Shown one piece after another: positions 1 through 47,697 of a stretch of 47,697 nucleotides of DNA (the stretch's first letter is position 1; every line of letters begins with the position of its first letter). The stretch is from an uncultured Mollicutes bacterium (GTDB lineage Bacteria > Bacillota_I > Bacilli_A > Acholeplasmatales > Anaeroplasmataceae). The position numbers and the translations under genes were made by a program. The DNA lies in the NCBI GenBank assembly GCA_947174785.1, contig CAMWKG010000012.1:1-47697 (forward strand), read 5' to 3'. The notes beneath the pieces were generated by a model. That model saw only the letters and a list, made by a program, of their open reading frames with translations. It searched no databases and was not told where the DNA came from.

Positions 1-7
1 CGATTCT

Positions 8-32
8 CACACGCCTAGCGTGTGGTTTTTTT
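8..32 (+). terminator. Rho-independent terminator of a plus-strand gene left of the window
   Basis: A perfect 7-bp stem (CACACGC/GCGTGTG, loop CTA) is followed by GTTTTTTT on the plus strand. No plus-strand gene lies inside the window here, so it ends a transcript entering from the left. Confidence 0.75.
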
Positions 33-52
33 GTGAGTCTTTCGACTAACAA

Positions 53-90
53 AATAAGAACAAACACTTCAATAAAGTGATTGTTCTTAA
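53..90 (-). terminator. Terminator of the GT4 gene (minus strand)
   Basis: Arms 56-69 and 75-88 (AAGAACAA-ACACTT against AAGTGA-TTGTTCTT, one mismatch) form a 14-bp stem. Read on the minus strand it is followed by a T-rich stretch, just after the stop codon at 96. Confidence 0.65.
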
Positions 91-95
91 AATAA

Positions 96-1130
96 TTAGT
101 TATTTTTGTTTTTCTCATAAATAGAAAGATAAAAGTCTTTCCAAAGCTTTGCAACATTTTCTTTAGAGTAATAATTAGATATATTATCTGATAGCTTACA
201 TGACTGTTCATAATAAGTTTTGTCAACAGCCAACTTACGAATACATTCTGAAAATTCCTCATTATTTGTTCCAACCAAATAATTATCCCATAATATATTC
301 TTGTATAAATCTAAATCTCTAAGCAATATAGGCTTGCTTGCAGAAGCGGCTTCTAAAATAGACATAGGAAATAATTCATTATAGGATGGCATGAATAAAC
401 AATCTGCCATATTAAATATCTCGTTCATTTCTGTTCTTGGAATAATACCAATAAAATGAAGATTTGAACAAGGTGGATTTTCATAAATCTTCTTTAATTC
501 ATTATATCCATCTGTGATTGCTTTAAAGCTAAAGCCTCCTGCCCAAACAAACTCTATATCCGGATTGTTTTTGGCAACCTCAACAAAATCTGTTACTCCC
601 TTTCTTGTTTGTACTTGGCCACATCCCAATACAACAAACTTATCTAAAGGAATATTATATTTTTGTCTAATAGATGCTGTTTCTTCCTTTGGAATAGGAT
701 AAAATTGACTTTTAGATACATAGTTAGGAATGTATTTAATGTGATCTTCTTTTACCCCTAATTTAACTAAATCTTCTATAAATATAGGATTTACAACAAC
801 CAAATACTCAGCCTTTTTATAAAAAGACATAACGTATTTACAATATATATTAAAAAATAATTTAGGTAACTTAATAGAACCTTTTAAGGTTTCTGGAAGA
901 AAATGACAATACATTACACGAATACCATTTTTCTTTTTAAAACGCAAGTAAAAGCTTGGATTAACGGAATGTACATGTACAATATCTGCCTTCTTCTTCG
1001 AATTGATTCTTACCTCAAAAATATCACCAAGCTCTTCTTTAACCAAATTTACTTGTTCAATATAAGCACTGCCTACGCCTTGTCCTTCTACACTATCTGC
1101 CTTAGATAGCATATTAATAACTAGCTTCAT
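96..1130 (-). CDS. Glycosyltransferase family 4 (diacylglycerol-glycosyltransferase type)
   Basis: A 344-aa GT-B fold glycosyltransferase. The C-terminal half shows the nucleotide-sugar site of GT4 enzymes: VLGCGQVQTRKGV around residue 170 and the EX7E motif in NELFPMSILEA near residue 265. No signal peptide or membrane span is visible. The overall pattern resembles Firmicutes enzymes that glucosylate diacylglycerol for glycolipids and lipoteichoic acid anchors. That substrate is inferred, since GT4 substrates cannot be read from sequence. It follows the RpiB-like gene by 21 bp and is probably the last gene of the fba operon, with a terminator at 53-90. The start has only a weak GAGA-type ribosome site. 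Confidence 0.8.
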   Translation of the reverse strand: MKLVINMLSKADSVEGQGVGSAYIEQVNLVKEELGDIFEVRINSKKKADIVHVHSVNPSFYLRFKKKNGIRVMYCHFLPETLKGSIKLPKLFFNIYCKYVMSFYKKAEYLVVVNPIFIEDLVKLGVKEDHIKYIPNYVSKSQFYPIPKEETASIRQKYNIPLDKFVVLGCGQVQTRKGVTDFVEVAKNNPDIEFVWAGGFSFKAITDGYNELKKIYENPPCSNLHFIGIIPRTEMNEIFNMADCLFMPSYNELFPMSILEAASASKPILLRDLDLYKNILWDNYLVGTNNEEFSECIRKLAVDKTYYEQSCKLSDNISNYYSKENVAKLWKDFYLSIYEKNKNN

Positions 1131-1151
1131 AAAATCATTCTCTTTCTCTTT

Positions 1152-1784
1152 TTAAAGTAAAGTATTAATAAAATCAATAATTTCTTTATCCTTCGCATTT
1201 GCAAAGAAATATTTTTTAAAGGATGGACGATCTATTGTTTCTAATAAAAAGTCTCTGTCTATTCTCTTTAATATTTCTAGCATAGGAGTATGTGTGATTT
1301 CCTTAACTCCATCTAATATTTTCTTATTTCTTTGTTCTGGTATAACTCTTTCCTTTGGATATCCTTGTCCTCTTGGCCCATTAAACAATTTTTCAAAGCA
1401 ATATTCTAAATTTAATTCGGCTCCCCAGCCAAACCCTTTAGCAAAAGGGAATGCAGCACAATTTCCATCATTGATTTGTCCAAACATATAAGCATCAGAT
1501 GGGTCTACAATTAATCCACATAAAACTCTAGGGAAGGAATTACAAGCAAGCATTGCGCCACTACCTGTTCCACAACCTGTAACCACAAAATCTGCAGCAC
1601 CTGAATTAATTAGTATTGCAGCTAACAATCCATTCTGTACATAGGTTAATGCTTTATCCTCTGCATTAAACATTCCATAATTATCTACGGTATGTCCATA
1701 CTTGGTTGCTACCATTTTTAAAGTATTATAAATAAGTTCATTTTTTCCTGCTTGGGAATTCTCATTGATTAAAGCAATTTTCAT
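1152..1784 (-). CDS. RpiB/LacA/LacB family sugar-phosphate isomerase
   Basis: A 210-aa cytoplasmic protein with an N-terminal RpiB/LacAB-type isomerase domain. The loop CGTGSGAMLACN near residues 71-82 carries the cysteine and glycine cluster that forms the active site in ribose-5-phosphate isomerase B. It is longer than plain RpiB (about 150 aa). The extra ~60 C-terminal residues match the extended subgroup seen in Firmicutes. Likely reaction: aldose-ketose isomerisation of a phosphorylated pentose or hexose; the exact substrate is unknown. The ribosome site AAAGGAG lies 7 bp before ATG. It sits between fba and the GT4 gene, consistent with a central carbon metabolism unit. Confidence 0.82.
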   Translation of the reverse strand: MKIALINENSQAGKNELIYNTLKMVATKYGHTVDNYGMFNAEDKALTYVQNGLLAAILINSGAADFVVTGCGTGSGAMLACNSFPRVLCGLIVDPSDAYMFGQINDGNCAAFPFAKGFGWGAELNLEYCFEKLFNGPRGQGYPKERVIPEQRNKKILDGVKEITHTPMLEILKRIDRDFLLETIDRPSFKKYFFANAKDKEIIDFINTLL

Positions 1785-1800
1785 AGTTTACTCCTTTCAA

Positions 1801-1830
1801 AATGAAGAGGCGATTTTCATCGCCCCATTT
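1801..1830 (-). terminator. Hairpin between fba and the isomerase gene (weak terminator or processing site)
   Basis: GGCGAT-GAAA-ATCGCC forms a tight GNRA-capped hairpin with imperfect extension by AATG/CATT. The minus-strand downstream run is TCTTCATTTT rather than a clean T-run, so it may only lower expression of the downstream gene. Confidence 0.45.
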
Positions 1831-1836
1831 TTAATA

Positions 1837-2706
1837 TTAATTTGCTTTTCCAATACAGCCAAACATTTCCATTTTTTCTCTAACAGTTTGTTTGATTGCA
1901 TCTGTACCTGGAGCTAAAAGCTTACGAGGGTCAAAGCCCTTCTTTTCTTTATCCTTACCAGCCTCAATATAAGCACGAGTTGCTGCAGCAAAGGATAATT
2001 GACATTCTGTATTTACATTGATTTTACATACACCTAAAGAAATAGCTTTCTTAATCATATCCTCAGGAATACCTGTACCACCATGTAATACAAGTGGCAT
2101 ATTTCCACAAGCCTTCTTAATTTCAGCTAGAGTTTCAAAATCAAGACCTTGCCAATTTGCAGGATATTGACCATGGATATTACCAATACCAGCAGCTAAG
2201 ATATCGATTCCTAAATCAGCAATCATCTTGCATTGCTTTGGATCTGCTACTTCTCCACGACCAGTAACTCCATCCTCTTCACCACCAATAGAACCTACCT
2301 CAGCTTCTACAGTAGCGCCTAGCTTCTTAGCTAAAGCTACAATTTCTTTTGTCTTTTCAACGTTTTCTTCAATATCATAATGTGAACCATCAAACATAAC
2401 TGATGAATATCCAGCAGCTAAAGCCTTCTGTGCACCTTCATAAGTACCGTGGTCTAAGTGTAATGCTACAGGAACAGTGATATTTAAGGTTTCAATCATA
2501 GCCTTTACCATATCAGCTACAACCTTATATCCTGTCATATACTTATTTGCACCTTCTGATACTCCTAAAATTACGGGTGCCTTTAATTCTTCTGCAGCAA
2601 GAAGAATTGCTTTTGTCCATTCAAGGTTATTAATATTGAATGCACCTACTGCATAGTGGCCATCTCTAGCCTTGTCCATCATTTCTTTTACATTAACTAA
2701 TGGCAT
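1837..2706 (-). CDS. fba: Class II fructose-1,6-bisphosphate aldolase
   Basis: A 289-aa zinc-dependent aldolase that cleaves fructose-1,6-bisphosphate into glyceraldehyde-3-phosphate and dihydroxyacetone phosphate in glycolysis. Family hallmarks are present: LHLDHGTYEGA (catalytic Asp and zinc His), MFDGSHY, EAEVGSIGG with zinc-binding Glu, and the phosphate-binding LHGGTGIP. Length fits the FbaA type of Firmicutes, about 285 aa. ATG at 2706 is preceded by AGGAGGAA. A promoter at 2747-2775 drives it, and the isomerase and GT4 genes follow on the same strand. Tagatose-bisphosphate aldolase is closely related, but the lone glycolytic context favours Fba. Confidence 0.93.
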   Translation of the reverse strand: MPLVNVKEMMDKARDGHYAVGAFNINNLEWTKAILLAAEELKAPVILGVSEGANKYMTGYKVVADMVKAMIETLNITVPVALHLDHGTYEGAQKALAAGYSSVMFDGSHYDIEENVEKTKEIVALAKKLGATVEAEVGSIGGEEDGVTGRGEVADPKQCKMIADLGIDILAAGIGNIHGQYPANWQGLDFETLAEIKKACGNMPLVLHGGTGIPEDMIKKAISLGVCKINVNTECQLSFAAATRAYIEAGKDKEKKGFDPRKLLAPGTDAIKQTVREKMEMFGCIGKAN

Positions 2707-2746
2707 AATTTAATTTCCTCCTAATAAGTAAATACTTCTTGTTAAT

Positions 2747-2775
2747 ATTATAATACAATAACTCAAAAAATACAA
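2747..2775 (-). promoter_or_regulatory. Promoter of fba
   Basis: On the minus strand TTGTAT (2770-2775), a 17-bp spacer and TATAAT (2747-2752) precede the fba ribosome site by a short leader. Confidence 0.6.
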
Positions 2776-2861
2776 TGAATAGAAAAAATAATTTTATAAG
2801 AGAAGCATACTTCATAGTGATAAAATATTGTTTTTTCTAAAGAAACAATGTATCTTCCTAG

Positions 2862-2911
2862 TGTAAAAGAAAAAGCAATGACATAGACAAATTGCCTAAT
2901 CATCACTGCTT
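2862..2911 (-). terminator. Terminator of the yebC-like gene
   Basis: Arms AAGCAGTGA (2903-2911) and TCATTGCTT (2873-2881) pair with one G-U, followed on the minus strand by CTTTTTCTTTTAC. Confidence 0.6.
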
Positions 2912-2916
2912 CTTAA

Positions 2917-3648
2917 TTATTCTTCTTCATCTAAAGAGATATTTGCATTATGGTAAACATCTTGAACATCGTCTAATTCAGATAATAAATCTAATAATCT
3001 TCTGAATTTAGCCTCATGATCTTCATCTAAATCAACATAGTTAGATGGTACTAAAGAAACTGCTGCCTCATCAAATTCTAATTCTGGATTAGCTCCTTCT
3101 AATGCATTCTTAATAGATTCAAAATCCTTAGGATCAGCAAGAATTAAAGTGTTGCCATCTTCATCTGTTTTGATTTCTTCACAATCTGCATCTGCCATCA
3201 TTAAAGCTTCCATAGCTTCATCTTCTGACATTCCAGCAAATACAAACTTAGCCTTACGACTAAACATATAGCCTACTGAAGTACCTAATTGTCCACCTGT
3301 CTTATTAAATGCAGTACGAACATCTGTAAATGTACGGTTATCATTATCTGTTGTACATTCTACAATCATAGCTACATTACCAGGACCATAGCCTTCATAT
3401 GTTTTTTCTTTAGAAGCACCAGAAGCAACACCAGCTGCTTTAGCGATAGCACGCTTAATAACATCAGCAGGACATTGATCCTTCTTAGCACGTTCAATAA
3501 CTCTCTTTAAGCTTTGATTCATTTCAGGATCAGGAACACCAGACTTAGCTGCAATAAAAATTTCCTTTCCCCATTTTGCATATTTTGCAGACTTCATTGC
3601 TGCAGTTTTTGCCATAGATGCTGCACGAACCTCATGCGCTCTTCCCAT
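2917..3648 (-). CDS. YebC/YeeN family protein (TACO1-like)
   Basis: A 243-aa member of the YebC family, known as DNA-binding regulators (PmpR) and more recently, for the YebC2/YeeN branch, as ribosome-associated factors that help translate proline-rich stretches. The N-terminus MGRAHEVRAASMAKTAA and the EIFIAAKSGVPDPEMN segment match the YeeN-like branch. The C-terminal half holds the acidic domain ending ANISLDEEE. ATG at 3648 is chosen because GAAAGG lies 11 bp upstream. A GTG three codons earlier (3657) is nearly on top of that site. Monocistronic: promoter at 3683-3711, terminator at 2862-2911. Confidence 0.88.
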   Translation of the reverse strand: MGRAHEVRAASMAKTAAMKSAKYAKWGKEIFIAAKSGVPDPEMNQSLKRVIERAKKDQCPADVIKRAIAKAAGVASGASKEKTYEGYGPGNVAMIVECTTDNDNRTFTDVRTAFNKTGGQLGTSVGYMFSRKAKFVFAGMSEDEAMEALMMADADCEEIKTDEDGNTLILADPKDFESIKNALEGANPELEFDEAAVSLVPSNYVDLDEDHEAKFRRLLDLLSELDDVQDVYHNANISLDEEE

Positions 3649-3682
3649 ATTCAACACAACCTTTCAGTTTTTTTACTTTTAA

Positions 3683-3711
3683 ATTATACAACAAACCCGT
3701 TTACAATTCAA
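3683..3711 (-). promoter_or_regulatory. Promoter of the yebC-like gene
   Basis: TTGAAT (3706-3711), a 17-bp spacer and a perfect TATAAT (3683-3688), reading on the minus strand. Confidence 0.65.
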
Positions 3712-3800
3712 TAAATTTATGCATTATACCTTATATTTTCTCTAGCTTAAAGCCGTTTTGTAGCTAAAAGGACTCAACTATTCCTCTGCATTTTATCAAC

Positions 3801-3828
3801 AAAAAAAGCTGAATATAAGTTCAGCCTT
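3801..3828 (-). terminator. Terminator of the GGDEF-EAL gene
   Basis: On the minus strand AGGCTGAA-CTTATA-TTCAGCTT is followed by seven T residues, just after the stop at 3834. Confidence 0.8.
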
Positions 3829-3833
3829 TCTAT

Positions 3834-5171
3834 TTAATCTAATTTTGTCTTCCATTGCTCTTCTTCAATAAATTTTATAAAAGCTGGAATATCTAAAGCC
3901 CTGGCAAAATAGAAACCAGATCCGCACTTGACATTTTGATCATATACATAATGCATCAATTCTTTTGTCTCAATACCTTCACAAATAACAAGCTTCTTAT
4001 TTTTATTACAATAGTCCATTAAATTAACCAATAGCTTTTCTTGTGAAAAGTTATTTGGGATATCCTTTAAAAATACTCTACCTAATTTTACAACATCTAT
4101 AGGACACTTTTGTATTGCAAGAACAGATTGGGGATTTAATGGAAAGCCATCTACCGCAATTCTAAAACCAAAGGCTTTTAAGCGTGTGATATTTGCTTCT
4201 ACAATCTTCATCTTTTCATAAACCATAAAGTCTGTAATTTCTAGCATGATTCTACTAGTTTTCACATTAAGCTTTTTAGCAATCTCAATTAAATCTTTTG
4301 CCAAATTCACATTTAATAATTGCTTCAATCCTAAGTTTAAGGAAAAAACTAATGGAAGATTAGGAAACCTTGTAAGCATCGATTGTTGAAAACGAATCAT
4401 CCTTTCAATTCCCCATTGTCCAACCCAGTGAATATCTCCTGTTTGTTCCATCAGCTGAATAAAGTCCTGTGGAGGTAAAACTCCTTTTGTAGGGTGATTC
4501 CAACGCATCAAGGCTTCTGCCCCATAGAGTGTCTTATTCTCAAAATCTATGATAGGTTGATAATATAAGATAAACTCTTTTCTTTGAATTGCAGTCCTTA
4601 TTTCCTCATAATACATCATATGGTCACGTTCATCATCTGAAAGTGTTGCGTAATAACTTGTAACTTTATTTCCTCCATTTCGTTTAGAAACAAAGGTTGC
4701 CAAATCTAGATTTTCTAATAATGTTTTTACAATACTTCCAGACTGAGGATATGTACACACACCAATAGATGCCGTAATACTTATATTTTCGAATTCTTCA
4801 TTACGAAAAGGGGCTCTTGTGCTTTCAAGCATTTTTTTACAAAGCCTTTCTATTCTGCTTTGAGTTCCTTCATCAGGAATAAAAATTAATATACCATCCA
4901 ATTTTGTTTGAGAAATGCTTGCATTTTCAGGTAAAAGCTCTACTAGTCTAGCCGTAACCTCACGTAATACCTTGTTACAAACCTCTTCACCGTATGCTTC
5001 TATTAAATTCCGAAACTCATCAATATCTACCATAATCAAAGCTGCCGTTCCAAAATTACCAACTCGTTTTATATGTTTTGTAATCTGTTTAATGATTTGA
5101 GACTTTGGAATTGCTCTTTCATGTATAGAGTTATTTTTATCTTTAAAATATTTTTTGATTTTAGAAAACAT
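3834..5171 (-). CDS. Degenerate GGDEF-EAL protein (probable cyclic-di-GMP effector)
   Basis: A 445-aa protein with a GGDEF-like domain (about 40-175) and an EAL-like domain (about 190-440). The diguanylate cyclase signature is reduced to KLDGI (about 90-94), so synthesis is unlikely. The EAL domain keeps EALMRW (E219), the Asn in SLNLG, the Glu of LEITD and CEGIE (E398). However, the metal-binding DDFG is DGFP (D341, G342) and the Lys-x-Asp motif is KLG (K362, G364). It probably binds a nucleotide or a partner rather than hydrolysing. The start at 5171 has AAGGTG 6 bp upstream. A longer in-frame ATG at 5243 would add a hydrophobic stretch but lacks a good ribosome site. Confidence 0.82.
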   Translation of the reverse strand: MFSKIKKYFKDKNNSIHERAIPKSQIIKQITKHIKRVGNFGTAALIMVDIDEFRNLIEAYGEEVCNKVLREVTARLVELLPENASISQTKLDGILIFIPDEGTQSRIERLCKKMLESTRAPFRNEEFENISITASIGVCTYPQSGSIVKTLLENLDLATFVSKRNGGNKVTSYYATLSDDERDHMMYYEEIRTAIQRKEFILYYQPIIDFENKTLYGAEALMRWNHPTKGVLPPQDFIQLMEQTGDIHWVGQWGIERMIRFQQSMLTRFPNLPLVFSLNLGLKQLLNVNLAKDLIEIAKKLNVKTSRIMLEITDFMVYEKMKIVEANITRLKAFGFRIAVDGFPLNPQSVLAIQKCPIDVVKLGRVFLKDIPNNFSQEKLLVNLMDYCNKNKKLVICEGIETKELMHYVYDQNVKCGSGFYFARALDIPAFIKFIEEEQWKTKLD

Positions 5172-5256
5172 ACAATACACCTTCAACTTTTTTATGATAG
5201 TAACAACTAACTTAAGTATATACTTAAAACTAAAAATAGTCAAATAAATTTCATAC

Positions 5257-5289
5257 CAGAAAAAGAAAAGAGACTAAAAAATTAGTCTC
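5257..5289 (-). terminator. Terminator of the yitT/metG transcript
   Basis: Perfect 8-bp stem GAGACTAA/TTAGTCTC (5270-5277 and 5282-5289), followed on the minus strand by TTTTCTTTTTC. Confidence 0.8.
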
Positions 5290-5299
5290 AAACTTTATT

Positions 5300-6181
5300 T
5301 TAAGTAATGGTATGCTTGAAAAATTTGCCGAAAATTCTTTTAATAGGCGATACCGTCATAAATGCATTCGGATCTGTATTTCTTATAATCTCCGTAGCTT
5401 TTTGAAGTTCATATGAAGAAATAATCATAAAAATATCATATTTTTCTTCATTTGTATATGCACCCTTAACCGTAGAAATGGTGCAGCCTCTCTTTATCCC
5501 TTCTAGTAAAGCCTTAGCTACTTCTTCAGAACGTTGTGAAATCACGTCTACTCTTAGGTAATTATAGGCAGTATGAATTTTATCTACAACCAAATTAGAA
5601 ACAATAATGAAAATAAAGGTATATAAGGTAATATCCCAAGATCTTTCAATAATTCCACCCGCTATAATTGCCAATAAAATATTAACGATTGCCGAAAATA
5701 CACCAATAGAAACATTTTTCTTTAATGCAAGTGCTTGCCCAATAATATCCATACCTCCTGTAGAGGTTCCATAGCGTAAAGCAAGCCCGATAGCACTACC
5801 ACAAAGAAGTCCACCAATAACTCCCAAAAAGAACTTATCATTTGGATTGATACCAAAGTCCACTTTGATCCAATCCCAGCCCATCATCCAAAAGGCCTGA
5901 ATTAAAATAGATAAGATGGAGTAAACTACGAAACGAACCGATACACGTTTCATTCCATAAATACATAAAGGAATATTTAATAATAAAGTAAATACACCAA
6001 TAGGTATTCCTATATTTGCATGTGAAAATGCACGATTTAATATTTGCGCAATTGCAGTTCCACCTATGGCTATTAAATTTGCTGGTTCCAAAAACCAAAT
6101 TACAGAAAGAGAATAAAGCGTGGATGTAAATAAGACAATACAAACACGAAATATATCCTCGTACAGCTGTTCCTTTTTCAT
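5300..6181 (-). CDS. YitT family membrane protein
   Basis: A 293-aa inner-membrane protein with about six hydrophobic segments in the first ~205 residues (for example around 14-35, 55-73, 84-103, 118-135, 160-180 and 185-200). They are followed by a soluble C-terminal DUF2179 domain (about 210-290) containing GCTISTVKGAYTNEEK and DPNAFMTVSPI. This is the usual YitT/DUF161 architecture; the function is not established. Its start lies 1 bp after the metG stop, so the two are co-transcribed and share the terminator at 5257-5289. The overlapping frames in this region are not genes. Confidence 0.86.
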   Translation of the reverse strand: MKKEQLYEDIFRVCIVLFTSTLYSLSVIWFLEPANLIAIGGTAIAQILNRAFSHANIGIPIGVFTLLLNIPLCIYGMKRVSVRFVVYSILSILIQAFWMMGWDWIKVDFGINPNDKFFLGVIGGLLCGSAIGLALRYGTSTGGMDIIGQALALKKNVSIGVFSAIVNILLAIIAGGIIERSWDITLYTFIFIIVSNLVVDKIHTAYNYLRVDVISQRSEEVAKALLEGIKRGCTISTVKGAYTNEEKYDIFMIISSYELQKATEIIRNTDPNAFMTVSPIKRIFGKFFKHTIT

Positions 6182-6182
6182 T

Positions 6183-8099
6183 TTAACTTACCTTAGCTCC
6201 TGGAAGCAAATGTTCTACATTTAGCAACTCTAAATCATTTTCATCTGATGCACATAACAGCATTCCATAGGATTCTTCTCCTCGAAGGGATATTGGCTTT
6301 AGGTTCTTAACTACAACAACCTTCTTTCCAATTAATTCCTCTGGCTTATAATACTTAGCTATGCCAGAAACAATTTGACGTATCTCATTTCCTAAGTCCA
6401 CTTTAAACACAAGAAGCTTATCTGCCTTAGGGTGTTTCTTGGCTTCTAAAATTTGACCAACACCTAAATCTAATTTATCAAAATCTTCAATTGTAATTTC
6501 TTCTTTTTTAGGAAGCTCCTTCTTAGGCTCTTCTATCTTATTTTCTTTTGCAAGAACCTTATCTAAAACATCCTTGTTTACATCTAAACGTTTAAATAAA
6601 ACTTCTGCTTCCCCAATGCTGTAATTCTTTTGCTTACCGAATTCTAAATCCTCAAAAGAAATTAGGCTTGTATTGATTTGTTTATAAACATTCTTAGATG
6701 AGGAAGGCATCATAGGCTCCAACAAAATTGTAGCTACACGAATGACTTCGAATAAGTGATATAAAACTCCTTCTAAAACCTTCTGTTTTGTCTCATCCTT
6801 TGCAAGAACCCAAGGAGCTGTGTCATCAATATATTTATTTGATGCACGCAATAAATTCATAACTACTTCTATAGCATCTGCGATTCTATACTTATTCATC
6901 AAATTATGATATTCTTCAATAGTTTTCTTTAATAAGTTTTCTAAATCGACATCAAACTCTGAAGCTTCTCCAACACCAATTTTACCATCAAAGTATTTTT
7001 TACACATAGCCATAGTACGATTGACTAAATTACCATATGTATTTGCCAAATCAGAGTTATTTTTTTCACAAACGAGCTCATAAGTTAAATTACCATCTGA
7101 GGCAAAAGGTATTTCATGAAGCACGTAATATCTTACAGCATCCACACCAAATAGTTCTACTAAATCATCTGTATAAATTACATTTCCTTTAGATTTAGAC
7201 ATTTTATTATGATTCATTAAAACCCAAGGGTGTCCAAAGATTTGTTTAGGCAGTGGCATATCCAATGCCATTAGCATAATTGGCCAATAGATTGTATGGA
7301 ATCTTAAGATATCCTTACCAATCAAATGAATATCTGCTGGCCAGTAAGTATTGTATAAATCTCCACACTTTTCATCCACATGATATCCAATGCCGGTAAC
7401 ATAATTTAATAACGCATCAATCCAAACATATATAACATGCTTAGAATCAAAATGCACAGGTACACCCCAAGTATAAGAGGTACGAGATACACATAGATCT
7501 GGTAGAGGATTACTTAAGAAATTATTTAACATCTCATTTTTTCTAGATTCAGGCTGAATGAATTCTGGATGAGAATGAATATATTCTATTAATCTATTTT
7601 GATAAGGAGCAAGCTTAAAGAAATATGCCTCTTCCTTCATGATTTGTACCTTTGCTCCACAATCTGGACAGCATCCATCCTTTAAATCCTTTGTCGTAAA
7701 GAAAGATTCACAATCTACACAATAATTACCCTCATAGGAGCCCTTATAAATATCACCCTTTTTATAAAGCTTTTCAAAAACCTTTGCAACTTCTTTCACA
7801 TGATATTCATCAGTAGTTCTTATAAAGTGATCATACTCTACATCTACAAGCTTGTAGGTTCTTTTAATTTCATTAGAAATATTATCTACATGCTGCTTAG
7901 GTGTGATATGATTTGCTTCAGCTTTTAACTGAATTTTTTGTCCATGTTCATCAGTACCTGTTTGAAAATGTGTATCATATCCACATTTCTTTTTATATCT
8001 AACGATAGAGTCTGCTAAGATTGCCTCATACACATTCCCTATATGTGGTTTAGATGAGGTATATGCAATTGCAGTGGTTAAATAGAATTTCTTATTCAT
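6183..8099 (-). CDS. metG: Methionyl-tRNA synthetase
   Basis: A 638-aa class I aminoacyl-tRNA synthetase charging tRNA-Met. The HIGH signature is KPHIGN near residue 17. A zinc-binding insert carries two Cys pairs (CVDC and CPDC). KMSKSKGN lies near residue 300. The C-terminal ~105 residues after a lysine-rich linker form an OB-fold tRNA-binding domain (DLGVGQILEAKKHPKADKL). The start at 8099 is preceded by GAGGGGTGA at ideal spacing. An upstream in-frame extension to 8150 runs through the likely -10 (TATAAT about 15 bp upstream of the ribosome site) and is rejected. yitT follows directly. Confidence 0.96.
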   Translation of the reverse strand: MNKKFYLTTAIAYTSSKPHIGNVYEAILADSIVRYKKKCGYDTHFQTGTDEHGQKIQLKAEANHITPKQHVDNISNEIKRTYKLVDVEYDHFIRTTDEYHVKEVAKVFEKLYKKGDIYKGSYEGNYCVDCESFFTTKDLKDGCCPDCGAKVQIMKEEAYFFKLAPYQNRLIEYIHSHPEFIQPESRKNEMLNNFLSNPLPDLCVSRTSYTWGVPVHFDSKHVIYVWIDALLNYVTGIGYHVDEKCGDLYNTYWPADIHLIGKDILRFHTIYWPIMLMALDMPLPKQIFGHPWVLMNHNKMSKSKGNVIYTDDLVELFGVDAVRYYVLHEIPFASDGNLTYELVCEKNNSDLANTYGNLVNRTMAMCKKYFDGKIGVGEASEFDVDLENLLKKTIEEYHNLMNKYRIADAIEVVMNLLRASNKYIDDTAPWVLAKDETKQKVLEGVLYHLFEVIRVATILLEPMMPSSSKNVYKQINTSLISFEDLEFGKQKNYSIGEAEVLFKRLDVNKDVLDKVLAKENKIEEPKKELPKKEEITIEDFDKLDLGVGQILEAKKHPKADKLLVFKVDLGNEIRQIVSGIAKYYKPEELIGKKVVVVKNLKPISLRGEESYGMLLCASDENDLELLNVEHLLPGAKVS

Positions 8100-8223
8100 A
8101 AAATCACCCCTCGTATATCTAATTATACTACAAACCATTTTGATTTTCACTAACTTTTTTTAAATACAAAATCCTCTATAAATATGCTTATTTTTATCCT
8201 GTTTTAAAAGATGAAATTTAATA

Positions 8224-8784
8224 TTACATAGGCTTTAAATTTTGATTCAGTCTTTCCACCATCCAAGCAATTCTGTTTTTTCGCCCCTCTTCAGTCTTTG
8301 CAGCAAGATAGGCTTTAGTATAAGTTTTCTTTACCGAACTAGACATAGAATTAAAATTTGTATATGCAGGCTCATATTGCTTTAATAAAGTTGACAAAAA
8401 CTGTATCTGTTCTTCTGTGATTTCTACTTTATTCGATTTGTTCCATTGCCCGTTTTTATGTGCTTCTTCAATTTTCTTTCTCCCATATTCAGTCATTCTT
8501 CCTTGCTGTTCTAAGCTTTGAACCAATGCCTTGTTTTTTTCTGACCACATACTATTTTCTCTACGCATAGAAAAATATTTTTTATAGGTTTTATCATCTA
8601 TACTCTGCATCTGGCCATCAATCCATCCAAAACATAAGGCCTCTTCTAATGCCTCATTTGCTTTTATAGTTTTAGGTCCACCTGACTTTCCAAATAAAAG
8701 CCAAATTCCATCGTTTGACAAACAATGCTCCACAAGCCAATTTCTAAATTCTTCTCTATTGTTGAACTTGAAAATTTCACTCAT
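8224..8784 (-). CDS. YdeI/OmdA family protein
   Basis: A 186-aa soluble protein. EEALCFGWIDG (about 47-57), the SMWSEKNK segment (about 77-84) and the GRKKIEEAHKNGQW region match the YdeI/OmdA family. Named members include E. coli OmdA, and the group is often annotated as a bacteriocin-protection protein; the biochemical role is unknown. ATG at 8784 has AGAGGTGG 5 bp upstream, and TATAAT lies just before that. It is likely a single-gene unit: the Wzz-like gene upstream ends in a strong terminator, and metG downstream has its own -10. Confidence 0.8.
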   Translation of the reverse strand: MSEIFKFNNREEFRNWLVEHCLSNDGIWLLFGKSGGPKTIKANEALEEALCFGWIDGQMQSIDDKTYKKYFSMRRENSMWSEKNKALVQSLEQQGRMTEYGRKKIEEAHKNGQWNKSNKVEITEEQIQFLSTLLKQYEPAYTNFNSMSSSVKKTYTKAYLAAKTEEGRKNRIAWMVERLNQNLKPM

Positions 8785-8821
8785 TTTACCACCTCTTTGT
8801 TATATTATATCAAAACAAAAT

Positions 8822-8860
8822 AAAAAGCAAGAAAATGACCCTGCATTTTATTCTTGCTTT
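8822..8860 (-). terminator. Terminator overlapping the stop codon of the Wzz-like gene
   Basis: Outer arms AAGCAAG/CTTGCTT and inner arms AAAATG/CATTTT make a long hairpin followed on the minus strand by CTTTTTATTTTG. The stop codon at 8848 lies inside the stem. Confidence 0.8.
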
Positions 8861-10059
8861 TCTTTATGTGTTAAAAATTCTTCATTGGGTTTGCTGCTCT
8901 CTATAAAAGCTATAACAAATGCTGTTCCTAATCCAAATATTATACCGATTAAAACACTGATAGGTACCGCTAAAATGAAACTAATTTTTCCTTTGGTTTG
9001 AATTGGCTGAAGATTAAATAAAGTATTTTCTTCTAATACATAATTTACACTTTCTGTGTACTCTAAGGTTAAGCTTTCTAATTCCTCTTTATATTCATCT
9101 AGCTGTTCCAAGAATTTTTTACTATCCTCTTCATTATATTTTCCAGTTGTTGCACCTTCAATCAATTTCAAGTTCTCATCAATTGTCATAAGCCTTGAAT
9201 CTATTGTATGAAGACTATTTAAATAATTCGCAATAGAAGTATCCATATAGGTATTTCCATTGGAATTTGTATAAATATTACTTAAGGATTCTAATAAAAT
9301 TTTTTTTCTTTCTCTTAATAAATTTTGTTCTGTCTTTAAAGCCTGTTGTTCTTTAAGGGTTGTGTCATATTCTTCTTTCGTCATATAATAGTTTTGATAA
9401 GCTATATATTTATATTCATTCAAATCATTATTTGATGCAAAGGCTTCAACCTTACTATACAAGCTACTTAAATTAGAATGATCAATTTCTATATCCCCAA
9501 AATAAGAAATCATATCCTTGTAGCCCTTTAAAACAACTCCGAGCTGATTATCTAAATAATCTAGCTTACTAGAAATCTTCTTGGCTCTTTCATAGCCAAC
9601 TAAATTCGCTTTAAAATCGAAGCTGAGATTTAAAGCCTTTTGATATGGCAGATGAATTAATGCTTCAAGAAAGGCTTTCGCTTGGGCATCGCTTTTAAAA
9701 TAGCTTCCAGATATTAATATAGTATAATGAAGCTCATCTACTTCTATTTTAATATTTTCGGCAAGCTCTTCTACGTTAATGCTTTGATATGCATTGTTGC
9801 TTTCTTTTACCTCTTCTAGACTAGATAAAGAAACGATATCATAGTAATTAAATACCGCTCCATTCGCAAATTTATTATTTTCAATTCCATACCAATTGTA
9901 ATTAAAGGTAGCAACATAACTTACTCTTAATGGATTATAAACAAATAATATTAAAACTAAAGAAACGATTGTCATCACTCCAAAGACAATAGATCCTATT
10001 ATTTTTTTCTTTAGAATAAGACTCCATATATCCATTAAGGATAATCCTTCTCCATCCAT
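8848..10059 (-). CDS. Wzz/Cap5A-like polysaccharide chain-length protein
   Basis: A 403-aa membrane protein with two membrane spans, about 20-41 and 362-385. Between them is a long extracytoplasmic region with a predicted coiled coil (about 225-345). This is the polysaccharide co-polymerase layout that controls polymer length with Wzy. The short cytoplasmic tail lacks a tyrosine-kinase (BY-kinase) domain and no CpsD- or CpsB-like gene lies next to it. It sits about 18 kb from the polysaccharide operon. ATG at 10059 follows AGGGTGA. A structural role in another surface polymer, or a different PCP-like function, cannot be excluded. Confidence 0.7.
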   Translation of the reverse strand: MDGEGLSLMDIWSLILKKKIIGSIVFGVMTIVSLVLILFVYNPLRVSYVATFNYNWYGIENNKFANGAVFNYYDIVSLSSLEEVKESNNAYQSINVEELAENIKIEVDELHYTILISGSYFKSDAQAKAFLEALIHLPYQKALNLSFDFKANLVGYERAKKISSKLDYLDNQLGVVLKGYKDMISYFGDIEIDHSNLSSLYSKVEAFASNNDLNEYKYIAYQNYYMTKEEYDTTLKEQQALKTEQNLLRERKKILLESLSNIYTNSNGNTYMDTSIANYLNSLHTIDSRLMTIDENLKLIEGATTGKYNEEDSKKFLEQLDEYKEELESLTLEYTESVNYVLEENTLFNLQPIQTKGKISFILAVPISVLIGIIFGLGTAFVIAFIESSKPNEEFLTHKEKQE

Positions 10060-10104
10060 AATATCACCCTATACTATAGTTTTGGTAAATTTTGGAAAAA
10101 AATA

Positions 10105-10150
10105 CATAAAGAAAAGGGGAATTCTTCCTAAACAGAATTCACCCTTAGTT
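10105..10150 (-). terminator. Terminator of the ABC exporter operon
   Basis: AAGGG(T)GAATTC and GAATTCCCCTT pair around a 10-nt loop with one bulged T, followed on the minus strand by TTCTTTATG. It sits directly after the stop at 10152. Confidence 0.65.
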
Positions 10151-10151
10151 T

Positions 10152-11972
10152 TTATTCTAATTCTAATTTTCCAGTATATAATTTATAATATATCCCCTTT
10201 TGAGCCAAAAGTTCTTCATGTGTTCCACGTTCCATAATCTTTCCGTGATCCAAAACCAAAATTGCATTTGCATTACGAACCGTAGATAAACGGTGAGCTA
10301 TGACAAAAACAGTTCTATCTTTCATAAGCTTATCCATGCCCTCTTGGACTAAGCGTTCTGTTCTAGTATCTATAGAAGATGTGGCTTCATCTAAAATTAA
10401 GACTGGTGTATCTGCAACTGCAGCTCTTGCAATACTCAACAGCTGACGTTGTCCTTGACTCAAGCTTCCTCCATCAGGGGAAACAAGAGTATCATAGCCT
10501 TGAGGAAGCTTTTTAATAAACTGATGTGCATTGGCTAGCTTAGCAGCTTCTTCAATCTCACTATCACTTGCAGAAAGTCTTCCATAACGAATGTTTTCTC
10601 GTATGCTTCCTGAAAATAAACTTGTGTCCTGTAAAACAACACCTAAAGAATGTCTTAAATCTTCCTTTCGTATTTCGGAAATATTAATTCCATCGTAGGT
10701 GATTGTTCCTCCTTCAATTTCGTAAAAACGATTAATCAAGTTAGTTATTGTTGTTTTTCCTGCACCTGTAGAACCAACAAATGCTATTTTTTGACCAGGC
10801 TTAGCATATAAGCTTAAATTAGATAAAATACGTTTATTGGGCAAATAAGAAAAATCAACATTATAAAAGCGAACATCACCTTTAAGTGGGATTTCTTCTC
10901 CGCTTGGCTTTTTCCAAGCCCATTCTCGATGAGCTGTTTGAATCAATGTAATATTTCCCTCATCTACTTCAGGGACTTCATCCATTAGTTTAAATAAACG
11001 TTCTGCCCCTGCTAAGCCATTCAATAATAAATTGGACTGATTGGTAAATTGATTGATTGGCATAGCTGCTTGTCTAACAAAAACCAAATAGGATGCTATG
11101 CCTCCTAAGGTAAAGGAAACGATAGGAATATATCCTAAAGCAATCAGTCCTCCTAATATGGCAACAACTGCATAATTAATATAAGAAATAGATACAACCA
11201 TAGGAATCATTGACATAGAGTATTTCAGTGCAGTAAATCCAGCTGCTCTTAAAGCCTCATTTTCTTTTCTAAAGCTTTCTACATTAGCTTCTTCATGATT
11301 AAATACCTTAACAACCTTTTGCCCACTGATGGTCTCTTCTACAAAACCATTCACACGTGCCATTACTCTTTGCTGATCTCCAAAAGCCTTTTTACTTTTT
11401 TTAGAAGCGTAAATAATATATGCAGTCATAAGAATATAACATAGAATCACAATAATCGATAAAAGCCAATTTAGAACAAATAATAATATAATCAAACCAA
11501 TGATTTGAATGCTATTAGATATTAGCATTGCAAATGCATTGTTCAAAGCTTCACTTAAGGTATCAATATCATTCGTATAGTTACTCATGATTTCTCCATG
11601 AGTCCTACGATCAAAATAGGATAGGGGAAGCTTTTCCATTTGTTTAAATATATCTCTTCTCATTTCATAAATGATTTTCTGAGCCAATCGGACCATAATC
11701 TGAGTATAGCCCAGTGTAGATAAAACTCCTACACAATAGATTCCTATTTCTATGGAAATGACTAATCCAAGCTTAGAATATTCTGGATCCTTTGTATAAG
11801 TATCTATGATGGGACGTAGCATATAGGTTCCTAAAAGATTGGCAGCAGCAGACAGAGTAACTAATATTGCGACAATCAACATAAGAAACTTATGCTTTCC
11901 CATATAACTTAATAAACGTTTAATTGTTCTTTTTAAATCATTAGGTCTTTTAACTGAAGTTACTGGTGGCAT
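10152..11972 (-). CDS. ABC exporter subunit, catalytic half (ATPase and permease fused)
   Basis: A 606-aa half-transporter: six-helix membrane domain (about 25-325), then a nucleotide-binding domain. Walker A is GSTGAGKTT (400-408). The signature is LSQGQ (504-508, Gln in place of the usual Gly). Walker B carries catalytic Glu529 and the switch His is H560. Together with the upstream 579-aa subunit, whose site is degenerate, it makes a heterodimeric exporter like TM287/288, LmrCD and BmrCD. The altered signature belongs to the composite degenerate site of such pairs. The two genes overlap by 13 bp. The start has GGGAGGTG upstream. Substrate unknown; drugs, lipids or peptides are all possible. 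Confidence 0.92.
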   Translation of the reverse strand: MPPVTSVKRPNDLKRTIKRLLSYMGKHKFLMLIVAILVTLSAAANLLGTYMLRPIIDTYTKDPEYSKLGLVISIEIGIYCVGVLSTLGYTQIMVRLAQKIIYEMRRDIFKQMEKLPLSYFDRRTHGEIMSNYTNDIDTLSEALNNAFAMLISNSIQIIGLIILLFVLNWLLSIIVILCYILMTAYIIYASKKSKKAFGDQQRVMARVNGFVEETISGQKVVKVFNHEEANVESFRKENEALRAAGFTALKYSMSMIPMVVSISYINYAVVAILGGLIALGYIPIVSFTLGGIASYLVFVRQAAMPINQFTNQSNLLLNGLAGAERLFKLMDEVPEVDEGNITLIQTAHREWAWKKPSGEEIPLKGDVRFYNVDFSYLPNKRILSNLSLYAKPGQKIAFVGSTGAGKTTITNLINRFYEIEGGTITYDGINISEIRKEDLRHSLGVVLQDTSLFSGSIRENIRYGRLSASDSEIEEAAKLANAHQFIKKLPQGYDTLVSPDGGSLSQGQRQLLSIARAAVADTPVLILDEATSSIDTRTERLVQEGMDKLMKDRTVFVIAHRLSTVRNANAILVLDHGKIMERGTHEELLAQKGIYYKLYTGKLELE

Positions 11973-13699
11973 TCTAATACACCTCCCAGCTGTTGCTCAT
12001 AAAGCTCTTTATAGATTGCAGATCTACTAAGCAAATCTGTATGTGTTCCAATATCTACAATTTGTCCATTATCTAAAATGATAATCTTATCTGCAGACAT
12101 TACAGAAGATATTCTTTGAGCAATAACAATATTGGTAACATCCTTTAGACTGCGAATGGAGGACATAATTTTACGTTCTGTTTCCATATCACATGCTGAG
12201 GTAGAATCATCAAATATAATCACTTTAGGTTTTTTTAGTAACGCTCTTGCGATACAAAGCCTTTGCTTCTGTCCGCCAGACACGTTTACTCCGCCTTGAC
12301 CTAAATCATATTCTAAGCCTCCTGGGAGCTTTGATATAAACTCATCCGCACACGCAAGCTTACAGACCTCTTCAAGTTCAATGTTAGAAGCGTTAGGATT
12401 CCCCCATAATAAATTCTCTTTAATAGTTCCACTAAATAAAACATTGTTTTGCAAAACAATAGAGACACTATCTCTTAATACCTTTAAGTCATAATCCCTT
12501 ACATCTTTTCCATCTAATATGACTTGTCCTTTAGTAACATCATATAAACGTAAAATCAAAGAAACTAATGTGGATTTTGCAGAACCAGTTCCACCTAAAA
12601 TACCCACACTTTCTCCTTTTTCTATTTTTAAATTAATATTAGATAAAATATATTCTTCACTCTCTTGATGATATTTAAAATATACATCCTTAAATTCTAT
12701 ATCTCCATTAGATATTGACTTTATTGCATTTTCTTTCGATTGAATAGAAGGAATCTCTACCAATACTTCTTTTAATCGTTTAGAGGATGCAAAGGAACGA
12801 TTGAGCAAAAGGAATACATTGGATAAAAGCATTAAAGAATTTACAATTTGAGATACATAGGATAATATTGCAGAAAGACTTCCTACTTTTAGTTCTTCAT
12901 TATGAACCAAAATAGCCCCCAATCCCAACACTAATACTGTCACTCCATACATAACAAGTTGGAAGGAGGGTTGATTTAATTGAGCAATTTTAAAGGTTTT
13001 TCTGGTTGTATCCATAGCTTTTGTATTGGCTTGAGCAAATTTTTCTATTTCATAATCCTCACGAACATAGGACTTTACAGTACGTATGCCAGAAACATCT
13101 TCTCTAACTACTCGGTTTAAATCATCAATATTCTTTTGTAAGATATTATATTTGGGTGCGGTTTTCCTAATAATTAAAAATAAGATACTTCCTAAAACAG
13201 GAATGGCTGCAATAAAAATCCAAGCCAGCTTCGGCGCCATAAAAAAGGATAAGGCTATTCCCATAACTAACAATAGAGGAGATCTACATAAAGGCCTAAT
13301 TCCGCCAACAAGCGTATTTTGCAATACTGTTACATCATTTGTAACACGTGTAACTAAGGAAGCTGTTTGGAAATGATCAAGATTAGAAAAGGAATATCCC
13401 TGTATTTTCTGAAAGGCTTCTTGTCTAAGTGTATAAGAATAATTTGTTACTAACCTGGCATTATATTTTGCATAAAAATGTCCTGTTATTAAAGAAAATA
13501 AAGAGCACCCTATTATCAAAGCTCCAGAAATTAAAATCTGTTTCATATTACCGTTATGAATTCCTTCATCAATAATATCTTTCATTAAAAAGGGAATAAA
13601 CAATTCAAATATAGTTTCTACAATAACAAAAAAGATTGCTAAAAATAAATCCTTTTTAAATTTCCCTAAATACTTGAAAATAAATCGTATATCCTTCAT
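11960..13699 (-). CDS. ABC exporter subunit, degenerate-site half (ATPase and permease fused)
   Basis: A 579-aa half-transporter with an N-terminal six-helix domain (about 15-300) and a C-terminal ATPase. Walker A is GGTGSAKST (Ala374 replaces the third Gly). The signature VSGGQ (473-477) is canonical. The Walker B catalytic Glu is Asp498 and the switch His is Gln528. Loss of Glu and His is the known pattern of the non-hydrolysing site in heterodimeric type IV exporters. It precedes and overlaps its catalytic partner. The ribosome site GGAGGTGA, 5 bp before ATG, is nearly perfect. Upstream terminator at 13719-13755 separates it from the zinc-ribbon gene. Confidence 0.92.
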   Translation of the reverse strand: MKDIRFIFKYLGKFKKDLFLAIFFVIVETIFELFIPFLMKDIIDEGIHNGNMKQILISGALIIGCSLFSLITGHFYAKYNARLVTNYSYTLRQEAFQKIQGYSFSNLDHFQTASLVTRVTNDVTVLQNTLVGGIRPLCRSPLLLVMGIALSFFMAPKLAWIFIAAIPVLGSILFLIIRKTAPKYNILQKNIDDLNRVVREDVSGIRTVKSYVREDYEIEKFAQANTKAMDTTRKTFKIAQLNQPSFQLVMYGVTVLVLGLGAILVHNEELKVGSLSAILSYVSQIVNSLMLLSNVFLLLNRSFASSKRLKEVLVEIPSIQSKENAIKSISNGDIEFKDVYFKYHQESEEYILSNINLKIEKGESVGILGGTGSAKSTLVSLILRLYDVTKGQVILDGKDVRDYDLKVLRDSVSIVLQNNVLFSGTIKENLLWGNPNASNIELEEVCKLACADEFISKLPGGLEYDLGQGGVNVSGGQKQRLCIARALLKKPKVIIFDDSTSACDMETERKIMSSIRSLKDVTNIVIAQRISSVMSADKIIILDNGQIVDIGTHTDLLSRSAIYKELYEQQLGGVLECHQ

Positions 13700-13718
13700 A
13701 TGCTCACCTCCTTCACAA

Positions 13719-13755
13719 TAAAAAGGACTAGTCTATTTCAACTTGTCCTTTTTCA
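13719..13755 (-). terminator. Terminator of the DUF402/zinc-ribbon operon
   Basis: AAAAAGGAC-A-AGT and ACT-A-GTCCTTTTT form a 12-bp stem with one A-A mismatch. It gives a T-run on the minus strand and would also work on the plus strand. Confidence 0.75.
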
Positions 13756-13760
13756 TTTTA

Positions 13761-14318
13761 TTATTTAACTCCGTTGCTCTTAGCTAAATTCAAATATTTT
13801 AATGCTAGACTATAAAACATTTCGCATTTTGATTTGGCTTCTTCATATTTTTCTCTGCTTATTCCAGAATATGGATCATAGCCTCTATCAAAATCTGCTA
13901 TACTATTTTCTTCAGCTAACGCATAGTATAATTCTCCTAAAGCTCCTTGAGCCAAAGGGTGTCCTTGGTCAGCTGCTATCTTTAAGAATTTTTCGCAATT
14001 TGGATCAAATTTTTTGGTCATATATAAGCAATAGCCAATCATATATAAAATCTCTATATCATCTGTGTTTGCAAAATCTATTAAATAAGATAACGCCCTA
14101 CCATAATCCTTATCTCTAAATAACATTACAGCCTTATCTAAAGTAGATGATGCTGGTGCTTGAGGTGCGCGTGTATATTCTCTTTCTGCATAACCTCTAG
14201 GTGGTTCTGGCTGACGAGAAGAGTCAGCAGCTCCTCCTAGCTCCACACCACAATTTGGGCAGAATTTAAAATTTCCTTCTAATTTGAATCCACAATTTGG
14301 ACAAAAATTATATTTCAT
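13761..14318 (-). CDS. Zinc-ribbon protein with Sel1/TPR-like repeats
   Basis: A 185-aa cytoplasmic protein. Residues 6-23 form a zinc ribbon (C6-x2-C9 and C20-x2-C23). A Pro/Arg-rich linker (about 33-58) follows, and then helical repeats resembling Sel1-like repeats, for example KFLKIAADQGHPLAQGALGE (about 111-130). Such proteins commonly act as scaffolds; no activity can be assigned. The ribosome site AAGGAGG lies 8 bp before ATG. Only 15 bp separate it from the upstream DUF402 gene, so they are probably co-transcribed. Confidence 0.7.
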   Translation of the reverse strand: MKYNFCPNCGFKLEGNFKFCPNCGVELGGAADSSRQPEPPRGYAEREYTRAPQAPASSTLDKAVMLFRDKDYGRALSYLIDFANTDDIEILYMIGYCLYMTKKFDPNCEKFLKIAADQGHPLAQGALGELYYALAEENSIADFDRGYDPYSGISREKYEEAKSKCEMFYSLALKYLNLAKSNGVK

Positions 14319-14333
14319 AAATAAAACCTCCTT

Positions 14334-14873
14334 CTAGTTTCGAAGTTTATTAAAAAAGCGATTCACAAATTCATAATATTTCGCCTTATTCTTATTATAA
14401 CCTTTGATAATACTTTTTGCAACAAAAAAGGCTAATTCATACTCTTCTTTTGTAATTAAATTAGTATCTAGAGCCTCCTTTAACTCATCCTCATCCAAAA
14501 TAGTAGGCTCTCTATCCTCTGAAAGTATTACATCTAAGAACATATCCATAAATGTAGGATTGTCTTCATCTTCAAAGTTATTTGTCCTTGTTATATCAAA
14601 ATAACTTTCAATTAGTCTATCTGTATCATCGTATAAAACCGTTAGCCACCAATTTTCGTGTTTAGGAGCAAACTGAAGCCATTTATAATTTTTATCAGCT
14701 ATTGTAATCTGATAGTTAGAATGCGTAATAATCATAGGTTTTTCTATTTCTTCTATAGTTAGTAATCCAATAGTTCCACAAAATCCCATTTCATCAACTA
14801 TTAAGCTTTTCGTTTTCTTCTTTGTGATTTCTTTCCATTCGTCTCTTCTTAAGCTTCTATGTTTCAATTCCAT
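14334..14873 (-). CDS. DUF402 family protein
   Basis: A 179-aa protein resembling DUF402, a beta-barrel family that includes nucleoside di/triphosphatases (Ntdp) and FomD. Recognisable parts are the KWLQFAPKHENWWLTVLYD strand block, the acidic segment FDITRTNNFEDEDNPTFMD, and LDEDELKEAL with the helical tail. The start at 14873 has AGGTGA at good spacing; a TTG six codons upstream is unlikely. A promoter-like element (14953-14983) and a terminator-like hairpin (within 14889-14922) lie in the leader. A phosphohydrolase role is inferred from the family only. Confidence 0.66.
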   Translation of the reverse strand: MELKHRSLRRDEWKEITKKKTKSLIVDEMGFCGTIGLLTIEEIEKPMIITHSNYQITIADKNYKWLQFAPKHENWWLTVLYDDTDRLIESYFDITRTNNFEDEDNPTFMDMFLDVILSEDREPTILDEDELKEALDTNLITKEEYELAFFVAKSIIKGYNKNKAKYYEFVNRFFNKLRN

Positions 14874-14888
14874 TTTATCACCTATATT

Positions 14889-14922
14889 CAAAATAAAAAG
14901 CCTAATTCCTTAGACTTAATAA
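14889..14922 (-). repeat. 34-bp direct repeat, left copy, containing a terminator-like hairpin
   Basis: This sequence matches 15961-15994 at 33 of 34 positions, same orientation. On the minus strand it reads AAGTCTAA-GGAA-TTAGGCTT then TTTATTTT, an intrinsic terminator. The right copy is the terminator of tRNA-Gly; this copy lies in the leader of the DUF402 gene. It bounds a cassette of about 1 kb. Confidence 0.85.
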
Positions 14923-14952
14923 ATCAATTTATAATCTAGTCTAAACATAAAC

Positions 14953-14983
14953 ATTATAACATAGTTGTTAAAAAAAATTTCAA
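14953..14983 (-). promoter_or_regulatory. Putative promoter upstream of the DUF402 gene
   Basis: TTGAAA (14978-14983), a long 19-bp spacer and TATAAT (14953-14958) on the minus strand. Transcription from here meets the terminator-like repeat before the gene. The leader segment TTAGACT (14938-14944) is complementary to the 5' arm AGTCTAA, so an antiterminator form is possible. Confidence 0.45.
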
Positions 14984-15082
14984 TGATTTTAAACTTCATA
15001 AATTATATGTATATAATATTATCATTTTCAGAGAGATATACTCTTATAGTAATAAGTCTAATACTTCTACATTTAATAGGTA

Positions 15083-15111
15083 TTGACTTTATTGATTAAA
15101 AAAATTAAAAT
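15083..15111 (+). promoter_or_regulatory. Promoter of the plus-strand small RNA
   Basis: TTGACT (15083-15088), exactly 17 bp, then TAAAAT (15106-15111). The predicted start is near 15118-15121. Confidence 0.65.
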
Positions 15112-15117
15112 TAAAGT

Positions 15118-15247
15118 ACAAGGGATGCATATCAGGGTCGCTGGTCAGTCTGGTTGTAAGTCTTCCGCCTTTTAAAAGGTAGCATGTCCTCTGCGAATAT
15201 CCTAGGACGATCAGCATTGAAGCCTATTTTTTAGGCTTTTTCTTTTT
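15118..15247 (+). ncRNA. Unidentified structured small RNA
   Basis: About 120 nt between a good promoter and a strong terminator, with no reading frame. The region is visibly richer in G+C than its surroundings. It can fold into a rod: GCUGGUC (15140-15146) pairs with GAUCAGC (15209-15215), GUC (15148-15150) continues with GAC (15206-15208), and a local hairpin GCCUU-UUAA-AAGGU sits at 15167-15180. The conserved SRP RNA loop, tmRNA, RNase P and 6S features were looked for and not seen. It converges on the minus-strand 15224-15685 gene and overlaps its last codons, so it could be antisense to that mRNA's 3' end. Confidence 0.55.
15220..15247. terminator. Bidirectional terminator shared by the small RNA and the 153-aa gene
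   Basis: Perfect 7-bp stem AAGCCTA/TAGGCTT (15220-15226 and 15232-15238) with T-loop and a T-rich tail TTTTTCTTTTT on the plus strand. The minus-strand gene's stop codon (15224) falls inside the stem. Confidence 0.75.
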
Positions 15248-15685
15248 CTCTAGCGTAAGATTCATCAAAATTTTCAGGTTAAACTTATTTATTGCCTTAT
15301 TGTTTAAGGATGATAAAATATCTCTTTTCTCTTCTTCAGATAGTATTCTATCATTTCTTTTTGCCTGCAAATCTTTAATTGTAATTGGTTCTTTCTTGCC
15401 TTTATCCTTTGTTACAACTGTTACACGCTTTAAATAAGAAGGTTTTATATCTTTAGTATTGGGATTTTTAATCTTCTTTTTCATCGATCCTGAAGTATGA
15501 TTAAGTTCTGCTAATAGAACCTTTTTATCATACTCTAACACCACTAAAGAAGGATGTGTATCAGCTTCTAACGTATGATGTAAAATCGAATTAGGTACAT
15601 CGTAAACATTCCATTCTCTTTTTCCTCTTACTAAAGGAATTTCTTTTGAAGTTTCAATTATGTGCTTCTTTTCTCTTTTCCTCAT
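15224..15685 (-). CDS. Small basic protein, possible MazF/ToxN-like toxin
   Basis: A 153-aa lysine-rich protein that I do not recognise with certainty; no signal peptide or membrane span. Residues about 43-64 (HPSLVVLEYDKKVLLAELNH) read as a beta hairpin and are followed by TSGSMKKK. That arrangement recalls PemK/MazF-fold nucleases and type III toxins such as ToxN, where a strand pair leads into a Thr/Ser-rich active loop with a lysine. The remainder is helical and basic (KKKKPKK at the end). ATG at 15685 follows AAGGGAGA. A pseudoknot RNA with its own terminator lies upstream and a small RNA converges downstream. The toxin assignment rests on pattern and context, not a proven match. Confidence 0.5.
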   Translation of the reverse strand: MRKREKKHIIETSKEIPLVRGKREWNVYDVPNSILHHTLEADTHPSLVVLEYDKKVLLAELNHTSGSMKKKIKNPNTKDIKPSYLKRVTVVTKDKGKKEPITIKDLQAKRNDRILSEEEKRDILSSLNNKAINKFNLKILMNLTLEKKKKPKK

Positions 15686-15733
15686 TTATAAATCTCCCTT
15701 TTATATAACTTCGTAATATTTTTTTGAAATAAA

Positions 15734-15761
15734 ATTATATTATTGTTGTTAATCCTAACAA
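15734..15761 (-). promoter_or_regulatory. Possible second promoter for the 153-aa gene
   Basis: TTGTTA (15756-15761), a 16-bp spacer and TATAAT (15734-15739) on the minus strand, starting in the T-run of the upstream RNA terminator. Confidence 0.4.
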
Positions 15762-15815
15762 AAAAGCGTGATCAAATTTGATAGTACATTTGTACTTATC
15801 ATTTTCAATCACGCT
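15760..15815 (-). terminator. Intrinsic terminator ending the pseudoknot RNA
   Basis: AGCGTGAT (15808-15815) pairs with ATCACGCT (15765-15772). An inner GATA-GTAC/GTAC-TATC helix sits inside. Six T residues follow on the minus strand, about 75 bp before the start of the 153-aa gene. Confidence 0.75.
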
Positions 15816-15904
15816 ATCCATTACGGAAAACCACTCTACTACATTCAATTGTCGAAAGCCATCTATAAGAAGTAGAGCTCTTACTTATAGACTTTTACTA
15901 ACTT
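15760..15904 (-). ncRNA. Pseudoknot-forming RNA upstream of the 153-aa gene
   Basis: About 145 nt between a sigma-A promoter and an intrinsic terminator. An 8-bp hairpin (UCUAUAAG 15891-15884 with CUUAUAGA 15869-15862) has a 14-nt loop. Seven loop bases, CUCUACU (15877-15871), are perfectly complementary to AGUAGAG downstream (15840-15834). This is a textbook H-type pseudoknot, with loops of 6, 1 and 21 nt. Antitoxin RNAs of type III systems are pseudoknots placed just here, but in repeats, and no tandem repeat is visible. A riboswitch or regulatory leader of the same gene is the main alternative. Confidence 0.55.
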
Positions 15905-15910
15905 ATATTT

Positions 15911-15940
15911 ACTATATTATACATTTAAGTAAGTTGTCAA
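15911..15940 (-). promoter_or_regulatory. Promoter of the pseudoknot RNA
   Basis: Consensus TTGACA (15935-15940), an 18-bp spacer and TATAGT (15911-15916) on the minus strand. Confidence 0.65.
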
Positions 15941-15960
15941 TACGCATTTTACTTTACTAG

Positions 15961-15994
15961 CAAAATAAAAAGCCTAATTTCTTAGACTTAATAA
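15961..15994 (-). repeat. 34-bp direct repeat, right copy; tRNA-Gly terminator
   Basis: 33 of 34 bases match 14889-14922. On the minus strand AAGTCTAA-GAAA-TTAGGCTT is followed by TTTATTTT, eight bases after the tRNA 3' end. Confidence 0.85.
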
Positions 15995-16002
15995 CCTTAA
16001 TT

Positions 16003-16077
16003 TGGAGCCACAGAGCGGAATCGAACCGCCATCATATGCATGGCAAGCATAGGTACTAACCGTTGTACTACTGCGGC
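16003..16077 (-). tRNA. tRNA-Gly (anticodon GCC)
   Basis: 75 nt with encoded CCA. The acceptor stem GCCGCAG/CUGUGGC (one G-U) encloses the usual D arm. The anticodon stem UAUGC/GCAUA carries loop UUGCCAU, anticodon GCC. The T loop UUCGAUU is on a 5-bp stem. The promoter is at 16097-16124 and the terminator at 15961-15994. Confidence 0.96.
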
Positions 16078-16096
16078 AATTTTTTTGTGCATTATT

Positions 16097-16124
16097 ATTA
16101 TAGCACAAGATTTTATAATTTCAA
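16097..16124 (-). promoter_or_regulatory. Promoter of tRNA-Gly
   Basis: TTGAAA (16119-16124), a 16-bp spacer and perfect TATAAT (16097-16102), about 20 bp from the tRNA 5' end. Confidence 0.75.
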
Positions 16125-16307
16125 GAAGTTTTTTTACTTTTTCAATATTTCATAAAAATAAAGATGCAAGGCTTTCTCTATGTTTTTTCTTATTCCTCTT
16201 CTATCATAACTTTATCATAAACAAACTTAAAATAATATATACCTAAGGCCTAAGGGTATAAAAGATTAAAAATAGGTTATATTAAATATGCAAGGAGACA
16301 AAATATT

Positions 16308-16841
16308 ATGAAATTAGAAAACACAAAAACAGAAAAGAATTTAATGACTGCCTTTACTGGTGAAGTACAAGCTTATGCAAAATATAAATACTTTGCAGAT
16401 AAAGCAAAACAAGAAGGCTATGAGCAGATTGCTGAAATTTTCCAATATACTGCAGATAATGAATTAGAGCATGCTCGCCTTTGGTTTAATAATTTAGGAC
16501 TTCTAAAGGATACTTTAACCAATTTGAAAACTGCTGCAAGTGGTGAAAATTTTGAATGGTCAAAGATGTATAAAAAGTTCGCACAAACAGCTAAAGAGGA
16601 AGGCTTTCCACAATTAGAACGTTTATTTAACGGTGTTGCAGCAATTGAAAAGCATCATGAAGACCGCTACAACAAGCTAATATCTAATATGGAAAACAAT
16701 GAAGTATTTGAAAAGATAGATGAAGAGACATGGCAATGTAGGAATTGTGGGCATATTCATCATGGAAAGAAAGCACCACAGGTTTGCCCTGTTTGTATGA
16801 AAGAACAAAGTTTCTTCCAAATTTATCCAGAAAACTATTAA
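16308..16841 (+). CDS. rbr: Rubrerythrin
   Basis: A 177-aa non-haem iron protein that reduces hydrogen peroxide in anaerobes. The N-terminal ferritin-like four-helix bundle carries the diiron ligands E19, E52-x2-H55, E97/E98 and E114-x2-H117. The C-terminal rubredoxin-like domain binds iron by C144-x2-C147 and C160-x2-C163. Length is slightly below the classical ~190 aa. AAGGAG lies 10 bp before ATG, with a TATATT element just upstream. No clear PerR box was seen. Monocistronic plus-strand gene with a terminator at 16839-16870. Confidence 0.95.
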
Positions 16842-16870
16842 GAGGATATTACATCCTCTTTTTTCTTTTT
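16839..16870 (+). terminator. Terminator of rbr
   Basis: AGAGGAT-ATTAC-ATCCTCT followed by TTTTTCTTTTT, starting at the stop codon. Confidence 0.85.
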
Positions 16871-16904
16871 AAAAAAGCTAATCCTTTTGAAGAATTAGCT
16901 TTTT
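16871..16904 (-). terminator. Terminator of the Ntn hydrolase gene
   Basis: AAAAAGCTAAT and ATTAGCTTTTTT pair (with one inner mismatch). The T-run follows on the minus strand immediately after the stop at 16908. Confidence 0.8.
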
Positions 16905-16907
16905 AAA

Positions 16908-18101
16908 TTATAGACTATAATGAAATTTAGCAGTATCATCCTTATAGTTTTCATTTGGTATAAAATAGGATGTTCCTTTTGTCAAATTATATACTACACT
17001 GTGAACCGTACATCCATCATGTCCTGGTTTATAATATCTTTGTCCAACACTTTCTAAGATATCCATTGCGGCCTGTTCATCCTTTAATTTTCCATTGGTA
17101 GGATATAAACCGTTATATATAATATTGTAACGATCAAAGCCAGCTTTTTCCTCATCGCTTTCGTAGTAATCTGGTTGAATAATAAAGTTTGTTATCCATT
17201 GATAATCTGCATCTGCTTCCCTTTGACCAATATGACTATCCTGATCATTGTAAGTAACAACAAGCTTACGCTTAGTTCCATCATTGTCTGTTTTATCTGT
17301 TCCATTTACCCACTCTAAAATTGCACTTCTTCCATTCGCATCTGCAACCATATAATGATAACTGGTTTGTGCGGAATCATGCAAATCATATTTTTCTACT
17401 AAAGCAACTGCTTCCTCTACAGTTGCAGCATAATCTAAGATTAAACGCAACATCGTAGTAGATGTAATGTCTGGTTTGTCTGTTTTTTGATTAGTAGCAA
17501 CGGTTTCATTACCACCCTGATAAGACATAAAGATTGCACACGATACTCCTTTTTCATTTATACCATCAAGTGGAACAAATGGAGCTGCTAGGGCAGTAAT
17601 TGTATTCATTAAGCCTGTAACATCCTTATCTGTAGCTAAACCTAAAAATTGAAGATCAATTGTAGAAACTGACTTATATCCATGAGAAGGCTTTGTTTTT
17701 ACAATACAGGTGTTAGTTCTTGCAAAATCATAATTTCTTCCAAACACCCTATCTCCATTTTCTAGTTCAGCAGTAAATGCTGAACATCCAATTTCGCTTT
17801 CGCTTATCTTCATTGGAATTAAACCTTTTGTAATATGACTTGTAATATAGCTGATTAATTCAGAATCTGAGCTAGCGCCCTTTTCTCTAAATTCTTCAAA
17901 ATAATAATCTCCACTTACTGTCATTTCATACAAAGCCCCATCCTTGTGCTCTTCATTTCTATTTCTAAGCTTTTTAAAGGAAAAGGCCGTGTCTATTTCA
18001 TTATGCCAAACAGAATAAACAGTAATTGTTCCAACAAGTGTAATGCCTAATATCACACATAAAACAATCAATAAAACTCTTTTAATAATCTTTTTCTTCA
18101 T
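16908..18101 (-). CDS. Membrane-anchored choloylglycine-hydrolase-like Ntn amidase
   Basis: A 397-aa protein with an N-terminal hydrophobic segment (about 9-30, after KKKIIKR) that acts as signal or anchor. The catalytic domain begins at Cys106: CSAF followed by GRNYDF reproduces the Cys, Arg and Asp spacing of bile salt hydrolases and penicillin V acylases. A later NEKGVS segment also fits. In secreted relatives the Cys must be freed by cleavage of the propeptide; here about 105 residues precede it. Substrates could be N-acyl amides, bile conjugates or other linear amides; not decidable here. The start at 18101 has AGGAG 7 bp upstream; an upstream in-frame start at 18146 crosses the operator and is rejected. 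Divergent from tetR. Confidence 0.78.
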   Translation of the reverse strand: MKKKIIKRVLLIVLCVILGITLVGTITVYSVWHNEIDTAFSFKKLRNRNEEHKDGALYEMTVSGDYYFEEFREKGASSDSELISYITSHITKGLIPMKISESEIGCSAFTAELENGDRVFGRNYDFARTNTCIVKTKPSHGYKSVSTIDLQFLGLATDKDVTGLMNTITALAAPFVPLDGINEKGVSCAIFMSYQGGNETVATNQKTDKPDITSTTMLRLILDYAATVEEAVALVEKYDLHDSAQTSYHYMVADANGRSAILEWVNGTDKTDNDGTKRKLVVTYNDQDSHIGQREADADYQWITNFIIQPDYYESDEEKAGFDRYNIIYNGLYPTNGKLKDEQAAMDILESVGQRYYKPGHDGCTVHSVVYNLTKGTSYFIPNENYKDDTAKFHYSL

Positions 18102-18113
18102 AATACTACTCCT

Positions 18114-18153
18114 ATATGTTATAATTAAAACATGTAAATTATACATAACATAT
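18114..18153. promoter_or_regulatory. Inverted repeat in the divergent hydrolase/tetR control region
   Basis: ATATGTTAT (18114-18122) and ATAACATAT (18145-18153) are perfect 9-bp inverted arms 22 bp apart. They sit in a 79-bp gap that must hold both promoters. A TATAAT-like -10 for the hydrolase (minus strand) lies between the arms. It is a candidate TetR operator. Confidence 0.5.
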
Positions 18154-18180
18154 GTGAGACATAAAAGGTGGGTTTTGTCT

Positions 18181-18702
18181 ATGGATAAAAGAATAGAAAT
18201 TAATATAGAAGTTAAAAATGCAATGGTAAAGGCTTTATTTATACTTTTAGAAAAGAAACCTTTATCAGAAATAAAAATTAAAGAGCTCGTTAAAAAGGCT
18301 GGTGTTGCAAGAGCTAGCTTTTATCGAAATTTTAAAACGAAGGAAGATGTTATTATTTATTTCTTAAATACTCTTCTTCTACAATATAAAGAAAAATATA
18401 CTGCTGACTTAGCTCATATTGCAAGGTATGAAAACGTACTACGCACATTTAATTATGTATATTCCTATAAGATGGAACTACAATCTTTATTTCAAGCTAA
18501 GCTAGGACAGATGTTTTTAGATGCAATTAATGAGTATATTATTACAAGTACAGATTTACAGCATGAAAAGCAATTATATAAATATCCATTTTATTCTTAT
18601 GCAGGAGCACTATATAATGTCATTTATTATTGGATTACTTCGGGGTGTAAGGAAAGTCCAGAGGAAATGACAGTGGCTTATTTTACTTCTTTGCATTTGT
18701 GA
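18181..18702 (+). CDS. TetR/AcrR family transcriptional regulator
   Basis: A 173-aa repressor-type protein. The N-terminal helix-turn-helix is IKIKELVKKAGVARASFYR (about 34-52), followed by the usual FKTKEDVI helix. The C-terminal ~115 residues form the variable ligand domain. ATG at 18181 is preceded by AAGGTGGG. The longer open frame to 18043 reads through the divergent gene's start and is not used. It probably controls the adjacent hydrolase and itself through 18114-18153. Its 3' end overlaps the convergent sigma-like gene by 20 bp. Confidence 0.85.
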   Translation: MDKRIEINIEVKNAMVKALFILLEKKPLSEIKIKELVKKAGVARASFYRNFKTKEDVIIYFLNTLLLQYKEKYTADLAHIARYENVLRTFNYVYSYKMELQSLFQAKLGQMFLDAINEYIITSTDLQHEKQLYKYPFYSYAGALYNVIYYWITSGCKESPEEMTVAYFTSLHL

Positions 18703-19003
18703 TTTTCTTTTCTTGTGCATTAAAGGATTTCTTTTGATATCTTGATGATATTTCTTTTAAGATTTGACAAATCCAATCAAAGCCATCACTGGTTTGACTA
18801 TTAAAATACTTGGCTCTACGAACCACCTTTAAATATGTTAAAGACAAAACTCTATCTCTTGTCTCTTTGTCATTTAGATATTCCATTGTTAAATGATATA
18901 ATTCATCTTTTGTAATATCAAACAATTGTTGTAATGCTTCTTCATCTAATTTTGAAACTTCCACTATTAATTGATTGATTAAAAGCTTCTTCTCATCGTC
19001 CAT
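18683..19003 (-). CDS. Small protein resembling sigma-70 region 2 only
   Basis: A 106-aa protein. Residues about 20-90 (KDELYHLTMEYLNDKETRD, then YLKVVRRAKYF and DGFDWICQILKEI) follow the helix pattern of ECF sigma factor region 2, which binds core RNA polymerase and the -10. Region 4, which reads the -35, is absent. It could be a truncated sigma factor, an anti-sigma-like competitor or a component of a split sigma. GAGGGTG lies 8 bp before ATG, and a promoter is at 19043-19071. Convergent with tetR. The match is by pattern and is moderate. Confidence 0.55.
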   Translation of the reverse strand: MDDEKKLLINQLIVEVSKLDEEALQQLFDITKDELYHLTMEYLNDKETRDRVLSLTYLKVVRRAKYFNSQTSDGFDWICQILKEISSRYQKKSFNAQEKKITNAKK

Positions 19004-19042
19004 CTACTATACACCCTCATTTTTTCCAATATTTACATTAAA

Positions 19043-19071
19043 AATATAGCACATTTTGGAAATTATTGCAA
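19043..19071 (-). promoter_or_regulatory. Promoter of the sigma-like gene
   Basis: TTGCAA (19066-19071), a 17-bp spacer containing CCAAAATGTG, and TATATT (19043-19048). The same arrangement recurs at 19321-19349. Confidence 0.55.
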
Positions 19072-19189
19072 ATTGAAGAACAATTAACAAATGTGACTTA
19101 AAGCACTAAATACTTTATTTTTGAAAGCATTCTGATGAATCTCCTAAAATAATTCTTTAACCCTTTGCTTGATACAAAATCATAGTATA

Positions 19190-19222
19190 AAAACCTCAGC
19201 TCAAATTGGCCGAGGTTTTTTG
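19190..19222. terminator. Bidirectional terminator hairpin
   Basis: AACCTC-a-GC and GC-c-GAGGTT pair around TCAAATTG. A T-run follows on the plus strand (TTTTTTG) and on the minus strand (TTTTTATA). It closes the small remnant frame 19196-19273. Confidence 0.7.
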
Positions 19223-19273
19223 ATTTGTTTTATTATTATTTGTGCCTTGAAATAATCCTTCTTGATTATCCAT
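19196..19273 (-). pseudogene. 5' remnant of a second sigma-like gene (25-codon frame)
   Basis: A 25-codon frame starting MDNQEGLFQG. Its upstream DNA resembles that of the sigma-like gene at 19003: the promoter and spacer motif are conserved, as is CTAGATGGA-AT around the start. The coding similarity stops within a few codons. It is probably a decayed duplicate. A short functional peptide is possible but its ribosome site is poor. The rest of the 19004-19434 gap holds the two related promoters and nothing else recognisable. Confidence 0.4.
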
Positions 19274-19320
19274 CTAGTCAGCACTTTAACCTTTTGTATT
19301 TCAACGCAAGATAAATTTAA

Positions 19321-19349
19321 AATAGAACATATTTTGGCATTTTATGCAA
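19321..19349 (-). promoter_or_regulatory. Second copy of the sigma-like promoter
   Basis: TTGCAT (19344-19349), a 17-bp spacer containing GCCAAAATATG and TCTATT (19321-19326), parallel to 19043-19071. Confidence 0.45.
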
Positions 19350-19434
19350 CCATTGTGAATTGGAGTTCTTAAGGAAAATGATTTTTAAAATTTGTAATAT
19401 TATCTCTGAAACATAAAATTGCTTTTATCAATAT

Positions 19435-22155
19435 TTAATTATAAATGAATACCTCATGACATCCTTCTAGCTTAATCCAAAATACATTCATATTTTCATT
19501 TAACCTATTACAAATGTCCTCATAACAATTACTATACTCTTTAGGATCATATAAAATAGAAATCAAATATTTATCTTCCTTTTCAGATATTAAACTAATA
19601 AGCTCATCTACATCTGATGCATTAGATACAAAATTATTTACACCCATAATATTTATTTGCTGGTATATCTGTGGAAGCTCCTCTCCCCATTCTAAATCAG
19701 GGAAAAGAACAGAATATCCATAGTCTTGATTTTGGGGAGGGAGGAGACAGTATAAATAGGATTGCAAAGTTTGATTAACTTCTACAGCACTACGTTCTGG
19801 ATCGCTATAATACCATTTATCCCCTATTTGAATATAAATAAATTCATGAGAACCATAACCGAATCCAACACCATCATCTCTAGCATTTATTGAGTTTTTC
19901 CCTAGAAGAGCCCAAACTCTCGCTAAAATGCGGAAGCTTTTTATTCCCTCTATTCTTAACATAATTAAATAAGCCTTTGCATAACCGGAACATACAGCTA
20001 AATGATCAAGAAGTGCTCCTTCTGCAAAAAACGAATTCAACGTAGAAACTCTTTCCTCAGGATATGCATCCATATCACTTGAATCATTATAATCATTCAT
20101 ATGTTGGTCATACTGAACATTTTGTCCAAACCAAGTAAATATAGAAAATATCTTTTCTTCTAATGACATTTCATCTGTCACTATTTCTCTAAGAATTTCC
20201 TTGGCACAATTTAATGTTTGTTCAGCAATAGAACCTGGCACACAAATCGGAACATATTCATATTGTAAAGCATACCATAGCTGCTGAGTATTCCAAACAA
20301 GAATTTGTTTAGTATTTTCATAATATGCAAAATCATCAAAATCAGAACTTCTTTTATTTCCAAAGGTTCCATCATTAATTTGCATAAGATAATTTTTACG
20401 ATCTGTCAATTCATCATTGACTGCCCAATTGTTAACGGAGGCAAAATTATAAGGAATATATTCTACTACAAAATAATCCCCATCTTCAAAGGATACATCT
20501 AATCCAACAGTTGATCTCAATAATTCACAATACCAATAAACTTCATTTTTCACAAATCTGGCATCCTTGTGTTCAAAATTCAAATGTACTCTGAATTTAT
20601 TTCGCTCAAAAGAAGTTCCGTCCAATTGATAAAATGCATAAAAATCCATTATTTTTGCTAACTCATATAAGTCATTAGCTTCTAATAAATCATCAGGAAA
20701 CTGGAGTAATTGTCCGTTATATTTTTCCTGCATATGCTCTACAAAAGCTTCATCCTCTGCATTCCATAGCTCTTCGTTTGTAGGAATTTCATCAAGCTGA
20801 TGCTCAATGCTTTCTACTTCTTGAACAATGGCATCATAATCCTGTAATTGCCTTAAATCAAAGCTCCAGTTTAAAATAAGGGTTTGACTTTCAATTTGAT
20901 GTTCTTTTCTATAAAGACTTAAATCTAAATATTGTTCTACTCTTTCTATAACAATATTTTTATATTGTCTAAGACTATTGGCATCTCCCTCTTGAGCGCC
21001 CTGTGTATAAAGTAATTCTTTAGCAGCAATCAAACGAACATTAACCTCTTGCTTAGTAGATAAAGCAGTCAACTCCTCTTTAACTTCTTGACAATAGGTA
21101 GTATACCACTCTATAAACTCATCCGTTTTATCTGTTTTGTCAATTAAACTTGAAAGCTCTTCATATCCTTCATTCACTAGCACTAAACGTTCTTCTTCAT
21201 AAAGAACTTTATCTGTTTTTATACAATCTAAATTTGTTTTATAGATTTCTGTTATCGAATTTACCTCTTCTTTATTTTCAATATTTTTCATCAAAGTATT
21301 GAAGGTATCTAACAGTTTTAAAATGATTAACTGTTCATTTTCACGATAATCCTCCAGTGATTTATATGCTTGGATTTCTTTTATGCTATCCTGTTTCAAC
21401 ACTTCTAATTCTATTGCATATAATTCCTCTGCAGTTGCATAAGTATAAACCTTTATTTTAAAGTCTCTGAGTATAGAATCCATATTTTGATAATTATCTG
21501 TATCTAAAATATTCTCTTTACTTTCTAAAATTAATTTAGAAATAGAATCTGCTTCAGCTTGTCTATAGATAGAAAGGTCAACATAATTATCTATCTCCAA
21601 GCAAAAAGCCATATGCCACTCATTAACATATTGTTCAACAGTTTTAATTCCTAATATTCTTTCCTCATATGCTTTAAAAGTGGAATCAAGATTATCAAAA
21701 TCTGTAATCTGTTCAATTGCTTCAATTCCAAGATTTAAATAATAAAGATATACTTCTTGTTCTTCTTCTAAGTAAACCTCTAAGCTAGATACTTGCTTTA
21801 AGCGTTCGATATAATCTTGTTTTAATTGTTCTTCTTCTAAACAATATGTCTTGTCCAGTTTAATATTTAAAATAATCTCTTTATTCTCATCAAATATTCC
21901 TTGCAATAAGGCTTTATCTTTACAATCCTTTATTTGATTAACTGCCTCTTGTAAGGCTAATGTATAAGTTCTTTGTTCTGCTTCACGATAATTATCTAAT
22001 TGAGATAAACCATATAACTCTTCTATATACGTATTTTGTGCCTCTATGAGTTCCTCATCTAACTGAGTTTCTTTTTCATAGTGAATAAAATCACAAGAGG
22101 TTAATAATAGAAATAAGATGAAAATGAAAAATATATACTTTATCTTTGATTTCAT
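19435..22155 (-). CDS. Transglutaminase-fold lipoprotein with helical repeats
   Basis: A 906-aa predicted surface lipoprotein. The signal peptide ends in the lipobox LLTSC, giving a lipidated Cys at about residue 21. Residues about 45-480 consist of five or so degenerate helical repeats of roughly 75-90 residues, each opening with an L..YR..E-type motif. The C-terminal part is a transglutaminase-like domain: Cys722 in AVCSGYAKAY, His770 in GSHEF and Asp785 in YSDP form the triad. Such domains may be proteases, cross-linkers or peptidoglycan enzymes; the activity is undetermined. It is the last gene after the MBOAT and SGNH genes (16-bp gap). The ribosome site is AGGAAAGGA. No clear terminator follows. 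Confidence 0.78.
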   Translation of the reverse strand: MKSKIKYIFFIFILFLLLTSCDFIHYEKETQLDEELIEAQNTYIEELYGLSQLDNYREAEQRTYTLALQEAVNQIKDCKDKALLQGIFDENKEIILNIKLDKTYCLEEEQLKQDYIERLKQVSSLEVYLEEEQEVYLYYLNLGIEAIEQITDFDNLDSTFKAYEERILGIKTVEQYVNEWHMAFCLEIDNYVDLSIYRQAEADSISKLILESKENILDTDNYQNMDSILRDFKIKVYTYATAEELYAIELEVLKQDSIKEIQAYKSLEDYRENEQLIILKLLDTFNTLMKNIENKEEVNSITEIYKTNLDCIKTDKVLYEEERLVLVNEGYEELSSLIDKTDKTDEFIEWYTTYCQEVKEELTALSTKQEVNVRLIAAKELLYTQGAQEGDANSLRQYKNIVIERVEQYLDLSLYRKEHQIESQTLILNWSFDLRQLQDYDAIVQEVESIEHQLDEIPTNEELWNAEDEAFVEHMQEKYNGQLLQFPDDLLEANDLYELAKIMDFYAFYQLDGTSFERNKFRVHLNFEHKDARFVKNEVYWYCELLRSTVGLDVSFEDGDYFVVEYIPYNFASVNNWAVNDELTDRKNYLMQINDGTFGNKRSSDFDDFAYYENTKQILVWNTQQLWYALQYEYVPICVPGSIAEQTLNCAKEILREIVTDEMSLEEKIFSIFTWFGQNVQYDQHMNDYNDSSDMDAYPEERVSTLNSFFAEGALLDHLAVCSGYAKAYLIMLRIEGIKSFRILARVWALLGKNSINARDDGVGFGYGSHEFIYIQIGDKWYYSDPERSAVEVNQTLQSYLYCLLPPQNQDYGYSVLFPDLEWGEELPQIYQQINIMGVNNFVSNASDVDELISLISEKEDKYLISILYDPKEYSNCYEDICNRLNENMNVFWIKLEGCHEVFIYN

Positions 22156-22171
22156 TATCTATCATCCTTTC

Positions 22172-23677
22172 CTAATGTGTTTCAAAATATTTTGCATAAT
22201 TTACCCATGTATACCCATTTGTATAATTATCTTTTGCTTCTTTTGGAATATAGATCTTAGCATTTTTTCCTGCACCATCCATTAACCCTGTCGAAGGTAC
22301 ATTAATCGTATTCCCATCTGCCTCATATAAATAGATTCCTTCTAACGCGATACATCCGTTAAAGGATTCTTCTTCAAACACTTTATAAGTTTTACCAATA
22401 TAAATTCTTTTCAAACTAATGCATCCGTAAAAAGCATTTCTTTTTATCCCATTAATCACTTTGCCATTATAACTAGATGGTAATATAATTTCTTCTATAT
22501 CTTTGTACTCATCATTAATGCTTTCAATCACATAAGATGAGCCCAACAGCCTATAATTAAAATAATCTACAAAATCATTATTCGCACTACCATCATATTT
22601 GCTTAAATCCTCAAGCCCTGGATGAGTTGGTTCTTCTATGTCATTTCCATCATCCTTTTTAGGCGGCTCAGGAATTGTAATTCCTCCTACACTTGGACCT
22701 GTTGGATGATTAGGATCTTCACTTGTGCCATTATCTGTAATATTTAAAACACGTTTTAAATTTTGAATAATAAGGCTTGTATAATAAATTGCACCCGCAG
22801 AATTTAAATGAAAGTTTGTGTCATAAAAATAATCGCTATGCATAATGCAATCTTCTAAATTAGATAACAGATCACATTCAATAGCTAAATCTAATTTTTC
22901 GCTAAATTCATTTCGCTTTTTTAAAGATGTTCTAATAGCCAGTTCATTACAAGGACTAAAATTAAAATAAACTTTAGCATTATTTTTTCTAACGTAAGAA
23001 CAAAATTGATTTATATACTTTATAAAATCTGAATTTAGCAGTGTATCATCCAATACAATGTTCATTGTAGAATCATATCCATTTGCCATAATATTATTCT
23101 TTCTTTCAACCTCTAAATCCCCATAGGCATTGAATGAATCATGTCTATATATTCCTGTTGGATTTGGCATTGTAGAATCAGCATATTTCATTTTTTCTCT
23201 GGCAAAATCAAAATAATTATAGAAAATAGATAAATTATCCTCAATAGAAAAATACTTTTGATACCCAGAAAAACCATCCAATGCCTGCATTACAGCTTCA
23301 GGATTAAAATATAAGCTATAGGTCTGCGTATTTAATTCGGGTGATAAAATAATAATGTCACCCTCTTGAATGTTTATTTTTGACAAGTCTATCATAGCCT
23401 TAGTTCCTAATGTTGCGTAAAGACCAAAATTGACCACCTTATATTCTGGAAGCTCTTGTTCTATTAAATCAGAACGAATACCGAAAGGTAAGCTTGAACC
23501 ACCTATAAGAACTATCTTTTTTTCCTTAGTGGTTTTTAACAAGGATATTTTATCCTTCAATTCTGCTAAATACGTGTTATCATATTGATCCATCGTATTT
23601 TCAACCACACAAATGGAAACCAAAAAAGGGACTATCAATACTAGTAAAAATAACAAAAGTTTTATTAATCTTTTCAT
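22172..23677 (-). CDS. SGNH/DHHW-like acyltransferase partner with leucine-rich-repeat tail
   Basis: A 501-aa secreted or membrane-anchored protein (hydrophobic 5-24). The N-terminal ~320 residues are SGNH-like: LIGGSSLPFG supplies the nucleophile Ser (61 or 62), and DTNFHLNSAGA near 290 supplies the Asp-x3-His pair. AlgJ/AlgX/DltD-type proteins with this fold transfer acyl groups outside the membrane with an MBOAT partner. A Pro/Asp-rich linker (about 330-360) leads to a BspA-type leucine-rich-repeat region (about 385-500, with NAFYGCISLKRIYIG). That tail is unusual for the family. It lies 14 bp after the MBOAT gene; ribosome site AAAAGGAGG. Confidence 0.78.
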   Translation of the reverse strand: MKRLIKLLLFLLVLIVPFLVSICVVENTMDQYDNTYLAELKDKISLLKTTKEKKIVLIGGSSLPFGIRSDLIEQELPEYKVVNFGLYATLGTKAMIDLSKINIQEGDIIILSPELNTQTYSLYFNPEAVMQALDGFSGYQKYFSIEDNLSIFYNYFDFAREKMKYADSTMPNPTGIYRHDSFNAYGDLEVERKNNIMANGYDSTMNIVLDDTLLNSDFIKYINQFCSYVRKNNAKVYFNFSPCNELAIRTSLKKRNEFSEKLDLAIECDLLSNLEDCIMHSDYFYDTNFHLNSAGAIYYTSLIIQNLKRVLNITDNGTSEDPNHPTGPSVGGITIPEPPKKDDGNDIEEPTHPGLEDLSKYDGSANNDFVDYFNYRLLGSSYVIESINDEYKDIEEIILPSSYNGKVINGIKRNAFYGCISLKRIYIGKTYKVFEEESFNGCIALEGIYLYEADGNTINVPSTGLMDGAGKNAKIYIPKEAKDNYTNGYTWVNYAKYFETH

Positions 23678-23691
23678 TATGATGCCTCCTT

Positions 23692-25170
23692 TTAAAATTG
23701 AAAATAGATGAAGGAACTTCCCACATCAGTAGCTTGTAAATAAATCCATGAGTAAATCAAGCACCATCCCAATATCAAATAGCATCCAAAACGGAATATT
23801 GAATTCTTATATATTCTATTTTGTTCCACATGAATCTTTTTGAGTTTTTCCAAGGTCAGCATAATCAGAATTCCAAAAATGCTATATATCCAAAGCGGAA
23901 GACTTAAACCCAATTGAGACCAAGTGTATTTGAAATACTCAAGATTGAAGCTCCAATCTGTAAACAATTTAGTAATTGCTGTGGCAGAATCCGAAATTGA
24001 ATTTGCTCTAAAGAAAATCCAAGTGAAATCAACAAGTAAAAAAGTAATGCATAATCGAACTGCACCAACAAATTTTCCTTCTGGATTTAATTTTATCTTA
24101 CACCAAAGCTTATTCCTTTGTTTCAAGGTTAAAGCTCCTATAATCTGAAAGCCTGCATGCAGCAATCCCCAAATTACAAAATTATAGCTTGCACCATGCC
24201 ATAAACCGCTAATAAAGAAAACAACAAGTATATTAAAACACCATCTGATTTTAGAAACTCTACTTCCACCTAATGGAAAATATATATAATCTCTTAACCA
24301 CTTAGATAAGGAAATATGCCATCTATTCCAAAACTCTTTAATACTTTTAGATTGATAAGGAGAATTAAAGTTTTCGGTCAAATTAATGCCAAATAATTTA
24401 GCTGTTCCAACGGCTATATCTGAATAACCTGAGAAATCACAATAAATCTGAAATGCAAACAAAAAAGTTGATATTAAAATCATTAATCCATTTGCATCTG
24501 CAACATTAGAATATGTAGCATTTACAATGATTCCTATCATATCTGCTACTGCAACTTTTTTAAAAGCTCCTATAAGCATATAACGAAAAGCTCCAGAATA
24601 ATCAATTTTTTTAAAGCTTTGTTCTTTCTTAAGCTGTGGCAATAAATCCTGCGGTCTTTCTATAGGCCCAGCTACCAGCTGAGGAAAAAAACTAACAAAT
24701 AACGCATAATATCCAAAATGCTTTTCAGCCTTCATATTCCCTCGATAGACATCAATAACATAAGATAAGGTTTGAAAGGTGTAAAAAGAAATGCCTACAG
24801 GAAGCATAATCACAAAATATCCTCCAAAGCCTTGACCAGATATTGCTTTTTTGATATCCTCTATAATTTCATAAAAAAAATTAAAATATTTGAAAAATAA
24901 CAAAACACCTAAGCATAGTATTGTAGAAACAATAACCACACCTCTTTTTAGCCCCTTCTTCTCTTGAAATTTTTCAACAAGTAAGCTACATATATAAGAT
25001 ACAATTGTGGTAAATAAAATTAAAAATACTAGCTTCCAATTCCAATACATATAAAAAATATAGCTAGCAATAAGAAGTATAATCCACCTATACTTTTTTG
25101 GCATAATCCAATAAAGTATAAATACTATTGGTAAAAATATTAAAAACTCTATTGAATTAAATAACACCAA
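23692..25170 (-). CDS. MBOAT family O-acyltransferase (AlgI/DltB-like)
   Basis: A 492-aa polytopic membrane enzyme. The family core is clear: FVSFFPQLVAGPIERPQDL, DFSGYSDIAVG, FWNRWHISLSKWLRDYIYFP and the catalytic His in GLWHGASYNFVIWG. It moves an acyl (usually acetyl) group across the membrane for O-acylation of an exported polysaccharide or teichoic acid, with the SGNH partner downstream. No dltA or dltC is present, so D-alanylation is unlikely. The start codon appears to be TTG at 25170, with AGGTGG 6 bp upstream; the GTG next to it is the alternative. First gene of a three-gene operon with its own promoter. Confidence 0.9.
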   Translation of the reverse strand: MVLFNSIEFLIFLPIVFILYWIMPKKYRWIILLIASYIFYMYWNWKLVFLILFTTIVSYICSLLVEKFQEKKGLKRGVVIVSTILCLGVLLFFKYFNFFYEIIEDIKKAISGQGFGGYFVIMLPVGISFYTFQTLSYVIDVYRGNMKAEKHFGYYALFVSFFPQLVAGPIERPQDLLPQLKKEQSFKKIDYSGAFRYMLIGAFKKVAVADMIGIIVNATYSNVADANGLMILISTFLFAFQIYCDFSGYSDIAVGTAKLFGINLTENFNSPYQSKSIKEFWNRWHISLSKWLRDYIYFPLGGSRVSKIRWCFNILVVFFISGLWHGASYNFVIWGLLHAGFQIIGALTLKQRNKLWCKIKLNPEGKFVGAVRLCITFLLVDFTWIFFRANSISDSATAITKLFTDWSFNLEYFKYTWSQLGLSLPLWIYSIFGILIMLTLEKLKKIHVEQNRIYKNSIFRFGCYLILGWCLIYSWIYLQATDVGSSFIYFQF

Positions 25171-25205
25171 GGATTACCACCTTTCTACATCTTTTTTGTA
25201 ATCGT

Positions 25206-25235
25206 ATTATATCATAATTTTTTTGTATATAACAA
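25206..25235 (-). promoter_or_regulatory. Promoter of the MBOAT operon
   Basis: TTGTTA (25230-25235), an 18-bp spacer and TATAAT (25206-25211) on the minus strand. Confidence 0.6.
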
Positions 25236-25281
25236 GGAAAAATATTACATTGACTAGATATATCCATAAAAGAATTAGGTA

Positions 25282-25320
25282 TAGTTATAAAAAAGACTAT
25301 GAATCTAATTTTCATAGTCT
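25282..25320 (-). terminator. Terminator of the aminotransferase/cytidylyltransferase operon
   Basis: Perfect 10-bp stem AGACTATGAA/TTCATAGTCT followed by TTTTTTATAAC on the minus strand. Confidence 0.85.
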
Positions 25321-25371
25321 AATAAATTTTGTATTATTTTTAACACAAGAAAAATAATATGTACAAAACTA

Positions 25372-26673
25372 TTACATAGCTTTATTATGAGCTTCTAAAA
25401 TCTCAGAAACCTTTTTACTTAGCTTTTCCTCAAGATAATAATTATCATTTCCTGTATTTATAGAATGTACAAAATTAACCAATTCTGTTCTCAATCCTTC
25501 ACCATCAAGCTTATAAAAATATCTTTTGTTATAGGCTTGATTTTCAAAGCGAATCTCAAAGTATTCTGTTTTCCACCATGGTGCTGGAACGTATATATAT
25601 CCTTTAGTTCCTGCAATTCTCAAATCTCCTTCTGATTTCACACCAACACCAACATTAACAGTTGCCACTGCATTATCGTAAGTAAAATTGATTTTTGTAA
25701 AAATATCTTTCATTTCGGTTGAATGAAGTGTATTAAAAGAAATTGTCTTATATTCGGTTCCAAGAATTTTCAAAACTGGGAGTAATCCAAATGGTCCCCA
25801 TATAGTCATACTTGTACCAAAATTGGTTTCTTTAAGCCAATCATACATTTCCTGACTAGTACATGTGGAGTCAATAGATTTTATTTCTCCAATAATTCCA
25901 CTTTTAATTAACAAAACCAATCTAGAAAAAGCCAAAGAATACGCTGTTTTAATTGAGTCATAAAGACATAGTTTGTTTTTATGTGCCAACAGAAATACTT
26001 CTTCTGCCTCTTCTTTTTTTAATGCAACAGGCGAATCACATATAACATGCTTTCCGGCTTCTAAAGCAAGCTTAATATATTTATATCTATCTACAGGCTT
26101 ACAAGCAATGTAAATTGCATCTGTTTCTTTTAATAGAGAGCTTATATCTTTTGCCAAAGGAAAATCAACTATTCTTTTATTCATAGCGCTATCTAAATAA
26201 ACACTATGTATCTCTAAGCCATCAATATAATCTACCTCATTTAATAATTTAACCATAGATGGATCAGAACCAATCACTCCAAGCTTCACATTCTTTTTGG
26301 AACGAATCATCGTGCTTGAAATTCCTTCAGTTCTAGGTAAATAAACCACATGACAATATTCATTTAAATAATCAAATTTTCCAATCCAATCTGAGCCAAT
26401 AGCAAAAATATCAACATTGTTTCGTTTTATATCATCAATCTTTTGACCTTCATATTCTTCAGGAAAAACTTCATCGGCTAATCCTGTTGCCTTCACTGCT
26501 TCAATTCGTTCCATTAAGGATTGTTGAACATTAATTTTTCCTCTAGTGATATCAAAATTTTCTGTAGTGACTCCTACAATTAAGTAATCTCCTAAAGCCT
26601 TTGCTTTCTTTAGTAAATTGATGTGTCCTTGATGCAAATGATCAAATGTACCATAAGTTATTATTTTAATCAT
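25372..26673 (-). CDS. Fusion of TagD-like cytidylyltransferase and Gfo/Idh/MocA-like domain
   Basis: A 433-aa two-domain protein. Residues 1-~128 closely follow CTP:glycerol-3-phosphate cytidylyltransferase: GTFDHLHQGH (H14, H17), SDWIGKFDYL and YLPRTEGISSTMI. Residues ~130-433 resemble Gfo/Idh/MocA oxidoreductases (LALEAGKHVICDSPVAL, then the beta-sheet domain). The nucleotide loop lacks the usual GxGxxG (VIGSDPSM), and the EKP motif with its catalytic Lys is DSP. The second domain may therefore not be a standard dehydrogenase. It follows the HisC-like gene by 9 bp. It probably makes a CDP-activated small alcohol for the TagF-like transferase at 29440. Ribosome site AGGAG. Confidence 0.82.
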   Translation of the reverse strand: MIKIITYGTFDHLHQGHINLLKKAKALGDYLIVGVTTENFDITRGKINVQQSLMERIEAVKATGLADEVFPEEYEGQKIDDIKRNNVDIFAIGSDWIGKFDYLNEYCHVVYLPRTEGISSTMIRSKKNVKLGVIGSDPSMVKLLNEVDYIDGLEIHSVYLDSAMNKRIVDFPLAKDISSLLKETDAIYIACKPVDRYKYIKLALEAGKHVICDSPVALKKEEAEEVFLLAHKNKLCLYDSIKTAYSLAFSRLVLLIKSGIIGEIKSIDSTCTSQEMYDWLKETNFGTSMTIWGPFGLLPVLKILGTEYKTISFNTLHSTEMKDIFTKINFTYDNAVATVNVGVGVKSEGDLRIAGTKGYIYVPAPWWKTEYFEIRFENQAYNKRYFYKLDGEGLRTELVNFVHSINTGNDNYYLEEKLSKKVSEILEAHNKAM

Positions 26674-26682
26674 ACTAAGCTC

Positions 26683-27738
26683 CTATTTATCACATTTTAA
26701 TAAACAATCCATGAAAAACTTCATAGCCTCTATTGAGCCAGTGGATACTCTTATGTATTTTCTTAACATCTCATTCCCATACGCATGTACTAATACATTA
26801 TACTCCTTCTCAAGCTTGTCACTGACAACATGAGCATCTGTTTTTGTTTCAATGAAAATGAAATTTCCTTTACTCTCCATGCATTTATAATTATTTTCTT
26901 TTAATAAATTAAGGGTATATTCTTTTCCTTTGCGTTCAGATTCTATAAGTCTATCAATTAAATCTGGATGATCTAAAATTTTTTCTCCAAATAATAAGGC
27001 AAAAGAGTTAACATCAAAGGTTAATCTAGCAGTTTTAACATATTCTATTAACTTCTTATTTCCTATCACTACGCCCAATCTACATGCAGCCATAGAAAAT
27101 AATTTGGAAAATGTCCTCATAACTAACACATTGTCATATTTAAAAACATGATTCAAAAATGTTTTATCATAAAAATAATGATATGCCTCATCAACAATAA
27201 CTAAAGCATTATATTTAGCAGCTTTCGTAACGATCGCTTCTATCTCGCTATTTGAATATACATTTCCAACTGGGTTGTTTGGATTAACTAAAACAACAAC
27301 TCTAGTATCTTCATTAATGGCATCTAAAATCTTGTTGATGTCTAATGTTAAATCATCATTATAAGGAACAGGAACATGCTTTAATCCCAAAATATTACAA
27401 TTTACCCAATACATTTCAAATGATGGTGAAACTGTTACAACATTTTTATTTTTCTCACCGAATATTTCAAGTAGATAACGTATTGCCATATCTAATCCAT
27501 TTGTTGCAATTACATTCTCAAAACCAACACCAATAAAGTCACTGTATTTTTTCAAGAATCTATCTTGCTCGGGATATATACTCAAAAATTGAGGTGTAAC
27601 TTCTTTAAGAACTTCATCAACAAACTCTTTTGGTAAACCTTCGGGATTTTCATTCATATCATATCTATGACAATGATATCTATTTTGTCTTGGAAAGACT
27701 CTTTTAGTTTTTAAAATGTTCTCATTTACGTATACCAT
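26683..27738 (-). CDS. HisC-like class I/II PLP aminotransferase
   Basis: A 351-aa fold-type I PLP enzyme. VVLVNPNNPVGN, VDEAYHYF and MRTFSKLFSMAACRLG (Schiff-base Lys) match histidinol-phosphate aminotransferases and related enzymes such as L-threonine-phosphate decarboxylase (CobD). No his or cob genes are nearby. Being co-transcribed with the cytidylyltransferase fusion, it probably aminates a small phosphorylated or keto precursor of the CDP-linked substituent; that is inference. ATG at 27738 has AAGGAG upstream, and a strong promoter lies at 27870-27899. The promoter separates this operon from the polysaccharide operon although both are on the same strand. Confidence 0.82.
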   Translation of the reverse strand: MVYVNENILKTKRVFPRQNRYHCHRYDMNENPEGLPKEFVDEVLKEVTPQFLSIYPEQDRFLKKYSDFIGVGFENVIATNGLDMAIRYLLEIFGEKNKNVVTVSPSFEMYWVNCNILGLKHVPVPYNDDLTLDINKILDAINEDTRVVVLVNPNNPVGNVYSNSEIEAIVTKAAKYNALVIVDEAYHYFYDKTFLNHVFKYDNVLVMRTFSKLFSMAACRLGVVIGNKKLIEYVKTARLTFDVNSFALLFGEKILDHPDLIDRLIESERKGKEYTLNLLKENNYKCMESKGNFIFIETKTDAHVVSDKLEKEYNVLVHAYGNEMLRKYIRVSTGSIEAMKFFMDCLLKCDK

Positions 27739-27869
27739 ATTTGATTCTCCTTGAATAAAAATAAATGTAAGCTTACTTATCTTACTTTATTAAATTTTAG
27801 ATTTTTTAGTCTTGATCTAATAAACAAGAGTCTATATATAAAATATTTTCTTATCCATTCTCAATCCTA

Positions 27870-27899
27870 ATTTTACACCTTTTTTTAAAAAGATGTCAA
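27870..27899 (-). promoter_or_regulatory. Promoter of the aminotransferase/cytidylyltransferase operon
   Basis: Consensus TTGACA (27894-27899), an 18-bp spacer and TAAAAT (27870-27875). A leader of about 125 nt follows before the ATG. Confidence 0.7.
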
Positions 27900-27922
27900 C
27901 ATTCGTTATAGCTTCTTATAAT

Positions 27923-27954
27923 AACTAATCTTTCAATCTCACCAAAGATTAGTT
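27923..27954 (-). terminator. Hairpin after the flippase gene (possible terminator of the polysaccharide operon)
   Basis: Perfect 11-bp inverted repeat AACTAATCTTT/AAAGATTAGTT with a 10-nt loop, 8 bp after the wzx stop. The minus-strand tail is only ATTATAAG, so termination may be incomplete. Confidence 0.55.
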
Positions 27955-27962
27955 TAAAGATC

Positions 27963-29465
27963 TTAAGAATTTCTTTTTATTAAAGATAATGCTTTATTTT
28001 TAATCACTTTAAATTCTTTTGTTTTAAAGAAAATTAATAAATTTATTACTGTCGGAACAGATACAGAAATTAATAACTTAATAAACAAATTTAAATAGCT
28101 TACAGAAAAACTAGAAACTAAATAATAGCTTAAGCAGCCTTCTAAACTTACGAGAACAAAGAAAGAAACAAATAATATAACTAATCTTTTCTTTTGCTCA
28201 AAAAATTTAAATCCTACACGATGTATTCGTATAAATAAGGATATTGTATTGGATAACAAAGTACCAATGATTGCTCCACCAACTCCTATCCATAATACGA
28301 GTACAATCGAAACAACAACATTAACGCCTTCTACAATTAATGTAATCCACTTTTCTGTTTTAAACAATCCTTTAGACAGGATAACCATAGAGAAAGGCTG
28401 GTAGATAGAATGAATGAAGAAATCAACAACAAATATTATTAATATATATTTTTCTAAAAGTAACCCTTCTCCAAAAAACAAGGTGATAAAGTCATCTGTA
28501 AGATTTAATAAACATAATGCACATATTGAAGACAGAAAAAACTGAAATAGAAAATAGCTAAACATATATTTTTCTATATTTGGATTTTTCTCTTCAAACA
28601 TCTTTCCAAAAGGTATTTTGATAATTTCTACTGAAATTAAAATAAAGGATAATACAGAAACAAATATCAAATTGTAATTTGAAAATACTGCGAGAACCGA
28701 AATACCAATAAGTGAGGAAATTATAACACTATCTGTTGAGGAATATAAAAAATTTGCAAGTCTCATAGGAATCAAATCAAAAAGATTTTTCTTGATATAT
28801 TTTTTATCCTCTTCGTTTATCTTATCTCTACTAAATAAATTTGAATACTTTTTACGCGAAATTATAGTTACAATAGCTATAGTTAATAAATTCTTAACAA
28901 GAATAGCACATGCATAAATATAATAATTTTTCCAATAAACAACTGCTAAAATACGGATGGTAAATGAAAGAATTAAAGCGCCTAACTCTATAAAGTTTAA
29001 TATATACTTTTTTTCTTCTACTTCTAATAGAATCTGTTCAGAGGTAGCCATATAGGTTATAGCAATACCAAGCACTTCTATATAAAATACAATTCTTAAA
29101 AAATTTATATCAAAAGTAGAATCCTTTACAAAGATATTTATAAAAGGTAAAAGTAAAGCACCGACCACAATCACTAACAACGCTATCGATTTAAATAATT
29201 TGTTCGTGAAATTGAGAATTCCTCTTATTCTTTCTTCATTTGAATTAACCAAATGAGCATACAAGCAGGTTTGAATAACAACACCCAGACCCAAATCAGC
29301 TAAATTTAAAAATGACAATAAATCTGTAAACAAGCTGTTTAGTCCCAAGTATTCTTTTCCAAGATACTGAATGATTAGCTTTCGAACCACAAAAGAGAAT
29401 AACAAACTTATTATTTTGCATGCAAAGCTAGTAATTAAATTAATAGATAATCTTTTTGTCTTCAT
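27963..29465 (-). CDS. Wzx-type polysaccharide flippase
   Basis: A 500-aa membrane protein with about 12-14 hydrophobic segments and the MATE-like oligosaccharide flippase pattern. The N-terminus has FVVRKLIIQYLGKEYLGLN, followed by LNLADLGLGVVIQ, as in Firmicutes Wzx proteins. It moves undecaprenyl-linked repeat units across the membrane for Wzy polymerisation. It is the last gene of the operon and overlaps the TagF-like gene by 26 bp. The hairpin at 27923-27954 follows. Confidence 0.88.
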   Translation of the reverse strand: MKTKRLSINLITSFACKIISLLFSFVVRKLIIQYLGKEYLGLNSLFTDLLSFLNLADLGLGVVIQTCLYAHLVNSNEERIRGILNFTNKLFKSIALLVIVVGALLLPFINIFVKDSTFDINFLRIVFYIEVLGIAITYMATSEQILLEVEEKKYILNFIELGALILSFTIRILAVVYWKNYYIYACAILVKNLLTIAIVTIISRKKYSNLFSRDKINEEDKKYIKKNLFDLIPMRLANFLYSSTDSVIISSLIGISVLAVFSNYNLIFVSVLSFILISVEIIKIPFGKMFEEKNPNIEKYMFSYFLFQFFLSSICALCLLNLTDDFITLFFGEGLLLEKYILIIFVVDFFIHSIYQPFSMVILSKGLFKTEKWITLIVEGVNVVVSIVLVLWIGVGGAIIGTLLSNTISLFIRIHRVGFKFFEQKKRLVILFVSFFVLVSLEGCLSYYLVSSFSVSYLNLFIKLLISVSVPTVINLLIFFKTKEFKVIKNKALSLIKRNS

Positions 29466-30780
29466 AGTCTACACCCAAATAATTTAGTATACTTTGACTT
29501 GCGGTTTTTTGATTTTTTTCATAGTAATTCAAATATCTGTTAAATGCCTGTTCACGAATTTCTTTTTTGTCATCAACAAAACTGCCATCATCAATAGCTT
29601 TAATAAACCGCTCTAAAGCTTCATAATTATCCCCTTCTATTTCATATGTACCATAAATTAGTTCTTGACCAATAGAATTAAACCTTTGAGAATCTCTTCT
29701 TAAAAACACAATTGGTTTGTTTTCATAATAATACTCTGCAACAAAAGATTCAGAATCTAATATCATACACACAGATCGATCAAATTCGCTAAAATAATTT
29801 CCTTTAGAGCTTACCTCTGCATTTTCTAAATTCTTCCATTCTTCTATATAATTTAAATATTCATCATAAGATTGAAACACACCCTTTTGAATCGTAGTCC
29901 TTGCAAGTACGGGATGTGGTCTAAATATCCAATGTATATTTTTATATTTCTTAGCCATTTCCAAGAAAAAAGAATAGTTTTTATCAAAGGTAGAATATTG
30001 TTGTCCCAAATCAAAAATAGAGTGATGAGGTGCATACAATATGCAATTCCGTTCTACAGCTATTTCTGGTTTTTCAGAGTCAAAAAAGTAATCCATTTTC
30101 GGATATCCAACATCGACTCTATTAAAATAATTAAGTAATTTATTTGTTTTTTTAGCTAAATCAATACTATATTGAATATCAAAAATATAATTAAATAAAT
30201 GCAAAGAAAGCATTTCAAACACCAAATAATCTATTTTAGATAAGAAAAATCCATATGGTATATACGCAGTCAATTTATTCGTTTTAATATGGTTTAATCT
30301 TAAATTTTTAGGGAAATTCGTTTCATATGGACTTAAGAATAAAATTATATCATATGAATTTATATTTACTTTCTTATTGTTAATTATATAGTTAAAACCA
30401 TTTTGTTCACAAAAATCCTTTGTTTTTTTAATGCGATTCTCACGCATTTCTTTAGATGTTCCATCATTAAAATCATGTATAATAATTGTGCTGGACAAGC
30501 CTTTTTGTTTTAATTCCTGGTATAATTCATTAATAGACCAAATAGAATCATCCCAAAGTAATATAGCCACTTTTTTATTCGGCTTTGCTTTTAATTTTCT
30601 GCTAATTTTATTTGTATTCTTTGTGGCCATTTTGCAATAAAAATTAGGAAAGAGCTTTATGATAACATTAAAAAAACGATATTTAATAAATGTTTTTCCA
30701 CTCAATTTGTAAATCCAATAAAAGGGCAAACAGCATATTGTATATATTAAATTTAAAATCCACTTAATGAATTTCTTCAT
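29440..30780 (-). CDS. CDP-glycerol glycerophosphotransferase-like protein (TagB/TagF family)
   Basis: A 446-aa protein with an N-terminal hydrophobic/amphipathic segment (about 6-27) and a GT-B-like C-terminal domain. ILYAPHHS, HWIFRPHPVL and the SESFVAEYYYENKPIVFLRR segment are the TagB/TagF signatures; the two His motifs are catalytic in TagF. These enzymes transfer glycerol-phosphate or ribitol-phosphate from CDP donors, and capsule relatives add phosphodiester-linked side groups. The TagD-like fusion protein at 25372 is the obvious donor source. The start at 30780 has AAGGG 10 bp upstream; a GTG three codons earlier is too close to it. Overlaps the acetyltransferase gene upstream. Confidence 0.85.
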   Translation of the reverse strand: MKKFIKWILNLIYTICCLPFYWIYKLSGKTFIKYRFFNVIIKLFPNFYCKMATKNTNKISRKLKAKPNKKVAILLWDDSIWSINELYQELKQKGLSSTIIIHDFNDGTSKEMRENRIKKTKDFCEQNGFNYIINNKKVNINSYDIILFLSPYETNFPKNLRLNHIKTNKLTAYIPYGFFLSKIDYLVFEMLSLHLFNYIFDIQYSIDLAKKTNKLLNYFNRVDVGYPKMDYFFDSEKPEIAVERNCILYAPHHSIFDLGQQYSTFDKNYSFFLEMAKKYKNIHWIFRPHPVLARTTIQKGVFQSYDEYLNYIEEWKNLENAEVSSKGNYFSEFDRSVCMILDSESFVAEYYYENKPIVFLRRDSQRFNSIGQELIYGTYEIEGDNYEALERFIKAIDDGSFVDDKKEIREQAFNRYLNYYEKNQKTASQSILNYLGVDYEDKKIIY

Positions 30781-31276
30781 TCTTTTCACACCCTTTTAAG
30801 ATTGCATACCAATTCAAATTATAAATTTTGTTTTTTATATAAATTGCCTGGCGAAATGTTCCTTCAAATTCAAATCCGCATTTTAGATAAAATTTGTTTG
30901 CTCTAATATTATCCTCTACTACATTCAAATAAATTCTATTTAAATTTAATGTGTTAAATCCGTAATCTAGTATTTCTTTAGTAGCTTCAAGAGCAAGCCC
31001 TTTTCCGTGTACTTCCTTAGAGGTTATAATAGCATATTCTGCTACCTTTGTTTTTGAATCAATATTCTTAAGAGAAATTGTCCCAACCCAGCGGTCTTGA
31101 TTATCTACAATTGCGAAATGCTTAGATAAAGAATCCTTTAAACTATTACGTATGAAATTTTTACAATCATCAATGGTCATATTGCTTCCATCAATATTCA
31201 TATACTGATTAACATCTTTATCCTTTAAGCATTCCAACATCAAAGATGCATCACTTTCTTTTAATTCTCTTAACAT
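30764..31276 (-). CDS. GNAT acetyltransferase (RimJ/RimL-like)
   Basis: A 170-aa N-acetyltransferase of the GNAT superfamily. The acetyl-CoA loop region is ITSKEVHGKGLALEATKEIL (about 86-105), followed by LNLNRIYLNVVEDNIRANKFYLKCGFEFEG, typical of RimL-like sugar acetyltransferases. Placed directly after the FdtB/QdtB-like aminotransferase, it is the likely enzyme acetylating the 3-amino group of the dTDP-sugar. A hexapeptide acetyltransferase usually does this in Fdt/Qdt pathways, and one also exists at 35608, so the roles could be swapped. The ribosome site is weak. Confidence 0.8.
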   Translation of the reverse strand: MLRELKESDASLMLECLKDKDVNQYMNIDGSNMTIDDCKNFIRNSLKDSLSKHFAIVDNQDRWVGTISLKNIDSKTKVAEYAIITSKEVHGKGLALEATKEILDYGFNTLNLNRIYLNVVEDNIRANKFYLKCGFEFEGTFRQAIYIKNKIYNLNWYAILKGCEKNEEIH

Positions 31277-31296
31277 ATATATTTCACATCCAAAAT

Positions 31297-32391
31297 CTAA
31301 AATTCATTTAAAGCTTTAATTACATATTGAATTTCTTCTTCTGTCATACCATAATACATAGGTATACTTAATTCTGTTGAAGAAATTTCTTCAGCAAGCG
31401 GCAATGCTCCTTTAGGAATATTTAAATCCGCATATGCTCCTTGTAGGTGCATTGGTGTTGGATAATGCTTGTTTGTTCCAATTCCTTTTTCATTTAAATA
31501 TTTTTCTAAAGCATCTCTTTCATCACATCTTACCGCAAAAATATGCCAAATATGATAATTATCCTTATGTACTACAGGTAACTTAATTTTTGGATTATGA
31601 ATTCCAGAAAGATATTTTTTTGCAATTTCATTTCGATTCGCATTCCATTTATCCAAATAATCCAATTTGATATTTAAAAATCCACACTGGATTTCATCAA
31701 GTCTAGAATTATTTCCCTTATAGATATGATGATATTTATAGTCAGACCCATAGCAAGATAGTGCAGCAACTTTAATTGCTAGCTCCTTATCGTTAGTAGT
31801 AACTGCTCCACCATCTCCCAAAGCTCCTAAATTCTTACCTGGATACATACTAAATCCTGCCGCATCTCCTAAAGAGCCAGCCTTTTTTCCTTTGTATGTA
31901 GCACCATGAGCTTGGGCAGCATCCTCAATAACCTTTAAATTATATTTTTTTGCAAGCTTCAAAATTGGATCCATATCACAGCATTGTCCATATAAATGAA
32001 CTGCCATAATAGCTTTAGTTTTTGAAGTTATTTTTTCTTCTATTAATGAAGGATTAATATTATATTCCTCTAAAATAGGCTCCACAAATACTGGTGTTGC
32101 TCCCACATAGGTTGCAGCTAAAGCCGTAGCAATAAAAGTATTTGAAGGAACTATAACTTCATCGCCTTCGCCTATTCCATAAGCCTTTAAAATAAGCATA
32201 AGAGCATCTAAGCCATTTCCTACTCCAATACAATATTTTGTTCCGCAATATTCTGCAAATTTTTCATTGAACTTCTTATATTCCTTTCCTTGAATATAAT
32301 TAGAATCATTATACATTTCTTCAAACTTATTTAAAACTTGATCTTTTATTTCTGCTTGCATTGGCGCAAAGCTTACCCATGATACTTTCAT
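31297..32391 (-). CDS. DegT/DnrJ/EryC1/StrS sugar aminotransferase (FdtB/QdtB-like)
   Basis: A 364-aa PLP enzyme of the sugar aminotransferase family. [30 protein letters not shown] and [17 protein letters not shown] (PLP Lys) are diagnostic, and the N-terminus and the [11 protein letters not shown] segment fit FdtB/QdtB/DesV-type 3-aminotransferases. It would convert dTDP-3-keto-6-deoxyhexose to the 3-amino sugar using glutamate. The gene before it encodes the matching 3,4-ketoisomerase, 1 bp away. Alternative: a 4-aminotransferase, but the ketoisomerase argues for C-3. Confidence 0.88.
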
Positions 32392-32392
32392 A

Positions 32393-32800
32393 TTAATTAT
32401 CCTTCTTTCTAGTCAATTTTATAAATTCATCATAATTGCGAATATAGTCTTTTTCGTTATAGCATTCAGAAGCTAACACCAATAATACTGCGTCCTTTGA
32501 AAAGTCATACATTTCACGCCACATATTATGGGACACATATAATCCTTCTGTGGGCTTATCTAAAAGCACTTCTGCAGTATCTGTACCATTGTCCAAATGT
32601 ATTTTACATGATCCGTGAATACATATTAAAATTTGTTGCAATTCTTTATGCGCATGAAATCCACGTCTTTCTCCTGATTTAGTGCCATATAAATAATAAA
32701 CTCTTTTAATTTGAAATGGCAATTCTTTATTATCTTCTAATGCAACGAGCATTCCTCTTTGATCGCCGTGCTCTTGAAATTTAATTATTTTATATTCCAT
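32393..32800 (-). CDS. dTDP-4-keto-6-deoxyglucose 3,4-ketoisomerase (FdtA/QdtA-like cupin)
   Basis: A 135-aa cupin of the WxcM/FdtA family. [39 protein letters not shown] with the catalytic His pair, and [13 protein letters not shown] are the standard blocks. It moves the keto group of dTDP-4-keto-6-deoxyglucose from C-4 to C-3. Whether the product has galacto (FdtA) or gluco (QdtA) configuration cannot be told by eye. AGGTGA precedes the ATG. Rml enzymes upstream feed it and the aminotransferase downstream uses its product. Confidence 0.9.
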
Positions 32801-32804
32801 ATTC

Positions 32805-33716
32805 TCACCTATGCTTTACCTTATAACGATATTTAAATAGCATGCAATCTGGATATAAAAGAAGTTTAAAAACATTCTTTTTAGAAATGTTCCTATATAT
32901 ATACAATTCCTTTGCAAACTTTGAATATCTTCTTTTTTTTCTTGATAATCTAGTATCCTTAGATAAATTTGAATAGAACAATACCATATCTTTGGCAACA
33001 CCCTTACTTACTTTTTTTTGGTAAGCCGTACGATATAAGATGGTAGACGTTTCCATATAAAATAACTTTTCGCCACTCATTAAAAGCTTATAATAAAATG
33101 GCAAATCTTCTACTAAGCGATATCTATAATCAAAATCACACTGAAGAAATAATTCTTTAGTAAAATATGTATTGCATCCTCCAATAAAGTTTTGTTTAGT
33201 TAAAATATACTCAATAATTGATAAATTATCCTTTTTTAAAATGGCAACTTCTGCTGGTGATGGATTTTCAGAAAATACTTGCTTGTCTTCAGAATCTTCA
33301 TTAAAATTCAAACGCTTTGTTGTTACAAATTTTGCTTTATTATCTATAAAAAAATTCACAATATTACGAATCGTACTTTTTTCATAAAATAAATCATCAA
33401 AGGCTAAAGGAAGAATGATCTTTCCTTTCGCTTCCTTAATTCCGTTTGCGGCATTAATAACTGTCCCTTGATTTATAGAATTTCTTAAAAGTTTATAAGA
33501 GATATTAGCAGAGCCAGATAATCTCGCTTTTACTCTTTCAACAAAATCATTATACGCATTAATTTCACTACAATCATCGGTAAAAATAACTTCTATGGCT
33601 GGATAATCTTGCATAGCAATGCTATTGATACAATCTTCAAAAAACTGAAAGTTATTATAAGAACAGCATACTACTGACACGATATCGCCAAAAACTATAT
33701 CACTTTCGGTTTCCAT
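32805..33716 (-). CDS. Glycosyltransferase family 2
   Basis: A 303-aa GT-A enzyme. VSVVCCSYNNFQFFEDCINS, EVIFTDDCSE (first Asp pair) and the LPLAFDDLFY segment with the DxD-like DD define GT2. The later VEDLPFYYKLL matches the ED(L)xxxxR-type acceptor motif region. It probably adds one sugar of the repeat unit on the cytoplasmic face. The start lies inside the end of rmlB (17-bp overlap) with GGAG 7 bp upstream, so translation is coupled. Confidence 0.88.
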   Translation of the reverse strand: METESDIVFGDIVSVVCCSYNNFQFFEDCINSIAMQDYPAIEVIFTDDCSEINAYNDFVERVKARLSGSANISYKLLRNSINQGTVINAANGIKEAKGKIILPLAFDDLFYEKSTIRNIVNFFIDNKAKFVTTKRLNFNEDSEDKQVFSENPSPAEVAILKKDNLSIIEYILTKQNFIGGCNTYFTKELFLQCDFDYRYRLVEDLPFYYKLLMSGEKLFYMETSTILYRTAYQKKVSKGVAKDMVLFYSNLSKDTRLSRKKRRYSKFAKELYIYRNISKKNVFKLLLYPDCMLFKYRYKVKHR

Positions 33717-34725
33717 AGTAAGTCTCCATAAATCTCAAATATTCTCCAGATAAAATGTTATTTATCCATTCTTGATTATCTAAATTCCATTGAATGGTAG
33801 GTCCAATACCAGTTTCAAAAGTATACTTAGGCTTCCACCCTAATTCATCCATTAATTTTGCTGGATTTATCGCATATCTTAAATCATGACCAGCTCTATC
33901 CTTCACATAGGTAATTAGGGATTCTGGCTTGCCCAATTCTTTTAAAATAGTTTTAACAACCTCTAGGTTTGTTCGTTCATTATGTCCACCAATGTTATAT
34001 ACTTCACCATCTCGACCCTTTCTTAAGATTAAATCTATAGCCGTACAGTGATCATATACATGTAACCAATCACGTACATTAGCCCCGTTACCATATATAG
34101 GTAAAGATTCTTCAGCCAAAGCTTTCTTAATAATTAAAGGTATCAATTTTTCGGGGAATTGATAAGGTCCATAATTATTGGAACATCTACTGATTGTACA
34201 AGGAAGACCAAAGGTTCTATGATAAGCTAAAACCAATAAATCTGCTGAAGCTTTTGAGGCACTATATGGACTAGATGTATGAAGTGGCGTCTCCTCAGTA
34301 AAAAACAAATCTAAACGATCCAAAGGCAAATCACCGTATACTTCATCTGTAGATACCTGGTGATATCTTTTGATACCAAATTTCCTACAAGCATCCATTA
34401 GGGTTTGTGTACCTATAATATTGGTTTGCAAAAATATGCCTGGATTTTCAATGCTTCTATCTACATGAGATTCAGCAGCGAAATTTACCACATAATCAAA
34501 ATGCTCTTCTTCAAACAATTTAAATACTGCATCTCTATTACATATATTCTCATGAACAAACTTGAAGTTTGGCATATTCATAATAGGCTCTAAGGTTTCC
34601 AAATTTCCTGCATAAGTCAATGCATCAATACAAACAAATTGATCATTTGGGTATGTATTTACCATATAGTGACAAAAATTGCCACCTATAAAGCCTGCTC
34701 CCCCGGTTATTAAAAACTTGCTCAT
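33700..34725 (-). CDS. rmlB: dTDP-glucose 4,6-dehydratase
   Basis: A 341-aa extended short-chain dehydrogenase. The NAD-binding motif GGAGFIGGNF is at residues 8-17. The catalytic block is STDEVYGDLP with Asp-Glu, and the YSASKASAD motif supplies Tyr and Lys. NNYGPYQFPEKL is typical of RmlB. It makes dTDP-4-keto-6-deoxyglucose, here directed to a 3-amino sugar because rmlC and rmlD are missing. AAGGAGTGA precedes the start, which directly abuts the rmlA stop. Confidence 0.95.
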   Translation of the reverse strand: MSKFLITGGAGFIGGNFCHYMVNTYPNDQFVCIDALTYAGNLETLEPIMNMPNFKFVHENICNRDAVFKLFEEEHFDYVVNFAAESHVDRSIENPGIFLQTNIIGTQTLMDACRKFGIKRYHQVSTDEVYGDLPLDRLDLFFTEETPLHTSSPYSASKASADLLVLAYHRTFGLPCTISRCSNNYGPYQFPEKLIPLIIKKALAEESLPIYGNGANVRDWLHVYDHCTAIDLILRKGRDGEVYNIGGHNERTNLEVVKTILKELGKPESLITYVKDRAGHDLRYAINPAKLMDELGWKPKYTFETGIGPTIQWNLDNQEWINNILSGEYLRFMETYYGNRK

Positions 34726-35607
34726 CTAGTGCTCACTCCTTTTTAATGATAAAAGATATTTACCATATTCTGTCATTTTCAATTCTTCACCCAACTTTTT
34801 TAATTGAGCATCATCTATGAAGCCACGTCTCCATGCAATTTCTTCTATACATGAAATATAGAAACCTTGTCGTTCTTGTACAGATTGAACAAATTGTGCA
34901 GCATTTAACATACCTTGAGGGGTTCCAGTGTCAAGCCAAGCCATACCTCTTCCTAACAATTTTACCTTTAAGCTTCCTTCATCCAAATACATATTATTAA
35001 TCGCAGTTATTTCTATCTCTCCACGTTTAGATGGCTTCACACACTTCGCTTTTTTGATTACAGAATTATCATAAAAATATAATCCTGGAACAGCAAAATC
35101 GCTTTTAGGTTGGGAAGGCTTTTCCTCAATTGAAACAACATTATATTCTTTATCAAATTCCACAACACCAAACGCAGTAGGATTTTTCACAGGATATCCA
35201 AAAATTACTGCTTTCTTTTCTGAAGAAACAATGCGCTTTGCCTCTTTTAAATCCTCTGTCAAAGCTTGTCCGTAAAACACATTATCTCCAAGACAAAGAC
35301 AAACATCATCTTCGCCTATAAATTCCTCACCAATAATAAATGCATCAGCTAATCCTTTCGGTTCCATTTGAACTTTATATTCTAGATGAATTCCTAAAGA
35401 GTGTCCATCCCCTAAAAGCTCCTCATACTGCTTAATATCATGAGGAGTTGAGATAATCAAAATATCTTTTATACTTGCTAATAACAAAACCGATAAAGGA
35501 TAATAAATTAAAGGTTTATCATATATCGGTAGTAACTGCTTAGATATTGATTTGGTCATAGGATATAGCCTTGTTCCTCTTCCCCCCGCTAATATAATAC
35601 CTTTCAT
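34726..35607 (-). CDS. rmlA: Glucose-1-phosphate thymidylyltransferase
   Basis: A 293-aa nucleotidyltransferase giving dTDP-glucose. [18 protein letters not shown] is the signature loop. [29 protein letters not shown] and [12 protein letters not shown] are the remaining core motifs. Length is exactly that of RmlA. It starts the dTDP branch (rmlA, rmlB, ketoisomerase, aminotransferase, acetyltransferase). GGAGGAGG lies upstream of the ATG. Confidence 0.96.
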
Positions 35608-36108
35608 TTACTTTCCCTCCTCCGTTTTATAATGAATCTCTTCAACGCTGTAGTTTTGACACGTTTTTAAAATACTATTACTTGCAATATTTCCTTTTAC
35701 GATTGCTCCTGCACCTATAACACAATTATCACCTATTTTAGTACCAGATAAAATAACTGCATTACTGCCTATCCAGCAATTGTTTCCTATAATGATTTCT
35801 CCACATTTCAAATCACAATCTCTTATCAATTTTGAATCAATATTGAAAATATGATTGTGATCGTATAGCTTTACACCCTCTCCAAAAAGACAATTGTTCC
35901 CAATCTCAATATGGTTCAGACAATTAATGGAACAATAATTGTTGAAGAAGGTTCTATTTCCAATGGATAATTTACCAGGCTTCTCAATCAATATCCTAAA
36001 GCCTTTATTAAAATATAATTTCTTATAATTTAGCCTACTTCTAAATTTTAATTTGTATCGCATCATAATCAATGTTTTACGAGCTCGATTTAATATTCTA
36101 CCGATCAT
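35608..36108 (-). CDS. Hexapeptide-repeat (LbetaH) acyltransferase
   Basis: A 166-aa protein. Its middle and C-terminal part (about 60-150) shows tandem hexapeptide repeats, e.g. NCWIGSNAVILSGTKIGDN and CVIGAGAIVKG, with LYDHNHIF supplying the likely catalytic His. This is the maltose/galactoside O-acetyltransferase fold. It probably O-acetylates a sugar of the repeat unit, or N-acetylates the dTDP-3-amino sugar as FdtC/QdtC do. Its N-terminal ~35 residues are basic and amphipathic. It is directly followed by rmlA. Confidence 0.82.
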   Translation of the reverse strand: MIGRILNRARKTLIMMRYKLKFRSRLNYKKLYFNKGFRILIEKPGKLSIGNRTFFNNYCSINCLNHIEIGNNCLFGEGVKLYDHNHIFNIDSKLIRDCDLKCGEIIIGNNCWIGSNAVILSGTKIGDNCVIGAGAIVKGNIASNSILKTCQNYSVEEIHYKTEEGK

Positions 36109-36112
36109 AATC

Positions 36113-37351
36113 TTATGCCTGTCCTATACTTATATTTTTTAAAGCAATATTCTGATTAAGCTGAACTTCTTTTACTTCGATTTTTTTATTTACAGCTTTG
36201 GCATTAAAATAGCAGGAGCCAAACATCACGAAGTAAAAAATAGTATAATCAAATGAATCAAATAAGCACAACAATAAAGTAATAGCCATAACAAAGGTTA
36301 TTGTTTTATAATTTCTTGTATACTTATTTTTTTTGAGTGTTTTATTTGGTAAATAAAGCATAAGGCAATATAATACAAGTCCTACTACTCCACCTCTATA
36401 AATGAGCATCAACATATAGTTGTGAGTATGGTTGGCATTATTTAAATTTTCTAAAACGACAGATTCAAACTCGTATCCTCTACCAATCAAATATTTCCCT
36501 TCTAAAGATACAAATGCTCGGTCCCAAATTATTGTTCTATAAGATAGGGTTAAATCTTTATGCAAAATATCAACTATTATATATTCAAATTGATTCTGGA
36601 TTCTTTGAAATACTAATAGATAATTTATAACCAAGAAGACCAGTAAAACTAAACCATAATTAAGAAGCTTAAACTTTTTCTTGCTCCTCAAGATAAAGAA
36701 AAATGGAATAAATAACAACCACGCAACTAATGCCGCAGTAGCATTAACATATAACAAAGTAACTAAACAAAACAAATACATAAAATAATCTGAAATTCTT
36801 AATTTTCCTTTATAAGTGTTAGAATAAATAATTCTTGCAAAAATTAAAGGCAAAAAGAAATAAATATACCTGTTATCATAGCCTAATAAGGATGAATAAT
36901 ATTTACCGCTCATTTCTATACCCTCTCTATGTAAGCCTGGTATAAATAAAGTAATCGTATTTAATATTATCCAAAAATCTAACACACCAATAAATGCTTT
37001 TATAAATTGTTTTTTATCTTGACATATTCCATATTGTATCAGCATTACAAAGGCTAAGTCATAAATACAAATTCCAACATACGTCACAATATTTCCATCT
37101 GGCGAAGTTAATGTTGGTATTAATGTGACCAGTCTAAACAACAAGACCAAATAAATAAAAGGATGAACCTGATTTATCTTAAATTTTCTAAAAAATAAGA
37201 AAAATATAACCACAGATGAAACAATCTTCATACCATAATATAAATATCTTGTTATTGCAATCGTATCAAACATTTGTGGTTTTACAAATGGAAAAATCAA
37301 AAAAATAAACAAAAAATATATATATGGTGTTTTTCGATTTAAATTAACCAT
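36113..37351 (-). CDS. Wzy-type polysaccharide polymerase
   Basis: A 412-aa membrane protein with about ten spans. Between the later spans lies SYRTIIWDRAFVSLEGKYL, then GRGYEF and NANHTHNYMLMLIYRGGVVG, matching the O-antigen ligase/polymerase (Wzy_C) pattern with its Arg and His. As the polymerase inside the operon, it is the best candidate to join the repeat units flipped by the Wzx at 27963. The ribosome site is GGGGTGA. A second Wzy-like protein is encoded outside the operon at 43737. Confidence 0.82.
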   Translation of the reverse strand: MVNLNRKTPYIYFLFIFLIFPFVKPQMFDTIAITRYLYYGMKIVSSVVIFFLFFRKFKINQVHPFIYLVLLFRLVTLIPTLTSPDGNIVTYVGICIYDLAFVMLIQYGICQDKKQFIKAFIGVLDFWIILNTITLFIPGLHREGIEMSGKYYSSLLGYDNRYIYFFLPLIFARIIYSNTYKGKLRISDYFMYLFCLVTLLYVNATAALVAWLLFIPFFFILRSKKKFKLLNYGLVLLVFLVINYLLVFQRIQNQFEYIIVDILHKDLTLSYRTIIWDRAFVSLEGKYLIGRGYEFESVVLENLNNANHTHNYMLMLIYRGGVVGLVLYCLMLYLPNKTLKKNKYTRNYKTITFVMAITLLLCLFDSFDYTIFYFVMFGSCYFNAKAVNKKIEVKEVQLNQNIALKNISIGQA

Positions 37352-37368
37352 GGTATCACCCCTTTCTT

Positions 37369-38448
37369 TTAAAATTCTGCTTGTATCTTTTCAATTTCAT
37401 AGTCAAGATCATATCCTGACTGAACACAAATTGTACGTCCTTCTTTTCTAAACTCCACATTTATATTTCGTGTACTCAACTCTAAAATCTTTTGTTTCCA
37501 TACATCTTCTTTCAAATCCAAAAACTGACATCTTCCAGTAACATCTGCCTGTAAAGAAATTCTATCAGAAAATAAACAGCTTAACCCATTTGCCTGTGCC
37601 TCAATTCCTACTATAGGAAGCCCCTCAAAAAAGGAAGGCAAAATGAAACAATCCATTGCCGAATAATATTTATAAGGATTCTCTACCGTTCCAGGTAATA
37701 TAACATTGTGTAAGTCCTTGGAATTAATCTGTTGTAGCATTTCCTCCCTATAGCTTCCATCCCCTATTAATAGAAAATATATATTACTTAATTCTTTATC
37801 TTCACATAAACGAAGAATAAAGGGATGATTTTTTTGATATTCAAATCTTCCAATGTGTCCCACAACAAAGGCGTCCTTAGGAATATTCAAAGCATTTCTA
37901 ATTTCATTTCTGTCATCTAATTGAAATTCGAATTTTTTAGTATCAATGGCGTTCTTTATAAAGTGAACCTTCCCAGAACGCATCACTTTTTCTCCAAACA
38001 TCCAATTCCCAGCAATATCTGAACAAGTAAAATATTTGTCTGTTTTTTTATTCAAATACTTACGTATAATCTTATGCTGAAGCTTATGCTTGTCATCGCC
38101 ATTATGACTATGCGTAATAATCATACAATTCTTATTATATTTTTTTAAATAAAAAGTATATAAAAACAAGCTGGAATTACATAGATTTACATATGCAATA
38201 TCGTAGTGATTATTCTTATATATTTTTTTTAACTTTCTAAGTGTGCTAATAGGGTGTCTTTTCAAGTTGCCAACAACGAAAAAATTGCAATTTTCATTTT
38301 TAAATTTTTCTTTGAAAATTCCATCCAGAGGTTCTTGTATGATAAAATCTATCAAATATTTTGATTTGAACCTATTATAAATATTTAAAATGTAAGTTTC
38401 TACTCCCCCAACAATAGAAGTCATCCCCAATATAATGATTCTCTTCAA
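37369..38448 (-). CDS. Glycosyltransferase family 4
   Basis: A 359-aa GT-B enzyme. The N-terminus KRIIILGMTSIVGGVETYIL is the usual start of GT4 capsule transferases. VGHIGRFEYQKNH (about 198-210) and the EX7E motif in SFFEGLPIVGIEAQANG (about 274-290) form the donor site. The start codon is TTG at 38448, with GAGAGG 8 bp before it; the next ATG would remove the first strand. It probably adds a sugar to the lipid-linked repeat unit; donor unknown. Confidence 0.88.
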   Translation of the reverse strand: MKRIIILGMTSIVGGVETYILNIYNRFKSKYLIDFIIQEPLDGIFKEKFKNENCNFFVVGNLKRHPISTLRKLKKIYKNNHYDIAYVNLCNSSLFLYTFYLKKYNKNCMIITHSHNGDDKHKLQHKIIRKYLNKKTDKYFTCSDIAGNWMFGEKVMRSGKVHFIKNAIDTKKFEFQLDDRNEIRNALNIPKDAFVVGHIGRFEYQKNHPFILRLCEDKELSNIYFLLIGDGSYREEMLQQINSKDLHNVILPGTVENPYKYYSAMDCFILPSFFEGLPIVGIEAQANGLSCLFSDRISLQADVTGRCQFLDLKEDVWKQKILELSTRNINVEFRKEGRTICVQSGYDLDYEIEKIQAEF

Positions 38449-38464
38449 TTGAAAAACCTCTCTT

Positions 38465-40207
38465 CTATTTCTTTTTTCGAATTTTATACAAACGATAATA
38501 AGGCAACCTCATTAAAAATACACTTTTTAAAAAGGCAATTTTCCAGCCTGAATTATAGAAATCTCTCTTAAATTTTTTCAGATGAAAGATATAATAAAAT
38601 AAGCTTTTTGTTGTAAACAAAGAAAATTTTTCACCTTCTAAATAACTTGTTTTTTTGAATAAATTTATATCCGCTTTTGTAGGACACAAACCCAATCTTA
38701 AAATATTCTCATTTGCTAAACGAGATGAGAGAGTCAATTTGAAATCAAAAATTTCCTTCATAGAATTTATAAAGTCAATGGCACCTTCTTGAATTTTCCC
38801 ATATACGCCCTGTTCTAATTCATAACAATCCAATATGGGTCGGATGCCTTCCTCACATTCTTGATATCCTAATGTTGTTCCATGATTTGCAATAAACATA
38901 TTTTCAATCAAGTGTACAAAAGGTCTAACATAGCGATAATCTATATAGCCTGTTTTATTCTTGCTTTCGCTACTCAATGCATAATAATATCCGTGTATAT
39001 CTGCAATCTCTAAGGACTGTAAACAATCCTGCATAGTTCCATTCCATCCAATATCACATAGCGCTGTCTTGTTTACAACATTTTCTTGTTTTAAATAAGC
39101 CAATAGCTTCTGCTTGTTTAAAAGATTTATCCTTTGTATTTCCTTCAAGGTTTTTTCATCAATATTCAAAATATCTTCTTTAGTTATGAGCTCTTTATCT
39201 TCGATAGTTAACCCTAGTTCTGAAAAGTATTTTTCTTTAGTCATTGATTTTTTCAAAGGATAAATATTTATAATATCCTGAGAAGTTTTTACTTCAGATA
39301 AATAAATACATCGTGTACTTCTTCTCGAAACATAAAAATATTGTGTTTGAATATCATCAAACATTCTATCAAAAACTTCTTTAATAAGCTTTCCTTCTCT
39401 CGACAAGAAAACAATTCTTTGATACTCGTTCTTTACTAATTCTTGATGAAGCCATTGAACAAATCCGAATAAGGCTGGTCCTAATGTAGTAAATCCCAAA
39501 TTATAATAAGCATTAGAATTCCTTTGGTTGTAGAAAATTTTTTCTATAGTTTGCTTTTCTAAACTTGATTTTTTGAATTCATATTTTTTATAATGTACTG
39601 CTTTTATTCCTTTTAGTTTAGGCTTGATATAATCTCCTCTTAATGAATCCCCTATATGTAAAATCTTTTGATGAGGATAAAGCTTCTTTATTGCTTGAAA
39701 AATTTCACCAGTATGCTTTGATTTTTTCAGCTCCGAGGATACGAACAACTCATCATAGCCCTCTATTCCGCACTTATTTAATAATTGCTTCAGGAAGTCT
39801 TTTGAAAAGTACATATCTGAAATGATAATCACAGTTTTATTAAGTGCTTTCGCCTTTAAAAACAAAGATATAATTTCTGGATTCGCTTGACAATTTGCCA
39901 ACTCTAAATTTTGTTCAAGGTCTTTATAATAACTTGCAATAGAATTACCATGCCTTTGTTCTATTATAGAATATATTTCTTCAAAGGATGGACAAAAGTT
40001 GTTATTTAAAGTGGAAGCTTCTTGTTCTGCTTGTCTTCTTACTTCTAAGAAGCTAAAAGACTCATTAGGATAATATTTATCTATATATCGAAATAAATCA
40101 GATGGCTTGGCAAAGGATCTTCTTATTAAGGTTTCAAAGATATCAAAGGATATAACATCACACTTTGATATTTTATTTTTAAATTTATTTAGACCCATGA
40201 ACCTCAT
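38465..40207 (-). CDS. HAD-like protein of polysaccharide loci with a large C-terminal domain
   Basis: A 580-aa protein. The N-terminal ~200 residues are HAD-like: motif I FDIFETL (D22; the acid/base Asp is replaced by Phe24), motif II IIISDMYF, motif III Lys in KKSKHTGE and motif IV HIGDSLRGD. The remaining ~370 residues include VFLSREGKLIKEVFDRM and YVSRRSTR, a block found with this HAD type in capsule clusters; its fold is unknown to me. The changed motif I resembles haloacid dehalogenases rather than phosphatases. The role may be to make or remove a phosphorylated intermediate. It overlaps the preceding GT2. Start could be 40207 or 40198; neither has ideal spacing. Confidence 0.68.
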   Translation of the reverse strand: MRFMGLNKFKNKISKCDVISFDIFETLIRRSFAKPSDLFRYIDKYYPNESFSFLEVRRQAEQEASTLNNNFCPSFEEIYSIIEQRHGNSIASYYKDLEQNLELANCQANPEIISLFLKAKALNKTVIIISDMYFSKDFLKQLLNKCGIEGYDELFVSSELKKSKHTGEIFQAIKKLYPHQKILHIGDSLRGDYIKPKLKGIKAVHYKKYEFKKSSLEKQTIEKIFYNQRNSNAYYNLGFTTLGPALFGFVQWLHQELVKNEYQRIVFLSREGKLIKEVFDRMFDDIQTQYFYVSRRSTRCIYLSEVKTSQDIINIYPLKKSMTKEKYFSELGLTIEDKELITKEDILNIDEKTLKEIQRINLLNKQKLLAYLKQENVVNKTALCDIGWNGTMQDCLQSLEIADIHGYYYALSSESKNKTGYIDYRYVRPFVHLIENMFIANHGTTLGYQECEEGIRPILDCYELEQGVYGKIQEGAIDFINSMKEIFDFKLTLSSRLANENILRLGLCPTKADINLFKKTSYLEGEKFSLFTTKSLFYYIFHLKKFKRDFYNSGWKIAFLKSVFLMRLPYYRLYKIRKKK

Positions 40208-41255
40208 TTTCCTTCATCTTTACAAATAATTTAGGGAAAAATTTTCTAACCATATTCACCATTTTCATATTTCGGATAGATCCGTGTACGCTTTTCTTTT
40301 TAATTGGCTTAGACAAGAATTTCATTTTTTTAGATAGTTTAGCATCTTTGAAAGCTTCAATAACTAAAGGGTGATTCAAAATCTCCTTTATTCTATCCTT
40401 CTTCTCTTTTTTAGTTAACTTTCGGTTATCTACCAATTCTTGTACACATTGTATGATACGACCTGCAAAATAACTATTAATAGATGTGCGCGTCATTTCA
40501 TCCATATAGTTCCAAACCTGATAAAGCTTAACAATATGTTCAAAATGCTCTACCCTTTTCTTAAACATATTTGGATCAGAATAGTTTATCATTGTCTCTG
40601 AACCTTTTCTTGAACGATACCAGTGATACATTGTTATTTCAAGAAAGCCAATGTTTTTAATATGCATTAAATAGTCCATATTAAAATGATGGTCATCCCA
40701 TTTTGTATTTGGAAAAGTCAAATTGTTGCTGGCAATAATTTCATTTTTAAATAATTTATTCCATGGCAAGCTTAACAAACTATTATTTAAATATAAATGT
40801 GCTTCTTTTTTAAATTCTTCTAGCTCATAAATACGATGTGGTGATTTAGTTTCATATGTAATATCTTTTCCTGATTGAAAATATTCCATTTTAAAACCGG
40901 TAACGACCAAATCCAATTCATTTTCCTCAGCATATTGAACCATGGTTTCTATCATCTCAGGATCAATAAAGTCATCTGAATCAATAAAATACAAATATTT
41001 TCCTTTCGCTAACTTTATGGCTGAATTTCTTGCTGCAGGAGCACCTGCATTTGTTTGATGTAATACAATTAAACGTTCATCCTTTTTTGCATACTCTTCA
41101 CAAATTTCCCCACTCTTGTCTGGGCTTCCATCATCAACAGCATAAAATTCAATGTTTTTATAGGTTTGATTCAAAACACTTTCGATGGTTTTTCCTACAA
41201 ATTCTTCAACCTTATAAACAGGCATTATTACTGATACAAGTGGTTTATTCTCCAT
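40185..41255 (-). CDS. Glycosyltransferase family 2
   Basis: A 356-aa GT-A enzyme. VSVIMPVYKVEEFVGKTIES, YAVDDGSPDKSG and LYFIDSDDFIDPEM (DxD) are classic GT2 motifs in the first ~100 residues. The later part (WDDHHFNMDYL and beyond) is an acceptor-side domain with a basic C-terminus that may contact the membrane. The start at 41255 shares one base with the glf stop, with GGGGAG 8 bp upstream; a GTG three codons earlier lies in that ribosome site. It acts on the repeat unit, possibly with galactofuranose. Confidence 0.9.
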   Translation of the reverse strand: MENKPLVSVIMPVYKVEEFVGKTIESVLNQTYKNIEFYAVDDGSPDKSGEICEEYAKKDERLIVLHQTNAGAPAARNSAIKLAKGKYLYFIDSDDFIDPEMIETMVQYAEENELDLVVTGFKMEYFQSGKDITYETKSPHRIYELEEFKKEAHLYLNNSLLSLPWNKLFKNEIIASNNLTFPNTKWDDHHFNMDYLMHIKNIGFLEITMYHWYRSRKGSETMINYSDPNMFKKRVEHFEHIVKLYQVWNYMDEMTRTSINSYFAGRIIQCVQELVDNRKLTKKEKKDRIKEILNHPLVIEAFKDAKLSKKMKFLSKPIKKKSVHGSIRNMKMVNMVRKFFPKLFVKMKENEVHGSK

Positions 41256-42358
41256 TATAAGCACTCCCCTTCCAAGCTTTTTAGGGCACTAGCAATGACA
41301 TCATCCATATCATAATATTTGTATTGAGCCAAGCGACCTCCAAATAGAACATTCTTTTTCTTTTTGGCAAGCTCCAAATACTTTTGATAAAGCGTTCCAT
41401 TTTTATCATCATTTATTGGATAATAGGGTTCATCCCCTAATTTCCATGATGTGGAATATTCTTTTGATATTACTGTATAAGGACTTGTTGAATCAAATTC
41501 AAAATGCTTATGCTCGATTATTCTTGTATATGGAACATCATATTCTGTATAATTCACAACTGCATTTCCTTGAAAGTTTGATTGTTCCAAGATTTCATTT
41601 TCAAAGCGAACAGTTCGATATTCTAAGGAACCATAACAATAACCAAAATATTGATCAATAGGTCCGGTATAAATAATTTTTTTACAAAGCTTTTCTAATT
41701 CCTCTTGATGCTCAAAAAAGTCATAATTAAGTCTAACCTCTACATTAGCTAGCATCTTCTCAATGATTTGAGTATATCCCCCTATAGGAATTCCTTGATA
41801 TCTATCGTTAAAATAATTATTATCATATGTAAATCGCACTGGTAGTCTCTTTATAATAAAGGATGGTAATTGATTACAAGGCTTTCCCCATTGCTTTGCA
41901 GTATACCCTTTCACTAGCTTTTCATAAATCGTAGAACCAACCAAATTAATTGCCTGTTCCTCAAGATTTTTAGGATTATCTATTCGATAAGTTTCTTTTT
42001 CCTTTTCAATGATTGCCTGTGCCTCAGCTGGAGTTTTCACTCCCCAAAGCTTAGAAAAAGTATTCATATTGAATGGAAGATTATATAGTTCATTTTTATA
42101 GATTGCAATTGGTGAATTAATATAGTTATTAAAATCAGCAAATTGATTTATATAATCCCAAATCTTTTTATCGTCTGTATGAAATATATGTGCCCCGTAT
42201 TTATGAACTTGAATTCCCTTAATTTCTTCTGTATAAATATTCCCGGCAATATGATTTCTTTTATCAATTACTAAACATTTATACCCTTTTTTACTTAGTT
42301 CATATGCACATACAGAGCCATATAATCCTGCTCCTACTATCAAATAATCAAACATCAT
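41255..42358 (-). CDS. glf: UDP-galactopyranose mutase
   Basis: A 367-aa flavoprotein converting UDP-galactopyranose to UDP-galactofuranose. The FAD-binding motif GAGLYGSVCAYEL is at 8-20. Further signatures are NIYTEEIKGIQVHKYGAHIFHT (about 42-63), YTAKQWG and GYCYGSLEYR. The polymer therefore probably contains galactofuranose, added by one of the GT2 enzymes. The gene overlaps the sugar transferase by 4 bp (ATGA) and the next GT2 by 1 bp. Confidence 0.95.
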   Translation of the reverse strand: MMFDYLIVGAGLYGSVCAYELSKKGYKCLVIDKRNHIAGNIYTEEIKGIQVHKYGAHIFHTDDKKIWDYINQFADFNNYINSPIAIYKNELYNLPFNMNTFSKLWGVKTPAEAQAIIEKEKETYRIDNPKNLEEQAINLVGSTIYEKLVKGYTAKQWGKPCNQLPSFIIKRLPVRFTYDNNYFNDRYQGIPIGGYTQIIEKMLANVEVRLNYDFFEHQEELEKLCKKIIYTGPIDQYFGYCYGSLEYRTVRFENEILEQSNFQGNAVVNYTEYDVPYTRIIEHKHFEFDSTSPYTVISKEYSTSWKLGDEPYYPINDDKNGTLYQKYLELAKKKKNVLFGGRLAQYKYYDMDDVIASALKSLEGECL

Positions 42359-43023
42359 TTTGCCCCCTCAGATTTAAATACACCAATAACAGTATGATAA
42401 AGAATCCTGATGTCCATCCAAAAGCCTCTTTTTACAGAATAATATAATTCCATTTTAATTCTTTCTTCATAGGCAATATCACTTCTACCATGGCTCGCCC
42501 AAAATCCAGTTAACCCCGGTTTGACTTTTAATAGCAATGCCTTATTTTCACCATATCTTTCCAATTCCTCTTGAAGAATTGGTCTCCAGCCTACAACAGA
42601 CATTTGGCCTATAAAAATATTCCAAAGCTGTGGCAATTCATCTAAACTTGTTTTTCTAAGGATTTTTCCTATTTTTGTCACTCTTGGATCATTTGTTATT
42701 TTAAAATTTGTTCTATATTCCTCTAATTGTTCAGGTGTTAGGATTTCTTCTAATGGTCTTGGATCATTTCTCATACTTCTAAATTTCCAAACCTTAAACA
42801 TTTTTCCGTTTTTTCCTACGCGTATATGACCATAGAAAACTTTTCCTTTAGATGAGCATTTAATTAAAATAGCAATAATTAAAAATAGCCAACTAAAAAG
42901 AATAAGCGCTAACCCTGAGGAAAGAATATCAAATAATCTTTTACAAAATGCAAAAATGGGTTTTCTTTTATATAAATCTATGGAATATTCCATAGATAAA
43001 CTTTCTTTTACTGATTTTCTCAT
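42355..43023 (-). CDS. Undecaprenyl-phosphate sugar-1-phosphate transferase (priming enzyme)
   Basis: A 222-aa monotopic phosphoglycosyltransferase. KRLFDILSSG precedes a hydrophobic segment (about 27-48). Then come FKVWKFRSMR, SLDELPQLWNIF with the catalytic Asp-Glu, SVVGWRPIL and PGLTGFWASHGRSD. It places the first sugar-1-phosphate on the lipid carrier. The start at 43023 has AGGAG 10 bp upstream; a frame extension to 43044 includes the ribosome site and is rejected. It is the second gene of the operon, after the small membrane protein. Confidence 0.92.
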   Translation of the reverse strand: MRKSVKESLSMEYSIDLYKRKPIFAFCKRLFDILSSGLALILFSWLFLIIAILIKCSSKGKVFYGHIRVGKNGKMFKVWKFRSMRNDPRPLEEILTPEQLEEYRTNFKITNDPRVTKIGKILRKTSLDELPQLWNIFIGQMSVVGWRPILQEELERYGENKALLLKVKPGLTGFWASHGRSDIAYEERIKMELYYSVKRGFWMDIRILYHTVIGVFKSEGAK

Positions 43024-43072
43024 ATTATAACAACTCCTAATCAAAATTATCCAAATTTTAATTATTTGTTTT

Positions 43073-43591
43073 TTAACATCTAAAAACAGAATTTAAAATA
43101 TATTTAGATTGAGATCTATTTATAGTATTAGTAAAAAAAGTATTTTTATTTACTCTGCTTTGATCAATATAAAGTTTCTTGACAATAATTAGCTTTAGTC
43201 TTGGAATGACAATCTCTATAACAATAAAAATTAATGTGAAAAGTACTGTAATATGAAGAAGGGTCAAAGCATAATTAGAAAAACAGCGTGTTAAAATAAA
43301 CTCCATCAGCTTGTGAAGTAAAATGGAATTATTTAAACAGAGAATACTATAATAATCAATCTGATTACATATTGCTATTACCCATCTACAAGACCAATCA
43401 TATAAAAATTCTATTCCAATACCAAGTCTATATAAGCAAAGCAATGCAAAATAGGCTGCACTTACACCTAATATAGATAAGAATAGGACCTTAGTGCTCT
43501 TAGAATAGGCAGAGGCTATTCCCAATATTAGAACACATAAAAATATTAATATTATATTATTTTCCATAAAATTAAATAAAAACTCTAACAT
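43073..43591 (-). CDS. Unknown small membrane protein heading the polysaccharide operon
   Basis: A 172-aa protein I do not recognise. It has about four hydrophobic spans (roughly 10-27, 35-53, 60-75 and 115-140), a Cys-rich middle (CRWVIAICNQIDYYSILC) and a basic, Asn/Ser-rich C-terminal tail of about 30 residues. The start at 43591 has AAAGGAG 8 bp upstream; the longer frame to 43660 runs through the promoter. First position in the operon suggests a part in assembly or regulation, but no function can be assigned. Confidence 0.6.
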   Translation of the reverse strand: MLEFLFNFMENNIILIFLCVLILGIASAYSKSTKVLFLSILGVSAAYFALLCLYRLGIGIEFLYDWSCRWVIAICNQIDYYSILCLNNSILLHKLMEFILTRCFSNYALTLLHITVLFTLIFIVIEIVIPRLKLIIVKKLYIDQSRVNKNTFFTNTINRSQSKYILNSVFRC

Positions 43592-43622
43592 TTGCCTCTC
43601 TCCTTTCTGTGGACACTTGTCT

Positions 43623-43651
43623 AATATAATTATTTTACCATTTTTAGGCAA
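43623..43651 (-). promoter_or_regulatory. Main promoter of the polysaccharide operon
   Basis: TTGCCT (43646-43651), exactly 17 bp, then TATATT (43623-43628) on the minus strand, about 30 bp before the first start codon. No other strong promoter was seen until wzx, so the operon may span about 15.6 kb. Confidence 0.6.
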
Positions 43652-43679
43652 TTGAAACAATAAATATATTTAAAATAAT

Positions 43680-43723
43680 AAATAAAAAGACACATTTTTC
43701 TACAAATTTAGAAAGATATGTCT
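43680..43723 (-). terminator. Terminator of the upstream Wzy-like gene
   Basis: AGACATATCTTTCTA and TAGAAAAATGTGTCT form a 15-bp imperfect stem (43688-43702 and 43709-43723), followed by TTTTATTTATT on the minus strand. Confidence 0.75.
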
Positions 43724-43736
43724 AGTCCATTTAACT

Positions 43737-45149
43737 TTATAAGGTTTTGTTGTCTAAAGAGCTTAATTCTTTTTTTGCAAATATCCCTGCATCAATCGTT
43801 CCCATAATTACCATAAGTGGTAACATATAATAATACATATGATATGTATTATCAATCATTCCATATAAATCCACAAATAAATATCCTGTACCTAAAACTG
43901 CCAATAGGTATGTATCATATCTTTTCAGATTCCAATATTTTTGGATAAAATGCACAAGCAAAAATCCAGCACCAATCACGCCGCCGTTAATTAGAGTTTC
44001 AAAAAATGTTGAATGGAAAACAATAGGACCCACTTGAACACCAAAAGCCGTTTCTTGTTCGCCTATAGCACAAACGATACCTGGACCAAATATAGTATGA
44101 ACTGTATTTCCTCGCCATAATCGAACTGCCGCCTCCCATACTTCTTTTCTGCCATTGTCATCTAAGCCATTCTTAAATACTAGTTCCATTATTTTCTCTA
44201 ATTCTCGAGTGATAATCGGCTTCATACACAAAATTAAGATAATTATAGTTAAAGCATAAACCAAAAAAGCATTTTGATACAATCTGGCTCTTTTTGATAT
44301 AAACATTAAAGCGACATATAAAACAACTATCTCCAATAAGCCAAAAATATAACTGCCTCTACTTGTTGTTAATAAAATACCTATTATGCCAATAATAATC
44401 TTGGAATTTTGATAAATCATACCCGTTAGTTTTTCTTGCTTGCCAAGAATATAAAAGACAAAAGGTATTGCCACGCAAATCATAATACCTGCTTCATTAC
44501 AAAATCCCCAACCTAAAAAATACCAAAGATCTAAAATATTATTAACTGTGTCTTTTAATTCATACACTTTTAAAGCACATTCACATGCTAAAATAATAGT
44601 TAAGAAAGACATACTTACAGCTAACAAATCCATTCCGTTTTCTTTTATACCATTTGTCATTATGATATATAACAATAAATACCCCAAATTGGCAAAAAAC
44701 AAAAAATAGAACACTTCGTTGCCTTTGGGAACTTTACACCAAATAATAGGAATAATTGTAGTGAAAGCTAATCCTGCCAAACCAATTAGAGATTTCATTT
44801 TCTTTAATTGTATTCCGCCTCTAAAGGAGAAAAACAATATAATTATTGCAAATATACTAGCAATGACAATGATAGGTATAGGAAATGAATCACTTGCAAA
44901 TCCCTCGCTAAATATAAAGATAAAATATATACATTGTGGTATAACATATTTTAAATCTTTAGTTAAAATTAATGCTATAGCGGCTATTAACATCATAACA
45001 ATCATACCAACGACACTATTTAATGCCCATCCCATTACTGTGACTAGTGCTAATACAGCTGCATAAATCTCATTAAAATATTTCATTTTAGTGATTTTTA
45101 AAGCACATATATTTAGATGATTATATTTTTCTTGAATTACTGACATCAT
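43737..45149 (-). CDS. Second Wzy-like polymerase / O-antigen ligase family protein
   Basis: A 470-aa membrane protein with about twelve spans. LLTTSRGSYIFG, GRKEVWEAAVRLW and the loop FGPGIV... FHSTFFETLINGGVIG match the Wzy_C/O-antigen ligase family. It stands upstream of the main operon and has its own extended -10 element (TGC-TATACT near 45175-45180) and its own terminator at 43680-43723. It could polymerise or ligate a second surface polymer, or attach the chain to an acceptor. GAGGG lies 8 bp before ATG. No good terminator separates it from the histidine kinase gene 107 bp upstream. Confidence 0.8.
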   Translation of the reverse strand: MMSVIQEKYNHLNICALKITKMKYFNEIYAAVLALVTVMGWALNSVVGMIVMMLIAAIALILTKDLKYVIPQCIYFIFIFSEGFASDSFPIPIIVIASIFAIIILFFSFRGGIQLKKMKSLIGLAGLAFTTIIPIIWCKVPKGNEVFYFLFFANLGYLLLYIIMTNGIKENGMDLLAVSMSFLTIILACECALKVYELKDTVNNILDLWYFLGWGFCNEAGIMICVAIPFVFYILGKQEKLTGMIYQNSKIIIGIIGILLTTSRGSYIFGLLEIVVLYVALMFISKRARLYQNAFLVYALTIIILILCMKPIITRELEKIMELVFKNGLDDNGRKEVWEAAVRLWRGNTVHTIFGPGIVCAIGEQETAFGVQVGPIVFHSTFFETLINGGVIGAGFLLVHFIQKYWNLKRYDTYLLAVLGTGYLFVDLYGMIDNTYHMYYYMLPLMVIMGTIDAGIFAKKELSSLDNKTL

Positions 45150-45256
45150 ATTCTAATCCCTCGAATTCTTATAAAGTATAGCACATGTTAATAAAAAATA
45201 CCACAATTTGCTTATTTTACCATCGCTTAAAATGATTATTATATTATAATTTTCAT

Positions 45257-46081
45257 TTATTTATAAGTTTCCACAATATCTAAATCTAAAGTAACTATAA
45301 AACAACTTCCTTCGTTTATTTTGGATGTCACTTCTATTTTTCCATTCATTTTATCAATTAACTTCTTTACAATAAATAGTCCTAATCCTGAACTTTCCAC
45401 ATCCGTATGTGCCAATGCTCTTTCTTGAGCAAAGGGTTCAAACAAATGTTTTTGAAATTCTTCACTCATACCATAGCCAGTATCTTTAACTTTAAAAATA
45501 TATGTTGAGGTTAAATCATTAAGTTTTTGTTCTTCTACAGTAAATGAAATTTTGCCATTAGGCTCTGTGTATTTAATAGCATTAGATAAAAGATTCGTTA
45601 GAACCTGATTTAAATGTAGTTCATCTGCTATTACTTTAGGATGTAATATTTGAACATCCTTTTCAAATTTTATATTTCTTTTTAGCATTTGAGGCTCAAC
45701 ATTATTTAAACAAGCATCAATTATTTCTATCAGGTTTCCAATGGTTTTTGTTATTTCTAATTTGTCGCTATTTATTTTGGATAGATCTGTAACATCCTTT
45801 ACTAGAGCCAACATATGATGAGAAATATTAGTAATCTTATTTAGATATTCTTCTACCTTGTTTGGTTGATCTAGATTTTTAGAGGCAAGCAATGTAAACC
45901 CATCTATTGCATAAATAGGTGTTTTTAAATCGTGAACGATTTTAGAAAAATAATCAAAGGAAGCCTGCTCATTTTTCTTTCTTTTTCTTTGAAGAATAAA
46001 AATAACAATTAAAGTAAATAAACAAAATAAAAGTATTACAATTATGGGAATACATATCCATAACAAAAAATTAATTTGCAC
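45257..46081 (-). CDS. Orphan sensor histidine kinase
   Basis: A 274-aa kinase with one N-terminal membrane span (about 4-31) and almost no extracellular part. HisKA has the phospho-accepting His50 in KIVHDLKTP. The ATPase domain shows the N box LSNAIKYT, G1 DTGYGM and G2 SSGLGLFIVKKL. With no sensor domain it probably senses the membrane, or a partner protein. No response regulator gene is adjacent. The start is probably GTG at 46081, because AGGAG sits 9 bp upstream; the ATG at 46090 directly abuts that site. A TGG-TATAAT extended -10 lies at 46110-46118. Confidence 0.85.
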   Translation of the reverse strand: MQINFLLWICIPIIVILLFCLFTLIVIFILQRKRKKNEQASFDYFSKIVHDLKTPIYAIDGFTLLASKNLDQPNKVEEYLNKITNISHHMLALVKDVTDLSKINSDKLEITKTIGNLIEIIDACLNNVEPQMLKRNIKFEKDVQILHPKVIADELHLNQVLTNLLSNAIKYTEPNGKISFTVEEQKLNDLTSTYIFKVKDTGYGMSEEFQKHLFEPFAQERALAHTDVESSGLGLFIVKKLIDKMNGKIEVTSKINEGSCFIVTLDLDIVETYK

Positions 46082-46109
46082 TATATACATCTCCTTTTCT
46101 TTTCCCTAT

Positions 46110-46118
46110 CCTATTATA
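46110..46118 (-). promoter_or_regulatory. Extended -10 promoter of the histidine kinase gene
   Basis: TGG-TATAAT on the minus strand (TATAAT 46113-46118 with the extended element just upstream, 46119-46121). The expected -35 region falls in the murA terminator and is poor (TTTCCT). Confidence 0.4.
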
Positions 46119-46123
46119 CCATT

Positions 46124-46166
46124 TAAAAAGAAAAAGAGGAAACCATTTTGATGATTTCCTGCTCTT
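46124..46166 (-). terminator. Terminator of murA
   Basis: AAGAG-(CA)-GGAAA-T-CAT pairs with ATG-G-TTTCC-TCTT (one bulge, one mismatch), followed on the minus strand by TTTCTTTTTAAAT, right after the stop at 46170. Confidence 0.65.
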
Positions 46167-46169
46167 ATG

Positions 46170-47408
46170 CTAAATTATTGTAATTTTGCCACCTAATGCC
46201 TTGAGACGATTGATTATATCATCGTACCCACGGAGCACATAATCGAAATTAGTGATTATAGATTCCTTATCTCCTAACAATGCCAACAATAAAAGTGCTG
46301 CACCATGTCTTAAATCACACGCATTATAATTTTTAGAATGAATTTTGTTTGTTCCTGTAACTATAGCTTGATTTCCTGAAATTTCGCACTGAGCTCCACT
46401 ATCTCTCATATCATAATAAATTTGCATTCGCTTTTCAAAAACCGTTTCTTCTATCTTTGATTTTCCAATTGTATTTAAAGATAATACACCAAAAACAGAC
46501 TGCAAATCTGTTGGAAATCCAGGATAAACATCAGTTATAATATGCATTTCCTTTCCATAACTCTTTTTTGCATATATTTCTGTTTCAGTATAAGAAATTT
46601 GATAGCCAGCATCTTTTAAAATTTTCAAAGGGCAAGTCAAATCATTGGTATTTACACGTTTTACCGTTACCTCGCCCTTTAACAATCCTAATATTGCGTA
46701 TGTCATTGCTTCCATTCGATCTGGTATAACTGTATGCTTTGTTAATTTAAAATCTAATTTAGATTTCTCATATCGTATCACTTCATTGTTCAATGTTAGA
46801 TGATATCCAAGCTTTTGCAAAAAATGAATAACATCTAAACCTTCTGGCTCATATAATCCATTCTTTATCTCATAATGATTTAATCTAAGTCCAGCAAAGA
46901 TTGCATTTATTGAAGCTCCCACACTTTTTTTTGTCAAAACAAGGCTGGCTTCTTCATTTACTTTAATCTTGTATACAGTTAAAATATTATCCTCTATAAA
47001 ATATTTGAATCCCAAATCTTCAAAGGCTTGTAGATGAACATCTATAGGTCTACTACCTATTTTACATCCTCCTGGTAATAAAATTTCACACTTAGAAAAT
47101 AAAGCTAAAAAAACTCCAATAAAATAATAGGACCCTCGAATCTTTTGACATTCTTCTAAAAATAAAGGTTTATATTTAAGATTGGTATTATCTATAAGCA
47201 TGGTATGACCTTTAAAAACCACCTTACAATCCAAGTACCTAAGAATATGGCAAATGTCAAACACATCACTAATACGTGGAACATTTCTTAACATAACCTT
47301 TCCCTTAGATAATAGACTAGCACACAGCAAAGGAATAACAGCATTTTTAGCACCCGAACAAAAAACAGTTCCTTTTATTATTGATCCACCCGATACTTTT
47401 ATATCCAT
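46170..47408 (-). CDS. murA: UDP-N-acetylglucosamine 1-carboxyvinyltransferase
   Basis: A 412-aa EPSP-synthase-fold enzyme for the first step of peptidoglycan synthesis: enolpyruvyl transfer from PEP to UDP-GlcNAc. GAKNA gives Lys21 and LPGGCKIGSRP gives Cys115, the position of the catalytic and fosfomycin-target Cys in E. coli MurA. PGFPTDLQS and YDDIINRLKALGGKI complete the pattern. The Cys115 register supports the start at 47408, which has AGGTGA 5 bp upstream; a GTG at 47417 overlaps that site. The sequence is fairly divergent, so a second murA copy elsewhere is possible. Confidence 0.9.
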   Translation of the reverse strand: MDIKVSGGSIIKGTVFCSGAKNAVIPLLCASLLSKGKVMLRNVPRISDVFDICHILRYLDCKVVFKGHTMLIDNTNLKYKPLFLEECQKIRGSYYFIGVFLALFSKCEILLPGGCKIGSRPIDVHLQAFEDLGFKYFIEDNILTVYKIKVNEEASLVLTKKSVGASINAIFAGLRLNHYEIKNGLYEPEGLDVIHFLQKLGYHLTLNNEVIRYEKSKLDFKLTKHTVIPDRMEAMTYAILGLLKGEVTVKRVNTNDLTCPLKILKDAGYQISYTETEIYAKKSYGKEMHIITDVYPGFPTDLQSVFGVLSLNTIGKSKIEETVFEKRMQIYYDMRDSGAQCEISGNQAIVTGTNKIHSKNYNACDLRHGAALLLLALLGDKESIITNFDYVLRGYDDIINRLKALGGKITII

Positions 47409-47510
47409 AATGATCACCTAATAAATCGTATGCTTCACCAACAATTCTAATGAATTATTTTAAAATCCAATCTCAAATATTAGTTTCTTATAATTGTTGC
47501 ACCCCTTATA

Positions 47511-47697
47511 TTACAAAGTCCTTACCTTCTCTATACTAAGACCTGTTGCCTCAGATATAAACTCATCAGTAGATCCCATAGCCTTAAGTCGTTTAGCAGT
47601 AGCTATATTAGCTTCCTTCTTGCCACGATTTTTTCCTAGAAGAATACCAGCTTTCTTCCCCTCATCCTTCCCATCATAATATCCATCATAGTACTTC
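47511..47697 (-). CDS. C-terminal end of an Rpn-family nuclease / transposase-like protein (partial)
   Basis: The last 62 codons of a gene that enters from the right edge; the stop is TAA at 47511-47513. The tail reads DGYYDGKDEGKKAGILLGKN, then ANIATAKRLKAMGSTDEF and EATGLSIEKV. That charged repeat and ATGLS ending is characteristic of Rpn/PD-(D/E)XK nuclease family proteins, often multicopy in Erysipelotrichaceae and related to recombination-promoting nucleases. The nuclease domain is outside the window. It is not an independent plus-strand gene. Confidence 0.75.
   Translation of the reverse strand, partial: KYYDGYYDGKDEGKKAGILLGKNRGKKEANIATAKRLKAMGSTDEFISEATGLSIEKVRTL

Follow-up and report, generated by a model that had tools for sequence, protein, structure and literature searches.

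A genus-specific family of pseudoknotted RNA leaders ahead of unrelated genes in Anaeroplasma, candidate transcription attenuators

Anaeroplasma is a gut bacterium without a cell wall. The window analyzed here, meaning the whole stretch of 47,697 nucleotides from one contig (CAMWKG010000012.1), carries on its minus strand a compact locus in which a tRNA-Gly gene and a terminator repeat are followed by a promoter, an RNA of about 145 nt with a hairpin and U-run, and a 153-aa open reading frame (Table 1). A first-pass annotation had described the promoter, the intrinsic terminator, and the order promoter, RNA, terminator, gene, all of which are present as described. It had also reported seven base pairs between the hairpin loop and a segment 3' of it; this number holds if the next T-A pair is counted, and six pairs are found across the family introduced below. 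The absence of tandem repeats likewise stands, as the only repeat seen is a 14-nt sequence occurring twice in the promoter region.

Table 1. Features of the locus, in window coordinates
Feature	Positions	Strand	Details
tRNA-Gly	16077-16003	-	
Direct repeat, copy 1 (tRNA-Gly terminator)	15962-15995	-	Locus-specific
Sigma-70-type promoter	15911-15940	-	TTGACA 15940-15935, 18-nt spacer, TATAGT 15916-15911
Leader RNA, ~145 nt	15760-15905	-	One of 27 full-length family members
P0, closing helix around P1	15856-15904	-	AAGTT 15904-15900 with GGCTT 15860-15856
P1 hairpin	15863-15890	-	CTATAAG 15890-15884 / CTTATAG 15869-15863
Pseudoknot helix	15834-15877	-	Loop CTCTAC 15877-15872 with GTAGAG 15839-15834
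P2, short hairpin 5' of terminator	15817-15827	-	TCCG / TGGA
Intrinsic terminator, stem and U-run	15760-15815	-	Conserved 5' strand AGCGTGATTGAA
153-aa lysine-rich ORF behind leader	15224-15685	-	ATG; good RBS AAGGGAG
Direct repeat, copy 2, before DUF402 gene	14890-14923	-	

The 153-aa protein has no clear family, as had been stated: Pfam, NCBIfam, PADLOC, and the PDB returned no match, including to ToxN, CptN, TenpN, or MazF, and 199 related genomes contain a single relative (65% identity, in genome G009). A comparison of its predicted structure with toxin folds had been suggested, and the AlphaFold model proved unusable (pLDDT 38), as did that of a 162-aa protein encoded behind related RNAs (also pLDDT 38). 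Homology among the 153-aa, 162-aa, and 112-aa proteins of such loci was rejected because hhalign gave no significant score; the 153-aa and 112-aa proteins have in common a short HP...NPN...PSY pattern. On the 3' side of the 153-aa gene, the stretch at 15095-15232 (minus strand) is 74% identical in G009, including an identical GCATCCCTTGTACTTTAATTTTAATT, with no further copy elsewhere in the bacterial family. It was considered as a structured RNA and discarded, since it folds no better than shuffled sequences.

When positions 15756-15900 were used as a BLAST query against the genus and the family, the RNA was recovered many times. In all, 27 full-length copies were identified in 8 of 11 Anaeroplasma genomes: seven in the window genome, six in G009, six in G006 (plus fragments), three in G007, two in G002, and one each in G004, G005, and G010. 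Most of these genomes are fragmented metagenome assemblies, and some contexts are hidden by contig ends. Searching 160 genomes of the order with a covariance model based on 24 copies gave matches in 8, which all belong to a single genus. Moreover, a pattern of the pseudoknot core, run over 84,980 species genomes, returned Anaeroplasma, assemblies assigned to Anaeroplasmataceae or Mollicutes, and three further matches (Clostridium, Cyclobacteriaceae, and Verrucomicrobia) that were judged on inspection to be chance, the Clostridium match lying inside an ORF. No leader was present in the viral contigs searched, and before S-4TM genes in other genera the only match was a weak one (L208, 18.7 bits), which was set aside with P1 mostly missing. 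Rfam has no class that matches at its gathering score, and none that is plausible at E values up to 10. These RNAs make up a new family, multi-copy and specific to Anaeroplasma, with no convincing member outside the genus. A promoter resembling that of the window copy, in most cases with a 17-nt spacer, lies immediately 5' of P0 in nearly all copies. Also, stand-alone or decayed leader terminator hairpins lie downstream of other genes (L069, L070, L111, L112, and L113), of which L111 and L112 resemble leaders with an internal deletion.

The window RNA is more stable than all of 200 shuffled versions (z = -3.7). In the 24-copy alignment, 96.9% of cells in P1, the pseudoknot, P2, and the terminator are paired, and sliding the structure along the alignment lowers pairing to 29-53%. 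Two-sided changes occur at 13 pairs of the named structure, a count that none of 500 shuffles matched, although the copies are kin and this shuffle count overstates their independence. Covariation had been proposed as a check by the first-pass annotation, and P1 (two-sided changes in four of nine pairs), P2 (two pairs), and the terminator (six pairs over its two parts) do co-vary strongly. On its more specific question, whether the two complementary segments of the pseudoknot co-vary, the helix is paired in 99.3% of cells, but three of its six pairs are invariant and only one two-sided change is seen (A-U to G-C, in L072), together with one wobble (L071). Exchanges between A-U and G-C occur across copies in P0, the G005 copy has another terminator sequence with a compensated stem, and the unpaired motifs GACAA and UUUC are conserved.

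The nested minimum-energy fold of the window RNA differs from P1, and in this alternative the 5' strand of P1 pairs with AUGGAU. The pseudoknotted P1 structure is better supported, because the AUGGAU helix displays no two-sided change and is broken in the copies that precede winged-helix-turn-helix (wHTH) genes. A conserved antiterminator was not found: alifold predictions for truncated leaders gave no helix that competes with the terminator, and the sole alternative fold detected does not co-vary. Protein-assisted or processive mechanisms need no mutually exclusive antiterminator and terminator folds. Attenuation through a leader peptide was rejected, as the copies have no conserved upstream ORF.

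The genes behind the leader, here called cargo, are diverse, and several resemble phage-defense or toxin genes. At a distance of 19-75 nt past the terminator, 18 of the 27 copies have a full-size ORF that opens at the first start codon preceded by a Shine-Dalgarno sequence. These ORFs encode the 153-aa protein (the window copy and L002), a 162-aa family (L073, L053, L054, and L058, some in tandem), a 112-aa family (L075 and L055), RhuM-Fic (L076, L059, and L056, with L076 shortened), a 75-aa wHTH protein (L078, L060, L057, L065, L072, and L110), and a short RecQ helicase (L066). Searches of Pfam and PADLOC place RhuM-Fic in the candidate defense families PDC-S23/S05 and RecQ near DpdF/PsyrT, and the wHTH protein matches HTH_24; the 153-aa, 162-aa, and 112-aa proteins have no match above the cutoff in Pfam or PADLOC. 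Two other neighbors were not counted as cargo: S-4TM, which has its own promoter and is older than the leader, and YhcG, which starts roughly 145-155 nt past the terminator behind a mini-ORF. The remaining nine copies have no full-size ORF right after the terminator, six of them being followed by mini-ORFs of 6-21 codons and three by none. Cargo loss is accompanied by a broken pseudoknot in L068 and L109, and the pseudoknot is kept without cargo in L074 and L071.

In many copies, the gap between terminator and gene is about 20 nt and could not accommodate another promoter, so that expression of the gene must rely on read-through; in the tightest copies no promoter of its own is needed. The gap in the window copy is longer and holds a promoter-like match at 10 of 12 positions, and dependence of the 153-aa gene on read-through is less clear there.

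On this sequence evidence, we consider it reasonably likely that the RNA at 15760-15905 belongs to a family of pseudoknotted leaders that attenuate transcription in cis. The RNA is structured, conserved, and placed between promoter and start codon on the same strand as the gene, as expected of a cis-regulatory leader. Also, because the cargo belongs to unrelated families, a shared regulator fits better than a partner-specific RNA. Transcription would begin at P0, and the transcript would fold into P0 and P1, the loop pseudoknot, and P2. We infer that most transcripts would then stop at the terminator, keeping the downstream gene (here that for the 153-aa protein) low, and that a signal acting on the conserved core, whether a ligand, a protein, or a physiological state, would allow RNA polymerase to read into the gene. 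This proposal is close to the fallback of the first-pass annotation, a riboswitch-controlled gene. Counting against it are the lack of a conserved antiterminator, the promoter-like match in the window gap, and the nine copies without a full-size ORF. Pseudoknot riboswitches likewise combine a 5' leader, a compact pseudoknot core, and a terminator, whereas the Anaeroplasma leader has neither an Rfam class nor a metabolic gene theme.

Control of a defined pathway by an RNA leader is common. It is uncommon for a single structured RNA to stand before unrelated accessory and defense-type genes, with as many as seven copies in one genome. If the RNA is a switch, the leader could be used as a search key, the genes behind it in Anaeroplasma would be co-regulated, and the 153-aa, 162-aa, and 112-aa proteins would be flagged as part of one response. 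A more ambitious proposal, which we regard as possible but unlikely, is that one RNA sensor commands a dispersed, phage- or stress-responsive regulon of unrelated defense or toxin-like genes (RhuM-Fic, the RecQ-like protein, small proteins, and the wHTH regulator) that are exchanged behind it, with the 153-aa protein and its slot-mates being new defense effectors. The defense roles suggested for this cargo derive from family names.

Among rival explanations, a family of trans-acting small RNAs survives best, albeit as an improbable one. The roughly 145-nt RNA would then be the main product, regulating other transcripts, and the gene behind it would be expressed by leak only. Its multiple copies, each with promoter and terminator, and the cargo-free leaders that persist (L074 and L071) are consistent with this idea; the tight register of the gene behind the terminator in most copies and the loss of the pseudoknot from two leaders without cargo (L068 and L109) argue against it. 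Precedent comes from the Brt/Trp RNAs of Bartonella, which are genus-specific, multi-copy structured RNAs of about 200 nt (PMC5387305). Each Brt RNA lies directly 5' of a small, poorly transcribed HTH gene, with a proposed terminator/riboswitch region and RNA copies up to 100% identical, and trans action has been proposed in part for Brt1/Trp1, with Brt1 proposed to work as a cis riboswitch as well (PMC5387305). Together with RCd22, described below, these are the nearest published architectures. The likeness to the Anaeroplasma leader is one of architecture and includes genus specificity, multiple near-identical copies, and a position upstream of a gene. Nevertheless, the genes behind Brt RNAs all belong to a single HTH family, whereas the 75-aa wHTH protein is one of six cargo families here, and the Brt paper mentions no pseudoknot (PMC5387305), which the Anaeroplasma leader has.

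We also doubt, to a similar degree but slightly more, that gene cassettes require the RNA or its palindromic terminator in order to move or recombine, with regulation being secondary. Filled and empty sites are indeed apparent. For instance, a leader plus wHTH insert of roughly 440 bp lies between udk and the S-4TM promoter in six genomes. Within the family, the S-4TM gene next to udk is an old one; G004, G001, and G008 have neither leader nor wHTH gene there, and the gap in G004 and G001 carries S-4TM's own promoter. At the window locus, a 34-bp direct repeat flanks the insert and has only two copies in the genome, both at the locus; the tRNA-Gly gene directly adjoins the DUF402 gene in G007, and G006 has a single repeat copy. 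Also, one slot can hold different cargo, as after a ybaK-like gene, where the leader is followed by the 112-aa gene in G000 and G009 and by a mini-ORF and a 465-aa gene in G002. (The 465-aa protein, encoded at L117 892-2289 on G002:C31, has a C-terminal diadenylate cyclase [DAC] domain.) Finally, some leaders are closest to others of their own genome (the window copy and L073; L063 and L064). The copy on contig C20 that precedes a 162-aa gene matches the window RNA with 100% identity over 144 nt, whereas the window RNA and its G009 orthologue are 93% identical, suggesting that copies were recently duplicated or converted inside the genome. Against a mobility function, neither an integrase or transposase gene nor conserved ends of a cassette were seen, the udk site has no visible direct repeats, and the udk-locus copies look vertically inherited.

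The headline of the first-pass annotation was a type III-like toxin-antitoxin locus, in which the RNA would bind and neutralize a putative 153-aa toxin. We now consider this very unlikely. The order promoter, RNA, terminator, gene and the H-type pseudoknot do resemble ToxIN, CptIN, and TenpIN. Unlike those systems, the leader has no tandem repeat array, the 153-aa protein has no toxin homology by sequence, and the RNA is not linked to a single protein family: at least five further, unrelated gene families have near-identical RNAs in front of them, and the same 144-nt sequence serves the 153-aa gene and a 162-aa gene. Relatives of several cargo genes also do without the RNA. The YhcG and RhuM genes of leader-bearing genomes are mostly leader-free, and the 162-aa family occurs without a leader in G003 and in another genus. 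An RNA that precedes unrelated genes, several of which have RNA-free relatives, is unlikely to be a specific antitoxin for the 153-aa protein; it probably works as a reusable on/off switch, not as half of a toxin-antitoxin pair. The attenuator proposal has a parallel in RCd22-abiF of Clostridioides difficile, in which a SigA promoter, an RNA of about 130 nt, and a Rho-independent terminator precede a gene without its own promoter, with premature termination and co-transcription demonstrated by experiment (PMC12373285). RCd22 carries two AbiF-specific abiF motifs, whereas the Anaeroplasma RNA serves unrelated genes. The least likely alternative, a portable promoter with an insulating terminator that gives low constitutive expression and no switching, would explain the absence of a conserved antiterminator but hardly the covarying P1 and P2, the conserved pseudoknot, and the unpaired GACAA and UUUC, which exceed a terminator's needs.

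Other candidate RNA elements were seen near genes of these loci. In G003, the 162-aa genes (L178 and L182) have other shared sequences before them instead of the leader, namely CGGCAGTTTTCCTATAAAAAAATATG and similar stretches with hairpins, for example CCCGGAAGAACTCGATTCTTCCGGG. A different candidate structured leader of 180 nt with a terminator (z = -1.7) precedes a 112-aa gene in G002 (L189, G002:C20:6472-6651, minus strand); it has a single relative, on G006:C40, and matches nothing in Rfam. Finally, a SAM riboswitch (RF00162) lies just 3' of the S-4TM gene (L078 4297-4380 and L110 4123-4215), where it presumably serves the next gene.
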